From the NCBI RefSeq assembly GCF_017355525.1, contig NZ_CP067395.1, positions 5,282,501-5,346,500 of the forward strand: 64,000 nucleotides of DNA. The letters run 5' to 3'. Source of the stretch: Lysobacter enzymogenes. GTDB lineage: Bacteria > Pseudomonadota > Gammaproteobacteria > Xanthomonadales > Xanthomonadaceae. Each line of letters opens with the position of its first letter. The first letter of the stretch is position 1. The translations under genes and the position numbers were made by a program. Of the stretch, positions 1 to 64,000 are shown piece after piece. The notes under the pieces are model-generated. The model worked only from the letters and a program-made list of their open reading frames with translations. It searched no databases and was not told the DNA's origin.

Positions 1-702
1 CATCGACGCTGCCAACCAGCGGCCTATCTGCGCCGCCGCGTCCTTCGCGCGCGCCTGCAGCAGGAAATGCGGCCCCTGCAACGCGACGCATTCGGCCTGC
101 GGCCGGACGCGGCGAATCTCCTCCCAGCTGTCCGCCGACACCAACCGATCGCCGGCAGCTCGCAGATAAAGCGTCGGCACCGCCACATCGCCCAACGCCG
201 CGCGCGCATCGACGCGCGCGACTTCGCCCAGGCGCGCGCGCAACACCGCCGGATCGAGCGCCGCCAGCGTCGCGCGCAAGCGTTCGCGCCGCTGCGGATC
301 CGACCATCGGCCCAACACCGCGCGCTCGACCCATGGCAGCGGTGCCTGCCGCAGCGGCGCCGCATGCAGCAACCACGCCGGCAGCGCCGCCAGTCCCAGC
401 GGCGACCACGGCGGCCGCGGCGCGCACGCGAACGAGGCGCACAGCGCCAGCGCTTTCAACTGCAGCGGCCGCCGCGCGGCGAGACGGATCGCGACCGGAC
501 CGGAGAACGATTCGGCGATCAGCGCGAACGGTTCGTGCGCCGGCAACTGCGGCCACGCCCACTCGACCAGCGCGTCGTAGTCCAGCGTCGGATCGTTCGG
601 ATACGCCAGCGCCCGCGCGTCGAAGCGCGGCGCCATCGCGGCGAGGAACTCGTGCAGCCACTCGCCGCCGCCGTCGAGTCCCGGCAGGACCACGCAGCGC
701 AT
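1..702 (-). CDS. Alpha/beta hydrolase (3' end outside window)
   Basis: Read from ATG at 702, the protein begins MRCVVLPGLDGGGEWL and runs off the left edge, so its C-terminus is missing. It has the alpha/beta hydrolase plan: an early LPGLDGGG oxyanion-type loop, a nucleophile elbow AESFSG (Ser), a late GDRLV acid segment and a GPHFLLQ histidine. It resembles BioH-like carboxylesterases, but the substrate cannot be read from the sequence. It lies two bases downstream of the stop of the zinc-ribbon gene on the same strand, so the two are probably co-transcribed. No signal peptide is visible, so it is likely cytoplasmic. Confidence 0.8.
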   Translation of the reverse strand, partial: MRCVVLPGLDGGGEWLHEFLAAMAPRFDARALAYPNDPTLDYDALVEWAWPQLPAHEPFALIAESFSGPVAIRLAARRPLQLKALALCASFACAPRPPWSPLGLAALPAWLLHAAPLRQAPLPWVERAVLGRWSDPQRRERLRATLAALDPAVLRARLGEVARVDARAALGDVAVPTLYLRAAGDRLVSADSWEEIRRVRPQAECVALQGPHFLLQARAKDAAAQIGRWLAASM

Positions 703-704
703 CG

Positions 705-1400
705 TCAGCCGCGCCGCTGCCGCGCGCTGCTGCCGCCGGCGTGCGCGCCGTCGTCATCGCCGTCCAGGCGCGCGCTCATCCGCTCCAGCGCCTTGAGCAT
801 CAGCGTGCGATGCCGCGCCAGCTTCATCCACGCCGGCAGGCGCGAAATCATCGAAGCGTTGCCGGCGCTGCGCATGCGTTCGCGCTGGCTCGCGGCGACG
901 TAGCGGCGCAGTTCGTCCAGGTGTTGCGCGTTGTACGCCCACAGCAGGCCGCAACGGGTCGGCTCGAGCAGGCGCAGCGGCAGGCCGAGGTGCGGATCGC
1001 GCGGCTCATGCCCGCGATGCGGGTGCGCCTGTACGTCGACCGCGCTTTCGCGCGCGCACGAGGGGCAGCGCGCATCGACCCGCTGCGGCGTATGCGTCGG
1101 TCGGCCTTCGAACACCCGGTTCACGCTGAGCCACTGATGCCCGCAGTAACCGCAAGGGCGCCGTCCGTACACGCGCACCGGCCCGTACCAGTCGCCGTGC
1201 GCGGCGTGCAGGCCGCAGCATGACGCTGTCGCCGCATGCAGGCCGCAGCCGCTGCAGGCGAAGCGCGCTTCGCGATGGCCGTCTTCGCGCGGCGCGCGCA
1301 CCTGCCCCGGCCGCGCGCAGCGCGGGCAACGCACTTCGATCAGGCCGGCGTAGCGCCACAGCCCGTGGCCGTCGTCGATGTGCCGCAGCGGGGCGTCCAC
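705..1400 (-). CDS. Zinc-ribbon-containing conserved hypothetical protein
   Basis: A 231-residue protein if it starts at GTG 1400, which lies just after the sdaA stop; the open frame extends upstream into sdaA but that part is out-of-frame shadow. Four CxxC pairs are visible (CPRC about 25-28, CSGC 49-52, CGYC 83-86, CPSC 112-115), which suggests two zinc ribbons in the first half. The second half is helical and basic, with no recognisable catalytic motif. It sits between sdaA and the hydrolase in one minus-strand run. Metal-binding is an inference from the cysteines; function is unknown. The start codon is not certain. Confidence 0.65.
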
Positions 1401-1413
1401 GCCGGCGGCGTCC

Positions 1414-2817
1414 TCAGCACTCGATGACGTTGACCGCCAGGCCGCCGCGCGAGGTTTCCTTGTACTTGTCCTGCATGTCGCGGCCGGTGTCGCGCATGGT
1501 CTTGATGACCTTGTCCAGGCTGACCTTGTGCTTGCCGTCGCCGCGCATGGCCATGCGGTAGGCGTTGATCGCCTTGACCGCGCCCATCGCATTGCGCTCG
1601 ATGCACGGAATCTGCACCAGCCCGCCGATCGGATCGCAGGTCAGGCCGAGGTTGTGCTCCATGCCGATTTCGGCCGCGTTTTCGATCTGGCTCGCAGTGC
1701 CGCCGAGCGCGCCGACCAAACCGGCGGCGGCCATCGAACAGGCCACGCCGACTTCGCCCTGGCAGCCGACTTCGGCGCCGCTGATCGAGGCGTTTTCTTT
1801 GTACAGGATGCCGACCGCGGCCGCAGTCAGCAGGAAATTGCGCACGCCCTGCAGGTTGGCGCCGGGGCAGAAGCGGTCGTAGTAGTGCAGCACTGCCGGG
1901 ATGATGCCGGCCGCGCCGTTGGTCGGTGCGGTCACCACGCGGCCGCCGGCGGCGTTCTCCTCGTTGACCGCGAGCGCGTACAGGTTGACCCAGTCGAGCA
2001 CGGTCAGCGGATCGCGCATCGCCGCCTCAGGCTTGGCCGACAGCTCGGCGTGCAGCGTCGGCGCGCGGCGCGAGACGTGCAGGCCGCCGGGCAGGGTGCC
2101 GGTCTCGCGGATGCCGCGGTTCACGCAGGACTGCATCGCCGCCCAGATTTCGTCGAGGCCGGCGTTGATTTCGGCGTCGCTGCGCCAGACCCGCTCGTTG
2201 GCCATCATCAGCTCGGCGATCGACAGCCCGCTGCGCGCGCATTGCGCCAGCAGCTCGTCGCCGGAATGGAACGGGTAGGGCAGGTCGGTGGTGTCGGCGA
2301 CGATGCGGTCTTCGGCCGCTTCGTCCTGGTTGACCACGAAGCCGCCGCCGACCGAGTAGTAATCGCGCGTGGCGATGACTTCGCCGTCGCCGTCGAACGC
2401 GGTGAAGCGCATGCCGTTGGTGTGGAACGGCAGCTTCTGGCGCTTGTTCATGATGAGGTCGTGCTTCTCGTCGAAGCCGATCTCGTGGCGGCCGAACAAG
2501 TGGATGCGCTTGCTCTTGCGGATGCGTTCCAGCGCCGCCGGAATGATGTCCGGGTCGATCTGGTTCGGCCAATGCCCTTCCAGGCCCATCAGCACCGCCT
2601 TGTCGGTGCCGTGGCCGCGGCCGGTCAGCGCCAGCGAGCCGAACACCTCGGCGCGCACGCGCGCGGTGCGGGCCAGATCGGCGCCGGGCTCGCCGTTGCC
2701 GCAGCCTTCCACCAGCCAGCGCTCGATGAAGCGCGCGGCGGCGCGCATCGGGCCGACGGTGTGCGAGGAACTCGGGCCGATGCCGATCTTGAACAGGTCG
2801 AAACTGCTGACTGCCAC
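1414..2817 (-). CDS. sdaA: L-serine dehydratase (L-serine ammonia-lyase), single-chain iron-sulfur type
   Basis: Converts L-serine to pyruvate and ammonia using a [4Fe-4S] cluster. The N-terminus [19 protein letters not shown] is the family signature, and the C-terminal half carries the conserved cysteines in [27 protein letters not shown] and IPCIERN. About 467 residues, the usual length of the fused alpha/beta form. GTG at 2817 is chosen because the family starts a few residues before FDLFKIG and a GGAG stands nine bases upstream; a TTG at 2832 would add five residues. It heads a minus-strand run with the zinc-ribbon protein and hydrolase, and diverges from the small redox gene at 3020. Confidence 0.95.
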
Positions 2818-3019
2818 GTTTGGCTGCTCCAACTGGGGTCGGACGTTGCTTGGCGTCCCGCGCGGGCGGCGCCGGCGGCGTCCGCACCGCGGGGGGTGTA
2901 TACGCTTATTCTACGCGCGGCCGATGGCGCTACGCGGCGCGGTTTTCGCCGCGAAGCGCGCGGTTCGGCCATACCCGGGCGCATTGAAGGCGCGCCGGCG
3001 AACTCATCGGGGAGCGACT

Positions 3020-3247
3020 GTGCTGACTTTGTTCCAACGCGACGACTGCCACCTGTGCGACCTGGCCCTGGCGGTGCTGGCGCAGGCGCGCGCGCCGGAG
3101 TTCGAGAGCGTCTTCATCGACGAGGACGCGGGGTTGGAGCAGCGCTACGGCGTGCGCGTACCGGTGTTGCGCGACGAGGCGCGCGGGATAGAGCTGGATT
3201 GGCCGTTCGATGCGGCGAAGCTGGCGGCGTGGTTGGGCGATCCGTAA
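3020..3247 (+). CDS. Glutaredoxin-family thioredoxin-fold protein
   Basis: A 75-residue protein beginning at GTG 3020 with GGGGAG just upstream. It opens with LTLFQRDDCHLCDLAL, a glutaredoxin-like CxxC (Cys10, Cys13), followed by the cis-proline strand VRVPVLRD. This matches the short DUF836-type glutaredoxin-like proteins common in proteobacteria. The natural redox partner is not known from sequence. It is a single gene ending in a terminator hairpin shared with the convergent YceI gene. An ATG further upstream in frame has no ribosome binding site and would add unlikely sequence. Confidence 0.82.
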   Translation: MLTLFQRDDCHLCDLALAVLAQARAPEFESVFIDEDAGLEQRYGVRVPVLRDEARGIELDWPFDAAKLAAWLGDP

Positions 3248-3264
3248 ACCCGGATCGCAAAGAA

Positions 3265-3286
3265 AACGGGGCCGTGAGGCCCCGTT
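3265..3286. terminator. Bidirectional hairpin terminator
   Basis: Stem AACGGGGCC / GGCCCCGTT with loop GTGA, lying between the convergent glutaredoxin-like gene and the YceI gene. An A-run precedes it, which gives a short U-run for the minus-strand transcript. Confidence 0.7.
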
Positions 3287-3304
3287 CCGGTTTGCGGCGC
3301 AGGC

Positions 3305-3859
3305 TTACTTCGCCGGCGCGAACGTCACCTTGGTGCTGACCGCGACTTCGTTCGGAATGATCGAGGTGTCGGCCCAGTCGCCGCCGCCGACGTTGTAGTC
3401 CAGGCGCTTGACCGTGGCCTTGCCGGCCAGCACCGGCTTGTCGCCCGCGGTCCAGGTGAAGGTCAGGGTCACCGGCTTGCTGACGCCGCGCAGGGTCAGG
3501 CTGCCGTCGGCGGCGTAGTTGTTGCCGCCGAGGCTGCGGAACTTGGTCGCGCTGTAGCGCGCCTGCGGGAACTTGGCGATGTCGAAGAAATCGCCGCCCT
3601 TGAGGGTGTCGTCGCGCTCGGAATTCTTGGAGTTGGCGCCGGCCAGCGGGATCACCACGTCGAGCTTGGAGCCGTCGAGCTTGGCCGGGTCGAAGCTCAG
3701 CCGCGCGGTGAAGCCGGGGAAGTTGCCGGCGAAGACTTCGCCCTGGTACTTGGTGGCGAAGGTCAGGGTCGAGCCGGCCTGCTGGACGTAGTCGGCGGCG
3801 AACGCCGGCGCGGCGGCGACGAGCAGGGCGGCGGCCAGGGCCAGGGAATTAAGGCGCAT
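3305..3859 (-). CDS. YceI-family periplasmic protein
   Basis: A 184-residue YceI-like lipocalin-fold protein, a family that binds polyisoprenoid or other lipids in the periplasm. Residues 1-21 are a clear signal peptide ending AAPAFA. The body shows family features: STLTFATKYQGEVFAGNFPGF early and a beta-rich segment with GSLTLRGVSKPVTLTFTW in the second half. It overlaps the end of the cytochrome b561 gene by 11 bases and is the last gene of a YceI-b561-YceI operon. That context suggests a membrane redox or quinone/isoprenoid role, but this is inference. Confidence 0.92.
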   Translation of the reverse strand: MRLNSLALAAALLVAAAPAFAADYVQQAGSTLTFATKYQGEVFAGNFPGFTARLSFDPAKLDGSKLDVVIPLAGANSKNSERDDTLKGGDFFDIAKFPQARYSATKFRSLGGNNYAADGSLTLRGVSKPVTLTFTWTAGDKPVLAGKATVKRLDYNVGGGDWADTSIIPNEVAVSTKVTFAPAK

Positions 3860-4466
3860 CGGGGTTCTCCGGGGAAATGGGGGGCAGGGAAGCGGGTTCG
3901 GAAGACGCGGCGCCGGCGCGGCGCCGGCCCGGCAGCATCCGGGTCAGGGTGTCGTCGTTCTGGAACAGGTGGTGGTAGAACGCGGCCGCGGCGTGCGCCA
4001 GCACCAGCGCCAGCAGCAGCCAGAAGCCGTATTCGTGCAGGTTGCGGCTGAGCTGGGCGAGTTCTTCGTTGCGCGCGGCCAGCTTGGGCAGGTTGAACAG
4101 GCCGAAGTACTGCAACGGGTAGCCGGCGGTGGAATTGAACAGCCAGCCCGACAGCGGCAGCGCGAACATCAGCGCGTACAGCGCCCAGTGGGTCAGCGAG
4201 GCGATGCGTTCCTGCCAGTGCGGCGTGCCCGCGACCGGCTTGGGCGCGCCGGCGTACACGCGCCAGGCCAGGCGCAGCGTCACCAGCACCAGCAAGGTCA
4301 GGCCGAAGGACTTGTGCAGGGCGTAGATCTTGATCTTCGACGGCCCGTTGCTCATGTCGGTCATGGTCAGGCCGACGATGGCCAGGCCCGCGATCATCAC
4401 CAGGATCAGCCAGTGCAGGGTCTGGCTGACGGCGCCCCAGCGGTCGGCGGTGTTCTTCAGGGTCAT
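3849..4466 (-). CDS. Cytochrome b561 (diheme membrane protein)
   Basis: About 205 residues with four membrane helices and the histidines expected for two b hemes (visible at His18, His51, His144 and His158). Family members move electrons between quinol and acceptors such as superoxide in the inner membrane. ATG 4466 overlaps the stop of the upstream YceI gene as ATGA, and its own end overlaps the next YceI gene by 11 bases, so the three genes are translationally coupled. A longer open frame upstream is a shadow of the first YceI gene. The C-terminal tail after residue 175 is polar and probably disordered. Confidence 0.92.
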   Translation of the reverse strand: MTLKNTADRWGAVSQTLHWLILVMIAGLAIVGLTMTDMSNGPSKIKIYALHKSFGLTLLVLVTLRLAWRVYAGAPKPVAGTPHWQERIASLTHWALYALMFALPLSGWLFNSTAGYPLQYFGLFNLPKLAARNEELAQLSRNLHEYGFWLLLALVLAHAAAAFYHHLFQNDDTLTRMLPGRRRAGAASSEPASLPPISPENPDAP

Positions 4467-5284
4467 GGGCGGGGTTCCTGGTTGGGCTGGGCCTGCTCCG
4501 CGCGGGCGCGGGCGGGCTGGGCGGGTGCGGGGTCGGGTCGCACGGATTCGTTTTCGGCGTCGTCGCCGGCGGCGTCGGCCGCGCCTTTGGGCGAGTCGCC
4601 GACGTATTTGTCGCGCAGCGCCTCGGCTTCGATGCGCAGTTCCACCTCGTCGCCGATCACCGACTTCCAGGCGTCGATGCCGAACGCGGCGCGGCTCAGC
4701 GTGGCGGTCGCGGAAAAACCGGCGGTGCGGTGGAACGGCGGCAGCGGATGGCGCTTGAGCGCGTTGAACTTCACGTCCAGGCACAGCGGGCCGTCGACGC
4801 CGTGCAGGCTCAGGGTGCCGCAGACCTTGAAGCGCTGCGGGTCGCCGGCGGCCGGCTCGACCGTCGCGGAGACGAAGCGCGCGGTCGGCCAGCGCCTGCC
4901 GTCGAGCAGGTTGCGCGCGAGCGCGGCCTTGTTCCATTTGCCGTCGCCGAGGTCGAGCCGGGTCAGCGGCACCTGCACGTCGAGGCGGGCGCTGCGCCAG
5001 TCGGCCGGGTCGAAGCGCAGCCGGCCGGCGGCGCCGGAGACGGTGCCGATGGCCTGGGAGAAGCCGGCGTGGGACAGGGCGAACATGACCCGGGTGTGGA
5101 CCGGGTCGAAGCCGTAGTCCGCCGCGCCCTTGGGGTCCGGCGCCGCCGCCTGCGCGCCCGGCGCCTGCGCATCGGCCGTCTGCGCGTCGGCCGCGGCGGC
5201 GCCCTGCGGCGGCTCGGCCGCGGCGCCGCCGGGCAGCGCGGCGAGCGCGGCCAGGACGATGGCGCAAGGGCGGTTGAGAGACAT
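4463..5284 (-). CDS. YceI-family periplasmic protein with long linkers
   Basis: First gene of the operon, about 273 residues from ATG 5284, preceded by GGAG. Residues 1-22 form a signal peptide ending PGGAAA, followed by an Ala/Gln/Asp-rich linker. The YceI domain follows (YGFDPVHTRVMFALSHAGFSQ, then LSLHGVDGPLCLDVKFNAL), and the C-terminus is a low-complexity Ala/Pro/Arg/Glu tail. It is about 90 residues longer than the second YceI protein at 3305, and the extra length is all linker and tail. A start at 5353 would put a basic, non-signal sequence ahead of the signal peptide, so it was rejected. Confidence 0.88.
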   Translation of the reverse strand: MSLNRPCAIVLAALAALPGGAAAEPPQGAAAADAQTADAQAPGAQAAAPDPKGAADYGFDPVHTRVMFALSHAGFSQAIGTVSGAAGRLRFDPADWRSARLDVQVPLTRLDLGDGKWNKAALARNLLDGRRWPTARFVSATVEPAAGDPQRFKVCGTLSLHGVDGPLCLDVKFNALKRHPLPPFHRTAGFSATATLSRAAFGIDAWKSVIGDEVELRIEAEALRDKYVGDSPKGAADAAGDDAENESVRPDPAPAQPARARAEQAQPNQEPRP

Positions 5285-5310
5285 GGCAGCTCCGGCAAGG
5301 TTCGGCAGGG

Positions 5311-5316
5311 ATTCTA
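5311..5316 (-). promoter_or_regulatory. Candidate -10 box for the YceI-b561-YceI operon
   Basis: TAGAAT on the minus strand, about 27 bases before the start at 5284. No convincing -35 was found, so this is tentative. Confidence 0.35.
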
Positions 5317-5602
5317 GGCACAGCAGCGCAAGGCCGCGTCCAGGCGCGCGCAACGATCCGTTTCGGCGTTCCGGCGTACTGAGGACAACGAGGCGGGCAA
5401 CGGGCGGAAAGTTTCGCGACTTGCCTAGCGCGCCGCTATCGCCGAGCCTAATGCACGGGGAAAGTGCCGGATGCGGTCACGGAAACCGTAATCCGGCGGC
5501 CACGATGCGGTCAGCCGTTTGTCAGCGAGGCGTCAGTTTCGCTGTCCGCGGCGCCGCCGGTGCGCCGCCAGGACGGCCTGTTTCATAGCGGGAGGGAACC
5601 GG
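5317..5602. other. Intergenic region upstream of the sensor-kinase array
   Basis: About 290 bases between the divergent YceI operon and the first sensor kinase. Apart from the GGAGGG ribosome binding site at 5591-5596 I see no clear promoter box, hairpin or small gene. Confidence 0.4.
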
Positions 5603-8600
5603 ATGCAGGCAAGGCTGTTATGCGCGCCGCCGCGGTCGGGCGCGCCGCGCCCGCGCGCGCGGCTGCGGGCGCTGCTGTGCGCCGGCCTGGCCGCCGCCGC
5701 GTCCTGGCTCGCCGCGCCGCCGGCCGCTGCCGGCGTGCCCGAGGCGCCGCGCGCGCGCATCATCGGCGTCGCCGACGGGCTGCCGTCGAGCAAGGTCAAC
5801 GGCATGGCGTTCGACCATGCCGGCTACCTGTGGCTGGCGACCACCGACGGCCTGGCCCGCTACGACGGCGTCGGCATGAAGGTGTGGCGGCACGTGCCGG
5901 GCGACCCCGGCTCGCTGCCCGGCAACGACCTGACCCTGGTCAACGTCGACGACCGCGACCGCATCTGGGTCGCTGCCGAGGGCCGCGGCCTGAGCATGAT
6001 GGACGCGCACCGCGAAGGCTTCGTCCATTACCGCCGCGCCGAGCATCCGCAGATCGGCAGCGACGACACCTTCACCGTCGCCAGCCGCAACGGCGAGGTC
6101 TGGTTCGGCACTTACGGCGGCGGCCTGCACCGGATCGACCGCAACGGCCGGATCGAACGCTTCATGCCCAAGGACGGCGACCCGCGCAGCCTGCCGTCGC
6201 CGACCGTGCTGACCCTGAGCTTCGATGCGCGCGGCGAGTTGTGGATCGGCACCTTCAAGGGCCTGGCGCGCTGGACCGGCCACGATTTCGAACGCATCGC
6301 CCTGCCGGGCGACGACCCGGCGCCGTGGGTGTTCTCGATCGCGCCGGTCGGCGAGCAGCTGTGGATCGGCAGCAAGACCGGCCTGCACCGGCGCGAGCGC
6401 GACGGGCGCTTCAGCGATCCGGACTACAGCGGCATGTTCGCCCAGCTCAACGCGGTGCTGAGCCTGGCGCCGGACCGCGACGGCAGCTTCTGGCTCGGCA
6501 CCCAGCGCAGCATCTGGCGGGCCACGCCGCAGACGGTGCCGGCGCCGATGGCGCTGGGACCGGCGCGGCCGGCGCGGCCGGTGCAGCAGATCGTCGGCCA
6601 GGACGACGGCTCGTTCTGGTTTCCGCTGGCCGGCGTCGGCGTCGGCTACCTGCGTCCGGACTGGCGCCGCATCGCCCAGTACTCGCGCGAACGCGGCAGC
6701 CTCAGCAGCGAGCTGTACACCGCGCTGGCGCCGTCGGCGCGCGGCGGCTTCTGGCTGATCGGCGCGCGCGGCGAGATCGAGCGGCTCGGCCAGGACGGCG
6801 TGGTCGAGCCGGTCAGCGAAGGCCCGCACGACGCGCTCGGCAAGGGCGGCATTCCGAACACCGCGGTCGAGGACCGGCAGGGCCGGCTGTGGGTGGCGAC
6901 CAGCCGCAACAACCTGATCCGGATCGATCCGTCCGGCGCCTGGCGCGACTGGGGCGAGACCGCGCCCGACCCGGTCCTGCCCGGCGAGCCCGACCGCATG
7001 GCGATCGCGCCCGACGGCTCGCTGTGGATTTCCTACCTGACCCAGGGCCTGCAACAGCGCGACCCCGACAGCGGCCGGGTCCTGGCCACGATCGCGGTCG
7101 GCCCGGAGCAGGGCATCGGCAACGGCGACTTCGACAACATCGGCTTCGCCCCCGACGGCACGCTATGGATCGCCTCCGGCGAAGGCCTGCTGAGCCGCGA
7201 CGCCAAGCGCAACGTCATGGCGCCGGTGCCGGGCCTGCCGCGCGACCGCGTGTTCGGCTTCGTGTTCGAGAACAAGGACAGCCTGTGGCTGCAACGGCTC
7301 AACGGCCTGGAGCGCTACCAGCGCGAAGGCGGCCGCTGGGAACTGCGCGACCGCGCCGGCGTGGAGCGCGGCATTCCCGCGGTCGAAGGCAGCGGCCTGT
7401 TCCGCGACCGCGGCGGGCGGCTGTGGCTGCCGACCGCGCGCGGCCTGTTCCGCTGGGATCCGCAGCAACTGCGCCTGCGCCGCTTCGGCGTGCAGGACGG
7501 CATGAGCAGCCAGGAGTTCCTGCGCCGCGCCAGCGTGCTGACCGCCGACGGCACTCTGGCCGCGTCGCTGTCGGACGGCAGCGTGGTGCTGATCGACACC
7601 GCCTGGCCGGATCCCAAGCCGCGCCAGCCGCGGCTGGTCTGGCACCAGCTCGACGTGCGCCGCCACGGCCGCTGGGTGCCGCTGCCGCTGAGCCGGCCGG
7701 TGCGGCCGTCGGGCTCCGAGCGCGCCTCGCGCTACGAAGCGCTGCCGACCCTGGCCCCGGACGACCGCGAGATGCGCGTGCAGATGCGCCTGCTGTCGTT
7801 CGACGATCCGCAGGCCAATCGCTACTACACCCGCCTGGAAGGCTACGACAGCGACTGGGTCGCGGTCGGCGAGAGCGGCGAGCGGGTGTTCGCCGGCCTG
7901 CCGTCGGGCAGCTACGTGCTGCACGCGCGCGCGATCGACGCCAGCGGCAACACCGCGGCCGAGCGCTTGCTGGAATTCAACGTGCGTCCGCCGTGGTGGC
8001 GCACGCCGCCGGCGCTGGCGGCGCTGCTGGGCCTGCTGGCGCTGGCGGGCTGGTGGGGCACGATGCTGTACCGGCGGCGATTGGCGCGCCGGCTCAACTG
8101 GCAGCGCGCCGAGCACGAGCGCGAAGTGGCCAAGCAGGCGTCGCTGGCGAAGACCCGGTTCCTGGCGACGCTGGGGCATGAGGTGCGCACGCCGATGACG
8201 GGCGTGTTGGGGATGAGCGAGTTGCTGCTCGAGACGCCGTTGGATCAAAAGCAGCGCGGCTACACGGAATCCATCCGTCGCGCTGGCGAACACCTCTTGC
8301 GGTTGGTCAACGACGCGCTGGATCTGGCCCGGATCGAATCGGGCAAGCTCGAACTCGCGCACGAACCGTTCGACCTGCGCGCGCTGGTCGCGCAGGCCGC
8401 GGACCTGATGCGGCCGCTGGCGCAGCAGCGCGGTTTGCGCTTCGACGTGGACGTGGCCGCCGACGCGCCGGGCGGCCTGCGCGGCGACGCCAGCCGGGTC
8501 TGTCAGGTGCTGCTGAACCTGCTCGGCAACGCGATCAAGTTCACCGACCAGGGCTCGGTCACGCTGCGCGTGGAGCGGCTGAGCCCGCACGGCGTGCGTT

Positions 8601-9253
8601 TCGAAGTCAGCGACACCGGCCCGGGCCTCAACGAAGAACAGAAGCAGCGCCTGTTCCGCCGTTTCGAACAGGCCGAAGGCGCGCGCACCGCGGCGCGTTA
8701 CGGCGGCAGCGGGCTCGGGCTGGCGATCTGCCAGGAACTGGCCGCGGCGATGGAAGGGCAGATCGCGGTGCACAGCGAACCCGGCCAGGGCGCGCGCTTC
8801 GTGTTCGACCTGCCGCTGCACGAGGCGCAGGCGCCGACGCCGGCCGCGACCGCGGCCGAGCCGATGCTGGCGCGGCCGCGGATCGGCCCGCGCGCGGTGT
8901 TGCTGGTCGAAGACGATCCGACCGTGGCCGAAGTCATCGCCGGACTGCTGCGCACCCAGGGCCACCGCGTCGCGCATGTCGCCAACGGCCTGGCGGCGTT
9001 GGCGGAAACCGCGACGGCGCGGTTCGACCTGGCCCTGCTCGATCTCGACCTGCCCGGCATCAACGGCCTCGACCTGGCGCGGCAACTGCGCGCGCAGGGC
9101 TTCGCCCAACCCTTGGTCGCGGTGACCGCGCGCGCCGACGCCGAGGCCGAACCGCAGGCGCGCCGCGCCGGCTTCGACCGCTTCCTGCGCAAGCCGGTGA
9201 CCGGGGCGATGCTGGCCGAGGCGCTGGGCGAGATGTTCGACCCCGACGAGTGA
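5603..9253 (+). CDS. Hybrid sensor histidine kinase/response regulator, propeller type (copy 1)
   Basis: A 1216-residue membrane hybrid kinase starting at ATG 5603 after GGAGGG. Order: signal peptide (about 1-40), a long sensor of repeated LWIGT/LWLAT propeller blades, a Y_Y_Y domain (YYTRLEGYDSDWVAVG), one membrane helix near 800-822, coiled linker, HisKA with phospho-His859 in LGHEVRTPMTG, HATPase_c with NAIKFTD and DTGPGL, and a receiver with Asp1147 in LLDLDLPG and Lys in RKPVTG. There is no DNA-binding domain, unlike the HTCS proteins of Bacteroidetes, so output must go through phosphotransfer to another protein or stop at the receiver. The ligand is unknown; related propellers sense sugars or other extracellular cues. 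First of three tandem paralogues. Confidence 0.93.
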   Translation: MQARLLCAPPRSGAPRPRARLRALLCAGLAAAASWLAAPPAAAGVPEAPRARIIGVADGLPSSKVNGMAFDHAGYLWLATTDGLARYDGVGMKVWRHVPGDPGSLPGNDLTLVNVDDRDRIWVAAEGRGLSMMDAHREGFVHYRRAEHPQIGSDDTFTVASRNGEVWFGTYGGGLHRIDRNGRIERFMPKDGDPRSLPSPTVLTLSFDARGELWIGTFKGLARWTGHDFERIALPGDDPAPWVFSIAPVGEQLWIGSKTGLHRRERDGRFSDPDYSGMFAQLNAVLSLAPDRDGSFWLGTQRSIWRATPQTVPAPMALGPARPARPVQQIVGQDDGSFWFPLAGVGVGYLRPDWRRIAQYSRERGSLSSELYTALAPSARGGFWLIGARGEIERLGQDGVVEPVSEGPHDALGKGGIPNTAVEDRQGRLWVATSRNNLIRIDPSGAWRDWGETAPDPVLPGEPDRMAIAPDGSLWISYLTQGLQQRDPDSGRVLATIAVGPEQGIGNGDFDNIGFAPDGTLWIASGEGLLSRDAKRNVMAPVPGLPRDRVFGFVFENKDSLWLQRLNGLERYQREGGRWELRDRAGVERGIPAVEGSGLFRDRGGRLWLPTARGLFRWDPQQLRLRRFGVQDGMSSQEFLRRASVLTADGTLAASLSDGSVVLIDTAWPDPKPRQPRLVWHQLDVRRHGRWVPLPLSRPVRPSGSERASRYEALPTLAPDDREMRVQMRLLSFDDPQANRYYTRLEGYDSDWVAVGESGERVFAGLPSGSYVLHARAIDASGNTAAERLLEFNVRPPWWRTPPALAALLGLLALAGWWGTMLYRRRLARRLNWQRAEHEREVAKQASLAKTRFLATLGHEVRTPMTGVLGMSELLLETPLDQKQRGYTESIRRAGEHLLRLVNDALDLARIESGKLELAHEPFDLRALVAQAADLMRPLAQQRGLRFDVDVAADAPGGLRGDASRVCQVLLNLLGNAIKFTDQGSVTLRVERLSPHGVRFEVSDTGPGLNEEQKQRLFRRFEQAEGARTAARYGGSGLGLAICQELAAAMEGQIAVHSEPGQGARFVFDLPLHEAQAPTPAATAAEPMLARPRIGPRAVLLVEDDPTVAEVIAGLLRTQGHRVAHVANGLAALAETATARFDLALLDLDLPGINGLDLARQLRAQGFAQPLVAVTARADAEAEPQARRAGFDRFLRKPVTGAMLAEALGEMFDPDE

Positions 9254-9437
9254 AAGGCCAGGCGCGGGGAATGAGCGCAGGCGGCGCTTTCCCGCTCGTC
9301 GCTGCTCTACGCGCGCGCCTCGCCGTGTGATCGCCCGCCCACTCCCCCACCGGCGCTTGCGCCGGGTCCGGCCCGTTGCGACGATACGCGCACCCGCCTG
9401 GCCGGGACTCAATCGCTCGCAGTCCAGGAGGAGCCCC

Positions 9438-12400
9438 GTGCTGGGACGTTGTCGCTGTCTGCTCCTGTTGCTGCTGTGCGCGCTGGCGTGCATCGAACAG
9501 GCTGACGCGCGCCTGCCGGAAACGCCGCGCTTCCGCCGTTTCGGCCAGGAACAGGGCTTGCCCAAGTCGGTGGTCGCGGCCGAGCTCGACCACCAGGGCT
9601 ATCTGTGGATGGCCACCGAGGACGGGCTGGCGCGCTACGACGGCGTCGAATTCAGCCTGTGGCGCCACACCATCGGCCTGTCCGGTTCGCTGCCGGACAA
9701 CATGCTCGAAGACCTTTTCATCGATGCCGGCGACCGCGTCTGGGTCGCCAGCCGCAACGGCCTGAGCGTGCTCGGCGCCGACCGCAAGGAGTTCGAGCGG
9801 ATCTCCTTCACCGGCGTCAACGCCGATTGCAGCGACAACGTCACCTTCGTCACCGGCACCCCGGACGCGGCGATCTGGACCGCGACCTACGACGGCCACC
9901 TGTGCCGGATCTCGCCCGACGGCCGCAGCGTGGAGCGCTTCCGCTCCGGCGTCGGCGCCGGCGAGCGCCTGCCGCGCGGGCCGATCACCGCGCTGATGGC
10001 CGACCCGCGCGGGCGCTTGCTGGTCGGCACGATGGGCGGGCTGGCGCGCTACGACGGCAGCCGCTTCGAACGCATCGGCCGCGACGAAACCGCCGGCTTC
10101 ACCGTCGGCGAACTGTCGCAGGACGCCGACGGCTCGATCTGGGTCGGCAGCGACCACGGCCTGTTCCGCCTCGACAGCGACGACCGCATGACCCCGGCGC
10201 CGTGGAAGCTCGGCGAGGACGCCAACAACGGCATCGTGGTCAGCGACTTGTCCGGCGGCCGCTGGATCGGCACCACCGCCGGCCTGTACCGGGTCGACGC
10301 CGAAGACAACGTGCGCCTGCTCCAGGACGACGCCGGCGACGGCGTCTGGGACCGCCGCAGCGGCGTGCTGCAGATGCTGCGCGACGAAGAAGGCGGCATC
10401 TGGGTGGTGACCTATTCGCAGGGCCTGATCTACCTGCCGCCGGACTGGAACCGCTTCGCCTCGGTGACCTCGGTCGGCGGCCGCCAGATCGACCGGCTCG
10501 ACGCGCGCGACATCGCCTCCGACGGCGACGGCGGCTTCTGGATGCTCAGCGCGACCGACCTGTACCGCCTGCGCGCCGGCAGCGGCACGCTGGAACCGGT
10601 CGCCGACAGCCGCGGCTTCGGGCTGAAGTGGATGCACACCGTATTCGCGCGTCCCGACGGGCGGCTGTGGATCGGCCATTCCAACGGCCTGAGCCTGTTC
10701 GACCCGGTGTCCGGACAGGCGCACAGCTGGCCGCTGGATCCGCACAAGCCGCGCGTCGACGGCACGGTCTGGTTCCTGCACGAACTGCCCGACGGCGGGC
10801 TGTGGCTGTGGTTCTCCGACGGCAGCGTGCATCGCTACACCCGCGACGGCGACCACTTGCCGCCGGGCGAGATCGAAAAAACCCTCGGCACCGCCGCGTT
10901 CCTGACCAGCCCGGCGACGTTCCGCCCCGGCCCCGACGGCCAGCCGTGGTTCGCCGGCGGCACCGGCCTGCAGCGCTGGGACGGCGACGGTTTCGTCGCC
11001 GTGCCCGGCGGCGAACTCGGCGACATCCAGGCGATGAGTTTCGCCGGCCCGCAGCGGCTGTGGCTGGCGCGCACCGGCGCGCTCGAGGCCTATCGCTGGA
11101 AGGACGGCCTGCTGACCCTGGAACGGCGCATCGACAACACCAACGAATATCCCGACGCCAACGTCTCGGGGCTGGTGGTGAGCCGCAACGGCACGGTCTG
11201 GGCGACCACCACGCGCGGCCTGCTGATGGTGTCGCCCGACGGCCGCCGGCTGCGCCTGTTCGGCCTCGGCGACGGCATCCCCAACGTCGAGCTGACCCGC
11301 ACCAGCCCGCACCGCAACGCCGACGGCGTGGCCGCGGCGCTGTCGCTCGACGGCATGGTGCTGTTCGACCTGGACACGCCGTTCCCGAGCGCGCGGCCGC
11401 CGCGGCTGTCGCTGGAGAGCCTCAGCGTGCGCCGCGAGGAAGACGACTGGTCGCTGTCGCCGGCCGGCGGCGCGGTCGAACTGGAATCCGACGACCGCGA
11501 TTTCCGCGTGGTCGCGCGGCTGATGTCGTTCCTGGATCCGCGTTCGCACATCTACCGCTTCAAGCTGGAAGGCTACGACCCGGACTGGATCGAGCAGCGC
11601 GCCAACGGCGAGCGCATGTTCTCGCGCCTGGATCCGGGCGAGTACCGCTTGCTGGTCAAGGCCGCCGGCGCCGACGGCATCTGGTCGGAACCGGTCGGCT
11701 TCGACCTGCACGTCAAGCCGCCGTGGTGGCGCTCGACCTGGGCGCAGTTGGTGTTCACCGTGATCGGCATCGGCCTGATCGGCATCGCCGCGGTCGCGTA
11801 CCGCCGCCGCCTGGGCCGGCGCAGCGCGTGGCAGCTGGCGGTGCACAAGCGCGAAGTCGCCGAACAGGCGTCGTTGGCGAAGACCCGGTTCCTGGCGACG
11901 CTGGGGCATGAGGTGCGCACGCCGATGACCGGCGTGCTCGGCATGAGCGAGTTGTTGCTGGATACCTCGCTGGACGAAAAGCAGCGCGGCTACACGGAGT
12001 CGATCAAGCGCGCTGGCGAACACCTCTTGCGGTTGGTCAACGACGCGCTGGACCTGGCCCGGATCGAATCGGGCAAGCTGGAACTGCAGGACCGCCCGTT
12101 CGACCTGCACGCGCTGGTCGAGGAAGCCGCCGGGCTGATGCAGCCGCTGGCGCGCCAGCGCGGGCTCGAGTTCGCGGTCAAGATCACCGCCGACGCGCCG
12201 GCCGGCCTGCGCGGCGATCCGCACCGGGTCAGCCAGATCCTGATGAACCTGCTCGGCAACGCGATCAAGTTCACCGAGGAAGGCCGGGTCGGCCTGCGGG
12301 TCAGCGCGCTGTCGCCGCAGGGCGTGCGCTTCGAAGTCAGCGACACCGGCCCGGGCCTCAACGACGAACAAAAGGCGCGGCTGTTCCGCCGCTTCGAACA

Positions 12401-13007
12401 GGCCGAAGGCGCGCGCACCGCGGCGCGCTACGGCGGCAGCGGGCTGGGGCTGGCGATCTGCCAGGAACTGGCCGCGGCGATGGACGGGCAGGTCAGCGTG
12501 GTCAGTCAGGCCGGGCAGGGCGCGCGCTTCGTGCTCGACCTGCCGCTGCCGTCGGCCGAGCCGCCGCCGCCGTCGCCGTCGCAAATGCGCGACCGCTATT
12601 CGCCGCGGGTGCCGGTGGCGCCGGAGCGCAGCGTGCCGCGCGCGATCCTGCTGGTCGAGGACGACGCCACCGTGGCCGAAGTGATCGCCGGCCTGCTGCG
12701 CACCCAGGGCCATCGCGTCGCCCACGTCGCCAACGGTCTGGCGGCGCTGGCGGAAACCGCGACCGCGCGCTTCGATCTCGCCTTGCTCGATCTGGATTTG
12801 CCCGGCATCAACGGCCTGGACCTGGCCCGGCAGCTGCGCATGCAGGGTTTCTCGCGGCCGTTGGTCGCGGTGACCGCGCGCGCCGACGCCGATGCCGAAC
12901 CGCAGGCGCGCCGCGCCGGGTTCGACCTGTTCCTGCGCAAGCCGGTCACCGGCGCGATGCTGGCCGAGGCGATCGAGACCGTGCTGGCGCAGGCGGACGA
13001 GCCGTGA
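9438..13007 (+). CDS. Hybrid sensor histidine kinase/response regulator, propeller type (copy 2)
   Basis: A 1189-residue paralogue of the neighbouring kinases. GTG 9438 is preferred because an AGGAGG lies eight bases upstream and the protein then opens with a lipophilic signal sequence ending EQADA; the frame upstream has no signal features. Domain order is the same: propeller blades, Y_Y_Y (YRFKLEGYDPDWIEQ), membrane helix, HisKA with His824, HATPase_c, receiver with Asp1118. The sensor half is clearly diverged from copies 1 and 3, whereas the HisKA core is nearly the same. Its stop overlaps the GTG start of copy 3, so copies 2 and 3 are coupled. No output DNA-binding domain. Confidence 0.92.
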   Translation: MLGRCRCLLLLLLCALACIEQADARLPETPRFRRFGQEQGLPKSVVAAELDHQGYLWMATEDGLARYDGVEFSLWRHTIGLSGSLPDNMLEDLFIDAGDRVWVASRNGLSVLGADRKEFERISFTGVNADCSDNVTFVTGTPDAAIWTATYDGHLCRISPDGRSVERFRSGVGAGERLPRGPITALMADPRGRLLVGTMGGLARYDGSRFERIGRDETAGFTVGELSQDADGSIWVGSDHGLFRLDSDDRMTPAPWKLGEDANNGIVVSDLSGGRWIGTTAGLYRVDAEDNVRLLQDDAGDGVWDRRSGVLQMLRDEEGGIWVVTYSQGLIYLPPDWNRFASVTSVGGRQIDRLDARDIASDGDGGFWMLSATDLYRLRAGSGTLEPVADSRGFGLKWMHTVFARPDGRLWIGHSNGLSLFDPVSGQAHSWPLDPHKPRVDGTVWFLHELPDGGLWLWFSDGSVHRYTRDGDHLPPGEIEKTLGTAAFLTSPATFRPGPDGQPWFAGGTGLQRWDGDGFVAVPGGELGDIQAMSFAGPQRLWLARTGALEAYRWKDGLLTLERRIDNTNEYPDANVSGLVVSRNGTVWATTTRGLLMVSPDGRRLRLFGLGDGIPNVELTRTSPHRNADGVAAALSLDGMVLFDLDTPFPSARPPRLSLESLSVRREEDDWSLSPAGGAVELESDDRDFRVVARLMSFLDPRSHIYRFKLEGYDPDWIEQRANGERMFSRLDPGEYRLLVKAAGADGIWSEPVGFDLHVKPPWWRSTWAQLVFTVIGIGLIGIAAVAYRRRLGRRSAWQLAVHKREVAEQASLAKTRFLATLGHEVRTPMTGVLGMSELLLDTSLDEKQRGYTESIKRAGEHLLRLVNDALDLARIESGKLELQDRPFDLHALVEEAAGLMQPLARQRGLEFAVKITADAPAGLRGDPHRVSQILMNLLGNAIKFTEEGRVGLRVSALSPQGVRFEVSDTGPGLNDEQKARLFRRFEQAEGARTAARYGGSGLGLAICQELAAAMDGQVSVVSQAGQGARFVLDLPLPSAEPPPPSPSQMRDRYSPRVPVAPERSVPRAILLVEDDATVAEVIAGLLRTQGHRVAHVANGLAALAETATARFDLALLDLDLPGINGLDLARQLRMQGFSRPLVAVTARADADAEPQARRAGFDLFLRKPVTGAMLAEAIETVLAQADEP

Positions 13008-16000
13008 CCGTGGGCGTCGGTGTCGCGGCGTTGACGCGGTTCGGCCGCGGCCTGCGCGCGTGCGCCGGCGCGGCCGCGCTGGCGTGGGCGCTGTGCGCCG
13101 CGCCGGCCAGCGCCGGCCTGCCGGAAACGCCGCGTCCGCGCCAGCTCACCGTCGCCGACGGCCTGCCGTCGAACACCATCAACCGCATCGCCGAAGACCG
13201 CCACGGCTATCTGTGGATCGCCACCAGCGAAGGCCTGGCGCGTTACGACGGCACCGGCTACCGGATCTGGCAGCGCGAGCAGGGCCTGCGCGACAACTTC
13301 GTGTGGGCGGTGCACGTCGACGCGCGCAACCGGGTCTGGGTCGGCACCGCCCAGGCCGGCCTGGCGATGCTCGATCCGCAGCGCAAGCGCTGGACCTATT
13401 TCGACCGCAGCAACACCCCGGGCCTGGCCGACGACTGCGTGTGGTCGATCGCCTCCACCGCCGACGGCGCGCTGTGGTTCGGCACCGAGCGCGGCGGCCT
13501 GTACCGCATGGACGACAGCGGCAAGCTGCAGCGCTTCATGCCGCGCGCGGGCGACCCGCGCAGCCTGCCCGGCGAAGGCGTCATCAGCCTCAACGTCGCC
13601 CCCGACGGCGCCTTGTGGGCCGGCACCCGCGGCGGCGCGGCGCGCTGGACCGGCCACGATTTCGAACGCGTGCCCGACGGCGCGCTGAAGACCAATCTGA
13701 TCAATTCGGTCGGCTTCGAGCGCGACGGCACGGTCTGGTTCTCGACCACCGGCGGCGCCGGCGTGCGCCTGCCCGACGGCCGCTACCGCGCCGATCCGTG
13801 GGCCGCGTTCGCGCCGAAGCTGCGGGTCATGGGCGTGCTGCACCGCGACCGCACCGGGCAGTACTGGTTCGACCTGCCGCAAGGCCTCGGCGTCGGCGGG
13901 CCCGACGGCATCGAGGTGGTGCCGTTGTTCAGCGCGACCAGCCAGGGCGTGGTGCGGCCGAACTGGACCGGCGCCTACGAGGACCGCGAAGGCGGGCTGT
14001 GGTTCGGCAGCAGCGGCTACGGCCTGTGGTATCTGCCGCCGAACTGGCGCCAGTTCTCGGTGCTGAGCCGGCGCCTCGGCGACCCGGCCAGCCTCGCCAA
14101 CGGCGACGTGCGCGCGATCGCGCCGGCCGCCGACGGCGACATGTGGCTGGTCGGCTCCGGCGCGGTGCTCGACAAGCTCAATCCGGAAACCGGCGCGGTC
14201 GAGCATTTCGCCAAGAACTTCAGCGACGGCTTCATTCCGGCGCATGTGCTCGCCGACCGCCGCGGCAAGGTCTGGATCAGCTACTACAGCGGTCTGGTGC
14301 GGATCGACCCGGCCACCCGCGCGACCCGCACCTGGCACCTGGACCGCGGCGACGACCGCATGATCGACGGCTCGATCGACCTGATCGAAAGCGGCGATCT
14401 GATCTGGCTGATCGGCAGCGCCGGGGTGTTGCAGGCGCGCGACGGCGAAGGCCGGATCCGCGAAACCCTGCGCGCCGGCGAGCGCGGACTGCCGGCCAGC
14501 GTGGTGGTGCCGGTCGGCGGCCACGGCCCCGACGGCGAACTGTGGCTGGCCGCCGGCCCCGCGCTGCTGCGCTGGGACGCGCGCGAACGCCGGTTCGTGC
14601 CGGTGCCCGGATTGCCGCGCGGCACCGCGGTGCAGCACTTCGTGTTCGCCGACCGCGAGCGCATGTGGGTCGGCGGCTTCGGCACGCTCGACGCCTACCG
14701 CTGGGACGGCGCGCGCCTGCACCGCGAGTTCGGCATGGACCTGCGCGACGGCCTGCCGGCGGCGGAAGCGCGCGGCCTCAGCGTCGACGCCAACGGCCTG
14801 GTGTGGATGACCAGCAAGCGCGGTCTGGTCCGGGTCGATCCGTTCGCGCGCACGGCGCGGGTGTACGGGGTCAAGGACGGCCTGCCGAGCCAGGAATTCT
14901 CGCGCGCGCCGGTCGCGCGCCGCGGCGACGGCCGCCTGCTGATCGGCAGCCCCGAAGGCGTGGTGCTGTTCGATCCGGCGATGGTCAAGCCGATCCGCGC
15001 GGCGCCGACGCTGATCGTGGAAAGCATCGAAGTGCGCCGCGGCAGCCGCAAGGTCGCCTTCGCCACCGAAGACGCCGATGCGCGCAAGGCCTTGCCGGGC
15101 AAGATCCCGGCGGTGACCGTCGCCGACGGCGACCGCGACCTGCGCGTGGTCGCGCGGCTGCTGTCGTTCAACAACTCGCAGAGCAACCGCTACCGTTTCC
15201 GCCTGAGCCGCTTCGATCCGGGCTGGGTCGACGTCGGCGCCAGCGGCGAGCGCGTGTTCTCGCAGCTCTCGCCGGGCGACTACCGCCTGCAGGTGATGGC
15301 CAAGACCGCCGACAACGTGTGGACGCCGCCGCTGACGATCAATCTGCACGTGGACTCGCCGTGGTGGTGGAGCTGGTGGGCGGTGGTCGCCGCGGTCGCG
15401 CTGCTGGCGCTGGCGTTGGCGTGGATCCTGATGGCGCACCGCAACCGCCTGCAACGGCGGCTGGCGTGGCAGCGCGCCGAGCACGAGCGCGAAGTGGCCA
15501 AGCAGGCGTCGCTGGCGAAGACCCGGTTCCTGGCGACGCTGGGGCATGAGGTGCGCACGCCGATGACCGGCGTGCTCGGCATGAGCGAGTTGTTGCTGGA
15601 TACGCCTTTGGATCAAAAGCAGCGGGGCTACACGGAATCTATTAGACGCGCTGGCGAACACCTCTTACGGTTGGTCAACGATGCGCTGGACCTGGCCCGG
15701 ATCGAATCGGGCAAGCTCGAATTGGCGCACGAACCGTTCGACCTGCGCGCGCTGGTCGCGCAGGCGGCCGACCTGATGCAGCCGCTGGCGCAGCAGCGCG
15801 GCCTGCGCTTCGACGTGGACATCGCCGCCGACGCGCCGCGCGGACTGCGCGGCGACGCCAGCCGGGTCTGCCAGATCCTGCTGAACCTGCTCGGCAACGC
15901 GATCAAGTTCACCGACCAGGGCTCGGTCAGCCTGCGGGTCGAGCGGCTGACCCCGCAGGGCGTGCGTTTCCAGGTCGCCGACACCGGCCCGGGCATCGAC

Positions 16001-16621
16001 GAAGAACAAAAACAGCGACTGTTCCGCCGCTTCGAACAGGCCGAAGGCGCGCGCACCGCGGCGCGCTACGGCGGCAGCGGCCTCGGGCTGGCGATCAGCC
16101 AGGAACTGGCCGCGGCGATGGAAGGCGAAATCAGGGTCTACAGCGAACCCGGCCTGGGCGCGCGCTTCGTGTTCGACCTGCCGCTGGCCTACGCCGAACC
16201 GCCGGCCGGCGCCGGCGGCGCGGGCGCGCGGGTGCCGCCGCGCCCGCATGCGGGGCCGCTGGCGATCCTGCTGGTCGAAGACGACGCCACCGTGGCCGAA
16301 GTCATCGCCGGCCTGCTGCGCACCCAGGGCCATCGCGTGACCCATGTCGGCAACGGCCTGGCGGCGCTCGCGGAAACCGCGACCGCGCGCTACGACATCG
16401 CCCTGCTGGACCTGGACCTGCCCGGCATCAACGGCCTCGACTTGGCGCGGCAACTGCGCGCGCAGGGCTTCGTCCAACCCTTGGTCGCGGTGACCGCGCG
16501 CGCCGACGCCGACGCCGAACCGCAGGCCGCGGACGCTGGTTTCGACCGGTTCGTGCGCAAGCCGGTGACCGGCGCGATGTTGGCCGATGCGCTCGACGAG
16601 CTGACCGCGCCGCGTACCTGA
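13004..16621 (+). CDS. Hybrid sensor histidine kinase/response regulator, propeller type (copy 3)
   Basis: A 1205-residue paralogue whose GTG start overlaps the previous stop as GTGA. It has a signal peptide ending PASAG, propeller blades, a Y_Y_Y domain (YRFRLSRFDPGWVDVG), a membrane helix in a Trp-rich segment, HisKA with His848, HATPase_c and a receiver with Asp1136. The HisKA stretch matches copy 1 more closely than copy 2 (both have DQKQRGYTESIRRAGEH), which hints at gene conversion or a later duplication. All catalytic residues appear intact in all three copies. The signal recognised and the downstream target are unknown. Confidence 0.92.
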   Translation: MTVGVGVAALTRFGRGLRACAGAAALAWALCAAPASAGLPETPRPRQLTVADGLPSNTINRIAEDRHGYLWIATSEGLARYDGTGYRIWQREQGLRDNFVWAVHVDARNRVWVGTAQAGLAMLDPQRKRWTYFDRSNTPGLADDCVWSIASTADGALWFGTERGGLYRMDDSGKLQRFMPRAGDPRSLPGEGVISLNVAPDGALWAGTRGGAARWTGHDFERVPDGALKTNLINSVGFERDGTVWFSTTGGAGVRLPDGRYRADPWAAFAPKLRVMGVLHRDRTGQYWFDLPQGLGVGGPDGIEVVPLFSATSQGVVRPNWTGAYEDREGGLWFGSSGYGLWYLPPNWRQFSVLSRRLGDPASLANGDVRAIAPAADGDMWLVGSGAVLDKLNPETGAVEHFAKNFSDGFIPAHVLADRRGKVWISYYSGLVRIDPATRATRTWHLDRGDDRMIDGSIDLIESGDLIWLIGSAGVLQARDGEGRIRETLRAGERGLPASVVVPVGGHGPDGELWLAAGPALLRWDARERRFVPVPGLPRGTAVQHFVFADRERMWVGGFGTLDAYRWDGARLHREFGMDLRDGLPAAEARGLSVDANGLVWMTSKRGLVRVDPFARTARVYGVKDGLPSQEFSRAPVARRGDGRLLIGSPEGVVLFDPAMVKPIRAAPTLIVESIEVRRGSRKVAFATEDADARKALPGKIPAVTVADGDRDLRVVARLLSFNNSQSNRYRFRLSRFDPGWVDVGASGERVFSQLSPGDYRLQVMAKTADNVWTPPLTINLHVDSPWWWSWWAVVAAVALLALALAWILMAHRNRLQRRLAWQRAEHEREVAKQASLAKTRFLATLGHEVRTPMTGVLGMSELLLDTPLDQKQRGYTESIRRAGEHLLRLVNDALDLARIESGKLELAHEPFDLRALVAQAADLMQPLAQQRGLRFDVDIAADAPRGLRGDASRVCQILLNLLGNAIKFTDQGSVSLRVERLTPQGVRFQVADTGPGIDEEQKQRLFRRFEQAEGARTAARYGGSGLGLAISQELAAAMEGEIRVYSEPGLGARFVFDLPLAYAEPPAGAGGAGARVPPRPHAGPLAILLVEDDATVAEVIAGLLRTQGHRVTHVGNGLAALAETATARYDIALLDLDLPGINGLDLARQLRAQGFVQPLVAVTARADADAEPQAADAGFDRFVRKPVTGAMLADALDELTAPRT

Positions 16622-16643
16622 TTCGTCGGCCCCGGTGGCCTCC

Positions 16644-16670
16644 TGTAGGAGCGGCGCAAGCCGCGACCGC
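16644..16670 (+). repeat. REP-like palindromic repeat, family 1
   Basis: One copy of the dispersed element with core TGTAGGAGCGGCGCAAGCCG, which folds through GCGGC/GCCGC. It lies in the gap after the third sensor kinase. Other copies are at 29314, 29349, 29426, 43561, 54067 and 54125. Confidence 0.8.
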
Positions 16671-16785
16671 GCCAACGCAACGACGACGAAAGCATCGCTC
16701 CAGGAAGCGCGCGCCGTAGTTGCATCGGCGCCGTCGAAGCACCGCCGCGATATGCTGCCGGCGTCCCCACTGCCGGCGCTCCGCT

Positions 16786-17091
16786 ATGCGCATCGACAAC
16801 CTGTTCGCCGACGCCGCTCCGCCGGCCGAGGGCGAACGCTTCGAAGCCTTGCTGACCCACAAGAACCTCACCATCGAGCGCATCCTCAGCTCTGCGCGCA
16901 TCGAGTCCACGCAGTACGTCCAGCCGCAGGACGAATGGGTGGCGCTGCTGCAAGGCGAGGCCGAACTCGATGTCGACGGCGAGACCGTGAGCCTGCGCGC
17001 CGGCGATCACCTGTTCCTGCCGGCCGGCACGCCGCATACGGTGTTGCGCGTCGCCGAAGGCTCGCTGTGGCTGGCGGTGCATCTGCACTGA
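16786..17091 (+). CDS. Cupin-domain protein
   Basis: A 101-residue single-domain cupin. The segment EWVALLQGEAELDVDG followed by LRAGDHLFLPAGTPHTVLRV fits cupin motifs 1 and 2, with the metal-ligand histidine in PHTVL, although motif 1 lacks the usual HxH pair, so metal binding may be altered. No enzyme activity can be assigned. It stands alone between the sensor array and the convergent hemE, and ends in a shared strong terminator. A TATGCT at 16751-16756 could be its -10 box. Confidence 0.85.
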   Translation: MRIDNLFADAAPPAEGERFEALLTHKNLTIERILSSARIESTQYVQPQDEWVALLQGEAELDVDGETVSLRAGDHLFLPAGTPHTVLRVAEGSLWLAVHLH

Positions 17092-17140
17092 GCGCGGCGC
17101 GATCGCCCGACGCGGTCTCTGCGGGCATTTCGACGGCCAA

Positions 17141-17169
17141 AAAAAACCGGCGCCGGGCGCCGGTTTTTT
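17141..17169. terminator. Strong bidirectional Rho-independent terminator
   Basis: A-run, stem CCGGCGC / GCGCCGG with loop CGG, then a T-run. It is symmetric, so it can stop both the cupin gene (+) and hemE (-). Confidence 0.9.
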
Positions 17170-17190
17170 CGGTTGCGCAGCCTCGGCGTC

Positions 17191-18267
17191 TCAGCGCGCG
17201 CTCAACTCATGTACGGCATCGACCAGCACCGCCACATGCTCGGGCGACATGTCCGGCGACATGCCGTGGCCGAGGTTGAACACGTGCCCTTCGCGCGAAC
17301 CGCCGTTGCCGTCGCGGTAATCGTCGAGCGCGCGGCCGACTTCGCGGCGGATCGCCTCGGGCGAGGCGTACAGGGTCACCGGATCCAGATTGCCCTGCAC
17401 CGCGGCGCGCCCGCCGACGCGGCGCGCGGCTTCGCCGAGGCCGACGGTCCAGTCCACGCCGACGCCTTCGGCGCCGCTGGCGGCGAGGTCTTCGAGATAA
17501 GGATCGTTGCCCTTGCCGAACAGGATCAGCGGCGCGCGCGCGCCGCCTTCGCCGCGCGGCAGCTCGGCGGCGATGCGTTGCAGATAGCGCAGCGAGAATT
17601 CGCGGTACATCGACGGCGACAACACCCCGCCCCAGGTGTCGAACACCTGCAGCGCCTGCGCGCCGGCGAAGTGCTGGGCCTTCAGGTACGCGATCACCGC
17701 GTCGGTGACGACGCCGAGCAGCTTGTGCATCGCCGCCGGATCGTTCAGCGCGAGCGATTTGACCTTGGAATAGTTGTCGCTGCCGCCGCCTTCGATCATG
17801 TAGCAGGCCAGCGTCCACGGGCTGCCGGAGAAGCCGATCAGCGGCACCGAGCCGTCGAGCTCGCGGCGGATGGTGCGCACCGCGTCCATGACGTAGCGCA
17901 GGTCGGTTTCCATGTCCGGCACGCCGAGCCTGTCGATGTCGGCGGCGCTGCGGATCGGCCGCTCGAACTTCGGGCCTTCGCCGTCGGCGAAGTACAGGCC
18001 CAGGCCCATCGCATCGGGCACGGTGAGGATGTCGGAGAACAGGATCGCCGCGTCGAGCGGGAAGCGGCGCAGCGGCTGCAGGGTCACTTCGCAGGCCAGT
18101 TCCGGATTCTTGGCCAGGTTGAGGAAGCTGCCGGCCTGGGCGCGGGTGGCGCGGTACTCGGGCAGGTAGCGGCCGGCCTGGCGCATCAGCCACACCGGAG
18201 TGCGGTCGACGGGTTGGCGGCGCAGGGCGCGCAGGAAGCGGTCGTTGGCGAGGGGCTGGCTGGACAT
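17191..18267 (-). CDS. hemE: Uroporphyrinogen decarboxylase
   Basis: A 358-residue enzyme that decarboxylates the four acetate groups of uroporphyrinogen III to give coproporphyrinogen III in heme biosynthesis. Family signatures are present: [18 protein letters not shown] near the N-terminus, the FSDIL segment, and [19 protein letters not shown]. Length is normal. It is monocistronic here with a strong terminator downstream and a WGR-domain gene about 150 bases upstream on the same strand; no other heme gene is in the window. Confidence 0.97.
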
Positions 18268-18421
18268 AGGGTCGGGCGTGGGCCGTGGTTGCGGTTGTCT
18301 GGAAGTCGGGGCGCTCAGCGCGCGCTCGGCGCGCGGCGGTCGGGCCGGCAGTCTGGGCGTCGCCGCGCGGGGGCGGCAGTGGCGGTTTGTCCCACCCGCG
18401 CCGGCGGCGCCGCGCCTGCGT

Positions 18422-18676
18422 TCATCGCGGCGCTTCGGCGCCCTGGGTGAACATCAGCTGGAAGCCGCGCTTGAGCTGTTGGTCGCGGGCCTGCTCCAGC
18501 GCGCTGAAGGCGCTGTCGCGGTCGAGGAACTGCTCGCGCCGGACCGTGCTGCGGCCGCCGATCTGGCCGCTTTCGCGCACCAGGGTCCAGCCGCCGAGCA
18601 AGTCGGGCTGCAGCATCAGTTGCACGAAGCGCGGGGCTTCGTGGCCGTCGGGCCGTTGTTGGAGGAGTAGGCGCAC
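18422..18676 (-). CDS. WGR-domain protein
   Basis: An 84-residue protein formed by one WGR domain: hydrophobic start, [20 protein letters not shown], then a helix and [19 protein letters not shown]. The WGR triplet itself is replaced by SGQIGG, which is common in stand-alone bacterial members. WGR domains bind nucleic acid or act beside ligases and PARPs in other proteins; the role of stand-alone ones is unclear. Starts at GTG 18676; a TACAAT ends six bases upstream, so the mRNA may be leaderless. Confidence 0.72.
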
Positions 18677-18682
18677 CGGCCG

Positions 18683-18688
18683 ATTGTA
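18683..18688 (-). promoter_or_regulatory. TACAAT -10 box placed for a leaderless WGR mRNA
   Basis: TACAAT on the minus strand, then CGGCCG, then the GTG at 18676. Six bases between the box and the start codon puts transcription start at or next to the codon. No -35 is evident. Confidence 0.5.
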
Positions 18689-18760
18689 GCGGCTGCGGGG
18701 CCGTGGCCGGGTGGGCGCGGCGTCGCGGGCCGCGCACCGCTGCGTTGCGCCGCGGCCGGC

Positions 18761-19738
18761 TCAGCCCGCGGGCGCGGCGCCGCGGAAGCCGCGCCGGTAG
18801 GCCGAGGGCGAGACCCCCAGCTGCGCGGCGAAGTGCTGGCGCAGCGAGGCGGCGGTGCCGAAGCCGGTATCGCCGGCGATCGCGTCCAGGCCCAGGTCGC
18901 TGGTTTCCAGCAGCCGCTGCGCCCGCGCCAGCCTTTGCCCGGCCAGCCACTGCCCGACCGTGGTGCCGGTGGCGTCGCGGAAGCGCCGGGTGAAGGTGCG
19001 CCGGCTCATCAACGCGCGCTGGGCCAGCGCGTCCAGGCTGTGCGGCCGGTCCAGGTGCGCCAGCGCCCAGGCCAGGACCTCGCCGAGGCGGTCGTCGCGC
19101 GCGGTCGCCGCGAGCGGCTGCTCGATGTACTGGGCCTGCCCGCCCTGGCGGTGCGGCGCCACCACCAGCCGCCGCGCCAGCCGGTTGGCGGCGTCGGCGC
19201 CGTACGCGCCGCGGACCAGATGCAGGCAGCAGTCCAGCGCCGCGGCGGTGCCGGCCGAGGTGGTGATGCGGCCGTCGTCGACGTACAGCACGTCGCGTTG
19301 CAGTTCGACGTGCGGATAGCGCACGCCGAAGTGCTCGCTCCACATCCAGTGGGTGGTGGCGCGGCGGCCGTCGAGCAGCCCGGCCTCGGCCAGCACGTAC
19401 GCGCCCAGGCACAGGCCGACGATGCGCGCGCCGCGCGCGTGCGCGCGCGCCAGCGCGCGCAGCAGCGGCTCGGGCGGGCGTTCGTCGACGTCGCGCCAGG
19501 ACGGCACGATCACCGTATCGGCCCAGGCCAGCGACTTCAGCCCGTGGTCGGCGCTGATGCCGAAACCGGCGCGAACGCGCAGCGGCCCGGGCTCGGCCGC
19601 GCACACGCGCAGCTCGAACGCCGGCAGCGCGGGGTCGTCGCGGCGCTCGAACACCAGGCACGGCACGGACAGGTGGAACGGGCTGATGCGGTCGAAGGCG
19701 ACCACGGCCACGCGGGTCAGAGGGAGATCGGCGCTCAT
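18761..19738 (-). CDS. GlxA-family AraC-type transcriptional regulator
   Basis: A 325-residue regulator: an N-terminal DJ-1/PfpI-like domain (VAVVAFDRISPFHLSVP, then GARIVGLCLGAYVLAEAGLLDGR with the nucleophile-elbow cysteine in GLCLGAY) and a C-terminal AraC double helix-turn-helix (LAQRALMSRRTFTRRFRDAT and FGTAASLRQHFAAQLGVSPSAYRR). It is divergent from an isochorismatase-family hydrolase, a usual target arrangement for GlxA-like regulators. ATG 19738 is preferred over 19753 because a TACAAT box ends six bases before 19738 and overlaps the upstream codon. Confidence 0.93.
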   Translation of the reverse strand: MSADLPLTRVAVVAFDRISPFHLSVPCLVFERRDDPALPAFELRVCAAEPGPLRVRAGFGISADHGLKSLAWADTVIVPSWRDVDERPPEPLLRALARAHARGARIVGLCLGAYVLAEAGLLDGRRATTHWMWSEHFGVRYPHVELQRDVLYVDDGRITTSAGTAAALDCCLHLVRGAYGADAANRLARRLVVAPHRQGGQAQYIEQPLAATARDDRLGEVLAWALAHLDRPHSLDALAQRALMSRRTFTRRFRDATGTTVGQWLAGQRLARAQRLLETSDLGLDAIAGDTGFGTAASLRQHFAAQLGVSPSAYRRGFRGAAPAG

Positions 19739-19744
19739 GGCCCG

Positions 19745-19750
19745 ATTGTA
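19745..19750 (-). promoter_or_regulatory. TACAAT -10 box placed for a leaderless regulator mRNA
   Basis: Minus-strand TACAAT followed by CGGGCC and ATG 19738, the same spacing as at the WGR, aroK and marR-like genes. Confidence 0.5.
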
Positions 19751-19849
19751 CATGGCCCGATCCTGTCGAATATTGTCGTTCGGGCCACTGTCGGCGAGTC
19801 GGCCGCGGACGAACAATGAGCGCCACATCCCCACCCATGGAGCTCCGCC

Positions 19850-20485
19850 ATGCAACCGACCCCCAAGCGCGCCCTGGTCGTCATCGACGTGCAGAACGAC
19901 TACTTCGGCGGCGGCCTGCCGATCGAATACCCGCCGCCGTCGCGCAGCCTGCCGAACATCGCCCGCTCGATGGACGCCGCCCGCGCCGCCGGCGTGCCGG
20001 TGGTGGTCGTGCAGAACACCGCGCGCAGCGGCGCGCCGGTGTTCGACAAAGGCCAGCCCGGCTGGGAACTGCACGACAGCATCGCCGCGCGCCCGCGCGA
20101 CCACTACATCGAGAAGCAGCTGCCGAGCGTGTTCGCCGGCACCGACTTCGACGCCTGGCTGCGCGAGCGCGGCATCGACACCGTCAGCGTGACCGGCTAC
20201 ATGACCCACAACTGCGACGCCTCGACCGTGTTCGAAGCCGCGCACCGCGGCTACCGGGTCGAGTTCCTGCACGACGCCAGCGGCACGCTGGCGTACGAGA
20301 ACAGCGCCGGAGCGGTCAGCGCCGAGGAAATCCATCGGGTGTTCAGCGTGGTGTTCCAGAGCCGCTTCGCTGCGGTGGTCAGCACCGAGGCGTGGATCGC
20401 GGCGTTGGACAACGGCGGCGCGTTCGACATCGATACGCCGTATGCGTCGAACCAGCGCGCGCGGGCAAAGGCCGAGGCGGCGTGA
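19850..20485 (+). CDS. Isochorismatase-family cysteine hydrolase
   Basis: A 211-residue cysteine hydrolase with the family triad: Asp13 in VVIDVQNDYF, Lys89 in IEKQLPSVF and Cys122 in GYMTHNCDAS. The family includes nicotinamidases, N-carbamoylsarcosine amidases and isochorismatases; the substrate is not evident, and the nicotinamidase zinc-site histidines are not obvious. GGAG precedes ATG 19850. It is divergent from the GlxA-like regulator, which probably controls it. Likely cytoplasmic. Confidence 0.92.
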   Translation: MQPTPKRALVVIDVQNDYFGGGLPIEYPPPSRSLPNIARSMDAARAAGVPVVVVQNTARSGAPVFDKGQPGWELHDSIAARPRDHYIEKQLPSVFAGTDFDAWLRERGIDTVSVTGYMTHNCDASTVFEAAHRGYRVEFLHDASGTLAYENSAGAVSAEEIHRVFSVVFQSRFAAVVSTEAWIAALDNGGAFDIDTPYASNQRARAKAEAA

Positions 20486-20489
20486 GAAT

Positions 20490-20906
20490 TCAGCCTCGTT
20501 CGGGCCTTGCCGCAACCGATGCGGCGATGCTTGCGCCGACGTCGGTTGTGGCGATCCACGATCCGGAAAGTGAGCCGGCGCGAACCAGATGGATCTCCTG
20601 CGAATCGAGCAAATGCCGATAACCGCCGAGGACGAAATAAGTGCGGGTATGCACTGAACCGTGCAAGTCCGCCGGGAGCATATAGCTCGCTTCGACCTGG
20701 AACGGGCCTCTGATTCGCGCGGTTATGTCGGCGCGCTGCAAGGGTCGCTTGCGCCCGCGCATGTCGACGCCGCTGCGGCCGCTGTCCTGGCGATAGACCT
20801 GCTCGGCGCAGGCATCCAACGCCGCCCAGGCGTTCAGATACCCCGCTGCGAGCAACCCGGTGGGGAAGCACAAGGCCAACAGGACGTTTTTGGCTAAGGG
20901 AGGCAT
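20490..20906 (-). CDS. Hypothetical membrane-anchored protein
   Basis: A 138-residue protein I do not recognise. An N-terminal hydrophobic segment (about 5-28, NVLLALCFPTGLLAAGYL) could be an uncleaved anchor or signal. The rest has beta-strand character (ITARIRGPFQVEASYMLPADL) and a basic middle, suggesting a periplasmic domain. It ends four bases past the convergent hydrolase stop and lies 60 bases downstream of the peptidase-like gene on the same strand. Codon usage is somewhat less GC-biased than neighbours. Confidence 0.6.
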   Translation of the reverse strand: MPPLAKNVLLALCFPTGLLAAGYLNAWAALDACAEQVYRQDSGRSGVDMRGRKRPLQRADITARIRGPFQVEASYMLPADLHGSVHTRTYFVLGGYRHLLDSQEIHLVRAGSLSGSWIATTDVGASIAASVAARPERG

Positions 20907-20966
20907 GTTCGGGCCGGTGCGGGCGATTCCCGAAGCTTGCGTCGGCCCGCCGCTCGCAGCAAGGCG

Positions 20967-22505
20967 TCAGCGCGCCGGCGCCGGAAAGTCGGGCAGGTCG
21001 AACTTCGGCAACGCCGCATCGACCTCGACCGGCAAGCCGTCGTCGCGACCGCTGCGCAGGAATTCGTAGACCGCTTTTTTCGCTTCCGGCGCATCGCGCA
21101 GCAGATAGAACGCGCCGTCGTGGCCGCCGCGGTGGACGACGAGGGCGCGGCCGTTGGGGAAATAGGGCAACAGTTCGCGGGTGTTCTCGACCGGCGTGGA
21201 AGTGTCCCAGTCGCCGTGCACGAACAGCACCGGGATGTCGCTGCGGCGCGGCAGGCGGAACGCGTCGCCCAGGTCGGGCGTGGGCCAGTCCGGCGCGGAG
21301 GCGATGTTGGAGGCGAAGTTCCAGGCGCCGAGCCAGTCCAGCGCCGGATCGCTGCGCAAGCGGTATTCGCGCGCCGCGCTGACGCCGAGGCTGCTGTCGG
21401 CCAGCGGGCCGATCAGCTTGATCTCGCCGGCGGCGCGCTGCTGCACGACTTCGCGCGCCCATGCCTCGTAACGGCGGTGATACAGCGAGAGGATGAAGGC
21501 CGGCCATTGCGCGGCCTCGTCGGTGTGCGACAGCAGGGCCAACTGCAAATCGCCGGCGCCGAGCGCGACTTCGCGCTGCCGCCCGCGCGCGTCGCGCACG
21601 CGCACCCGCACGGGGCCGGCGGCGAAGCGTTCGTGCAATGCGCGCACCGCGCCCATCGATCCGCCCGGCGGCAGATACGGCGCCAGCGCGGGATCGCGGT
21701 CGGCTTCGAAACCGATGCGTTGCAGCGCGGCGAACACGTGCGAGGGCAGGTCGTAGCCGTTGTCGAGCGGCTCCACGCCCGACAGCACCGCGCGCGCGAC
21801 GCGCTGCGGGTACAGCCGCATCACCGCCAGGCTCCACTGCGAACCGAAGCTGCCGCCGAACAGGCTGATGCGCTCGTAGCCCAGGGCCTGACGCAGGTCG
21901 TCGACGTCGGCGGCGAAGTCGGCGATGGTGTAGCCGGACAGGTCCTTGTCGGGGTTCGCCGCGACCGCCGCGCGCGCCATTTCGCGCATCGCCCGTATGT
22001 CGTCGTCGAGCGCGGCCGGGCGGTCCAGCGCAGAGGCGGGGTAGGCGGCGGTGAGGCGTTCGCCGCGGACGGTGTAGCCGCGCTGTTCGACGATCACCAG
22101 GTCGCCGACTTCGGCGAAATTCAGCCACGAGCGCAGGCGGCTGCGCGCGGATTCGCTGTTGTCGCCGAAGCTGCCGAGCACGCTGAGGCCGGGGCCGCCG
22201 GGCAGCCAGAACACCGGCGGCGCGCCGGTGGCGCGCGGCGCCTTGATCCGGGCGAAGCCGACGCCGATCAGGCGGCTGTCGGCGCGGGCGCGGTTCTCGC
22301 GTACGTACAGGGTGCCGATCTCGTAATCGACCGGCCCGTCCGGCCCGTCGATGCGGCCGCGTTCGAGCGCGATCTCGCCGGGCCCATGCGCCGCGGCCGG
22401 CGCGGCGCAGGCCGCCGCGCCGGCCAGCAGCAGGCAGGCGAACGCGATCCAGGCGAACAGCGTGCGCAGCGGCAAGACCCGGACGGACAACGGCAACGTG
22501 CGCAT
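20967..22505 (-). CDS. Secreted alpha/beta hydrolase, tripeptidyl/proline iminopeptidase-like
   Basis: A 512-residue exported hydrolase. After a signal peptide (about 1-38, Ala/Leu-rich), it has PVFWLPGGPGLSVLG (oxyanion loop typical of peptidase family S33), an early VIVEQRGYTVRGE, the nucleophile elbow FGGSFGSQW (Ser), a late PVLFVHGDWDTSTP acid region and HRGGHDG histidine near the C-terminus. This layout matches S33 prolyl and tripeptidyl aminopeptidases. It faces a MarR-type regulator across a short divergent region with inverted repeats, so regulation by that protein is likely. Substrate unknown. Confidence 0.88.
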   Translation of the reverse strand: MRTLPLSVRVLPLRTLFAWIAFACLLLAGAAACAAPAAAHGPGEIALERGRIDGPDGPVDYEIGTLYVRENRARADSRLIGVGFARIKAPRATGAPPVFWLPGGPGLSVLGSFGDNSESARSRLRSWLNFAEVGDLVIVEQRGYTVRGERLTAAYPASALDRPAALDDDIRAMREMARAAVAANPDKDLSGYTIADFAADVDDLRQALGYERISLFGGSFGSQWSLAVMRLYPQRVARAVLSGVEPLDNGYDLPSHVFAALQRIGFEADRDPALAPYLPPGGSMGAVRALHERFAAGPVRVRVRDARGRQREVALGAGDLQLALLSHTDEAAQWPAFILSLYHRRYEAWAREVVQQRAAGEIKLIGPLADSSLGVSAAREYRLRSDPALDWLGAWNFASNIASAPDWPTPDLGDAFRLPRRSDIPVLFVHGDWDTSTPVENTRELLPYFPNGRALVVHRGGHDGAFYLLRDAPEAKKAVYEFLRSGRDDGLPVEVDAALPKFDLPDFPAPAR

Positions 22506-22550
22506 CGACAGGCACCGGAGGCGGGAGTCGGGCCATGCTCCCGGCGGCTT

Positions 22551-22584
22551 ATCTTCATGTCAAGATATTTGCCATGAATATAAT
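22551..22584. promoter_or_regulatory. Divergent promoter/operator between hydrolase and MarR-like gene
   Basis: An AT-rich island with two nested inverted repeats: ATCTT (22551-22555)/AAGAT (22562-22566), and TTCATG (22554-22559)/CATGAA (22573-22578). TATAAT at 22579-22584 ends six bases before the MarR-like ATG, and TTGACA reads on the minus strand at 22563-22558 toward the hydrolase. The repeats are good candidates for MarR autoregulatory sites. Confidence 0.6.
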
Positions 22585-22590
22585 CCCGGC

Positions 22591-23202
22591 ATGAGCCGCC
22601 CGCCCGAATCCAAGCCCCGCAAGCCCGTCGCTCCGGCGCCGGCCCGGCGCAAACCCAAGCCTGCCGCCGCGCGCGGCGCCGAGGCTGCCCGCGCGCAGGC
22701 CGCCGCGGCGCGCGGCGGCGATGTGGTCGACCAACTGCTGCACGACTGGCGCCGCGAGCGCCCGGACCTGGACGCCTCGGCGATGGCTGTGGTCGGCCGG
22801 ATCCTGCACCTGGGCCGGCTGTTCGAGGCCGACCTCAACCGCAGCCTGCGCGCGGTCGGCGTCCCGTATTCCGACCTCGACGTGCTCGCCACCTTGCGCC
22901 GCTGCGGCGCGCCGTACCGGCTGACGCCGACCCAGTTGCGCCAGTCGGTGCTGCTGACGTCGGGGGCGATGACCGCCTGCCTCAACCGCCTGGAAGCGCG
23001 CGGCCTGATCGCGCGCAGCTACGACCCCGGCGACCGCCGCTCGCTCGCCGCCGAACTCACCGCCGCCGGCGTGGCGCTGATCGACCGCGCCATCGGCGAA
23101 CGCTTCGCCCACGCCGAACGCAGCCTCGGCGCGCTCGCCGCCGACGAGCGCGCGCAACTGGCGCGGCTGCTGCGCAAACTGCGGCTGCGCCAGCCGGGGT
23201 GA
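22591..23202 (+). CDS. MarR-family transcriptional regulator
   Basis: A 203-residue winged-helix regulator. The first 45 residues are a basic Ala/Pro/Lys/Arg tail (possible non-specific DNA contact). Then the MarR fold: dimer helices, LTPTQLRQSVLLTSGAMTACLNRLEARGLI as the recognition region, and RSYDPGDRRSLAAELTAAG as the wing. ATG 22591 is preferred because an exact TATAAT box ends six bases before it, so the mRNA would be leaderless and longer upstream frames untranscribed. Divergent from the S33-like hydrolase, its probable target. Confidence 0.92.
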   Translation: MSRPPESKPRKPVAPAPARRKPKPAAARGAEAARAQAAAARGGDVVDQLLHDWRRERPDLDASAMAVVGRILHLGRLFEADLNRSLRAVGVPYSDLDVLATLRRCGAPYRLTPTQLRQSVLLTSGAMTACLNRLEARGLIARSYDPGDRRSLAAELTAAGVALIDRAIGERFAHAERSLGALAADERAQLARLLRKLRLRQPG

Positions 23203-23212
23203 CGGCGCGGCC

Positions 23213-23668
23213 TCAATAAGAAGGCGGATTCTTCACTTCGACCCGCTTCTTCCAGGTGCCGATGCCGGTGTCCAGGTGCACGATCTCGCCGAGTTGCAGC
23301 GCATCGCCCATGTCGGCGTTGAGGAACACCGTGCCGTTGCTGTACTCGTCGATTTCGTACTCCGGCCGGCCGCCGGACATGGTGCGGGTGGCGTTGACGA
23401 AGCGCAGGCCGGTCACCACGATCTGCCACTGCAGGCCGTCCGAGGTCAGGGTGGCGAAGGCCGGGGCGTTGTAGACGCCGCCGTTGCCGTAGTTCGACAC
23501 CGCCAGTTCGATCTGCTTGGTCAGCTTTTCCCAGGCGATGCCGAAGATCACCGTGCTGGTGCGCGCGTTGGGGTAGTAGCCGAACCGCTCCACCGCGGTC
23601 TGCGCCGCGACTTCGGCGATCTCGGTGGGGTCGTAGTGCTTGTCGAGGAATTCGAATTCGTTGGCCAC
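23213..23668 (-). CDS. Hypothetical protein, beta-rich, conserved-looking
   Basis: A 151-residue protein from GTG 23668, which has GGAG six bases upstream; an in-frame upstream ATG would add an unlikely basic leader. No family was recognised. The sequence is acidic at the N-terminus (EFEFLDKHYDPTEIAEVAAQ) and then strand-rich with several aromatic residues and GNGGVYNAPAF, ending WKKRVEVKNPPSY. It has no signal peptide or membrane segment. It stands alone between the MarR-like gene and aroB. Normal codon use argues that it is a real gene. Confidence 0.7.
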   Translation of the reverse strand: MANEFEFLDKHYDPTEIAEVAAQTAVERFGYYPNARTSTVIFGIAWEKLTKQIELAVSNYGNGGVYNAPAFATLTSDGLQWQIVVTGLRFVNATRTMSGGRPEYEIDEYSNGTVFLNADMGDALQLGEIVHLDTGIGTWKKRVEVKNPPSY

Positions 23669-23926
23669 GTGACGCTCCTGCTTGCGAGGGACGGAGGATT
23701 CGCCCGGGGGCGTGCGGGCCGCCATGGCCCGGCGCAACAGCATCAGTTCCATCAGCGACGTAGCGTCCACGCACGCGATCCCCGGGGCGATGCCGGAGAT
23801 AACGCGGGCGGGGGCGCGGCGTGAATCGGGCGGTGTGGATCGAGAGGCTTTGAACCGCGAGGTTCGAATCGGCGGCTGGAACCGGGCGGATCGAATCGCA
23901 CCGGCGCAACCGACGGCCGCAAACGA
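23669..23926. other. Gap between aroB and the hypothetical gene
   Basis: About 260 bases with no supported gene. It should hold the promoter of the minus-strand hypothetical gene, but I see no clear boxes. Confidence 0.3.
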
Positions 23927-23956
23927 CGAAGGCGGCGCGTCGCCGCGCCGCCTTCG
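23927..23956 (-). terminator. Hairpin downstream of aroB
   Basis: Perfect 13-base stem CGAAGGCGGCGCG / CGCGCCGCCTTCG with loop TCGC, about 23 bases past the aroB stop. It lacks a U-run. Confidence 0.6.
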
Positions 23957-23978
23957 CAGGCGATCGATGAGCGTTGCC

Positions 23979-25085
23979 TCAGCCCGCGGCCAGCACCGCG
24001 AGCACCTGTTCGTCCGGCACGCCCGAAACGATCCGCGCCGCGCCGGCGCGGTCCCACAGGATGAAGCGCAGGCCCGCGGCGTCGGCCTTCTTGTCCAGGC
24101 GCATGCGCGCGAGCAGCGCTTGCGGTTCCAGCCCGGCGGGGATGCGCACCGGCAGGCCGAGGCGTTCGAGCAGGCGCTGCAGGCGGTCGGCGTCGGCGCC
24201 GCTGGAGCGGCCCAGCGCGGCCGACAGGCGCGCGGCCAGGACCATGCCGACCGCGACCGCTTCGCCGTGGTTGAGTCCGTCGCCGCTGGTGCCGGCGTAG
24301 CCTTGTTCGGTCTCGATCGCATGGCCGAAGGTGTGGCCGAAGTTGAGCATGGCGCGGTCGCCGCGTTCGAACGGATCGCGCGCGACCACGTCGGCCTTGA
24401 ACGCGCAGCTGCGCGCGATCGCCTCGGCCAGGGCGTCGCCGTCGCGCGCGAGCAAGGCATCGGCGTGGCTGTCCAGCCAGTCGAGGAAGCCGGCGTCGAA
24501 GATCGCGCCGTACTTCACCACCTCGGCCAGGCCCGCGCGCAGCTCGCGTTCGGGCAGGCTGCGCAGCGCCGCGGTGTCGGCGACGACCGCGCGCGGCGGA
24601 TGGAACGCGCCGACCAGGTTCTTGCCGGAAGGCAAGTCGACGGCGGTCTTGCCGCCGACCGAGGAATCGACCATCGCCAGCAGCGTGGTCGGCAGCTGCA
24701 CGCAATCGATGCCGCGCATCCAGCAGGCCGCGGCGAAGCCGGCGAGGTCGCCGACCACGCCGCCGCCGAGCGCGATCACGGTCGCGTCGCGGGTCGCGCC
24801 GAGTTCGGACAGCGCGTGCAGGCATTGGGTGAAACGTTCCAGGGTCTTTTCGTGTTCGCCGGGCGGAATCACGAAACGCGCCAGTTGCAGGCCCGGCCGC
24901 GCTTCGGCGAGCGCCGCGACCACGCCGTCGAGGTACAGCGGCGCGACGTTGCCGTCGCTGACGATCAGCGCGTGGCGGCCGCGCAGCGGCTTGCCGAGGC
25001 GGGCGCCGTCGGCGAGCAGGCCGGGACCGATTTCGATGCTGTAGCCGGACTCGCCGGTCACTTCGACTTTGCGCGGCGCGCTCAT
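23979..25085 (-). CDS. aroB: 3-dehydroquinate synthase
   Basis: A 368-residue enzyme converting DAHP to 3-dehydroquinate, the second shikimate step, using NAD and a divalent metal. Recognisable motifs: [21 protein letters not shown] for nucleotide binding, [21 protein letters not shown], and GHTFGHAIE with metal-ligand histidines. Start ATG 25085 overlaps the aroK stop by four bases, the classic aroK-aroB operon. Length and motifs are complete. Confidence 0.97.
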
Positions 25086-25648
25086 GCGGTGGCTCCAAGG
25101 GGGGAAGGCGTGGGCGAGGGCGGGCGGCGCCACAGCGCGTCGAGTTCGCGCGCCAGCGCCAGCGCGGCATCGGCCGCGCCGCCGCTGCCGGTGTCGAAGC
25201 CCAGGTCGGCGGTTTGCGCGTACAGCGGCGCGCGCAACAGCGCCAGCTCGCGCAGCACCTGCTCGCGGTCGCCGCGCGCCAGCAGCGGACGGCTGCGGTC
25301 TTGCGCCAGCCGTTCCAGTTGCTGCTCGACGGTGACCTGCAAATGCACGACGAAGCCGCGTTCGCGCAGCAGCCGGCGGTTGTCCGCGGCCAGCACCGCG
25401 CCGCCGCCGGTCGACAGCAGCAGGCCGTCGCCGGCCAGCAGTTCGGCCAGCATCGCGCTTTCGCGCGCGCGGAAGCCGGCTTCTCCCTCGTGTTCGAAGA
25501 TTTCGGCGATGCGCGCGCCGGCGCGCAGCTCGACCTCGCGGTCGGCGTCGACCGCGCGCAGGCCGAAGCGCTCGGCCAGGCGCTTGCCGATGCAGGTTTT
25601 GCCCGAGCCCATCGGCCCGACCAGGATCAGATTGCTCGCCGGATTCAT
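25082..25648 (-). CDS. aroK: Shikimate kinase
   Basis: A 188-residue kinase phosphorylating shikimate at O3. Walker A GPMGSGKT is at 11-18, the shikimate-binding DADREVE follows, then the GGG strand ([11 protein letters not shown]) and lid arginines in QDRSRPLLA. The C-terminus carries an extra Pro-rich tail. Coupled to aroB by a four-base overlap. A TACAAT ends six bases before ATG 25648, so the operon mRNA may be leaderless. Confidence 0.96.
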
Positions 25649-25654
25649 GCCGCG

Positions 25655-25660
25655 ATTGTA
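25655..25660 (-). promoter_or_regulatory. TACAAT -10 box placed for a leaderless aroK-aroB mRNA
   Basis: Minus-strand TACAAT, then CGCGGC, then the aroK ATG. No ribosome binding site is possible upstream if transcription starts there. Confidence 0.5.
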
Positions 25661-25802
25661 GGGCACGCGGCGGCCGCGCTCGCGCCGCCGCGGCGCTTGC
25701 GCCGGCTTAACGAGCGCCGGCCTAGGCTCAGGAGCCCCGCCGCCGCTTCGCGCGCGCCGCGGCGCGGGCGTTTCCCGTTCGCGCGCCACAGGAGAGACGC
25801 AC

Positions 25803-26006
25803 ATGTCGGTCGCCAAGGTCATCGAACTCAGCACTTCCTCCACCACCGGCATCGAGGACGCGGTCAAGTCCGGCCTGGCCAAGTGCGCCGAATCGGTCAA
25901 GGACATCCAGGGCGCCTGGGTCAACGAGATCAAGGTCACCACCGATGCGGCCGGCAACATCCAGGAATGGCGGGTCAATCTGAAGATCAGTTTCGTGGTG
26001 AAGTGA
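25803..26006 (+). CDS. Dodecin (flavin-binding small protein)
   Basis: A 67-residue dodecin. The family forms hollow dodecamers that store or buffer flavin. The pattern MSVAKVIELSTSSTTGIEDA, then VKDIQGAWVNEIKV with the flavin-stacking Trp, and the C-terminal strand WRVNLKISFVVK are diagnostic. GGAG lies upstream of ATG 25803. Single gene, divergent from aroK, ending at a long hairpin. Confidence 0.95.
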   Translation: MSVAKVIELSTSSTTGIEDAVKSGLAKCAESVKDIQGAWVNEIKVTTDAAGNIQEWRVNLKISFVVK

Positions 26007-26029
26007 GCGGCCGTCGCGGCTGAAAGGAA

Positions 26030-26089
26030 AGCGTCGGGCCTGAAGGCCTTCCCACAACGCCGCGTGGGAGGGCCTTCAGGCCCGACGCT
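26030..26089. repeat. Long palindrome of repeat family 2, acting as bidirectional terminator
   Basis: A 26-base, almost perfect stem whose arms contain GCGTCGGGCCTGAAGGCC and its complement, with loop AACGCCGC. It lies between the convergent dodecin and kinase genes, with the kinase stop in the right arm. A related half-site (GCGTCGGGCCTGGAGGCCCT) recurs at 28300-28326. Confidence 0.7.
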
Positions 26090-27083
26090 CTCCGTTGCGG
26101 CGCGACTGGCCCAGCGCATCCCGCACGACAGCGTCCTGCGGCCGCCGCTGCGCATCCAGCACGACCGTCCGGTCGGCGATCCGCGGCAGCCGCGCCAGCG
26201 CCTGCCGGCTGACCCGTTCGAACAGGCTCACGAAGCGCCGCACCTGCGCCTGGGTCATGCCGCGGCGATGCGGCTGGCGCGCCTGCGAGGCCTGCTTCTG
26301 CAAGGGCTGCTTCTGTAAAGCCTGCTTCTGTAAAGCTTGTTCCTGCTGCCAGCGCCAGCCGGCGACCACCTCGAAGCCCGGCGGTTGCAGGAACAGCAAG
26401 CGGTCCAGCCGCGACCACAACGCCGGATAGTCCGTCGCCAGCGCGCGGTTGCAATAGCCGCGCCAGACGCCGTGCGGATCTTCGTCGCGCTCCAGCGCGT
26501 TGACCGGCTCGATCAATTCGCTGTCGTCCTGCGCTGGCGCGCCGAGGAACCAGCCTTCGAACACGATCAGGTCGACGCCGTGCGCGCGCGCCCAGCGCGA
26601 CGGCGGCAGGCGGGTGTCGGCGAGCTTGTCGAAGCGCGGCAGCCGCACGTCAGCGCCGTCGCGCAAGCGGTCGAGGACTTCGCAAGCCAGCGCGGTGTCG
26701 TGGGTGCCCGGCGGCCCGCGCGTGGCCAGCAGCGGATGCACGCGCCGGCCCAGGCGCAGGCGTTCGCGCCGGCCGAGGTAGAAGTCGTCGATCGACAGCA
26801 CCGCCGCGCGCAGTCCGAGCGCGCGCGCCGCGTCGGCCAGCTGCGCGGCCAGGGTCGATTTGCCGCTGCCTTGCAGGCCGCTGATCGCGTACAGGCGGGC
26901 GCGTCCGGCCGGCGCGGCGACGGCGAGCGCTTCGTCCAGCGCCGCGGCGACGAAGGCTGCGGCGAAACCGTGCGCGCCGTCGCGCACGGCGCCGGCGGCT
27001 TTGCCGGTTGTGGCGGGCGCGCCGGCCGCGGCCGCGTTCGCGCCGGGCGTATTGACGCGGGTCAGATGCGGACGCGGCGACAT
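26076..27083 (-). CDS. P-loop kinase, D-glycerate 3-kinase-like
   Basis: About 335 residues from ATG 27083. Walker [10 protein letters not shown] is at 69-77, followed by [22 protein letters not shown] and [12 protein letters not shown], all typical of the eukaryote/plant-type glycerate kinase and related uridine-kinase-like P-loop enzymes. The final third has an inserted Gln-rich repeat, LQKQA-like units encoded by 15-base repeats (26291-26350). The likely reaction is ATP-dependent phosphorylation of glycerate or a similar small molecule; this is inference from family. Divergent from pdxH with only 17 bases between start codons. Confidence 0.82.
26291..26350 (+). repeat. Four tandem 15-base units inside the kinase gene
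   Basis: Units CCTGCTTCTGCAAGG, GCTGCTTCTGTAAAG, CCTGCTTCTGTAAAG and a degenerate fourth. They encode the Gln/Lys-rich insertion and keep the frame. Confidence 0.8.
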
Positions 27084-27100
27084 GCGCTCACAATAGCGCA
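27084..27100. promoter_or_regulatory. Minimal divergent region between kinase and pdxH
   Basis: Seventeen bases with the inverted repeat GCGCT-CACAAT-AGCGC. Read on the plus strand CACAAT ends six bases before the pdxH ATG; on the minus strand TATTGT ends six bases before the kinase ATG. Both genes could be leaderless from overlapping promoters. Confidence 0.45.
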
Positions 27101-27706
27101 ATGACCCAGACCGCCGACCTGCTCGCCGAAGCCCTCGCCACGTTCGACACGCTGTTCGCCGAAGCGCGCGCGGCCGGCGAGCCCGATCCGACCGCGATGA
27201 GCGTGGCCACCGCCGCGCTCGACGGCCGCCCGTCCGTGCGCACGGTGCTGCTGAAGGCGCACGACGCGCGCGGCTTCGTGTTCTACACCCATCTCGACGG
27301 CCGCAAAGGCCGCGAACTGCAGGCCAACCCGCACGCCGCGCTGCTGTTCCACTGGCCGCGCGTGCGCCACGGCATACAGGTGCGGATCGAGGGCGCGGTG
27401 GAGATCGTCTCCGACGCCGAAGCCGACGCCTATTTCGCCAGCCGCCCGCGCGGCAGCCAGCTCGGCGCGTGGGCGTCGAAGCAATCGGAAACGCTGGAGG
27501 GCCGCGAGGCGTTCGAACAGCGTCTGGCCGAGGCCGAGCATTCGTTCGAAGGCCGCGACGTGCCGCGTCCGCCGCGCTGGACCGGCCTGCGCGTGCGCGC
27601 AGAAAAGGTCGAGTTCTGGTACGGCGCCGATTTCCGCCTGCACGAGCGCTGGCTGTACGAGAGCGACCGCGCCGGCGCGTACAGCAAGCGGATGCTGTAT
27701 CCGTGA
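27101..27706 (+). CDS. pdxH: Pyridoxamine/pyridoxine 5'-phosphate oxidase
   Basis: A 201-residue FMN enzyme oxidising PNP or PMP to pyridoxal phosphate. Motifs: [23 protein letters not shown] (FMN and substrate site), [31 protein letters not shown], and the C-terminal signature [15 protein letters not shown] with the substrate-binding Arg and His. The start is at ATG 27101; no ribosome binding site is present. The stop overlaps the GTG of the acetyltransferase gene (GTGA), so the two are co-translated. Confidence 0.96.
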
Positions 27707-28164
27707 GCGCGCCCTGGCGCGTGCGCGCGGCCGCGGCCGCCGATCGCGCCGCCTGGGCGCGTCTGCGCGCGCAGCTGTGGCCGGATCAGGACGTAGCGGA
27801 CCTGGCCGAAGAACTCGGCGATTTCTTCGAGGACGCGCGCCTGGCCGCCTTCGTGGCCGAAGACGGCGACGGCCTGTGCGGCTTCGCCGAGGCCAGCCTG
27901 CGCAGCGACTACGTCAACGGCACCGATTCTTCGCCGGTGGCGTTCCTGGAAGGCTGGTACGTGGCGCCGTCGCGGCGCGGGCAAGGCCTCGGCCGCGCGC
28001 TGATCGCGGCGGTGGAAGCCTGGGGCCGCGCGCGCGGTTGCCGCGAGCTGGCGTCGGACGCCTTGCTCGACAACGTCGATTCGCATCGCGCGCATGCGGC
28101 GTGCGGGTTCGAGGAAACCGAGCGGGTGGTGTATTTCCGGCGCGGGCTCGACGCGGATAAATAA
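27703..28164 (+). CDS. Aminoglycoside 6'-N-acetyltransferase-like GNAT protein
   Basis: A 153-residue GNAT enzyme that matches the chromosomal AAC(6')-I group (as in Salmonella Iaa/Iy and Stenotrophomonas Iz) along its whole length: [50 protein letters not shown] (acetyl-CoA loop), [13 protein letters not shown] and [13 protein letters not shown]. The group acetylates the 6'-amine of aminoglycosides such as tobramycin and amikacin. It is coupled to pdxH by a GTGA overlap. Whether the native role is resistance or metabolism cannot be told from sequence. Confidence 0.88.
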
Positions 28165-28299
28165 CTCGCGCCGCTGTTGAGGACGGTTTCCGGGCCTGAT
28201 GCATGAGCATCGTGAAGCGCGCTCAGGCCTGAGGTTCGGGTCTTACCGGTAGGCTTCAAGTCAGCGGCCGTGGTGTCGGATCGCTGCGATCCGGTACAA

Positions 28300-28326
28300 G
28301 AGCGTCGGGCCTGGAGGCCCTCCCAC
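28300..28326 (+). repeat. Half copy of repeat family 2
   Basis: GCGTCGGGCCTGGAGGCCCT followed by CCCACAA, nearly the same as the arms of the palindrome at 26030-26089. It lies in the 270-base gap after the acetyltransferase gene, which otherwise holds no gene. Confidence 0.6.
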
Positions 28327-28436
28327 AAAGACACCGGGCCCCGGGTTTCGAGGCTCTCGCACACAATCGAGGCTTGAGCTCGCAGGACCTCGCGCAGCAG
28401 CGCAAAGCCTCGGTTTCCAAGTCCCCCCGCGCTGCC

Positions 28437-29234
28437 TTACTGCGCGCGCCTCTGCGCCCAGCCCTCGATGATCCGGCTCAATTCCTCGATCCCCGCGCTC
28501 AGCGCCGCCGGCCCCGGCTGCAGGATGATCGGCGACTTGACCTCGTGCAGCTCGCCGTCGCGCACCGCCGGCACCTCGCCCCAGCCTTCGCGCGCGGCGA
28601 CCTGCTCGGGGCGGAATTTCTTGCCGCACCAACTGCCCAGGATCAGCTCCGGCGCGCGCCGCGCGGCTTCCTGCGGATCGGCGAGGATGCGGTCGCGCGC
28701 CAGCGGCATCGCCGCGTGCTCGGGAAACACGTCGTCGCCGCCGGCGATGCCGACCAGTTCGGACACCCAACGGATGCCGGTGATCTGCGGGCTGTCCCAT
28801 TCCTCGAAATACACCTTCGGCCGCCGCGGCAGGCGCGCGGCGCGTTCGCGCGCGGCGTCGAGGTTGCGTTCGAGTTCGCCGGCCAGCGCGTGCGCGCGTT
28901 CGCCCGCGCCGACCAGCGCGCCGAGCCGGCGCACGTAGTCGAGAATCCCTGCGACGCTGCGGTGGTTGCTGATCCACACCTCGACGCCGTGCTTGATCAG
29001 TTCGCTGGCGATCTCGGCCTGGATGTCGGAGAAGCCGACCACGAAGTCCGGCTTGAGCTTGAGGATCTCGCCGATCTTGGCGCTGGTGAAGGCGCTGACC
29101 TTGGGTTTTTCCTTGCGCGCCTGCGGCGGCCGCACGGTGAAGCCGCTGATGCCGACGATGCGGGCCTGCTCGCCGAGCAGGTACAGGGTTTCGGTGGGTT
29201 CCTCGGTGAGGCAGACGATGCGTTGCGGGCCCAT
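28437..29234 (-). CDS. Cobalamin/siderophore-type substrate-binding protein without signal peptide
   Basis: A 265-residue BtuF-like (type III periplasmic binding) protein: RIVCLTEEPTETLYLLGEQ, VVGISGFTVRPP, ILKLKPDFVVGFSDIQAEIA, then the long connecting helix, and VYFEEWDSPQITGIRWVSELVGIAGG. The fold normally delivers B12 or iron chelates to an ABC importer. Here ATG 29234 is directly followed by the first strand and no signal peptide is visible in frame, and no permease or ATPase gene is adjacent. It may act in the cytoplasm, or a start further upstream was missed. Confidence 0.87.
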   Translation of the reverse strand: MGPQRIVCLTEEPTETLYLLGEQARIVGISGFTVRPPQARKEKPKVSAFTSAKIGEILKLKPDFVVGFSDIQAEIASELIKHGVEVWISNHRSVAGILDYVRRLGALVGAGERAHALAGELERNLDAARERAARLPRRPKVYFEEWDSPQITGIRWVSELVGIAGGDDVFPEHAAMPLARDRILADPQEAARRAPELILGSWCGKKFRPEQVAAREGWGEVPAVRDGELHEVKSPIILQPGPAALSAGIEELSRIIEGWAQRRAQ

Positions 29235-29313
29235 GGGTGCAGGAAGTCGACAGCGGGGGCGGTCATTGTCGGCGATGTCGGGGGCAGGGCGGTGGCGTCG
29301 CAGTCGGTTTGGC

Positions 29314-29375
29314 GCGGTCGCGGCTCGCGCCGCTCCTACATGGGTCCCTGTAGGAGCGGCGCGAGCCGCGACCGC
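29314..29375. repeat. Inverted pair of REP family 1 elements
   Basis: Minus-oriented copy at 29314-29340 and plus-oriented copy at 29349-29375, separated by TGGGTCCC. Together they form a long hairpin upstream of the lipase gene. Confidence 0.85.
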
Positions 29376-29494
29376 GAAACCCCACTTACCGCGCAACCCG
29401 CCATGCAGCGCAGCATGAAAGCCCTTGTAGGAGCGGCGCGAGCCGCGACCGCGAAACCTCACTTACCGCGCAACCCACGATGCAGCGCAGCATT
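29349..29494 (+). repeat. Direct tandem duplication, period 77 bases, containing REP family 1
   Basis: The unit beginning TGTAGGAGCGGCGCGAGCCG and ending in ATGCAGCGCAGCAT occurs at 29349 and again at 29426, with few differences (CCCCAC/CCTCAC, CGCCAT/CACGAT). It fills most of the gap between the binding-protein gene and the lipase gene. Confidence 0.85.
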
Positions 29495-29632
29495 TCCCGG
29501 CCGCCGCCGCCCCCGTTTCCCCCGCCCAGTTCACACTTCCCCGCACCATGCTGCAACGCGGCGTGTTCCCGCCATACCCATTCGTACAGTCGAGGCGTCG
29601 GCGCGCCGCCGGCGCGTCCCGTGGAGGGGATC

Positions 29633-30577
29633 ATGTCGCGACCCAAGCTGCGCCGCCTGTTCGCTGCGCCCGTGTTGTTCGTCGTCCTGCTGCTCGCCGC
29701 GGCCTTCCCGGCCAGCGCCGACGACTACACCAAGACCCGCTATCCGGTGGTGCTGGTGCACGGCCTGTTCGGCTTCGACGCCATCGGCGGGGTCTACGAC
29801 TACTGGTTCGGCATTCCGCAAGCGCTGCGCGACGGCGGCGCGCAGGTCTACGTGGCGCAGGTGTCGGCGGCCAATTCCAACGAGATGCGCGGCGAACAGC
29901 TGATCGCGCAACTGGAAACGCTCAAGGCGCTGCACGGCTACAGCAAGTTCAATCTGGTCGGCCACAGCCAGGGCGGCCCGACCGCGCGCTATGTCGCTTC
30001 GGTGCGGCCGGACCTGGTCGCCTCGATGACCTCGATCGGCTCGCCGCACGCCGGCAGCAAGGTCGCCGATTTCGTCGGCGCGGTGCTGCCCGACGGCTCG
30101 CCGCTGCGGCCGCTGGTGGCGTCGTTCGTCAACGCGTTCTCCTCGCTGATCGGCGCGCTGTCCGGCGGCCAGTCGCCGCAGGATTCGCTGGCCGCGCTGA
30201 AGGCGCTCGACAGCGCCGGCTCGGCGCGCTTCAACACGCGCTATCCGCAGGGCAAGCCGGCCACGGCCTGCGGCAGCGGCGCGGCGGTTGCCGGAGGGGT
30301 GCGCTACTACTCGTTCGGCGGCGTTTCCAATTCCACCAACTGGCTCGACCTGTCCGACCCGGCGATGATCGCCGGCGGCCTGCTGTTCGGCGGAGAAGCC
30401 AACGACGGCCTGGTCGGGCGCTGCTCCAGCCACTGGGGCCAGGTGATCCGCGACGACTACGAGTGGAACCACCTCGACGAGGTCAACCAGATCGCCGGCC
30501 TGCGCGGCGTGTTCAGCGCCAACCCGACCAGCGTGTACCGCGCCCACCTCAACCGGCTCAAGGGCGCGGGGCTGTAA
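29633..30577 (+). CDS. Secreted triacylglycerol lipase, family I.1/I.2
   Basis: A 314-residue extracellular lipase with signal peptide 1-29 (ending PASA). Catalytic Ser112 in GHSQGG, Asp258 in NDGLV and His280 in NHLDEVN keep the spacing of Pseudomonas aeruginosa LipA, and Cys213/Cys264 match its disulfide pair. The oxyanion segment VLVHGLFGFD is near the start. Such lipases need a dedicated foldase, which is encoded three bases downstream. Probably exported to the periplasm by Sec, folded there and released by type II secretion. GGAGGGG precedes ATG 29633. Confidence 0.95.
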   Translation: MSRPKLRRLFAAPVLFVVLLLAAAFPASADDYTKTRYPVVLVHGLFGFDAIGGVYDYWFGIPQALRDGGAQVYVAQVSAANSNEMRGEQLIAQLETLKALHGYSKFNLVGHSQGGPTARYVASVRPDLVASMTSIGSPHAGSKVADFVGAVLPDGSPLRPLVASFVNAFSSLIGALSGGQSPQDSLAALKALDSAGSARFNTRYPQGKPATACGSGAAVAGGVRYYSFGGVSNSTNWLDLSDPAMIAGGLLFGGEANDGLVGRCSSHWGQVIRDDYEWNHLDEVNQIAGLRGVFSANPTSVYRAHLNRLKGAGL

Positions 30578-30580
30578 CCG

Positions 30581-31603
30581 GTGCGCGGCCCTGGGCTGGG
30601 GTTGGGGCTGGCGCTGGCGATGGCGGCGGTGGCGGTGCTCGCCATCGCCGCGGTGTTCGCCGTCGGCGGCGTGCTCGAGCGGCCGCTGTTGTTGTCGGCG
30701 CCGGTGGTCAGCAGCGGGCCCGGCGGCAAGCTCGCCGATCCGGACGGCGCGAACGAAGCCGGCGGCGCGCCGGCGCCGTCCGCCGCCGCCGCCGCGGACG
30801 ATTCGCTGCGCGACACCCAGGTCGACGGCGCGGCGACCCTGGACGCGCTCGGCCGGCCGCGCGCCGACCGCGAACTGCGCCGCCTGTTCGACTATTTCCT
30901 CGCCCGCGCCGGCGAGCGCTCGCCCGAAGCGATCCGTTCGGCGCTGGCCGCGCACCTGCACGCGCGACTGGCGCCGGCGGCGCTGGCGACGGTGCTGGCC
31001 TGGTTCGACGCCTACGTCGCGCTGGAGCGCGACTCGGTGGCGATGGCGCAGTCCGCCGGCGGCCCCGAAGCCGCGTTCGAACGCGTGCGCGCGCTGCGCC
31101 GCGAGCGCTTGGGCGAAGCCTTGGCGCAAGCGTTCTATGCGCAGGAAGAATCCGATTACCTGCAGGCGCAGCGGCGCGGGCAATTGCGCGGCGCGCTGCT
31201 GGCCGAGCGCGATCCCGCCGAACGCGCGCGGCGTGCGGCCGAACTCGAACGCGAGGCCGCGGCCGATCCGGCCTTGCAGGCGAGCGCGCAGTTGCGCGAT
31301 GCGCTGGAACAGGACCGCCGCTTCGAACGCGACGGCACCGACCCGGCGGCGCGCTACGCGCAGCGCGAGGCGCAGTTCGGCGCGGCCGCGGCGCAGCGGC
31401 TGGCCGAACTCGACCAGCGCCGCGGGCAATGGCAGCTGCGCCTGCGCAGCTACGCCGCGCAGCGCCAGCGCGTGCTCGCCGACGGCGGGCTCAGCCAGGA
31501 CCAGCGCCGGCAACGGCTGGACGCGCTGCTGGCCGATTTCGATCCGAACGAGCGGCGGCGTGTGGATGCGCTGACCCGCAACGGTGGGTTGCCAGGGCAG
31601 TGA
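30581..31603 (+). CDS. lifO: Lipase-specific foldase (lipase chaperone)
   Basis: A 340-residue inner-membrane-anchored steric chaperone. The N-terminal membrane helix (about 5-30) is followed by an Ala/Pro linker and a helical domain with the Lif motif RRLFDYFLARAGE, which is the conserved site essential for lipase activation. The rest is Arg/Glu/Ala/Gln-rich helix, as in the crystal-known Burkholderia foldase. GTG 30581 starts three bases after the lipase stop, so the two form an operon. Confidence 0.92.
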   Translation: MRGPGLGLGLALAMAAVAVLAIAAVFAVGGVLERPLLLSAPVVSSGPGGKLADPDGANEAGGAPAPSAAAAADDSLRDTQVDGAATLDALGRPRADRELRRLFDYFLARAGERSPEAIRSALAAHLHARLAPAALATVLAWFDAYVALERDSVAMAQSAGGPEAAFERVRALRRERLGEALAQAFYAQEESDYLQAQRRGQLRGALLAERDPAERARRAAELEREAAADPALQASAQLRDALEQDRRFERDGTDPAARYAQREAQFGAAAAQRLAELDQRRGQWQLRLRSYAAQRQRVLADGGLSQDQRRQRLDALLADFDPNERRRVDALTRNGGLPGQ

Positions 31604-31618
31604 GCGCCGTCGCCGCGC

Positions 31619-32080
31619 TCAGAAAAAATCGCGATTGAACTTCATGACATGGCGGCCCTGTTCGCCGCTCATGGCGACCTCGAACCGCAGCGTATCCGGC
31701 GGCGTCAGCTGCGCCGTGCCGACGTAGTCCACCAACTCGCCGTCGCGCACTTCGCGCATCGCCAGCGTCTGCTTGCGGCCGAGCAGGTCGGTGACGGTCG
31801 CCTCGACCCGCTGCGCGGTCAGCGCCTTGGCGTCGGCGTCCTCGCCGAGCCGCAGCGACAGCACCAGCAGCACCGTGCGCGCATCGCGCTGCGCGCCGTA
31901 GCGGCGCACGATCTGTTCGGGCAGCTTGTCGGTCTGCACCGCGGTGGCGTGCATGGCGATCGCGCCGCTGCGCAGGGTTTCGCTGCCGGCCGCATTGCCC
32001 TGCGCCGGCGGCACCGAGGCTTCGCGCCCGCAACCGGCCAACAGCGCCAGCGCCAGCGCGGCCACGCCGAGCCGGCTCAT
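31619..32080 (-). CDS. DUF4426 lipoprotein
   Basis: A 153-residue predicted lipoprotein: the lipobox LLAGC puts the lipidated cysteine at residue 17. The body (AMHATAVQTDKLPEQIVRRYGA, VRDGELVDYVGTAQLTPPDTL) fits DUF4426, a periplasmic beta-sandwich domain usually found beside proC and yggS in gammaproteobacteria. Function unknown. ATG 32080 overlaps the proC stop by four bases. Convergent with the foldase gene. Confidence 0.85.
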   Translation of the reverse strand: MSRLGVAALALALLAGCGREASVPPAQGNAAGSETLRSGAIAMHATAVQTDKLPEQIVRRYGAQRDARTVLLVLSLRLGEDADAKALTAQRVEATVTDLLGRKQTLAMREVRDGELVDYVGTAQLTPPDTLRFEVAMSGEQGRHVMKFNRDFF

Positions 32081-32916
32081 TCGTTCGCCGCCGACAGCTG
32101 CCGGCCGCGCTCGGTCGCCGCGGCGATCGCGCGGCCGACCAGTTCGCGGAAGCCGCCGGCTTCGAAGGTCTCCACCGCGGCCTGGGTGGTGCCGCCCGGC
32201 GAGGTGACCCGCGCGCGCAGCGTCGCCGCGGGTTCGTCGCTGGCCTGCAGCATGGTCGCCGCGCCGAGCAGGGTCTGCACGACCAGCGCGCGCGCGGCGT
32301 CGGCGTCGAGGCCTTGCGCTTCGCCGGCCTGCTGCATCGCTTCGGCCAGCAGGAACACGTAGGCCGGGCCGCTGCCGGACACCGCGGTGACCGCGTCCAT
32401 GCGCGCCTCGTCGTCGATACGCACGGTCGGTCCGACCGCCGACAGCAGTTCGGCCGCCTGTTCGAAACGCGGCCGCGCCGCGTCGTTGGCGTACAGCCCG
32501 GTGATGCCGGCGCCGAGCAGGGCCGGGGTGTTGGGCATCGCCCGCACCACCGCCGCGCCGCCGCCGAGCCAGCGGTCGAGCTGGCCGGCGGTGATGCCGG
32601 CGGCGATCGAGATCGCCAGCGGCGCCTGCGCGCGCGCCTGGGCGGCGAGGCTGCCGCAGACTTCGCGCATCACCTGCGGCTTGACCGCGAGCAGCCACAC
32701 GTCGGCGCCGTCCGCGGCCTGTTCGCCGCGCTCGAACACCGGCACGCCGAAGTCGCGCGCCAGCGCCTCGCGCAGCGCCGGCACCGGTTCGGCCACGCGC
32801 AGGCGGGCGGGATCGGCGCCGCGCGCGATCAGGCCGCCGATCAGGCTGCGGGCCATGTTGCCGCCGCCGATGAAGGCGAGGGTGGGCGAGGAGGAAGCGC
32901 GGTCGGTGTTGGGCAT
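32077..32916 (-). CDS. proC: Pyrroline-5-carboxylate reductase
   Basis: A 279-residue enzyme that reduces pyrroline-5-carboxylate to proline with NAD(P)H. Motifs: Rossmann GGGNMARSLIGGL, LAVKPQVM, VVRAMPNTPALLG, and the C-terminal signature AVSGSGPAYVFLLAEAM and VTSPGGTTQAAVETF. ATG 32916 gives a short N-terminal tail before the first strand; a longer in-frame extension is unlikely. Follows the small ORF and yggS on the same strand. Confidence 0.96.
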   Translation of the reverse strand: MPNTDRASSSPTLAFIGGGNMARSLIGGLIARGADPARLRVAEPVPALREALARDFGVPVFERGEQAADGADVWLLAVKPQVMREVCGSLAAQARAQAPLAISIAAGITAGQLDRWLGGGAAVVRAMPNTPALLGAGITGLYANDAARPRFEQAAELLSAVGPTVRIDDEARMDAVTAVSGSGPAYVFLLAEAMQQAGEAQGLDADAARALVVQTLLGAATMLQASDEPAATLRARVTSPGGTTQAAVETFEAGGFRELVGRAIAAATERGRQLSAANE

Positions 32917-32936
32917 GGAGTGGAAACCGGAAAGAG

Positions 32937-33140
32937 TCAGAGCGTTGGCAGGGCCGGCATCGGCACGTCGTCGATGCGCGCCTGGAAGCGGAATTCGGGC
33001 CGGTAGCGGCCGACGCAGGTCGGCGCGATCCGTCCGCGCCACAGGATATCGAAGCGCTCGCTGTCGCCGCGGCGGACGCAGCGGATACGGTGGTCGACCG
33101 CGCGGTCGTGGCCCGCGAACACGATCCGGCCGCAGCTCAC
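32937..33140 (-). CDS. Small hypothetical protein between yggS and proC
   Basis: A 67-residue basic protein from GTG 33140, which overlaps the yggS stop as GTGA, and it ends 20 bases before proC. No family was recognised; it contains two cysteines and FDILWRGRIAPTCVGRYRPEF. The position in a tight operon favours a real gene, but codon bias alone does not settle it. Confidence 0.5.
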   Translation of the reverse strand: MSCGRIVFAGHDRAVDHRIRCVRRGDSERFDILWRGRIAPTCVGRYRPEFRFQARIDDVPMPALPTL

Positions 33141-33841
33141 GGTGCCGCGGCCTTGGGCGCGCGCGCGCCGAACAGCGCGGTGCCGATCCGGACCAGGGTG
33201 GCGCCTTCGGCGATGGCGATGGCGTAGTCGTCGCTCATGCCCATCGACAAGGTGTCCAGGCCCGGATGCGCGCCGGCCAGCGCGTCGAACAGCGCCTTGG
33301 CCCGGCGGAACGACGGCCGGCGACGTTCGGGATCGGCATGCGGGGTCGGGATCACCATCAGCCCGCGCAGCCGCAGCGCCGGTTCGGCGACGATCGCCGC
33401 GGCCAGCGCCGGCGCGTCTTCGGGGCGGCAGCCGTGCTTGCTGTCTTCGTCGTCGATGTTGACCTGGATCAACACGTTCAGCGGCGCCTGCTGCGCCTGC
33501 CGGTGGCGGGCCAGCGCGGCGACCAGCTTGGGCCGGTCGACGGTGTGCACCCAGTCGAACAGCGCCGCCGCCTCGGCGGCCTTGTTCGATTGCAGGTGGC
33601 CGATCAGGTGCCACTGCAGCGCCAGCCCGGCCGCGGCGGTGGCGGCCAGGGCCGCGCGCTTGGCCGCGGCCTCCTGAACGTAGTTCTCGCCGAACGCGTC
33701 CTGGCCTTGCAGCGCCAGATTCGCGACCGCGGTCTCATCCTGGGTTTTACTGACCGCAAGCAATCGAGGAACCGGCCGGCCGGCGTCGTGCGCCGCGCGC
33801 TGCAACTGTTGCAAGATGTGGTGAAGAACGTGCTCGTGCAC
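33137..33841 (-). CDS. yggS: YggS/PROSC-family PLP homeostasis protein
   Basis: About 234 residues. It is a PLP-binding TIM-barrel protein without enzyme activity that balances cellular PLP and 2-keto acids. The PLP lysine lies in LLAVSKTQ; other motifs are AFGENYVQEA, LQWHLIGHLQSNKA, VHTVDRPKLV, VNIDDEDSKHGC and LSMGMSDDYAIAI. GTG 33841 is chosen because AGGA precedes it and the next helix follows at once; GTG 33883 would add 14 residues. Divergent from pilT. Confidence 0.94.
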   Translation of the reverse strand: MHEHVLHHILQQLQRAAHDAGRPVPRLLAVSKTQDETAVANLALQGQDAFGENYVQEAAAKRAALAATAAAGLALQWHLIGHLQSNKAAEAAALFDWVHTVDRPKLVAALARHRQAQQAPLNVLIQVNIDDEDSKHGCRPEDAPALAAAIVAEPALRLRGLMVIPTPHADPERRRPSFRRAKALFDALAGAHPGLDTLSMGMSDDYAIAIAEGATLVRIGTALFGARAPKAAAP

Positions 33842-33904
33842 GTGGGGGAAATCCTGTGAGAAAGGGTGGGCCCGACCGGACACACCGGTGGGCCTTTGCG
33901 GGGC

Positions 33905-33910
33905 TATACT
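33905..33910 (+). promoter_or_regulatory. Candidate -10 box for pilT-pilU
   Basis: TATACT in the 200-base divergent gap. No good -35 lies 16-18 bases upstream. The leader that follows (to 34042) is long and contains a small hairpin GGACCCG/CGGGTCC near 34002-34020. Confidence 0.35.
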
Positions 33911-34042
33911 GCCTCTTAGGGGTGGTTCGGTTCCAGCTTTGAGGTTGCATCCGGGCCCAAGTGGCTGGTTTTACGGGCCCTTCGTACGGCCCTTAATTTC
34001 AGGACCCGCGAACCGGGTCCAAACGCAGTGCGGGGAGCACGC

Positions 34043-35080
34043 ATGGATATCGCCGAACTTCTGGCGTTTTCGGTAAAGAACAAAGCATCCGACTTGCATC
34101 TTTCGGCCGGGCTGCCGCCGATGATCCGGGTCGACGGCGACGTGCGCCGGATCAACATCCCGGCCCTGGACCACAAGCAGGTGCACGCCCTGGTGTACGA
34201 CATCATGTCGGACAAGCAGCGGCGCGACTTCGAAGAATTCCTGGAAGTCGACTTCTCGTTCGAGATCCCGGGCCTGGCGCGCTTCCGCGTCAACGCGTTC
34301 AACCAGAACCGCGGCGCCGGCGCGGTGTTCCGTACCATTCCCTCCGAGGTCCTGAGCCTCGAAGACCTGGGCTGTCCGCCGATCTTCCGCCAGCTGATCG
34401 AACAGCCGCAGGGCCTGATCCTGGTGACCGGGCCGACCGGCTCGGGCAAGTCGACCACGCTGGCGGCGATGATCGACCACATCAACAAGAGCGAGTACGC
34501 GCACATCCTCTCGGTCGAAGACCCGATCGAGTTCGTGCACACCTCGCAGAAGTGCCTCATCAACCAGCGCGAAGTCCACCGCGACACGCACGGGTTCAAC
34601 GAGGCGCTGCGTTCGGCGCTGCGCGAAGATCCCGACTACATCCTGGTCGGCGAGTTGCGCGACCTGGAAACCATCCGCCTGGCGTTGACCGCCGCGGAAA
34701 CCGGCCACCTGGTGTTCGGCACCCTGCACACCTCGTCGGCGGCCAAGACCGTGGACCGCATCATCGACGTGTTCCCCGCCGGCGAAAAGCCGATGGTGCG
34801 CTCGATGCTGTCGGAATCGTTGCGCGCGGTGATCTCGCAGGCGCTGCTGAAGAAGGTCGGCGGCGGCCGCACCGCGGCCTGGGAGATCATGGTCGGCATC
34901 CCCGCGATCCGCAACCTGATCCGCGAGGACAAGGTCGCGCAGATGTATTCGGCGATCCAGACCGGCCAGGCCTACGGCATGATGACCCTGGACCAGCACC
35001 TGCAAGACCTGGTCAAGCGCGGCCTGATCCTGCGCCCGCAGGCCAAGGAATACGCCAAGGACAAGCGTCTGTTCGAATGA
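34043..35080 (+). CDS. pilT: Type IV pilus retraction ATPase PilT
   Basis: A 345-residue secretion ATPase that depolymerises type IV pili and powers twitching motility. Walker A GPTGSGKS is at 130-137; the Asp box (ILSVEDPIEFVH), Walker B (DYILVGELRDLET) and His box (ETGHLVFGTLHTSSAA) follow. The C-terminus carries AIRNLIREDK, the AIRNLIRE motif specific to PilT. GGGGAG precedes ATG 34043. Followed by pilU. Confidence 0.97.
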   Translation: MDIAELLAFSVKNKASDLHLSAGLPPMIRVDGDVRRINIPALDHKQVHALVYDIMSDKQRRDFEEFLEVDFSFEIPGLARFRVNAFNQNRGAGAVFRTIPSEVLSLEDLGCPPIFRQLIEQPQGLILVTGPTGSGKSTTLAAMIDHINKSEYAHILSVEDPIEFVHTSQKCLINQREVHRDTHGFNEALRSALREDPDYILVGELRDLETIRLALTAAETGHLVFGTLHTSSAAKTVDRIIDVFPAGEKPMVRSMLSESLRAVISQALLKKVGGGRTAAWEIMVGIPAIRNLIREDKVAQMYSAIQTGQAYGMMTLDQHLQDLVKRGLILRPQAKEYAKDKRLFE

Positions 35081-35195
35081 CGCCCGCCGGCGGCGCGCAC
35101 GCCGCGCCGCCCTCCCGACGTCGCGCGCAGCCGCGAGCGCCACATCCCCCCGGCGGCCTTCGCCGCCGTAAACGACCTCCCGAGGAGGTAGCCGT

Positions 35196-36362
35196 ATGAA
35201 CACTCCCGCCCCGACCAATCCGACCACCGCCTCCGGTGCGATCGACTTCACCTCCTTCCTCAAGCTGATGGCGCACCAGCGCGCCTCCGACTTGTTCATC
35301 ACCGCCGGCATGCCGCCGTCGATGAAGGTGCACGGCAAGATCGCGCCGATCACCCAGAACCCGCTGACGCCGCAGCAGAGCCGCGACCTGGTGCTCAACG
35401 TGATGAGCCCGCAGCAGCGCGAAGAATTCGAAAAGACCCACGAGTGCAACTTCGCCATCGGCGTCACCGGCGTCGGCCGCTTCCGCGTCAGCTGCTTCTA
35501 CCAGCGCAACCAGGTCGGCATGGTGCTGCGCCGGATCGAGACCAAGATCCCGACCGTCGAGGAGCTGAACCTGCCGCCGATCATCAAGACGCTGGCGATG
35601 ACCAAGCGCGGCATCATCATCTTCGTCGGCGCCACCGGCACCGGCAAGTCGACCTCGCTGGCGGCGATGATCGGCTACCGCAACCAGAACTCGACCGGCC
35701 ACATCATCACCATCGAAGACCCGATCGAATTCGTCCACCGCCACGAGGGCTGCATCATCACCCAGCGCGAGGTCGGCATCGACACCGACAGCTGGGACGC
35801 CGCGTTGAAGAACACCCTGCGCCAGGCGCCGGACGTGATCATGATCGGCGAGGTGCGCACCCGCGAAGGCATGGACCACGCCATCGCCTTCGCCGAAACC
35901 GGCCACCTGGTGCTGTGCACCCTGCACGCCAACAACGCCAACCAGGCGATGGACCGCATCATCAACTTCTTCCCCGAAGACCGCCGCGGGCAGCTGCTGA
36001 TGGACTTGTCGCTGAACCTCAAGGGCGTGGTCGCCCAGCAGCTGATCCCGACCCCCGACGGCAAGGGCCGCCGCGTGGCGATGGAGATCCTGCTCGGCAC
36101 CCCGCTGGCGCAGGACTACATCCGCGACGGCGAGATCCACAAGCTCAAGGAGCTGATGAAGGAATCGACCCAGCTCGGCATGAAGACCTTCGACCAGGCC
36201 CTGTTCGAGCTGTACCAGGGCGGCGAGATCAGCTACGAAGACGCGCTGCGCTATGCGGACTCGCAGAACGAGGTGCGCCTGCGGATCAAGCTGGCGCAGG
36301 GCGGCGATGCGCGGACCTTGTCGCAGGGGTTGGATGGGGTCGAGGTGGCTGAGGTGCGGTGA
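35196..36362 (+). CDS. pilU: Type IV pilus PilT-like ATPase PilU
   Basis: A 388-residue PilT paralogue that helps PilT retract pili under load. Walker A GATGTGKS is at 145-152, with ITIEDPIEFVH, DVIMIGEVRTREGM and ETGHLVLCTLHANNA. It has a longer N-terminus and C-terminus than PilT, typical of PilU. A strong GAGGAGG stands seven bases before ATG 35196, and the gene lies 115 bases after pilT; it ends in a good terminator. Confidence 0.96.
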   Translation: MNTPAPTNPTTASGAIDFTSFLKLMAHQRASDLFITAGMPPSMKVHGKIAPITQNPLTPQQSRDLVLNVMSPQQREEFEKTHECNFAIGVTGVGRFRVSCFYQRNQVGMVLRRIETKIPTVEELNLPPIIKTLAMTKRGIIIFVGATGTGKSTSLAAMIGYRNQNSTGHIITIEDPIEFVHRHEGCIITQREVGIDTDSWDAALKNTLRQAPDVIMIGEVRTREGMDHAIAFAETGHLVLCTLHANNANQAMDRIINFFPEDRRGQLLMDLSLNLKGVVAQQLIPTPDGKGRRVAMEILLGTPLAQDYIRDGEIHKLKELMKESTQLGMKTFDQALFELYQGGEISYEDALRYADSQNEVRLRIKLAQGGDARTLSQGLDGVEVAEVR

Positions 36363-36387
36363 GCCGTTCGTTTAGGCGATAGCGAAG

Positions 36388-36411
36388 AAGCCGGCGGAAG
36401 CCGGCTTTTTT
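36388..36411 (+). terminator. Rho-independent terminator after pilU
   Basis: Stem AAGCCGGC / GCCGGCTT with loop GGAA, followed by a T-run. Confidence 0.9.
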
Positions 36412-36477
36412 GTGCTTGTCGTGGCGCAGGACCGTGTAGATTTTTCCTTCAGTGCCTGTTGCAGAAGCGAAGGCTCG

Positions 36478-36969
36478 ATGATCGAAGACATCGAAGTACT
36501 CAAAGACACCGAACTCGCGTTCGGCGGCAGGCCGCGGCCTGTGGTTCTGGTCAAGGACGGGCCGGTCGATGAGATTCGCAAAGACGCCGAGGCCGTATCG
36601 GGTCTGCGGTGGTCCGAAATCGATTGCGAAACGCTCGAAAAATATCCCGATTGCATTTATGGCTTCACTTCGGAGGGCTTTCGTTACTTCCTTCCTGGGG
36701 TGATTTGCGCGAGCGTTCGCGAACGGCGGCCCGATCTGTTGGTCGTCGATTCGCTGGTGCAGCAGCTCGATCGCAGCGGCGATCCCGAAAACTGGGACGA
36801 TTCTTTTGCCGAACGATGGCCGCTTCTCGATCCGGACGAGTGCGCGGCAGTGTCGAAGTGGATTCTGTGGCTTTCCGAGCGAAGCGACTTCCCCGATCCA
36901 TTCGATTCGCTTGGACGGGCTTTGGATCTGCTTGTGATCCTGAGGCGACGAGCGTCGCTCAGAACTTGA
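36478..36969 (+). CDS. Hypothetical protein, possibly DUF6714-like
   Basis: A 163-residue acidic cytoplasmic protein. The segment LRWSEIDCETLEKY, then GFTSEGFRYFLPGVICASV and WPLLDPDECAAVSKWILWL, resembles small proteins in which a phenylalanine/leucine-proline helix pair is conserved (I suggest DUF6714, from memory and unconfirmed). No catalytic residues are evident. Codon use is noticeably less GC-biased than its neighbours (for example many GAT, TTT and TTG), which hints at horizontal gain. It overlaps the end of the convergent gene at 36959 by 11 bases. Confidence 0.72.
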   Translation: MIEDIEVLKDTELAFGGRPRPVVLVKDGPVDEIRKDAEAVSGLRWSEIDCETLEKYPDCIYGFTSEGFRYFLPGVICASVRERRPDLLVVDSLVQQLDRSGDPENWDDSFAERWPLLDPDECAAVSKWILWLSERSDFPDPFDSLGRALDLLVILRRRASLRT

Positions 36970-37855
36970 TGTCGAGATTGAACCCGGCCCGCCCGCTGAA
37001 ATCGCCGGTAAACGTATCCACCCGCCCGCTGCCGTTCACGCTGAACGAAGTGCCGTCGGCTTTGTACTCAGCGCCGACGACGCCGTTCACGCTGTTGATG
37101 CCCTGTTGGTCGACGCCGACGCCGACTCGCGCATAACCGCTCCAATCGACCGACAAGGGCGCGCTGATGCCGGTATTGAAGCTGCCCGCGGTGAAGCCGC
37201 TGGGGTTGAACTGGACGCTCAGACTGGCATCGAGCTTGCCGAAGTCCAGTTCTTTCGCGGCAGTGACGGTGGCGCCGAAATTCGGCTCGGCGACGCCGCC
37301 GAACGGGCCGGCGAAAGCGCTGATGCCGTAGCTGTCGATGCCGTTGGTGTAGCTCACCGCGCCGGCGAAGGTGACTTGCGCGGGCGCGATGCCCATGCGC
37401 GCCTCGATGCTGGCGTTGACGTCGCCGACGTAGTTCAAGCCGAAATTGACCGAAACGTCGCTGAGCGCCGCCTTCGCCACCGCGGCCGGATCGTTCGGAG
37501 TGATGTTGAACGTCGGCGACCACGCGTTGTATTCGTCGATCGCCGGCGCGGCGGGCTTTTGCGCGACATCGGCGTAAGTCGTCGGCGTCGGCACGCCGCC
37601 GAGGGTGTTGAACGAGGACAGGTTCGGCACCGTGTCGACCGTCATCGCGTTGAGTTGCGACAGCGCGGCGGGCGAAATGCTGAGGTCGACAGGGGCGGTC
37701 AGGTTCGGATCGAGCGCGGCGGCGGCGACCGCGTCCGCGGCGGCCTTGTCGGCGGCGGCCTGTTGCGCGGCTGCGGTTTCGGCGGCGCGGCTGGCGGCCT
37801 CGGCGGCGCTGCGCGAGGAGTCGGAGCCGGAAACGCCGTTGCTTGCGTCTGCCAT
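36959..37855 (-). CDS. Hypothetical beta-rich protein with Ala-rich N-terminus
   Basis: A 298-residue protein that I do not recognise. ATG 37855 has AAGGAGG upstream. Residues 14-48 are an Ala/Asp-rich helix; the middle is Pro/Thr/Asn-rich; from about 130 the sequence has alternating strands rich in Gly, Asn and aromatic residues (VNFGLNYVGDVNASIE, SVQFNPSGFTAGSFN, RVGVGVDQQGINSVNG, FSGRAGFNLDIKF). The C-terminal Phe after alternating residues resembles an outer-membrane beta-barrel end, but no signal peptide is present at the N-terminus, so the location is uncertain. Confidence 0.7.
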   Translation of the reverse strand: MADASNGVSGSDSSRSAAEAASRAAETAAAQQAAADKAAADAVAAAALDPNLTAPVDLSISPAALSQLNAMTVDTVPNLSSFNTLGGVPTPTTYADVAQKPAAPAIDEYNAWSPTFNITPNDPAAVAKAALSDVSVNFGLNYVGDVNASIEARMGIAPAQVTFAGAVSYTNGIDSYGISAFAGPFGGVAEPNFGATVTAAKELDFGKLDASLSVQFNPSGFTAGSFNTGISAPLSVDWSGYARVGVGVDQQGINSVNGVVGAEYKADGTSFSVNGSGRVDTFTGDFSGRAGFNLDIKF

Positions 37856-38228
37856 GAGAACACCCTCCTTGGGGGAGCGGCCGGCGGGGCCGGTTCGCGG
37901 TGAAAGCGTTTTCCAAGCCGACCCTAGCAAGCGGGCGGGGCCGGCGAGTACCTGGGGCGGACCCCAGCCCGGACCGGTGTAGGCTCCAGGGTTAAGCGTC
38001 TAAATATTTGAAAATTATGGGCTTTATACGGAATCTCGGCGGCTGCCAAGGCGCTGTCCGGCGACGAGCGGTGCGCTCGGCGGAGGCCGCAAGGCCGTTC
38101 CCCCGGCGCCGTCGCCCGGCGCGCGGGCTTGCTAACGCCCGCACATGCTTCGATCCTTCCCGGTCCGCCCGAGCGCCGCATCGTCTTGCGCGCGCGGCGT
38201 TTTCCCACCGTCGCCGCGCCGCTTCCGC
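37856..38228. other. Divergent gap with an AT-rich island
   Basis: About 370 bases between the beta-rich protein gene and the ATP-grasp operon. Near 38000-38029 it becomes strikingly AT-rich for this genome (TAAATATTTGAAAATTATGG), with an AAATATTT palindrome. It probably holds one or both divergent promoters, though no box pair is convincing. No small gene is supported. Confidence 0.45.
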
Positions 38229-39386
38229 ATGCCCAACGTCCTGATCCTCGGCGCCCGCGCGCCGGCCGCGCTCGAAATCGCCCGCCGTTTCCGGGCGAGC
38301 GGTGGCGTTGCGCTGGCCGCCGACAGCGTCTCGTGCCGGCTTACGGGCTGGTCGAACGCGAGCGATGCGAGCCTGCGCATCGCCGGCCCGCGCTTCGACG
38401 CGGCGCAGTACGCCGCCGATCTTGCGCGCATCGTCGCCCAGCGCCGCATCGATCTGGTCGTGCCGACCTGCGAGGAAGCGTTCTGGCTCTCGCGCTACCG
38501 CGGCGCGCTGCCGGACAGCGTGCGCGTGCTGGTCGACGAGTTCGACAAGCTGCGCGAGCTGCACAGCAAGCTGCGGTTCCTGGAACTGGCGCGCGATTGC
38601 GGCGCCGGCGTGCCCGACAGTGCTGCGGTGAAGACGCTCGAACAAGCGCGCGCCTGGGCTGCCGGCCGGCCGCTGGTACTCAAGCCCGAATACTCGCGTT
38701 TCGGCGTACACGTGCGGCTGTATCCGCACGGCATGCCGGCCGATGCGCCGCCGCTGCCGCTGGCTCAAACCTGGGTCGCGCAGCGCTTCCACGCCGGCAC
38801 CGAGCTGTGCTCGTACAGCGTCGCCGACCGCGGCCGCCTGCTCGCGCATTCGGTGTACCGCCCGGCGTACCGGCTCAACCGCAGTTCGAGTTTCTATTTC
38901 GAACCCGCGCCGAACACGGCGATCCGCGCCTTCGTCGAGCGCTTCGTCGGCAAGATCGCCTACACCGGGCAGATTTCGTTCGACTGGATCGTCGCCGGCG
39001 ACGGCAACGCGACGGTGCTGGAATGCAATCCGCGCGCAACCAGCGGCGTGCATCTGTTCGGCGAGCGCGACGCCTTGCCGGCGGCGCTGCTCGGCGAAGA
39101 CATCGCCTGCGTCGAAGCGCGGCCCGCGCGGCCGCGCATGCTCGCGCCGGTGATGCTCGGCGCGGGCCTCGCGCAAGCGCTGGCGCAGGGCCGCGCGCGC
39201 GCGTGGCTGCGCGACTGGCGCCGCGCCGACGACGTGCTGGCCGTGCCCGGCGACCGCGCGCCGCCGCTCGGCGCGTTGGTCGATCTGGGCGCGTACGCGT
39301 GGTCCGCGCTGCGCCGCGGCGGCAGCCTGCGCGAGGCGGCGACGCGCGATATCGAGTGGGACGGCGAGGAGTTGCCGGACCTGTGA
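38229..39386 (+). CDS. ATP-grasp-family ligase
   Basis: A 385-residue ATP-grasp protein: an N-terminal Rossmann-like domain (MPNVLILGARAPAALEIARR) followed by the central and ATP-grasp domains, with LVLKPEYSRFGVHVRL (ATP-binding Lys), WVAQRFHAGTELCSY, and FDWIVAGDGNATVLECNPRATSGV with the metal-binding Glu/Asn. The family joins a carboxylate to an amine or other nucleophile through an acylphosphate. Substrate unknown. First gene of a three-gene operon with a GNAT and a Rieske oxygenase. ATG 38229 has no strong ribosome binding site; upstream starts look like shadow. Confidence 0.88.
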   Translation: MPNVLILGARAPAALEIARRFRASGGVALAADSVSCRLTGWSNASDASLRIAGPRFDAAQYAADLARIVAQRRIDLVVPTCEEAFWLSRYRGALPDSVRVLVDEFDKLRELHSKLRFLELARDCGAGVPDSAAVKTLEQARAWAAGRPLVLKPEYSRFGVHVRLYPHGMPADAPPLPLAQTWVAQRFHAGTELCSYSVADRGRLLAHSVYRPAYRLNRSSSFYFEPAPNTAIRAFVERFVGKIAYTGQISFDWIVAGDGNATVLECNPRATSGVHLFGERDALPAALLGEDIACVEARPARPRMLAPVMLGAGLAQALAQGRARAWLRDWRRADDVLAVPGDRAPPLGALVDLGAYAWSALRRGGSLREAATRDIEWDGEELPDL

Positions 39387-40495
39387 CCGCGCCGGCGCGC
39401 AACGACGACGAGTTCGCGCGCCACGTGGAGGCGTTCGCGCACATCCACGTCGGCGCCGATTCGCGCGCGCTGGTCGCCAACCTCGCGACCCGGGCGGAAC
39501 TCGTCGGCGACGGCGAACGCCGCTATCCGGCCAGCGTCGACGACGGCGACATCGACGGCAACGCCTGGGTCTGTTCGCCGCGCACCACCTACGGCGATTA
39601 CGCGACCGAGGAAGCCGTGCGCTACGCGCCGGCCGCCGCGACGCCGCTGCTGCGCGCGGCCGGGCGCGGGCTCGACGGCTGGCTGCGCCGCGCCGGCATC
39701 GACCGCGCGGTGGCGATCAACAATTGGTGGCTCTCGACCAATGTCTATCCGCAATGGCGCGCAGGCGAGGCGGCGCGATTGCTGGGCGAAGCCCTGCAGC
39801 GCTGGCCGACCCACGCGGTGTGGCTGCGTTCGCTCAACCGCGACCAGCACGCGGCGTGGCTCGCCGAATGCGAGGCGCTCGGGTTCGCGCTGATCCCGAG
39901 CCGGCAGGTGTATCTGTTCCGCGATGTCGCCGGGTCGGCGCAGCGCCGGCACAACCTGCGCATGGATCTGAAGCTGGCGGCGAAGCGGCCCGGGCGCGCG
40001 CACGACGGCGATATCGACGAGGCCGACTACGCGCGCATCGCCTGGCTGTACGAACGCTTGTACATGGACAAGTATTCGGGCTTCAACCCGCGCTACGGCG
40101 AGCGCTTCCTGCGCGAATGGCACCGCGCCGGCCTGCTGCGCTTCGACGGCTTCCGCGACGAGTCCGGGCAGTTGCTCTGCATCGCCGGGGTGTTCGGCTT
40201 CGGCGGCACCGCGACCACGCCGATCGTCGGTTACGACACCGGCCTGCCGCAGCGCCTCGGGCTCTACCGCTTGCTGACCGCGACCACGTTCGAACGCGCC
40301 ATCGCAACCGGCGACACGGTCAACTTCAGCGCCGGCGCGGCCGAGTTCAAGCGTTTGCGCGGAGGCGAAGCCAGCATCGAATACAGCGCGGTCTACGTGC
40401 GCCACATGCCGGCACGAACGCGCCGCGCGGTGGCGGCGCTGTCGGCGCTGACGCGCCGGGTCGGGGTGCCGATCATGCGAAGATTCGGGCTATGA
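39383..40495 (+). CDS. GNAT/FemAB-like acyltransferase
   Basis: A 370-residue protein starting at GTG 39383, overlapping the ATP-grasp stop as GTGA. It has two GNAT-type halves in the manner of FemAB/Acetyltransf_6 proteins: an N-terminal domain with WLSTNVYPQWRAGEAARLLG, then LRMDLKLAAKRPGRA, MDKYSGFNPRYGERFLREWH, and the beta-rich YDTGLPQRLGLYRLLTAT. Such enzymes transfer acyl or aminoacyl groups to amines. No acetyl-CoA loop is clear. Probably acts with the neighbouring ligase and oxygenase on the same small molecule. Confidence 0.82.
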   Translation: MTAPARNDDEFARHVEAFAHIHVGADSRALVANLATRAELVGDGERRYPASVDDGDIDGNAWVCSPRTTYGDYATEEAVRYAPAAATPLLRAAGRGLDGWLRRAGIDRAVAINNWWLSTNVYPQWRAGEAARLLGEALQRWPTHAVWLRSLNRDQHAAWLAECEALGFALIPSRQVYLFRDVAGSAQRRHNLRMDLKLAAKRPGRAHDGDIDEADYARIAWLYERLYMDKYSGFNPRYGERFLREWHRAGLLRFDGFRDESGQLLCIAGVFGFGGTATTPIVGYDTGLPQRLGLYRLLTATTFERAIATGDTVNFSAGAAEFKRLRGGEASIEYSAVYVRHMPARTRRAVAALSALTRRVGVPIMRRFGL

Positions 40496-40535
40496 AGCCC
40501 AAGCATCGAGCCGCCGCCGCCGGAGCGCCGCGCGC

Positions 40536-41549
40536 ATGAGCGACTGGCATCCCTCGCATGCCTCGCGCTGGTTCGCGGCGTTGTGCAGCGATCGCCTGCG
40601 CGGCGCGCCGGTCGCGGTGAGCCTGCTCGGCCGGCCGTACGCGCTGGCGCGCGATGCCGCCGGCCGTGCGTTCGCATTGGAAGACCGCTGCCCGCACCGC
40701 CACGCGCCGTTGTCGCACGGCGTTTGCGGCGCGAGCGGATTGGTCTGTCCGTACCACGGCTGGCGCTTCGACGCGTCCGGCCGCCTGTGCGAGATCCCCG
40801 GCCTGCCGGCCGACGCCGCGCTGCCGCAGGTGCGCGTGCGTGCCGCGGCGGTGCGCGAGCACGACGGCTTGATCTGGCTGCGCGCCGACGGCCGCGACGA
40901 GGGCGAACTGCCGGCGATGGCGCTGCGCAATCCGCCCGGTTCGCGCCGCTTTCTGTGGCAGACGCAGTGGCGCGCGCACGTGGTCGATGCGATCGAGAAT
41001 TTCCTCGATCCCTTGCACACCCATTCGATCCATCCGGGACTGGTGCGCCGCGGCGGCGCGCGGCAGCCCGCGACGGCGCGATTCGTGCCGTCGCAACAAG
41101 GCTTCTGCGTCGACTATCTCGGCCAGCCCCAACAGTCGGGCTTGCTGTACCGCCTGTTCGAATCGCCGCGCGAAAGCGAGCGGGCGCTGTTCGACGCGCC
41201 GGGCAGCGCGCAGATCGAATACCGCTACGCCAACGGTGGCGTCGTGCGCATCAGCCTGCATTTCGCCCCGCACGATGCGGCGACCACCTCGGTGTTCGCC
41301 AGCCTGCACGTGGAAAACCGCTGGGCGCCGGCGTGGCTGGTGCGCGCGTTGGTGTGGCCGTTCTTGAAACGGGTCAACGACCAGGACGCGCGCATGCTGG
41401 CGCTGCAATCCGACAATCTGCGCCGTTTCGGCGCGGTGCGCGGCGCTTCCACGTCGCTGGACCTGGTACGGCCGTGGGTCCAAGCGTTCTGGACCCACGG
41501 CGCGCCGCCGGCGGACGCGCAGGCCAAGGACGTCGCGCTGATGCTGTAG
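40536..41549 (+). CDS. Rieske non-heme iron oxygenase (alpha-subunit-like)
   Basis: A 337-residue oxygenase. The Rieske centre uses CPHRH (Cys52, His54) and CPYHGW (Cys71, His74). The mononuclear iron site is NFLDPLHTHSIHPG with Asp158, His161 and His166. It resembles single-component or ring-hydroxylating alpha subunits of the phthalate/VanA group, used in hydroxylation, demethylation or desaturation. No ferredoxin or reductase gene is adjacent, so electrons must come from elsewhere. Third gene of the ATP-grasp/GNAT operon, 40 bases downstream. Confidence 0.9.
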   Translation: MSDWHPSHASRWFAALCSDRLRGAPVAVSLLGRPYALARDAAGRAFALEDRCPHRHAPLSHGVCGASGLVCPYHGWRFDASGRLCEIPGLPADAALPQVRVRAAAVREHDGLIWLRADGRDEGELPAMALRNPPGSRRFLWQTQWRAHVVDAIENFLDPLHTHSIHPGLVRRGGARQPATARFVPSQQGFCVDYLGQPQQSGLLYRLFESPRESERALFDAPGSAQIEYRYANGGVVRISLHFAPHDAATTSVFASLHVENRWAPAWLVRALVWPFLKRVNDQDARMLALQSDNLRRFGAVRGASTSLDLVRPWVQAFWTHGAPPADAQAKDVALML

Positions 41550-41564
41550 CCGCGCCGCGGCGGC

Positions 41565-43391
41565 TCAGTGCGCGCAGTCCTCGTCCTGATCGCCGTCCTG
41601 GCAGTCGCGGCGCGGGCCGGGTTCCAGCCGCAGCAGCTCGTTGCCGGCGCCGATGCGCAGATCGCCCCAGCGCCTGCGCACCACCTCGACCTTGTTCGCG
41701 CGCAGCACCGCCTCGGCGGTTTCGCCGCGTTCGGACAGATAGGTCTGGCCGATGCTGCGCCAGCCGCGCGGCAGCAGCGCGTACGCATTGCAGTTGACGC
41801 CCCAATCGTGGATGCGGCACAGCAGGTATTCGGCGCGGCCGTCGCCGTCGAGGTCCGGCGTGGCGAGCACGCAGTTGGCCTGCTCGTCTTCGCAGCTCGG
41901 CAGGGCGATCCGGTCGGCGAGCGCGGCCTGGATCCAGGCCGGGTCGATCGCGGCGACGCCGTCGGCGCGGCGCAGTTCGCGCAGCGCCTGTTCGCGCGTG
42001 CGCATCTTCGGCGATTCGTGGCGGTCGTTGCGGTAATCGCCGCGCGAGACCGCGTCGAGGGCGCTGACGAGATTGGCGTGCGCCGGCGCCTTGGCGGCGG
42101 CGAACAGCGGATCGGTCTTCAGGCTTTGCAGCGCCTGATAACCGCGGCGGCCGGCGTCGAAGCGCAAATACGCGAGGTCGAACTGTTCCGCCCCGATCTT
42201 GCCGCTGCGCAACTGCGCCAGCTGCGAGCCGGCGCCGAGACGGTGCGGATCCAGCAGCCACGAGTTCGCCGCGACCGCCAGCGCCAGCAACACCAGCGAC
42301 ACCGCGACGTTGACCCGGCGCAGATCGCTCAGCCAGCGCTCGCCGCCGCGGCGCAGCGCCGCCAGCGCATAGCCCAGCGCGTACAGGCTCAGCGTCGCCG
42401 CGGCCAGCGCGGCCCAGAAGCGCTCGCCGGTCCAGCCGTACTGGGCGATGCGCAGGCCGAGCGCGTACAGGCCGAGCGCGGCGTACACCGGCAGGGTCAG
42501 CAGCGCCGCGTGGATCAGCGCGCGCAGCCAGCGCGGATACGGCGCCGCGGCTTCGCCGTCTTGGTAGACCGCGTTGACGAACAGGACGACGGTCGCGATC
42601 AGGCACATCAGGATCAGCGTCGCCGAACGCGTCTTCCACAGCGCGTCCAGGCCGGTGAACGGCAGGCTGGCGACGAACAGCAGCGCGATCAGCGCGACCA
42701 GCGGCAGCAGGCCCTTGAAGATCGCGAACAGGATCTGCCGGGCGATCTGCACCGGCCGCTGCTGGGTGCGGCCGACCAGCACGCCGAGGCCGATCATGAC
42801 GCCGGTGGCGAGATGGGCGAAGCCGCGGGTGGTGAACAGATCGGCGAAGAATTCGATGCCGATCAGCTTGAACAGCAGCGCGCACAGGCCCAGCACGGCC
42901 CAGCAGATGCCGACGAAGGCGCCGGTGAGCAGGCCGGTCAGCGCGTTCTGCCAGCCGTGTTCGAACAGTTCGCGGTACGGCGCGCACCAGCGCCCGTGGG
43001 CGAGGCGGCATTGCAGATAGGGCAGGGCGACGAACAGGCCGACGGCGAGGCTGGCGGCGAACGGCGCCAGCACCGCGGCGGCGTTGAGGTGCGGCGCGCC
43101 GGTGGCGCTCCAGCCGGCCCACCACGCCAGCGCCAGGCAGACCGCGGCGAGCACGGCGAGGTTGCTCCAGTAGCGGGCGTCGTCCAGGCGCTGCACCGTC
43201 AGCAGCATCGCGGTCGGGATCGACAGCGCCAGGGTGTACCAGACGACGATGTCCAGTTCGAAGCCGAGGCCCGCGCTGGGCCGCACGAACTGAAGCAGCA
43301 GGCCCTGCAGCAACGCCACCAGGACGATGAAGGCGCGGGTCTTGGCCGACAGTTCGGTGGGCGCGGGCGTGGAGGCGGAGTTCGTCGTCAT
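41565..43391 (-). CDS. DUF4153 polytopic membrane protein
   Basis: A 608-residue inner-membrane protein with about ten to twelve hydrophobic helices in the first 375 residues, then a soluble C-terminal domain of about 200 residues with four cysteines (SCEDEQANC, LLCRIHDWGVNC). This fits DUF4153, a family of unknown function. The C-terminal part has calcium-loop-like DLDGDGRAEYLLC, reminiscent of FG-GAP repeats. AAGGA precedes ATG 43391. Convergent with the Rieske gene. Confidence 0.85.
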   Translation of the reverse strand: MTTNSASTPAPTELSAKTRAFIVLVALLQGLLLQFVRPSAGLGFELDIVVWYTLALSIPTAMLLTVQRLDDARYWSNLAVLAAVCLALAWWAGWSATGAPHLNAAAVLAPFAASLAVGLFVALPYLQCRLAHGRWCAPYRELFEHGWQNALTGLLTGAFVGICWAVLGLCALLFKLIGIEFFADLFTTRGFAHLATGVMIGLGVLVGRTQQRPVQIARQILFAIFKGLLPLVALIALLFVASLPFTGLDALWKTRSATLILMCLIATVVLFVNAVYQDGEAAAPYPRWLRALIHAALLTLPVYAALGLYALGLRIAQYGWTGERFWAALAAATLSLYALGYALAALRRGGERWLSDLRRVNVAVSLVLLALAVAANSWLLDPHRLGAGSQLAQLRSGKIGAEQFDLAYLRFDAGRRGYQALQSLKTDPLFAAAKAPAHANLVSALDAVSRGDYRNDRHESPKMRTREQALRELRRADGVAAIDPAWIQAALADRIALPSCEDEQANCVLATPDLDGDGRAEYLLCRIHDWGVNCNAYALLPRGWRSIGQTYLSERGETAEAVLRANKVEVVRRRWGDLRIGAGNELLRLEPGPRRDCQDGDQDEDCAH

Positions 43392-43560
43392 GCGGGTCCT
43401 TGCATAGTCTCGGGCCGGCGCTCGGGCGCGGCGGGTTCGGCGGATGCCGCGAATGCGGCGGCGCAGCGCGCAGGAGGTTGATGCCGTTGAGTGAGCGGGC
43501 GATGAAGCCGGACGCGCACCGCCGCCGTTTCAGGCTCTCTGCGTTGCCACGAGGCCCACC

Positions 43561-43587
43561 TGTAGGAGCGGCGCAAGCCGCGACCGC
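43561..43587 (+). repeat. REP family 1 element
   Basis: TGTAGGAGCGGCGCAAGCCG and following bases, identical to the copy at 16644. It lies in the 300-base gap between tag and the DUF4153 gene, which holds no other feature that I can support. Confidence 0.8.
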
Positions 43588-43692
43588 GAAACTTCACGAC
43601 TTCCGCGCCGCCCCGGCTCCCCGCGTTCGGACTCTTGCCGGAACCACGCAGGTCGAAGCACCCGCGCAGTCGAACGCGCGCATCCGCCGCTT

Positions 43693-44379
43693 TCAGTCCG
43701 CCCGCTGCCGGCCGGACTGCTTCGCCGCTTTCTTCGCGACCTTCTTCGCCGCGACGTTCGCCGTCTTCTTCGCCACCGGCTTCGCGGCCTTCGCCGTAGC
43801 GGCACCAGCCCCCTTCGCCGCCGCCTCGCGCGTGCGCTGCCAGATCGGCCCGATCCTGCCGATCCGCGCGAACGCCGGACAGCTCTCGCGATGCGCGCCC
43901 GGCAGATAGCTCAGGCTCATCAGGAACTCGTTGGTGATCTCGCCGCCGGTGAAGCGGAAGGTCTGCTTGAACAGCTTGATCCAGCCGGCCTTGTCGCGCG
44001 GCCGGCCGTCGAGCAGCACGTGCGCGTCGAGCCACTGGGCGAAGCCGCCGTGGCTGGCGCGCAGGCCCTGGATCACCTGGGCGTTGTGGATCGCCGCGTC
44101 GACCTTGAGCCGGTTGCGGATGATGCCGGCGTCTTCGAGCAGGCGCAGACGGTCGGCCTCGGCATAGGCGGCCACGGTGTCCACGTCGAAGCCGTCGTAC
44201 GCGCGGCGGAAGCCTTCGCGCTTGCGCAGGATGGTTTCCCAGCTCAGGCCGGCCTGGTTGATCTCCAGGATCAGCCGTTCGAACAGGTCGGACTCCTCGC
44301 GTTGCGGGAAACCGTATTCGCGATCGTGGTAGTCGCCGTGGATCGGATGGCCGGGGGCGATGTCGCAATAGCCGGACAT
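43693..44379 (-). CDS. tag: DNA-3-methyladenine glycosylase I with basic C-terminal tail
   Basis: A 228-residue protein. Residues 1-180 are a normal Tag: YCDIAPGHPIHGDYHDREYGFP with zinc ligands Cys5 and His18, LFERLILEINQAGLSWETIL, and the second zinc pair in AHRESCPAF. It removes 3-methyladenine from alkylated DNA. After residue about 190 there is a 35-residue Ala/Lys-rich tail (AAKPVAKKTANVAAKKVAKK) like a histone H1 or bacterial HctA-type tail, absent from E. coli Tag. It may strengthen DNA binding. Confidence 0.93.
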   Translation of the reverse strand: MSGYCDIAPGHPIHGDYHDREYGFPQREESDLFERLILEINQAGLSWETILRKREGFRRAYDGFDVDTVAAYAEADRLRLLEDAGIIRNRLKVDAAIHNAQVIQGLRASHGGFAQWLDAHVLLDGRPRDKAGWIKLFKQTFRFTGGEITNEFLMSLSYLPGAHRESCPAFARIGRIGPIWQRTREAAAKGAGAATAKAAKPVAKKTANVAAKKVAKKAAKQSGRQRAD

Positions 44380-44594
44380 GGAAGGCCTCGTGGCGCGCCG
44401 CGGACGCGGCATGGCCTGGAATTGTCGCGGCGCGCGGGCGGCGAATCCAGGTCCGGGGCTGGCCGCTTGCGGGCGGGGTTCCGGCGCAAGGGCCGAAGCC
44501 CTTGCCGCCGAACCCCGGCCGTCCCGAACCGGCCGCATTTCGCGTTATGGCGACCCCGGCCCGCCCCTCGACCCCGCTTAACGGTCGGGCAGGC

Positions 44595-44600
44595 TAGAAT
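44595..44600 (+). promoter_or_regulatory. TAGAAT -10 box placed for a leaderless yqgE mRNA
   Basis: TAGAAT, then GCCCCC, then ATG 44607. Same six-base spacing as in the other candidate leaderless genes. Confidence 0.5.
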
Positions 44601-44606
44601 GCCCCC

Positions 44607-45173
44607 ATGCCCGTAATGCCCACGCCCCTCGCCAATCAGGTCCTGATCGCGCTGCCCGCGCTGGCCGACACCAATTTCTCGCGCAGCGTCGCGTTGATCT
44701 GCCAGCACGACGACGACGGCGCGATGGGCATCGTGGTCAACCGGCCTTCGGAGTACACCCTGGGCGAAGTGTTCGGGCAGATGGGCGTGGAAGGCGGCGA
44801 CGAAGCGCTGCGCGCGCAGATCGTGCTCGCCGGCGGCCCGGTGCATCCGGAGCGCGGCTTCGTCCTGCACGACGGCGGCGCGCGCTGGGATTCGACCCTG
44901 GCCATCGCCGAGCGCCTGTTCCTGACCACCTCGCGCGACATCCTCGAGGCGATGGCCAAGGGCGAAGGCCCCGACCACGCCATCGTCGCGCTCGGCTGCG
45001 CCGGCTGGGGTTCGGGCCAGCTCGAACACGAGATCACCGAAAACGACTGGCTGACCGCGCCGGCCGACGCCGAGCTGCTGTTCCAACTGCCGCTCGACGC
45101 GCGCTGGCATGCCGCGGCCGGCCGCATCGGCGTCGATTTCGCCCACCTGGCCGACTACGCCGGACACGCATGA
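44607..45173 (+). CDS. yqgE: YqgE/AlgH-family protein
   Basis: A 188-residue protein of the UPF0301 family. Motifs: [55 protein letters not shown] and [14 protein letters not shown]. Its function is not established; in Pseudomonas AlgH influences alginate and redox, and it is usually next to ruvX, as here. Its stop overlaps the ruvX start by four bases. Confidence 0.95.
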
Positions 45174-45658
45174 GCGCCGGCGCCCCCGATTCGATCCGAC
45201 GCGACGGCACCGTCCTCGGATTCGATGTCGGCGCGCGCCGCATCGGCGTCGCGGTGGCCAGCGCGTTCGGTCACGGCGCGCGCGCGCTGGCGGTCATCGA
45301 CGTGCACGGCGCCGGCCCCGACTGGGGCGCGATCGACCGCTTGCAAAAAGAATGGCGCCCCGACGGCCTGATCGTCGGCGACCCGATGACCCTGGAAGGC
45401 GGCGACCAGCCAGCGCGCCAGCGCGCGCTCGCGTTCGCGCGCCAGTTGCGCGCGCGCTACAAGCTGCCGGTGGTGCTGGTCGACGAGCGCTCCAGCTCGG
45501 TCGAGGCCGCGCACCGCTTCGCCGCCGACCGCGCCGAAGGCCGCAAGCGCCGGCGCGATGCCGAGGCGCTCGACGCGGTGGCCGCGGCGGTGATCGTCGA
45601 GCGCTGGCTGGCCGCGCCGGACGACGCCACGCCGATCGACCAAGTGCCGCACGCCTGA
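45170..45658 (+). CDS. ruvX: Holliday junction resolvase-like RuvX (YqgF)
   Basis: A 162-residue RNase H-fold nuclease thought to act on pre-16S rRNA or Holliday junctions. Motifs: [17 protein letters not shown] with the first Asp, [33 protein letters not shown], and a late [18 protein letters not shown] with the last Asp. Start ATG 45170 overlaps yqgE. Followed by pyrB, as in many gammaproteobacteria. Confidence 0.95.
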
Positions 45659-45700
45659 TTCCGTTTTTCCGACACCCGCACTTCAGAACTTAGCGACGCC

Positions 45701-46636
45701 ATGACCACCTTTGTTGCCGCCGACGGCGGTTCGCGCCACCTGCTGAGCCTGCGCGAGGCCACCCGCGATTCGCTCGAAGCCCTGCTGATCCGCGCCCAGG
45801 CCTTCGCCGAAGGCCATTACGACAGTCGCGCGCTCGCCGGCACCGCGGTGTGCACGCTGTTCTTCGAACCGTCCACGCGCACCCGCCTGAGCTTCCAGCT
45901 GGCGGTGCAGCAGCTCGGCGCGCACGTGCTCAACTTCGACGCGTCGACCTCGTCGACCAGCAAGGGCGAGACCGCGCTGGACACGCTCAAGAACATCGAG
46001 GCGATGGGCGTGCGCGGTTTCGTCATCCGCCATCGCGAGGACGGCGCGGTCGCCGCGCTGGCCGCGCAGGCGCGGCCCGGCACCTGCGTGGTCAACGCCG
46101 GCGACGGCCGCAGCGCGCATCCCACCCAAGGGCTGCTCGACATGCTGACCCTGCGCCAGGTCAAGGGCAACGATTTCTCGCGCCTGCGCGTGGCCATCGT
46201 CGGCGACATCAAGCATTCGCGCGTGGCGCGCTCGGACCTGCAGGCGCTGCGCGCGCTCGGCACCGGCGAGATCCGCGCGGTCGGCCCGGCATCGCTGCTG
46301 CCCGACGACGGCACCCTGGACGGTTGCAGCGTCGGCCACGACTTCGATGCCGCGCTGGACGGCGTGGACGCGGTGATGATGCTGCGCCTGCAACGCGAAC
46401 GCATGGAAGAAGGGCTGGTCGACTCGCTGGAGGATTACCACCGCGACTACGGCCTGACCGCAGCCCGGCTCAAGCGCGCCGCGCCGGACGCGGTGGTGAT
46501 GCATCCCGGCCCGATGAACCGCGGCGTGGAAATCACCGACGAGGTCGCCGACGGCCCGCAATCGCTGATCCTGACCCAGGTCGGCAACGGCGTGGCGGTG
46601 CGCATGGCGGTGCTGGAAGCGCTGCTCAAGGGCTGA
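45701..46636 (+). CDS. pyrB: Aspartate carbamoyltransferase, catalytic chain
   Basis: A 311-residue enzyme joining carbamoyl phosphate and aspartate in pyrimidine synthesis. Carbamoyl phosphate loop FFEPSTRTRLSF, STSSTSKGETALDT, VVNAGDGRSAHPTQGLLDML and HPGPMNRGVEI are conserved. No pyrI regulatory subunit is nearby, consistent with the class without regulatory chains in this family. Lies 43 bases after ruvX, probably the same transcript, and is followed by a hairpin. Confidence 0.96.
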   Translation: MTTFVAADGGSRHLLSLREATRDSLEALLIRAQAFAEGHYDSRALAGTAVCTLFFEPSTRTRLSFQLAVQQLGAHVLNFDASTSSTSKGETALDTLKNIEAMGVRGFVIRHREDGAVAALAAQARPGTCVVNAGDGRSAHPTQGLLDMLTLRQVKGNDFSRLRVAIVGDIKHSRVARSDLQALRALGTGEIRAVGPASLLPDDGTLDGCSVGHDFDAALDGVDAVMMLRLQRERMEEGLVDSLEDYHRDYGLTAARLKRAAPDAVVMHPGPMNRGVEITDEVADGPQSLILTQVGNGVAVRMAVLEALLKG

Positions 46637-46657
46637 GCGCGCCGGCGTTTCGATTTC

Positions 46658-46688
46658 GCGGCCGCGCGTTTCGCGCGGCCGCTTCGTT
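46658..46688 (+). terminator. Hairpin terminator after pyrB
   Basis: Stem GCGGCCGCGCG / CGCGCGGCCGC with loop TTT, then TTCGTTT. Confidence 0.75.
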
Positions 46689-46721
46689 TCCGATTCGATC
46701 TATTTGCAAGGAACCGACGAC

Positions 46722-46934
46722 ATGGTCGTGAAAGACAGCAACGGCACCGCGCTCGCCGACGGCGATTCGGTCCTGGTCATCAAGGACCTCAAGGTCAAGG
46801 GCACCTCGGTGACGCTCAAGCGCGGCACGCTGTGCAAGAACATCCGTCTGACCGACGAGGAAGACGAGATCGAGTGCAACGTCGACAAGGTCAAGGGCCT
46901 GGTGTTGAAGACCCAGTTCGTCAAGAAGGCCTGA
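46722..46934 (+). CDS. YjdM/PhnA C-terminal domain protein, lacking the zinc ribbon
   Basis: A 70-residue protein that matches the C-terminal domain of YjdM (formerly PhnA): VVKDSNGTALADGDSVLVIKDLKVKG, KNIRLTDEEDEIECNVDKVKGLVLK and the FVKKA end. The usual 35-40 residue N-terminal zinc ribbon is missing, and no frame upstream encodes it. The domain's function is unknown (it is not phosphonoacetate hydrolase). ATG 46722 follows AAGGAACC. Confidence 0.88.
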   Translation: MVVKDSNGTALADGDSVLVIKDLKVKGTSVTLKRGTLCKNIRLTDEEDEIECNVDKVKGLVLKTQFVKKA

Positions 46935-46957
46935 CGTGGGTTGCGGTTCGGCCGCGA

Positions 46958-47857
46958 TCAGCGCGCCGCCGCGGCCTGCGGCCGCCGCTGCGCGAACAGC
47001 CAGTCCCACAGTTCGGCGCTGCCGTAAGCGTCGTCCCACGAGTTGTGGTTGGCGTCGGGGAACTCGGTGTAGCGCACCTTCGCGCCCGCGCGCTTGAGCG
47101 CGTCGACCATCTCGCGCGAACGCTGCGGCGGCACCACGTCGTCCTGAGCGCCGTGGAAGACCCAGAACGGCGCGCCCTTCATCCGCTGCGCGGCCTGATC
47201 CGGCGTCCACAAGCCGCCCAGTTCCTCGATCCGGTCGCGGTCCCAGACCTTGGGCACGTTGTAGCCGCCGCACACCGGCACCACCGCGGCGAAACGCGCG
47301 GGCTGCATCAGCGCCAGGTCGAAACTGGCGAAGCCGCCCATCGACAGGCCGGTCATGTAGGTGCGCGCCGGATCGCCGCCGAATTCGCTTTGCACGCGGT
47401 CGAGTATCGCCAGCGCGGTGCGGTTGAAGCGATCGGCGTCGGGCTGGTCGCGATGCATCTGCGGGAACGCGACGATCGCCGGGAACGTGTCCATGCGCTT
47501 GCGGATCACCGGACCCAGTCCGACTTCGACCTGCTTGCGGTTGTCGTCGCCGCGCTCGCCCGAGCCGTGCACGAACAGGATCAGCGGCGGGGTTTCGCCG
47601 CCGGCGGTGCGGGACGGCACGAACACTCGGTAGCGGTGCAGCACGCCGTTGTCGAGCAGGAGTTCGCGGTCGACGAAGCGGCCGTGCGCGCGCGGATCGG
47701 TCATGGCGGTGGCGGGCCGGTGGTGCGCCGCGGCGGCGGCAGGGCGGGAATCGGCGGAGCGCGGAGCGGCGGACTGGCAACCCGCGAGCGCGATCAGCGC
47801 GAACGACAGCGACAACAACAGCGCGATTGCGGCGCGGGGCGAACGGCGGCCGGGCAT
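46958..47857 (-). CDS. Lipoprotein alpha/beta hydrolase, prolyl oligopeptidase/PHB-depolymerase-like
   Basis: A 299-residue secreted lipoprotein: basic start, hydrophobic stretch, lipobox LALAGC-type with Cys27. The hydrolase domain has LILFVHGSGERGDDN (oxyanion), YMTGLSMGGFAS (Ser nucleophile), VFHGAQDDVVPP (acid) and DANHNSWDDAY (His). This is the pattern of phospholipase/carboxylesterase and depolymerase-like S9 relatives. Substrate unknown. GGAG precedes ATG 47857. Convergent with the YjdM-like gene. Confidence 0.88.
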   Translation of the reverse strand: MPGRRSPRAAIALLLSLSFALIALAGCQSAAPRSADSRPAAAAAHHRPATAMTDPRAHGRFVDRELLLDNGVLHRYRVFVPSRTAGGETPPLILFVHGSGERGDDNRKQVEVGLGPVIRKRMDTFPAIVAFPQMHRDQPDADRFNRTALAILDRVQSEFGGDPARTYMTGLSMGGFASFDLALMQPARFAAVVPVCGGYNVPKVWDRDRIEELGGLWTPDQAAQRMKGAPFWVFHGAQDDVVPPQRSREMVDALKRAGAKVRYTEFPDANHNSWDDAYGSAELWDWLFAQRRPQAAAAR

Positions 47858-47955
47858 GGCGGGCTCCGTGGCGGGCTGCAGGCATCATCGGCCTGCAAGC
47901 GGGTCCAGTTCAACCCCGCTGCCGCGGCAATCGACGGCAACGCCCGACGCAGCGC

Positions 47956-48654
47956 TCAGTCTTGGGCCGCAAGCCCGCCCAACCGCTGCACCAACAAGTC
48001 CTGCGCGGCCATGACCGCATCGGCCTCAAGCCGGAACTTGCGCTTCGGCGCGCCGTGCGGCGTCCACGCGAAGCGGCGCCACAGCGCGACCCCCATACCG
48101 GCTTCGGCGACGCCGTCGAGGCGGCGCAGCAGCGTTTCGGCGTAGGCGAACAAAGCCAGCGCCTCGCGCAATTCGGGCTGGCGCATCAGCGCTGAGACCT
48201 CGTCGTCCTCGAGCAGGCGCCCGCACGCCAGCGCCAGTTCGTCGAGGCTTTCGCGCATCCGGCGGTCGGCGCGGCGCTGATCTTGCGGCGTGGGCGGACG
48301 CGTGCGCAGGCTCGGGCCGTTGATGAACCAACTGCACATCTCGCAGAAACAATGCGCGCCCGGCGAATACAGGCGCTGGCCCGGTTCGCGCACGAGCCGA
48401 TGGCCGTTGTCGAGATAACTGGCGAACAGGCGGAAGAAGCCGGCTGCGTCGCCATCCGGAGGACGCGCTTCGGGCGGCAGTTCGTGTTGGTGGCGGCGCG
48501 CCCAGGCTTCGGCCGCGGCCGGATCGCGGGCGTAGGCGTGGGCGGCGTCGAAGCCGATGAAGCCGCGTTGCACCGCCTGCGCCAGCCAGCGCAGCAAGGC
48601 GTAGCTGCGCGCTTGCAGTTCGATCGCGATCTCGATGTGTTCGCGTTGCAGCAT
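47956..48654 (-). CDS. Conserved hypothetical protein with CxxC motif
   Basis: A 232-residue protein not recognised. It is mostly helical; the distinctive features are CFCEMCSWFINGPSLR (a CFCEMC cluster that might bind metal) and the aromatic FFRLFASYLDNGHRL. No signal peptide. A TATCCT ends six bases before ATG 48654, so it may be leaderless. Lies between mgtE and the lipoprotein hydrolase on the same strand, but separated from both by about 80-100 bases. Confidence 0.72.
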   Translation of the reverse strand: MLQREHIEIAIELQARSYALLRWLAQAVQRGFIGFDAAHAYARDPAAAEAWARRHQHELPPEARPPDGDAAGFFRLFASYLDNGHRLVREPGQRLYSPGAHCFCEMCSWFINGPSLRTRPPTPQDQRRADRRMRESLDELALACGRLLEDDEVSALMRQPELREALALFAYAETLLRRLDGVAEAGMGVALWRRFAWTPHGAPKRKFRLEADAVMAAQDLLVQRLGGLAAQD

Positions 48655-48660
48655 GTGCGC

Positions 48661-48666
48661 AGGATA
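48661..48666 (-). promoter_or_regulatory. TATCCT -10 box placed for a leaderless mRNA
   Basis: Minus-strand TATCCT, then GCGCAC, then ATG 48654. Confidence 0.4.
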
Positions 48667-48733
48667 GCGGTCCTGCGCCGCGATCGCGGCGCCGCCGGTC
48701 CGTGCGCGGGCGGCGCGCCGGACCGGTGCCGGC

Positions 48734-50095
48734 TCAGCGCAACAAGATCAACGTCGCCAACCCAAGGAAGCTCAAGAACCCCATCACATCGGTCAGAGTG
48801 GTCAGGATCACGCCGCCGGCCAACGCCGGATCGAACCCCAGCCGCTTGAGCGTGATCGGCACCAGCACGCCGCCGGTGGCGGCGGTCAGCAGGTTGATGG
48901 TCAGCGCGCTGCCGATGACCAGCGACAGGCCCGGCTGGCGGAACCAGATCAGCACGATCAGGCCCAGGCCGATGCCGAGCACCAGGCCGTTGATCAGCGC
49001 GACCGAGAGTTCCTTGCGCAGCAGCACGCCGACGTTGGAGGCGCCGATCTGGCCCAGGGCGAGGCCGCGGATCATCAGCGCCAGCACCTGGGTGCCGGCG
49101 TTGCCGCCCATGCCGGCGACGATCGGCATCAGCGCGGCCAGCGCGACCAGCTTGGCGATGGAATCCTCGAACTGGCCGACCACGCTGGCGGCGAGGAACG
49201 CCGTGCACAGGTTGACGCTGAGCCAGATCAGGCGCCGCCGGAACGCGCGCCGGACCGGGCTGAACAGGTCTTCGTCCTCGTCCAGGCCGGCCGCGCTCAA
49301 GGCCTGGTGCTCGGCTTCTTCGCGGATGATGTCGACCACGTCGTCGATGGTGATGCGGCCGAGCAGGATGTTGTTGTCGTCGACGACCGGCGCGCTGATC
49401 CAGTCGTGGTCGGAGAACTGGCGCGCGACTTCGCCGGCGGTTTCGCCGACGTCGATGGCGGGCTGCTCGTCGTCGACGAGCTTGTTGATCGGGGTGCCGG
49501 GCTCGTGGGTCAGCAGCGCGGCCAGGGCGATGCGGCCCAGGTACTGGTGGCGGCGGCTGACCACGTACAGATGATCGGTGTGCTCGGGCAGTTCGCCGCG
49601 CAGGCGCAGATAGCGCAGGACCACGTCGATGGTGGTGTCGGCGCGCACCGTCACCACGTCGGGGTTCATCAGGCGGCCGGCGGTGTCCTCGGGGTAGGAC
49701 AGCACCTGCTCGAGCCGCTCGCGGTTGTCGCGGTCCATCGACTTGAGCACTTCGTCGATGACCGTGTCGGGCAGGTCTTCGACCAGGTCGGCCAAGTCGT
49801 CGATGTCGAGGTCTTCGACCGCGGCGACGATTTCGTCGGGGTCCATGTCCGCGAGCAGGCTTTCGCGCACTTCCTCGCCGACGTGGACCAGCACCTCGCC
49901 GTCGTCCTCGGGATCGACCAGCCCCCACACCACCTGGCGCTTGCCGGGCGGCAGCGATTCGAGCAGGTTGCCGATCTCGGCCGGGGAGAGGGTGTTGACC
50001 AGGCGGCGAACCGGCCCCAGACGGCCGCTGTCGAGCGCATCGGAAAGCAGGCGCAGCTGACGTGCGGTCTTGTCGTGGCGGACGGCTTCGGCCAT
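48734..50095 (-). CDS. mgtE: Magnesium transporter MgtE
   Basis: A 453-residue Mg2+ channel. N-terminal helical superhelix (LLSDALDSGRLGPVRRLVNTLSPAEIGNLLESL), two CBS domains (about 140-260) and five C-terminal membrane helices with FLAASVVGQFE, ALAALMPIVAGMGGNAGTQVLAL (pore-lining GGNAGTQ) and a final LSFLGLATLILLR. The N-domain gates the channel by Mg2+ binding. AGGAAG precedes ATG 50095. Separated from the EI gene by 180 bases. Confidence 0.95.
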   Translation of the reverse strand: MAEAVRHDKTARQLRLLSDALDSGRLGPVRRLVNTLSPAEIGNLLESLPPGKRQVVWGLVDPEDDGEVLVHVGEEVRESLLADMDPDEIVAAVEDLDIDDLADLVEDLPDTVIDEVLKSMDRDNRERLEQVLSYPEDTAGRLMNPDVVTVRADTTIDVVLRYLRLRGELPEHTDHLYVVSRRHQYLGRIALAALLTHEPGTPINKLVDDEQPAIDVGETAGEVARQFSDHDWISAPVVDDNNILLGRITIDDVVDIIREEAEHQALSAAGLDEDEDLFSPVRRAFRRRLIWLSVNLCTAFLAASVVGQFEDSIAKLVALAALMPIVAGMGGNAGTQVLALMIRGLALGQIGASNVGVLLRKELSVALINGLVLGIGLGLIVLIWFRQPGLSLVIGSALTINLLTAATGGVLVPITLKRLGFDPALAGGVILTTLTDVMGFLSFLGLATLILLR

Positions 50096-50278
50096 GCGGT
50101 ACTTCCTGGCAGGGGGACGGATGCGGCCACGAAGCCGTCGGATCCAGCGAATGCGCGCGCATTATCGCCCGCGGCCGCGGCAAAGCACAGTGACGATGCG
50201 CGGCCGGCGCGGCGACGGGCCGGCGCTGCGCCGGCGGCATGCGGGCCGGTCTGGACGCGCCGGCTCAGGCGACGCCGG

Positions 50279-52000
50279 CTAGACCGCGTTGGTCTGCTCC
50301 AGCCAGCGCTCGATCGCCTTGCGGTCGCCCGCGCGCAGCAGCGCCGGCGCGCGCTTGCGCAGGCTGTCGAGGTTGAGCCCGCGGATCGCCCGGCGCAGCT
50401 CCAGCAAGGTCGCCGGATGCAGGCTGAATTCCTCCAGCCCCAGCGCCAGCAGCAGCGGCGCGAACGCCGGGTCGCCGGCCATTTCGCCGCACACCGCGAC
50501 CGGTTTGCCGCGCGCCTTGCCGAGCTTGATGACGTCGCGGATCACCCGCAGCACCGCCGGATGCAGCGGCGTGTACAGCGCGGCGAGCGCTTCGTTGTTG
50601 CGGTCGACCGCGAGCAGGTACTGGACCAGGTCGTTGGTGCCGATGGACAGGAAATCGACCGCGCCGATGAACGCCGGCAACGCCAGCGCCGCGGCCGGCA
50701 CTTCGATCATCGCGCCCAGCGGCACCCGCTCGGCGATCTCGTGGCCTTCGCGGCGCAGGTCGGCCGCTGCTTTGTCGAGCAAGGCGCGCACCGCGCGCAC
50801 TTCCTCGCTGGCGCTGACCATCGGCACCAGCACCCGCACCGGGCCGTAGCCGGACGCGCGCAGGATCGCGCGCAGCTGGGTTTCCAGCAGGCCCTCGCGC
50901 GCCATCGACAGGCGCACGCCGCGCACGCCGAGCGCCGGGTTGGGCTCGTCGCGCAGCGCCAGCCCGGTCTTGTCGGCCTTGTCCGCGCCCAGGTCGAGGG
51001 TGCGGATGGTGACCACGCGGCCGGTCATGCCGAGCACCACGTCGCGGTAGACCCGGAACTGCTCGTCTTCGTCGGGCAGCTCGTTGCGTTGCAGGAACAG
51101 GAATTCGGTGCGGTACAGGCCGACGCCGGCGGCGCCGAGCGCGTGCGCTTCGGCCACGTCCTCGCGCGATTCGGCATTGGCGTAGAGCTTGATGTCGACG
51201 CCGTCGCGGGTGATGGTGGGTTCGCGCCGCAGCCGGTGCAGCTGCTTGCGCTCGCGCGCCAGCTCGCGCACCCGCGCGCGGTGCGCGCGCAGGTCGTCGG
51301 CGTTGGGTTCCAGGATCACCGAACCGGTGGCGCCGTCGACCACCACCGCGTCGCCGTCGTTGATCTTCAGCAGCGCCTGCGCCGTGCCGACCACCAGCGG
51401 CAGGTGCAGGCTGCGCGCCAGGATCGCGCTGTGCGACAGCGCGCTGCCGGCGGCGGTGACGATGGCCATGACCCCTTGGGTCTGCAGCTGCGCCAGTTCG
51501 GCCGGGGCGACGTTGTCGGCGATCAGGATCTCGCCGGCCACGCCCTGGGTGTCGTGGTCGCGGCGGTGCAGGGCGGCGTGGATGCGGCCGATGACCTGGT
51601 CGATGTCGTCCACGCGGCTGCGGAAATACGCGTCGTCCATCGCCTCGAACACCGAGGCGATGCGGTCGCGCTGCAGGCGCAGCGCGTAGTCGGCGGCGTA
51701 GTGGCCGGTGCGGATCAGTTCGTCCAGGCCCTGCAGCAGCTCCGGGTCGTCCAGCAGCAGGGTGTGCAGGTCGAGGAACTCGCCGACCTCGTGCGCCAGC
51801 GCGCCGTGCAGGCGCTCGCGCAGCACGTGGATCTCGCCGCGCACGGTGTCGATGGCCGCGTGCAGCCGCGCCAGTTCGCTGTCGACCTGCTCGCGGCCGA
51901 TGCGCTCCTCGGCGACTTCCAGCGCGTGCGGCAAGCGCACCCGGGCGCGTCCGAGCGCGCTGCCGCGCGAGGCGCCGACTCCTTGGAATTCCTGCCGCAT
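50279..52000 (-). CDS. ptsI: Phosphoenolpyruvate-protein phosphotransferase (PTS enzyme I)
   Basis: A 573-residue EI that takes phosphate from PEP and passes it to HPr. Active His190 in GSALSHSAILARS; the PEP-binding C-terminal domain has MVSASEEVRAVRALL, DFLSIGTNDLVQYLLAVDRNN, and the active Cys in VAVCGEMAGDP. No GAF domain, so it is the ptsI-type rather than PtsP. Lies 14 bases downstream of the HPr gene. GGAGG before ATG 52000. No EIIB or EIIC gene is in the window, so its outputs are regulatory EIIA proteins. Confidence 0.95.
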   Translation of the reverse strand: MRQEFQGVGASRGSALGRARVRLPHALEVAEERIGREQVDSELARLHAAIDTVRGEIHVLRERLHGALAHEVGEFLDLHTLLLDDPELLQGLDELIRTGHYAADYALRLQRDRIASVFEAMDDAYFRSRVDDIDQVIGRIHAALHRRDHDTQGVAGEILIADNVAPAELAQLQTQGVMAIVTAAGSALSHSAILARSLHLPLVVGTAQALLKINDGDAVVVDGATGSVILEPNADDLRAHRARVRELARERKQLHRLRREPTITRDGVDIKLYANAESREDVAEAHALGAAGVGLYRTEFLFLQRNELPDEDEQFRVYRDVVLGMTGRVVTIRTLDLGADKADKTGLALRDEPNPALGVRGVRLSMAREGLLETQLRAILRASGYGPVRVLVPMVSASEEVRAVRALLDKAAADLRREGHEIAERVPLGAMIEVPAAALALPAFIGAVDFLSIGTNDLVQYLLAVDRNNEALAALYTPLHPAVLRVIRDVIKLGKARGKPVAVCGEMAGDPAFAPLLLALGLEEFSLHPATLLELRRAIRGLNLDSLRKRAPALLRAGDRKAIERWLEQTNAV

Positions 52001-52014
52001 CCGCGCCTCCGCTC

Positions 52015-52284
52015 TCAGCTGTCTTCGTCGAAACGGCGTTCGAACAGCGAGACCACGGCCTCGGCCGCGGTGGCTTCGTCTTCGCCTTCGATGCGCAGTT
52101 TGACGTGGGTGCCTTGGCCGGCGGCGAGCAGCATCACGCCCATGATGCTCTTGGCGTTGACCTCGCGGCCCTTGGCGGTGAGCGTGGCGTTGCTGCGGAA
52201 CGCCGACAGCACCTGCACCAGTTTGGCGGTGGCGCGGGCGTGCAGGCCCAGTCGGTTGGAGACGGTGAGTTCGCGTTCGATCAT
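52015..52284 (-). CDS. ptsH: Phosphocarrier protein HPr
   Basis: An 89-residue HPr with both regulatory sites: His15 in LGLHARATA for EI phosphorylation and Ser46 in NAKSIMGVM for HprK. Having Ser46 in a proteobacterium fits with the hprK gene 2.8 kb upstream on the same strand. The C-terminus is acidic. A GGACCCCGAC leader with weak ribosome binding site precedes ATG 52284. Confidence 0.96.
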   Translation of the reverse strand: MIERELTVSNRLGLHARATAKLVQVLSAFRSNATLTAKGREVNAKSIMGVMLLAAGQGTHVKLRIEGEDEATAAEAVVSLFERRFDEDS

Positions 52285-52399
52285 GTCGGGGTCCTCAGGC
52301 AATGGTCAAACGCAGCGGGTGCGGACGGCGGGGGCAGGGGAATGGGGCTTGCGTCATGCGGTGTCGGGGCTTCCGGTCGCGGCGGCGGGCGCCGCGGGG

Positions 52400-52792
52400 T
52401 CATGCGTCGTCGTGCAGGACGCCGTTGCGGGCGCCGGCCGCGGCGACCGCGGGCAATTGGTCCAGGTCGAGTTCGGCGTAGTTCATCACCCGCAGCAGCA
52501 TCGGCAGGTTCAACGCCGAAACCCGCCGCACCGGCGTGCCGAGCCGGGCCACGCGCGCGGCGAGGTTGCTCGGCGAAGCGCCGTACAGGTCGGTCAGCAC
52601 CAGCACGCCGTCGCCGCCGTCGACCCGGCGCAACGCGGCGCTGGCTTGCGGCAGCAACTGGTCGAGGTCGGCATCGAACGGCACTTCGAACGCTTCGGCG
52701 CGCAGCGGCAGCGGATTCAACAGGCGGCCGGCGACCTGCAGCATCGCGCTGCCGACGCCGGTGTGGGTGATGAGGAGGACGCCTACGGACAT
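52400..52792 (-). CDS. PTS EIIA component, mannose family
   Basis: A 130-residue EIIA-Man domain: LLITHTGVGSAML with phospho-His10, and GVLVLTDLYGASPSNLAARVA, the family's dimer/active-site segment. It is not fused to EIIB and no EIIB/C/D is nearby, so it is probably the end of a regulatory phosphorelay. It lies upstream of the HPr and EI genes, in the same order as in other Xanthomonadaceae and betaproteobacteria. Confidence 0.94.
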   Translation of the reverse strand: MSVGVLLITHTGVGSAMLQVAGRLLNPLPLRAEAFEVPFDADLDQLLPQASAALRRVDGGDGVLVLTDLYGASPSNLAARVARLGTPVRRVSALNLPMLLRVMNYAELDLDQLPAVAAAGARNGVLHDDA

Positions 52793-52804
52793 GCCGTCAA
52801 CTTA

Positions 52805-53080
52805 ACAGAGCACGGTGACAGGCCGGAAGCGCCCGAACGGTCGAACTGCGGGTCGGATGCGGTGGATGCGGTCCGCAGGGGCGACGGGTGGGCGGCGTGC
52901 GGGCGCCGCAGCGGTGCGTACGTGCGCCTGCCGGTTCGTCCGGATGCAGGCCCGGCACGAGCGGCCGGCGGGAGCGCGCGGGCCGAGGCGCATACGGATC
53001 GCGGTCGCCGGCCGGCGCGGCGGAGCGCGAGGCCGAGCAGTGGCTGTGTGCCGCGGCCGATCGTGCCGGCGTCCTGCGCA
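52805..53080. other. Gap between EIIA gene and Pro-rich lipoprotein gene
   Basis: About 275 bases with no supported gene; long overlapping frames here lack recognisable sequence. A terminator sits at its far end. Confidence 0.35.
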
Positions 53081-53108
53081 CGAAGGGCCGCCCGTGGGCG
53101 GCCCTTCG
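53081..53108 (-). terminator. Hairpin after the Pro-rich lipoprotein gene
   Basis: Stem CGAAGGGCCGCCC / GGGCGGCCCTTCG with a two-base loop, 17 bases past the stop. No long U-run. Confidence 0.7.
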
Positions 53109-53124
53109 TGCGGTGGGGACTCGC

Positions 53125-53439
53125 TTACTGCTTCGGCGGCGTTTCGGTCTGGCCCTTGTTCTGGCCTTCGTCCGGAGGCGGCGGGGGCGCGGTCGGGTCG
53201 GCCGGCGGCGCCGGGTTCGGCGCGATGTCGGTCGGCGGCGGCGTATCGGCCGGCGGCGGCATGTCGGCCGGCGGCGTGGTGTCCGCAGGCGCGGCCGGCG
53301 CCGGGCCGGCGGCCGGGTCCGGCGGCGGCGCGGTGTCCGGCGGCTTGCAGGCGCCGAGCAGGACCGCAGCGAACGCGGCGCTCAAGGCCAGCGCCAGCGA
53401 GCGCGGGCGCAGGGACGGGCGGGTGTCGTGGGAGTTCAT
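53125..53439 (-). CDS. Small Pro/Ala-rich lipoprotein
   Basis: A 104-residue predicted lipoprotein: basic N-terminus, hydrophobic stretch and lipobox LLGAC (Cys31). The mature part is low-complexity, with imperfect repeats of the type PPADTPPP and PPADMPPP, and ends GQTETPPKQ. It likely forms a flexible extended chain in the periplasm, perhaps a spacer or peptidoglycan-binding anchor. No known domain. AAAGGAA precedes ATG 53439. Sits beside the EF-hand protein. Confidence 0.75.
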   Translation of the reverse strand: MNSHDTRPSLRPRSLALALSAAFAAVLLGACKPPDTAPPPDPAAGPAPAAPADTTPPADMPPPADTPPPTDIAPNPAPPADPTAPPPPPDEGQNKGQTETPPKQ

Positions 53440-53495
53440 GTCGTTCCTTTGCTGATCGGGTCAGCGCAGCGGGGGAATGGCGGGGCGCGACGCGA

Positions 53496-53885
53496 TCAGC
53501 GTTCGTCGACGCTCTTGTTCTGACCGGCCTGGAATTCGGCCGGCGAAATGAAGCCGTCGCGGTCGAGATCGTGGACCGAGAAGCTGGCGGCCAGGCGCGC
53601 GTCCATCGCGGCTTCCTCGCGGCTGATCTTCTGGTCGCCGTTGGCGTCGATGTCGCTGAAGCGGGCCGGGCCGATGGCGTCGCCCGGCGGCGGCGCCGGC
53701 GTGCGCGCATCGCCGCGGGTGTCGTTGACCGGCGGTTCGGTGCGCTGCATCGCCGCGCCGGTGTCGGCGGGATGCGGCGGGGGTTGTGCCTGCACGAACG
53801 CGGCCGGCAACGCGGCGGCGGCGATCAGGGCCAGCGCCAGTGCGGCGCGGCGGCGCGGGGCGGGCGTGCGGATCGTGGTGTTCAT
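53496..53885 (-). CDS. Exported EF-hand protein
   Basis: A 129-residue secreted protein: signal peptide 1-33 (ending FVQA), a Pro-rich linker and two EF-hand loops, DANGDQKISREE and DLDRDGFISPAE, whose calcium positions 1, 3, 5 and 12 are filled. It probably binds calcium in the periplasm or outside. No enzyme domain. GGAG precedes ATG 53885. It is upstream of the Pro-rich lipoprotein on the same strand, with 56 bases between. Confidence 0.87.
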   Translation of the reverse strand: MNTTIRTPAPRRRAALALALIAAAALPAAFVQAQPPPHPADTGAAMQRTEPPVNDTRGDARTPAPPPGDAIGPARFSDIDANGDQKISREEAAMDARLAASFSVHDLDRDGFISPAEFQAGQNKSVDER

Positions 53886-54066
53886 CGCGCGGCTCCGAAT
53901 GGACAGAGCAGCGGAGCGTCGAGTGCGCGGTGCGCGGCTCCGGTGCGGGTCCGAAGCTACGGTGCGCGGTGCAAGCGTCGCGGCACGGAGATGGGAAAAT
54001 TTCGTAAGGCGCGCCGGTTGCGGCGGTGCAGCGGTTCGATCCCGTTCACGCGCATCGCCTGCTTTT

Positions 54067-54151
54067 TGCAGGAGCGGCGCGAGCCGCGACTGTGAAACCT
54101 CGCTTACGACGCAAGCGAAGTTTCGCAGTCGCGGCTCGCGCCGCTCCTACA
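54067..54151. repeat. Inverted pair of REP family 1 elements
   Basis: Plus-oriented copy from 54067 and minus-oriented copy ending 54151, with additional pairing of GTGAAACCTCGCTT and AAGCGAAGTTTCGC between them, giving an arm of about 40 bases. It lies just downstream of rapZ and could cap its mRNA. Confidence 0.85.
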
Positions 54152-54174
54152 GGTAAGGCATCGCGCTTTCGCGC

Positions 54175-55092
54175 TCAGTCGAGCTCGCGATGATGCACCG
54201 CGACTTCGTTCCACCCGCGCAGCCGCGCATGCTCGGCCATGCGTTCGGCCAGATACACCGAACGGTGGCGGCCGCCGGTGCAGCCGAAGGCGATGGTGGC
54301 GTAGCTGCGGGTGCTGTCGCCCTGCAGGCGCGGCAGCCAGGTGTCGAGGAACTGGCCGACCTGCTCGACGTAAAGCTGCACGTCGGCCTGGGTTTCCAGG
54401 TAGTCGCGCACGCCGGCGTCGCGTCCCGACAGCGGCCGCAGCGCCGGGTTCCAGTGCGGATTCGGCAGCGCGCGCGCGTCGAACACGAAGTCGGCGTCGG
54501 CCGGCACGCCGCGGCGGTAGGCGAAGGATTCGAACAGCAGCGACATGCCCGCTTCCACGCCGAGACCAAACTCGGTGATGACGTGACGGCGCAACTGGTG
54601 GATGTTGAATTCGCTGGTGTCGACGATCGCGTCGGCGATCTGGCGCAGCGGCTTGAGCACCTGCCGCTCCAGCGAGATCGCATCGGCCAGGGCCAGCCCG
54701 AACTGGCTCAGCGGATGGCGCCGGCGGGTGTCGGCGTAGCGCTTGAGCAGCACCGCGTCGCTGGATTCGAAGAACACCAGGCGCGGATCGGCGCCGAGCG
54801 CGCCGACCGCCGACAGCCACTCGGGAATATTGGCCAGATCGCTGTGGCGGTTGCGCACGTCGATGCCGACCGCGAGCTTGGTCGGCATGCCGTCCTCGGC
54901 CTTGATCACGTTCTGCACGAACTGCGGCAGCAACTCGGCCGGCAGGTTGTCGACGCAGTAGAAACCCAGGTCTTCGAAGGTGTTCAGCGCCACCGACTTG
55001 CCCGAGCCGGACATGCCGCTGACGATGACCAGGGTGAAGCCGGCGGCTTCCTGCGCGGCGATCGGTTCTTGCTTGGACTCGGCGCCGCTCAC
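54175..55092 (-). CDS. rapZ: RNase adapter RapZ
   Basis: A 305-residue P-loop protein. Walker A GMSGSGKS is at 26-33; [49 protein letters not shown], and the C-terminal domain with [17 protein letters not shown] are all conserved. In E. coli it senses glucosamine-6-phosphate and guides RNase E to GlmZ; in this family the target is not known. GTG 55092 overlaps the hprK stop (GTGA). Coupled to the PTS genes. Confidence 0.95.
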
Positions 55093-56039
55093 GATTCTCC
55101 GCGCTCCAGAAAGTTGCTGTGCCGGGCGATGAACGCCGCGGCGGGGTCGAGGCCTTTCATGCGCAGGCTGTGCAGGCGCGTGGCCGCTTCGGTCAGCACC
55201 GCGAGGTTGCGGCCCGGCATGACCGGCAGGGTAATCATCGGCACGTCCAGGTCGAGCAAACGGCGCAGGCTGGTGTCGCCGGTCAGGCGCTCGATGCCGG
55301 TCGCCTTGGGCTCGCTCATCGGCTTGGTCAGGTGCACGATCAGGCGCAGGTATTTGTTGTTCTTGACCGCGGTGTCGCCGAACATCTGGCGGATGTTGAG
55401 CACGCCCAGGCCGCGCACTTCGAGCAGATCCTGGAGCATTTCCGGGCAGGTGCCGTCGAGCACGTCGGGCGCGATCTGGGTGAACTCGGGCGCGTCGTCG
55501 GCGACCAACCGATGCCCGCGCGTCACCAACTCCAGCGCCAGCTCGCTCTTGCCCGAACCCGATTCGCCGGTGATCAGCACGCCGATCGAATAGATTTCCA
55601 TGAACACGCCATGCAGCGTGATCTGCGGCGCCAGCGCGCGCGCCAGATGGTATTGCAGGTGGTTCAGCAGTTCGTGCCCGCGCCGCGGCGACACCCACAG
55701 CGGCGTATCGCTTTCCTCGGCGGCGATGCGCAGGTCCTCCGGGCACGGCTGGTCCTTGCTGATGACCAGGGCGAGCGGGCGGAACTGGATGATCTTCTCG
55801 ATGGTTTCCCAGCGCAGGCGCGAATCCAGGCCGTCGAGCCAGGACAGTTCTTCGGTGCCGAGGATCTGCACCTTGTTGGGATAGATCGCGTTGAGATAGC
55901 CGGCCAGCGACGGCCGGCGCGCGACGGTGTTGACCGCCTCGACCAGACGGCCGTCGCCGCGTTGGCCCGCGAGCCAGCGCAGCGCCAGCTTCTCGCGCTG
56001 CTGCTCGAACAGTTCGCCGGCGCGGATGGTTTTGGTCAT
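55089..56039 (-). CDS. hprK: HPr kinase/phosphorylase
   Basis: A 316-residue enzyme that phosphorylates and dephosphorylates HPr at Ser46. The N-terminal domain is followed by the kinase domain: Walker A GESGSGKS at 158-165, [34 protein letters not shown] (family signature) and [17 protein letters not shown]. In proteobacteria it tends to control virulence or carbon and nitrogen balance rather than catabolite repression by CcpA. It overlaps rapZ by four bases and follows ptsN across a structured gap. Confidence 0.96.
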
Positions 56040-56106
56040 GGGGTTGGGAGTTTACGGGGTTCCGGGGGGTGGCGCGTAGCAGGAGCGGGAATAAAGAAGC
56101 GGGAAC

Positions 56107-56186
56107 GAGAAGCGGGGTTAGGGAACTGAAAGATCGCGAGGGGCCCGATGGCACCGCGAATCCCCAGTTCCCTAACCCCGCTTCTC
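56107..56186. repeat. Perfect 22-base inverted repeat between ptsN and hprK
   Basis: Arms 56107-56128 and 56165-56186 (core GAAGCGGGGTTAGGGAACTG and complement) with a 36-base loop; outer arms AAGCGGGAACG near 56098 and CGTTCCCGCTT near 56200 also pair. In the minus-strand mRNA it forms a large hairpin upstream of hprK. Confidence 0.8.
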
Positions 56187-56218
56187 ATTCCCGCCTTTTC
56201 GTTCCCGCTTTGGCAGCC

Positions 56219-56683
56219 CTACGCCGCACTCCGCTTGCACTGCTGCAACAACCGCTGACTCAACTGCGCCGCATCCGGCGCGCTGCGCAGGCAGTCGCGG
56301 AAGGCCGGGTCGGCGAAGCGCTCGGCCAGTTCGGCCAGCAGCTGCAAGTGCTGCTGTACGTGGTGTTCGGGTACGGCCATCGCCAGCACCAGGTCGACCG
56401 GCTCGCCGTCGGCGGCGCCGAAGTCGACCGGTTGGGCCAGGCGCAGGAACGCGCCGCAGCCGGTTTCCAGCAGCGGCGAGCGTCCGTGGGGAATGGCCAC
56501 GCCGTGGCCGATGGCGGTGCTGGCGAGGCGTTCGCGCTCGCGCAGGCCGGCGTCCAGCGCCGCCGCGGTGCGCGGATCGCCGCCGGACAGCAGGCGGGCG
56601 GCGGTTTCGAGCACCGCGTTGCGATCGCCGGGGGTTCCGAGGATCGCAACGCGCTCCGCGCTCAGCAGTTCGTAAAGCGGCAT
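56219..56683 (-). CDS. ptsN: Nitrogen-regulatory PTS EIIA protein
   Basis: A 154-residue EIIA-Fru/Ntr domain with phospho-His66 in GVAIPHGRSP, LDAGLRERERLASTAIG upstream, and VDLVLAMAVPEHHVQQHLQLLAEL. It signals in the PTS-Ntr branch, typically controlling potassium transport and nitrogen functions near rpoN, as here. Here it has no adjacent PtsO (NPr), so HPr at 52015 is the likely donor. Confidence 0.94.
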   Translation of the reverse strand: MPLYELLSAERVAILGTPGDRNAVLETAARLLSGGDPRTAAALDAGLRERERLASTAIGHGVAIPHGRSPLLETGCGAFLRLAQPVDFGAADGEPVDLVLAMAVPEHHVQQHLQLLAELAERFADPAFRDCLRSAPDAAQLSQRLLQQCKRSAA

Positions 56684-56737
56684 GGCGGCTAGGGTGTGGC
56701 TTGGGTTGCTTGGCTGGCGCGGAGTTTACGCCTGAAG

Positions 56738-57073
56738 TCAGCCGATTTCGCCGATTTCGCCGTTGCGGGCCAGACTTTCCCCGCGGTGGTGGTCGACCAG
56801 CTTGCTCTTGTGCTTCATCAGCAGGCGGTCGAGCTTGTCGGCGAGCAGGTCGATGGCGGCGTACATGTCGACGGCGGCGGCGTCGCAGTGCAGGGTGCGG
56901 CCGGCGAGGTTGAGGGTGGCTTCGGCGCGATGGTCGGGCTTGTCGAGGCTGAGCTGGGTGCGCACGTCGAAAGGCTGGTCGTAGTGGCGTTGCAGACGGG
57001 CCAGCTTGGATTCCACGTAGTCGCGCAGGGCGGGCGTGACTTCGATCTGCTGGCCGTGGGTTTCGATACGCAT
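56738..57073 (-). CDS. hpf: Short ribosome hibernation-promoting factor
   Basis: A 111-residue Hpf/RaiA protein: MRIETHGQQIEVTPALRDYV, KLARLQRHYDQPFDVRTQL, and LHCDAAAVDMYAAIDLLADKLDRLL with HKSKLVDHH. It binds the 30S decoding site to inactivate ribosomes in stationary phase. Lacks the long-form C-terminal dimerisation domain. AAGGAGG precedes ATG 57073. Follows rpoN, the usual rpoN-hpf-ptsN order. Confidence 0.94.
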   Translation of the reverse strand: MRIETHGQQIEVTPALRDYVESKLARLQRHYDQPFDVRTQLSLDKPDHRAEATLNLAGRTLHCDAAAVDMYAAIDLLADKLDRLLMKHKSKLVDHHRGESLARNGEIGEIG

Positions 57074-57277
57074 CTGGGGACCTCCTTCACGTCGCGGATG
57101 AATGCAGAACTCGTGTCGCACATGCTTGGGTTGCGCATGGCTTCGAGAGGTTCCGATCGGCCCATCCGGACCAAACGGAACCGGGTGACGCCCTGGCCGT
57201 AACCAGGGGGTCCAGCATCTCACGATGAGCTTCGGGCGCAAGGGGCCGGGGTCGTGCTTTGGTCGTAGGCGCGCACG

Positions 57278-57303
57278 AAGGCCTTGATCGGCCTTGGTTT
57301 TTT
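57278..57303 (+). terminator. Plus-strand terminator-like hairpin in the rpoN-hpf gap
   Basis: AAGGCC, loop TTGATC, GGCCTT, then GG and TTTTTT. It points opposite to the flanking genes and no plus-strand gene precedes it, so it may end a small or antisense RNA, or it may be chance. Confidence 0.35.
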
Positions 57304-57380
57304 CAAGTGTGTAAAGTTTTTGCAATGATGATCGGCGGGTTCGGCATAAGCCGCCGCCCGGTCGCGTCGATAGCTGAGAA

Positions 57381-57405
57381 GCCCGCGCGCCGGTCGCGCG
57401 CGGGC
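57381..57405 (-). terminator. Hairpin downstream of rpoN
   Basis: Stem GCCCGCGCG / CGCGCGGGC with a seven-base loop, 17 bases past the rpoN stop. No U-run. Confidence 0.5.
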
Positions 57406-57421
57406 GCGGCGGCGCGGCCGT

Positions 57422-58876
57422 TCAGGCCATGCGCACGCGGTCCTGCGACGACGGGATGCTCATCGCCTCGCGGTACTTGGCCACGGTGCGCCGCGCCACC
57501 GGCACGCCGGTGGCCTTCAGGGTCTCGGCCAGGCGCGCGTCGGACAGCGGCTTGCGCGGGTTCTCGGCCTCGATCAGGCGCCGGATCATCGCCTGGATCG
57601 CGGTGCTGGAGGCCTCGCCGCCGGCGCCGGTCTCGATGCCGGAGGCGAAGAACGCGCGCAGCGGCACGGTGCCGCGCGGGGTGCGCGCGTACTTGCGCGC
57701 GATCGCGCGCGAGACGGTGGATTCGTGCAGGCCGACTTCGTTGGCGACCTCGCGCAGGGTCAGCGGGCGCAGCGCGCTGTCGCCGAATTCGAGGAACGCG
57801 GCCTGTTGCTTGAGCAGGCAGCGCGCCACTTTCAGCAAGGTGTCGCCGCGCGCTTCCAGGCTCTTGAGCAGCCAGCGCGCTTCCTGCAGGTGGCCGCGCA
57901 GATAGCTGGCGTCGGAGGCGCTGGCGTGGCGGATCATGCCTTCGTAGCCGCGGTGGATGCTGATGCGCGGACGCATCGCTTCCGACAGCGCGACCCGCCA
58001 CAGGCCGTGCTGGCGCCAGATCACCACGTCCGGAGTGACATAGGTGTCGGTCGAAATCGCGCCCATCTGCGCGCCGGGGCGCGGGTCGAGCGAGCGCAGC
58101 AACTGCACCGCGGTCTCGACCTCGGCGGTATCGAGCTTGAGCTCGGCGGCCAGCCCGGCCGCGCCGACGCGCGGCAGCCGCTCCAGCGGGCCGGCGACGA
58201 TCTGCAAGGCCAGGGCCTTGCCGGCGGTGTCGTCGGACAGCGTGCCCAGTTGCAGGCTCAGGCATTCGCCGAGCGAACGCGCGCCGGTGCCGACCGGGTC
58301 GAAGCGCTGCACCTGATGCAGCACGGTCATGACCTCGTCTTCGCCGACCGTCAGCTCCGGCGCCAACGAATCGGCGATGGCCTGCAAGGGCTCGCGCAGG
58401 TAGCCGTCGTCGTCGATGGCTTCGATGATGGCTACGCCGATGCTGCGGTCGCGCTGCGACAGCGGGCTCAGGTGCAACTGCCACAGCAGGTGGTCGAGCA
58501 GGGTCTCGGCATCGGCGACCTGTTCGGCCGCGGGCGAGTCGTCGTCGTGGTCGGACGGGCCGACCCGTTCGTACCAGGTCTCGCCGTCGTCCACCGTCCA
58601 TTCCGGCTCGGGCGTGGCGTCGGGATTGGGGCCGTCGCCGCCGCTGCCGGCGCCGTCTTCGGACGAGGACGAAGACGTGATGGTGGACGCGTGCACCGGC
58701 TCGCCGGGTTCCGGCGCGGTCGGTTCGGTCCAGTCCAGCAGCGGATTGCTTTCCACCGCGCTCGCCAGTTCCGCCTCCAGCTCGACCGCCGACAGTTGCA
58801 ACAGGCGGATCGCCTGCCGCAGTTGCGGCGTCATCACCAGCTGTTGTCCGAGAGAGGCTTGGAGGCGGGGCTTCAT
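57422..58876 (-). CDS. rpoN: RNA polymerase sigma-54 factor
   Basis: A 484-residue sigma-54. Region I (LGQQLVMTPQLRQAIRLLQLSA) binds activators, region II is acidic and longer than in E. coli (Ser/Asp-rich, about 60-115), region III binds core polymerase, and the helix-turn-helix (LREVANEVGLHESTVSRAIARKY) plus the RpoN box (ARRTVAKYRE) contact the -12 and -24 elements. No -24/-12 promoter was seen nearby. Follows lptB on the same strand with 117 bases between. Confidence 0.97.
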   Translation of the reverse strand: MKPRLQASLGQQLVMTPQLRQAIRLLQLSAVELEAELASAVESNPLLDWTEPTAPEPGEPVHASTITSSSSSEDGAGSGGDGPNPDATPEPEWTVDDGETWYERVGPSDHDDDSPAAEQVADAETLLDHLLWQLHLSPLSQRDRSIGVAIIEAIDDDGYLREPLQAIADSLAPELTVGEDEVMTVLHQVQRFDPVGTGARSLGECLSLQLGTLSDDTAGKALALQIVAGPLERLPRVGAAGLAAELKLDTAEVETAVQLLRSLDPRPGAQMGAISTDTYVTPDVVIWRQHGLWRVALSEAMRPRISIHRGYEGMIRHASASDASYLRGHLQEARWLLKSLEARGDTLLKVARCLLKQQAAFLEFGDSALRPLTLREVANEVGLHESTVSRAIARKYARTPRGTVPLRAFFASGIETGAGGEASSTAIQAMIRRLIEAENPRKPLSDARLAETLKATGVPVARRTVAKYREAMSIPSSQDRVRMA

Positions 58877-58993
58877 GATCGATGGAGGACGCGACCGGTT
58901 GGGCGGACGCCCGCGCAATGGCGGGCGGCCGGAGTCGCGCATCGCGGGCGTGGCCTCACGCCCGGAACCGCTCGAGTTGCAGACCGCTCGAGG

Positions 58994-59712
<719 letters not shown>

Positions 59713-59713
<1 letters not shown>

Positions 59714-60303
59714 CAGCCGCCTCCCTTCTTGGCCGGTGCGGGCTTGGCCGGCGCGGGCTTGCTCGCGGGCTTCGGCGCCGACGGCGCGGGCGCGGCGCCG
59801 GCGTCCTTGTTCTTGGGCTGCAACTGCATCGACACGCGGCCGCCGGTGCCGCCGCTTTCGACCTGGCCCGACTTCATGTTGTAGACGATGCGCTCGCTCT
59901 TGATCGTGTCGCCGGCCTTGTCGACGAAGGCGTTGCCGGTCAGCACGACGGTGTCCTTGGGCATGTCGTAGTCGATCTTGTTGGCGCGGCCGTTGAACGG
60001 CGAGCCGTCGTCGAGCTCTTGCTTGATCGTGGCCTGGCTGCCGGTCAGCTGGACCGTGCTGATGTCGCCGCCGGCGCGCCGGATGTCGGCCTTGGCGGCG
60101 TTGATGACCAGGGTGCCTTGCACGGCCTTGACGTTGCCGGTCAGCACGCAGGGGCCGTCGTCGGCGGTCGAGCAACTGCTGGAGTCGGCGTCGACGTTCA
60201 TCGGCTGATTGCGGTCGGACGAGCGGGCGTGCGCGGCCGCGACCGGCGCCAGCAACAGGGCGACCAGGCACAGGGCCGGAAGATTAGCGGGCTTTCGCTT
60301 CAT
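59713..60303 (-). CDS. lptA: LPS transport periplasmic protein LptA
   Basis: A 196-residue periplasmic bridge protein: signal peptide 1-24 (ending AHA), OstA-like beta-jellyroll ([62 protein letters not shown]). The last 45 residues are an unusual Ala/Pro/Lys tail. ATG 60303 overlaps the lptC end by 20 bases. Two cysteines in the early domain could form a disulfide. Confidence 0.93.
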
Positions 60304-60850
60304 AGCGCGCCTTGACGTTGGATTTGAGGACGATGTTCTTGGTCTCGAGATCGGCATCCAGACCCAGGCCGCTGATTATAGTGCCCGGCTGGATCATGTT
60401 GACCGCGACCGCCGAGGTGGCCTTGTTGGTGTCGGGGAAGACGTTCAGTTCTTCGGTGGCGATGTTGACCGGCTTGCCGTCGGCGTTGGTGCTGTCGGCC
60501 TTGACCTGGCCGCGCAGGCGCACTTCGTCGCCTTCGGCGTTGACCCAGCCGCGCTGCGAACGCACTTCCCACGGGCCGCCGTTGCTGCCCGGCTTGGCCG
60601 GAATCAGGAACAGCGGAGTGGTCACGTCCATGGTCTTGTCGGCCGGATTGCGGGTCAGCTTCGGCGCGCGCAGGGTGAAGGACTCGCGTCCTTCCTGGTC
60701 GAGCACGACCACATTGAAATCGGTCAGCACGTAATCCGGCCGCGATTGCGCCTTGCCCGCGGCCGGCTTGTCGCGCTGCGACCACCACGCCCAGCCGGTC
60801 AGCGCGGCGGCGGCGAGCAGGACCACGGTGGAGAGGAAGCGCCAGTTCAT
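60284..60850 (-). CDS. lptC: LPS export protein LptC
   Basis: A 188-residue inner-membrane-anchored protein. One N-terminal helix (about 5-24) is followed by a jellyroll domain (DYVLTDFNVVVLDQEGRESF, RNPADKTMDVTTPLFLI, DEVRLRGQVKAD, IISGLGLDADLETKNIVLKS). It passes LPS from LptB2FG to LptA. ATG 60850 overlaps the kdsC stop by four bases. Confidence 0.93.
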   Translation of the reverse strand: MNWRFLSTVVLLAAAALTGWAWWSQRDKPAAGKAQSRPDYVLTDFNVVVLDQEGRESFTLRAPKLTRNPADKTMDVTTPLFLIPAKPGSNGGPWEVRSQRGWVNAEGDEVRLRGQVKADSTNADGKPVNIATEELNVFPDTNKATSAVAVNMIQPGTIISGLGLDADLETKNIVLKSNVKARYEAKAR

Positions 60851-61395
60851 CCCAACGCTCCGTCGAGGATCGCTTCGGCATGGCCTTGCGCGCCGAGCAG
60901 CAGATCGCACAGCTCGCGCGCCGCGCCTTCGCCGCCGCGCGCATGGGTGCGCCAGTGCACGCGCTCGCGCACCCACGGATGCGCGTTGGCCGGCGCGACC
61001 GCGAGGCCGACGTGCGGCAGGATGCGCAGGTCGGCGAGGTCGTCGCCCATGAAGCTGACCTGCTCAAGCGTCAGCGACAGGCTTTCGGCGATCTGCTTGA
61101 CGCAGACCAGTTTGTCCTTGACGTCGCCGTGCGAGCTCGCGCCGAGTTCGGCCGCGCGGTGCGCGGCGATCGCGCCGCCGCGCGCGGTGACGAAATGCAC
61201 CGCGATGCCGTGCTTGCGCAGCAGCGCCAGACCCTGGCCGTCCTGGACGTGGAAGCTCTTGTATTCGCGGCCGCCGTCGTCGTACGTCAGCCGCCCGTCG
61301 GTGAGCGTGCCGTCGACGTCGAAGCACGCCAGGCGGATGCGCGCGGCGCGTTCGCGGATGTCGGCGGGGTAGTCGTTGAGGTGGCTGTAGGGCAC
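60847..61395 (-). CDS. kdsC: KDO-8-phosphate phosphatase KdsC
   Basis: A 182-residue HAD phosphatase that gives Kdo for LPS core. FDVDGTLTDG holds the nucleophile Asp26 and acid Asp28; VHFVTARGG, a Lys in VKDKLVCVKQ and the acid loop FMGDDLADL follow. GTG 61395 is the start used. Coupled to lptC, and preceded by a 100-base gap to kdsD with a G/A-rich repeat (GGGATTAGGGATT). Confidence 0.94.
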   Translation of the reverse strand: MPYSHLNDYPADIRERAARIRLACFDVDGTLTDGRLTYDDGGREYKSFHVQDGQGLALLRKHGIAVHFVTARGGAIAAHRAAELGASSHGDVKDKLVCVKQIAESLSLTLEQVSFMGDDLADLRILPHVGLAVAPANAHPWVRERVHWRTHARGGEGAARELCDLLLGAQGHAEAILDGALG

Positions 61396-61496
61396 GGGAT
61401 TAGGGATTGGGGATTAGGGATTCGGAAGGAGGCCGGACGGGATGGGCTGCGGATCCGCTTCGCGAATCCCGAATCTCCGATCCCGAATCTCGGCTC

Positions 61497-62519
61497 TTAA
61501 ACCACCCGCGCTCGCAACAGGTCGTGAATGTTGAGCGCACCGACCACGCGGCGTTCAGTATCCACGACCAGCAAGCCGCTGATTTTGTGCGTTTCCATCA
61601 ACTGCGCAGCTTCGACCGCGAGCGCGTCGGCGCCGATGGTCTTGGGCGCGCGGGTCATGACTTCCTCGATCCGGGTCGAACGCAGGTCCACGCCCGGGTC
61701 GTCGAGGGTGCGGCGCAGGTCGCCGTCGGTGTACAGGCCGATCAGGCGGTCGTCGGCGTCGACCACCGCGGTCATGCCCAGGCGCTTGCGGCTCATCTCC
61801 GCGAGCGCTTCGCTGACGTTGGCGTCGGCGCCGATGCGCGGCACTTCGTCGCCGGCGTGCATGATGTCGGTGATGTGCAGCAGCAGGCGCCGGCCGAGCG
61901 CGCCGGCCGGGTGCGAGCGGGCGAAGTCGTCGGCGGTGAAGCCGCGCGCTTCCAGCAGCGCCACCGCCAGCGCATCGCCCATCGCCAGCGAGGCGGTGGT
62001 GCTGGAGGTCGGCGCCAGATCGAGCGGGCAGGCTTCGGCCGGCACGCTGACGTCGAGGTGGATGTCGGACTCGCGCGCCAGGGTCGACTGCGGCCGCCCG
62101 GTCATCGCGATGACCGCATTGCCCTGGCGCTTGAGCACCGGCAGCAGCATCAGCACTTCGTCGCTTTCGCCGGAGTACGACAAGGCCAGCACCACGTCGG
62201 CGTCGGTGATCATGCCCAGGTCGCCGTGGCCGGCTTCGCCCGGATGCACGTAGAACGCCGGGGTGCCGGTCGAGGCCAGGGTCGCGGCGATCTTGCGCGC
62301 GATGTGGCCGGACTTGCCCATGCCGGTGCAGACCACCCGTCCGCTGGCGGCGAGGATGCGCTGGCAGGCGCGGGTGAAGTCGCCGTCGATGCGCTCGCCG
62401 ACCGCGGCCAGGGCCTGGCCCTCGATCGCGAACACGCGCCGGCCGCTTTCGGCCAGGCCGGCTTCGGCTCCGGCGGGAATCGTGGCGCAGGCGGCGCGGG
62501 CGGGGGCGGGCTGGGTCAT
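61497..62519 (-). CDS. kdsD: Arabinose-5-phosphate isomerase
   Basis: A 340-residue enzyme making D-arabinose-5-phosphate, the first Kdo precursor. SIS domain (VVCTGMGKSGHIARKIAATLASTGTPAFYVHPGEAGHGDLGMI with the substrate loop, split here from longer motif) and two C-terminal CBS domains (DIMHAGDEVPRI, EVMTRAPKTIGADALAVEAAQLM). Upstream AGGA before ATG 62519. It heads the Kdo/Lpt operon. Confidence 0.95.
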   Translation of the reverse strand: MTQPAPARAACATIPAGAEAGLAESGRRVFAIEGQALAAVGERIDGDFTRACQRILAASGRVVCTGMGKSGHIARKIAATLASTGTPAFYVHPGEAGHGDLGMITDADVVLALSYSGESDEVLMLLPVLKRQGNAVIAMTGRPQSTLARESDIHLDVSVPAEACPLDLAPTSSTTASLAMGDALAVALLEARGFTADDFARSHPAGALGRRLLLHITDIMHAGDEVPRIGADANVSEALAEMSRKRLGMTAVVDADDRLIGLYTDGDLRRTLDDPGVDLRSTRIEEVMTRAPKTIGADALAVEAAQLMETHKISGLLVVDTERRVVGALNIHDLLRARVV

Positions 62520-63012
62520 GGGGCGGGGCGGTCCTGGGAACTGAGCGGGGGCGTGCTGCGAACGTGTTGCGAAAAGCGGGAGCGTGCGTAGCGGCGGCCG
62601 GGGGCGGTCGTGGAGACGGCCGGCGCGGCCGCCTGTGGCGTCGGCCCTGCGAAACCGACCTTGTGAAACCGGCCGTTGCGGCGGCCGCCATTCCGGTGAC
62701 CGGGGCTTTCGGCTAGGCTAAGCCGCCAATTCTAAGCGGTTCGACCGCCCCGCGCCGTCCCTGCCGGCAACTCCGCCGCCGCCGGGATTCCCGTATACCG
62801 CCCGTTCCAGCCCTGGCCCGGCCCGCCCGGGGCCCGGTCGCGGCCCAGTCGCGGCTCGTTCCGGGGCCGATCCGGGGCCGATCCGGGAAGGAACGGCTCG
62901 AGGCCGGACCGGGTCCGTTCCCCGGCGAACCGCGCCGGATGCGTCGGGCCGCCGCCACCCTCCATTCCTTGCCGGCGCAGGCGCCGGCCCGTCCAGCCAA
63001 GAGGTTTTCGCC
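62520..63012. other. Divergent gap between kdsD and the BolA-family gene
   Basis: About 490 bases with no supported gene; overlapping minus-strand frames are GC-rich low-complexity sequence. A short direct repeat CCGGGGCCGAT occurs twice at 62861-62882. The gap should contain the divergent promoters, which are not recognisable. Confidence 0.4.

Positions 63013-64000
<988 letters not shown>

What the first reader, a model, noticed from the sequence alone, without database searches (positions are those of the whole stretch)
38229..41549. Three-gene ATP-grasp / GNAT / Rieske-oxygenase operon of unknown product
An ATP-grasp ligase, a FemAB/GNAT-like acyltransferase (overlapping GTGA) and a Rieske oxygenase 40 bases later form a compact operon with an AT-rich divergent region. 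The set could join an amide bond, transfer an acyl or aminoacyl group, and hydroxylate or demethylate a small molecule. All three keep their catalytic motifs (ATP-binding Lys, Rieske Cys/His pairs, D-x2-H-x4-H iron site). No redox partner gene lies nearby. I know of no described pathway with exactly this trio, so it is my best candidate for an undescribed small biosynthetic system.
Basis: partly seen in the sequence, partly recalled or inferred. Interest (0 to 1): 0.75.

Follow-up and report, generated by a model that had tools for sequence, protein, structure and literature searches.

The report
Uncharacterised aminoacyl-lipid-type gene cluster
Three neighbouring Lysobacter genes, one thought to join amide bonds, one to transfer amino acids and one to add oxygen, look like the tail end of a larger gene set found in quite different bacteria; it probably makes a small fatty-acid and amino-acid compound that I could not find described.

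Summary
The trio is real: ATP-grasp 38229-39386, double-GNAT protein 39383-40495 (GTGA overlap), Rieske oxygenase 40536-41549, motifs intact. The window is Lysobacter. Of 149 Xanthomonadaceae genomes, 15 have the ATP-grasp, 14 a strong GNAT hit and 12 a strong Rieske hit; in those 12 all three are linked. The trio is not the whole system. In 11 of the 15 a ketoacyl synthase III, an OleD-like reductase and an MBL-fold hydrolase lie directly upstream; the other 4 are of the window's genus. Plasmids of Burkholderiales, Rhizobiaceae and Paenibacillus carry related operons with an added CoF-synthetase-like enzyme. Lysobacter keeps a separate KAS III-reductase-MBL locus in 12 of 13 trio-bearing and 0 of 7 trio-less genomes, but such sets also occur without the trio elsewhere. 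The GNAT model best resembles aminoacyl-tRNA-dependent Sba18/Sbb17, FemX and MprF, the ATP-grasp model GAR synthetase and PylC. Best reading: an NRPS-free pathway making an acyl-aminoacyl small molecule, finished by a Rieske oxygenase. Product and substrates are unknown. I found no description in the open papers searched.

The parts
37980..38019 (.). short AT-rich stretch (GC 0.35) between the divergent gene and the operon
   Evidence: no sigma-70-like site
38229..39386 (+). ATP-grasp ligase, 385 aa, PRK06849-like; predicted carboxylate-amine ligase
   Evidence: model pLDDT 92.9; fold matches GAR synthetase and PylC
39383..40495 (+). double-GNAT-fold transferase, 370 aa, GTG start overlapping the ATP-grasp stop; predicted Fem/MprF-type aminoacyl transferase
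   Evidence: model pLDDT 95.2; fold matches Sba18/Sbb17, FemX, MprF
40536..41549 (+). Rieske non-heme iron oxygenase, 337 aa, VanA-like C-terminal domain

Best explanation
The three genes are the joining-and-tailoring half of an NRPS-independent biosynthetic pathway. Shown: the genes form a tight, conserved unit; in relatives they follow KAS III, an OleD-like reductase and an MBL hydrolase, with an added adenylating enzyme in seven non-Xanthomonadaceae operons viewed. Inferred from families: KAS III and the reductase make a beta-hydroxy acyl chain; MBL frees or trims it; ATP-grasp activates a carboxylate as acyl phosphate and forms an amide with an amine or amino acid; the double-GNAT protein adds an amino acid taken from aminoacyl-tRNA, as FemX, MprF and the streptothricin enzymes do; the Rieske enzyme hydroxylates, desaturates or demethylates the result with electrons from a reductase encoded elsewhere. 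In Lysobacter the acyl-building step may come from the separate KAS III-reductase-MBL locus near 2.14 Mb. The likely product is a small acyl-aminoacyl (lipo-amino-acid-like) metabolite.
Confidence: 0.5

Rival explanations
1. The GNAT protein uses an acyl-CoA or acyl-ACP donor and acylates an amino acid; the ATP-grasp then extends it. The product would be an N-acyl amino acid or ornithine-lipid-like membrane lipid, and the Rieske enzyme would play the part of a lipid hydroxylase.
Against: Whole-length fold matches favour tRNA-dependent enzymes over N-myristoyltransferases by about 2-4 Z units, and the C-terminal helix is basic in most rows (median +6, range -1 to +9).
Confidence: 0.25
2. In Lysobacter the trio has been detached from the ancestral operon and now modifies a different, pre-existing molecule; the KAS III-reductase-MBL locus is unrelated to it.
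For: The trio sits at one chromosomal site, without KAS III in the stretches fetched, in 13 of 13 trio-bearing Lysobacter genomes. The separate KAS III locus is a divergent paralogue that occurs without the trio elsewhere and is absent from G340.
Against: 12 of 13 against 0 of 7 co-occurrence within the genus, the absences falling in two clades. All three genes keep their motif residues, so this is not decay.
Confidence: 0.2
3. The trio modifies an envelope lipid or other large molecule in place (MprF-like aminoacylation) rather than making a free small molecule.
For: MprF is among the closest folds.
Against: The GNAT model is a compact two-domain fold with no extra membrane region (my reading). 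The ATP-grasp, KAS III and CoF-like partners in relatives suggest synthesis from small precursors.
Confidence: 0.1

Closest known systems
tRNA-dependent GNAT-fold enzymes of natural products (streptothricin Sba18/Sbb17, DhpH/DhpK, VlmA, PacB) and FemX/MprF
   Same: double-GNAT fold over most of the length; basic C-terminal helix; an invariant Lys near the place of FemX Lys305 (PMC12945691 passages)
   Different: no convincing sequence similarity to solved members; partners are ATP-grasp, KAS III, MBL and Rieske; that review has 0 occurrences of Rieske and of ATP-grasp in its main text
ATP-grasp amide ligases (PylC, L-amino acid ligases RizA and that of B. licheniformis, GAR synthetase)
   Same: whole ATP-grasp ligase fold and Lys, Glu, Asn, Arg motif residues
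   Different: 11-18% identity; nearest family model PRK06849 has no assigned function
OleABCD olefin / beta-lactone pathway
   Same: a thiolase-superfamily condensing enzyme, an OleD-like reductase (199.9 bits) and, outside Xanthomonadaceae, an adenylating enzyme
   Different: reductase far below the OleD cut-off of 580; KAS III is FabH/CorB-like; MBL and CoF-like enzymes in place of OleB and OleC; joined to ATP-grasp, GNAT and Rieske
Rieske oxygenases of the VanA/DdmC/NdmA/SdmA type
   Same: Rieske plus VanA_C domains, all metal ligands kept
   Different: the best-scoring PDB match (NdmA) covers only about 150 residues; 71.5 bits against a cut-off of 600 for the best NCBIfam model, SdmA
Predicted non-ribosomal peptide operons of PMC2922099 (passages seen)
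   Same: operons with ATP-grasp peptide ligases plus a Rieske protein, and Fem-type GNAT ligases using aminoacyl-tRNA
   Different: theirs centre on an oxygenase-cupin protein or a MetRS paralogue; no KAS III, OleD-like, MBL and CoF set in the passages I saw

Membership tests
Rieske non-heme iron oxygenase (alpha-type) | Rieske domain plus catalytic domain above curated cut-offs | tested here: met
   PF00355 68.8 bits (cut-off 20.3), PF19112 36.7 (cut-off 23.5)
Rieske non-heme iron oxygenase (alpha-type) | 2Cys-2His cluster ligands and 2His-1Asp iron ligands | tested here: met
   C52, H54, C71, H74, H161, H166, D284 and bridging D158 invariant in 12 of 12; the roles of the residues are recalled
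NCBIfam PRK06849 (NF005315) | score at or above the curated cut-off of 406 bits | tested here: not met
   314.9 bits over residues 3-382: a relative, not filed as a member
Fem/MprF-type aminoacyl-tRNA transferases | double-GNAT fold | tested here: met
Fem/MprF-type aminoacyl-tRNA transferases | active-site Lys (FemX Lys305) and basic tRNA-binding helix | tested here: inconclusive
   Lys323 invariant in 59 of 59, helix median charge +6 (range -1 to +9); correspondence to FemX Lys305 not aligned residue by residue
Fem/MprF-type aminoacyl-tRNA transferases | use of aminoacyl-tRNA as donor | not testable with these tools
   needs an enzyme assay
OleABCD pathway | reductase at or above the NCBIfam OleD cut-off (580) | tested here: not met
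   199.9 bits for the Paraburkholderia reductase, the only one scanned
TIGR02304 F390 synthetase-related protein as operon member | present in the genome | tested here: not met
   387.5 bits in Paraburkholderia (cut-off 251.9), but no match in 9 of 9 Xanthomonadaceae genomes tested including the window's; the control rang in 4 of 14 genomes
Known anti-phage defence systems (PADLOC-DB) | match to a PADLOC model | tested here: not met
   0 families for all 3 proteins at E 0.01

The most novel reading that the evidence does not exclude
An unrecognised, cross-phylum class of non-NRPS natural product in which an acyl chain built by a stand-alone KAS III, OleD-like reductase and MBL module is joined to amino acids by an ATP-grasp ligase working with a translationally coupled aminoacyl-tRNA-dependent double-GNAT enzyme. 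The last steps are swapped between lineages: Rieske oxygenase, DUF3419 aminocarboxypropyl transferase, or SDR plus flavin oxidoreductase. In Lysobacter the pathway is split over two chromosomal loci.
Probability: 0.35. Interest if true: 0.75.

Novelty: new variant of a known kind. Interest (0 to 1): 0.6.

Why it matters
If right, this is a family of biosynthetic gene sets that rules for NRPS, PKS or RiPP clusters would probably miss (my inference; no such program was run). It is found in Xanthomonadaceae, Burkholderiales, Rhizobiaceae and Paenibacillus, with the ATP-grasp/GNAT core also in Deinococcus, and would join fatty-acid chemistry to charged tRNA. Lysobacter enzymogenes relatives are known producers of antifungal and antibacterial compounds (recalled), so the product can be looked for directly. 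The swaps of tailoring genes around an ATP-grasp/GNAT core make a natural comparative series.

Tried and rejected
Chance neighbours: rejected, because the order recurs in 12 of 149 family genomes and the 4-base ATP-grasp/GNAT overlap is kept in 21 of 21 distinct fetched loci in which the two are adjacent on one strand (start codons were chosen by my script nearest to the homologous start).

Anti-phage defence: no PADLOC match.

A CoF-synthetase-like gene in Xanthomonadaceae: none in 9 of 9 genomes. The gene between GNAT and Rieske in the five g183 genomes is not this enzyme but a membrane GGDEF protein, named by eye from its translation.

Ole pathway or alpha-pyrone synthase membership for the condensing module: the reductase is below the OleD cut-off; KAS III resembles MxnB/CorB by sequence, but I did not test the diagnostic Glu described in PMC4578411 (first of three parts read), and a reductase in the operon argues against simple pyrones.

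Class-level scan was too evenly drawn to help: GNAT in 1 of 185, ATP-grasp in 6 of 185 (5 besides the window's own, all weaker), and Rieske hits in 101 of 185, mostly short partial matches.

Literature: no description of this gene set found; one search was about the KAS III relatives only (PMC open-licence library; subscription papers and supplements not searched). An amidoligase paper that I recall was asked for by PubMed id and is not held.

Sequence searches of solved structures gave no useful hit for GNAT and only weak ones for ATP-grasp. Promoter and terminator scan: nothing.

Full report
What is there. The three ORFs exist as described: ATP-grasp 38229-39386, GNAT 39383-40495 with a GTG start overlapping the previous stop, and Rieske 40536-41549, 40 bases later. 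Codon-position GC (GC3 0.88-0.90) fits real genes. The window lies at 5.28-5.35 Mb of a 5.95 Mb contig. The nearest named relative of the GNAT in the species collection is Lysobacter enzymogenes ATCC 29487 at 87% identity, so this is a Lysobacter.

Families and motifs. ATP-grasp matches NCBIfam PRK06849, a hypothetical-protein family, nearly end to end but below its cut-off (314.9 against 406 bits). The window's GNAT has no convincing Pfam or NCBIfam hit. Rieske matches PF00355 and VanA_C above cut-off. Alignments of relatives found here show the ATP-grasp motif residues (17 of 17), the Rieske and iron ligands (12 of 12), and 24 invariant GNAT columns, the start Met included, over 20 sequences.

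Co-conservation. In 149 Xanthomonadaceae genomes drawn by the tool, ATP-grasp was found in 15, GNAT in 16 (14 strong, 2 weak) and Rieske at E <= 1e-20 in 16 (12 strong, 4 partial). All three are linked in 12: seven contiguous, and five (genus g183, probably Xanthomonas) with a GGDEF gene between GNAT and Rieske. Two more have ATP-grasp and GNAT without Rieske (G232, G310), and one has ATP-grasp without a GNAT hit (G262, 86% complete). The ATP-grasp/GNAT overlap is 4 bases in 21 of 21 distinct fetched loci where the two are adjacent on one strand, two Deinococcus plasmids included; in Paenibacillus the two genes are apart, and in Shinella, Roseateles and Rhizobium BT03 they are on opposite strands. 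Named sources in these lists include Xanthomonas, Stenotrophomonas, Pseudoxanthomonas, Ralstonia, Massilia, Undibacterium and Paraburkholderia.

The trio is part of something larger. In 11 of the 15 ATP-grasp genomes a KAS III, an OleD-like reductase and an MBL-fold protein lie directly upstream on the same strand, often with overlapping ends; the four exceptions are the members of the window's genus. In public plasmids tblastn found 12 records; I viewed 9. Paraburkholderia has KAS III, reductase, MBL, CoF-synthetase-like (TIGR02304, 387.5 bits), ATP-grasp, GNAT, and a Rieske gene split over two frames. Shinella zoogloeoides, Roseateles (label doubtful) and Rhizobium BT03 have KAS III, reductase, MBL, CoF-like, GNAT, Rieske, and ATP-grasp convergent. 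Rhizobium NIBRBAC000502774 and Shinella oryzae have DUF3419 before the GNAT and neither ATP-grasp nor Rieske in the stretch. Paenibacillus has KAS III, ATP-grasp, reductase, MBL, CoF-like, GNAT, then an SDR and a flavin oxidoreductase. The two Deinococcus plasmids have only ATP-grasp and GNAT. So ATP-grasp/GNAT is the most constant pair, though each can be missing, and Rieske is a variable tailoring gene.

Lysobacter. In 20 genomes of the genus, 13 have the ATP-grasp. In all 13 the three genes lie together beside the same flank (a DUF4153 protein, then genes I recognise as TagI-, YqgE-, YqgF- and PyrB-like), and a pilU-like gene is seen on the other side within the fetched stretch in 11 of 13. 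The 7 trio-less genomes show the same neighbourhood without the trio. A second KAS III, followed by an OleD-like reductase and an MBL protein with a TetR regulator, sits far away at about 2.14 Mb in the window's genome. At E <= 1e-60 it is present in 12 of 13 trio-bearing and 0 of 7 trio-less Lysobacter genomes (Fisher p 1e-4, not corrected for kinship). On an unrooted tree of three marker genes the trio-less genomes form two clades, each nearest to trio-bearing ones (support 0.99 and 0.88), so there are at least two shared changes. Against a functional link: this paralogue is only 41-44% identical to the operon-linked KAS III; G230, G278 and G304 of other genera have such a locus without the trio; seven more genomes (four of g192, three of g189) have a related KAS III at 44-55% without the trio, with MBL and reductase beside it in the four stretches viewed; and G340 has the trio without it.

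How it most likely works. Shown: conserved linkage, intact motifs, fold classes. Inferred: KAS III plus reductase make a beta-hydroxy acyl chain, MBL frees or trims it, ATP-grasp makes an amide, GNAT adds an amino acid from charged tRNA, and Rieske oxidises the product. In Lysobacter the acyl part may come from the second locus. I give this 0.5; the main rival is acyl-CoA-dependent N-acylation giving a lipid (0.25).

Novelty. I found no description of this gene set in nine full-text searches of open-licence papers. The closest idea in print that I saw is the prediction of ATP-grasp operons with a Rieske protein and a different core (PMC2922099, passages). The enzyme kinds are known and the combination is new to me, hence 'new variant of a known kind'.

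Noticed in passing
L049 (G000:C1:2135000-2153000), KAS III at 8225-9205: A second KAS III-reductase-MBL-TetR locus in the window's own genome; its KAS III is present in 12 of 20 Lysobacter genomes, and similar loci occur in G230, G278 and G304 without the trio; possibly a separate pathway of its own.
   Followed up: partly
L053-L056 (G200, G246, G243, G196): KAS III-MBL-reductase sets without ATP-grasp, GNAT or Rieske in two other Xanthomonadaceae genera; what they make is open.
   Followed up: no
L026-L030, between GNAT and Rieske: In five genomes of one genus (probably Xanthomonas) a membrane GGDEF protein gene sits inside the operon, hinting at cyclic-di-GMP signalling tied to the product.
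   Followed up: partly
L036 (G262), 5696-7719: Where no GNAT was found, a PlsC-family acyltransferase and an alpha/beta hydrolase follow the ATP-grasp.
   Followed up: partly
L042, L045, L061, L062: A DUF3419 or DUF3419-like gene sits directly upstream of distant GNAT relatives with no ATP-grasp found in the stretch; in L061 a thiolase gene lies further upstream.
   Followed up: partly
L032-L036, upstream of KAS III: A conserved divergent Xre-type HTH regulator precedes the operon in five Xanthomonadaceae genomes (four copies 57-79% identical to that of L034).
   Followed up: no
L037 8080-9049: The Paraburkholderia Rieske gene is split over two reading frames and not listed in the record's gene table; it may be a pseudogene or a sequencing error.
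   Followed up: no
L040 (Roseateles sp. XES5 plasmid) and proteins P0006/P0132/P0244 (Pseudomonas sp. CGJS7): Organism labels look doubtful: the first carries a Rieske protein 85% identical to Shinella's and is flagged UNVERIFIED_ORG; the second encodes proteins 76-79% identical to this Lysobacter's.
   Followed up: no
window 36959-37930 (-): A divergent 323-aa gene without any Pfam match accompanies the trio in the trio-bearing Lysobacter genomes (39-66% identity) and was not detected in the 7 trio-less stretches.
   Followed up: partly
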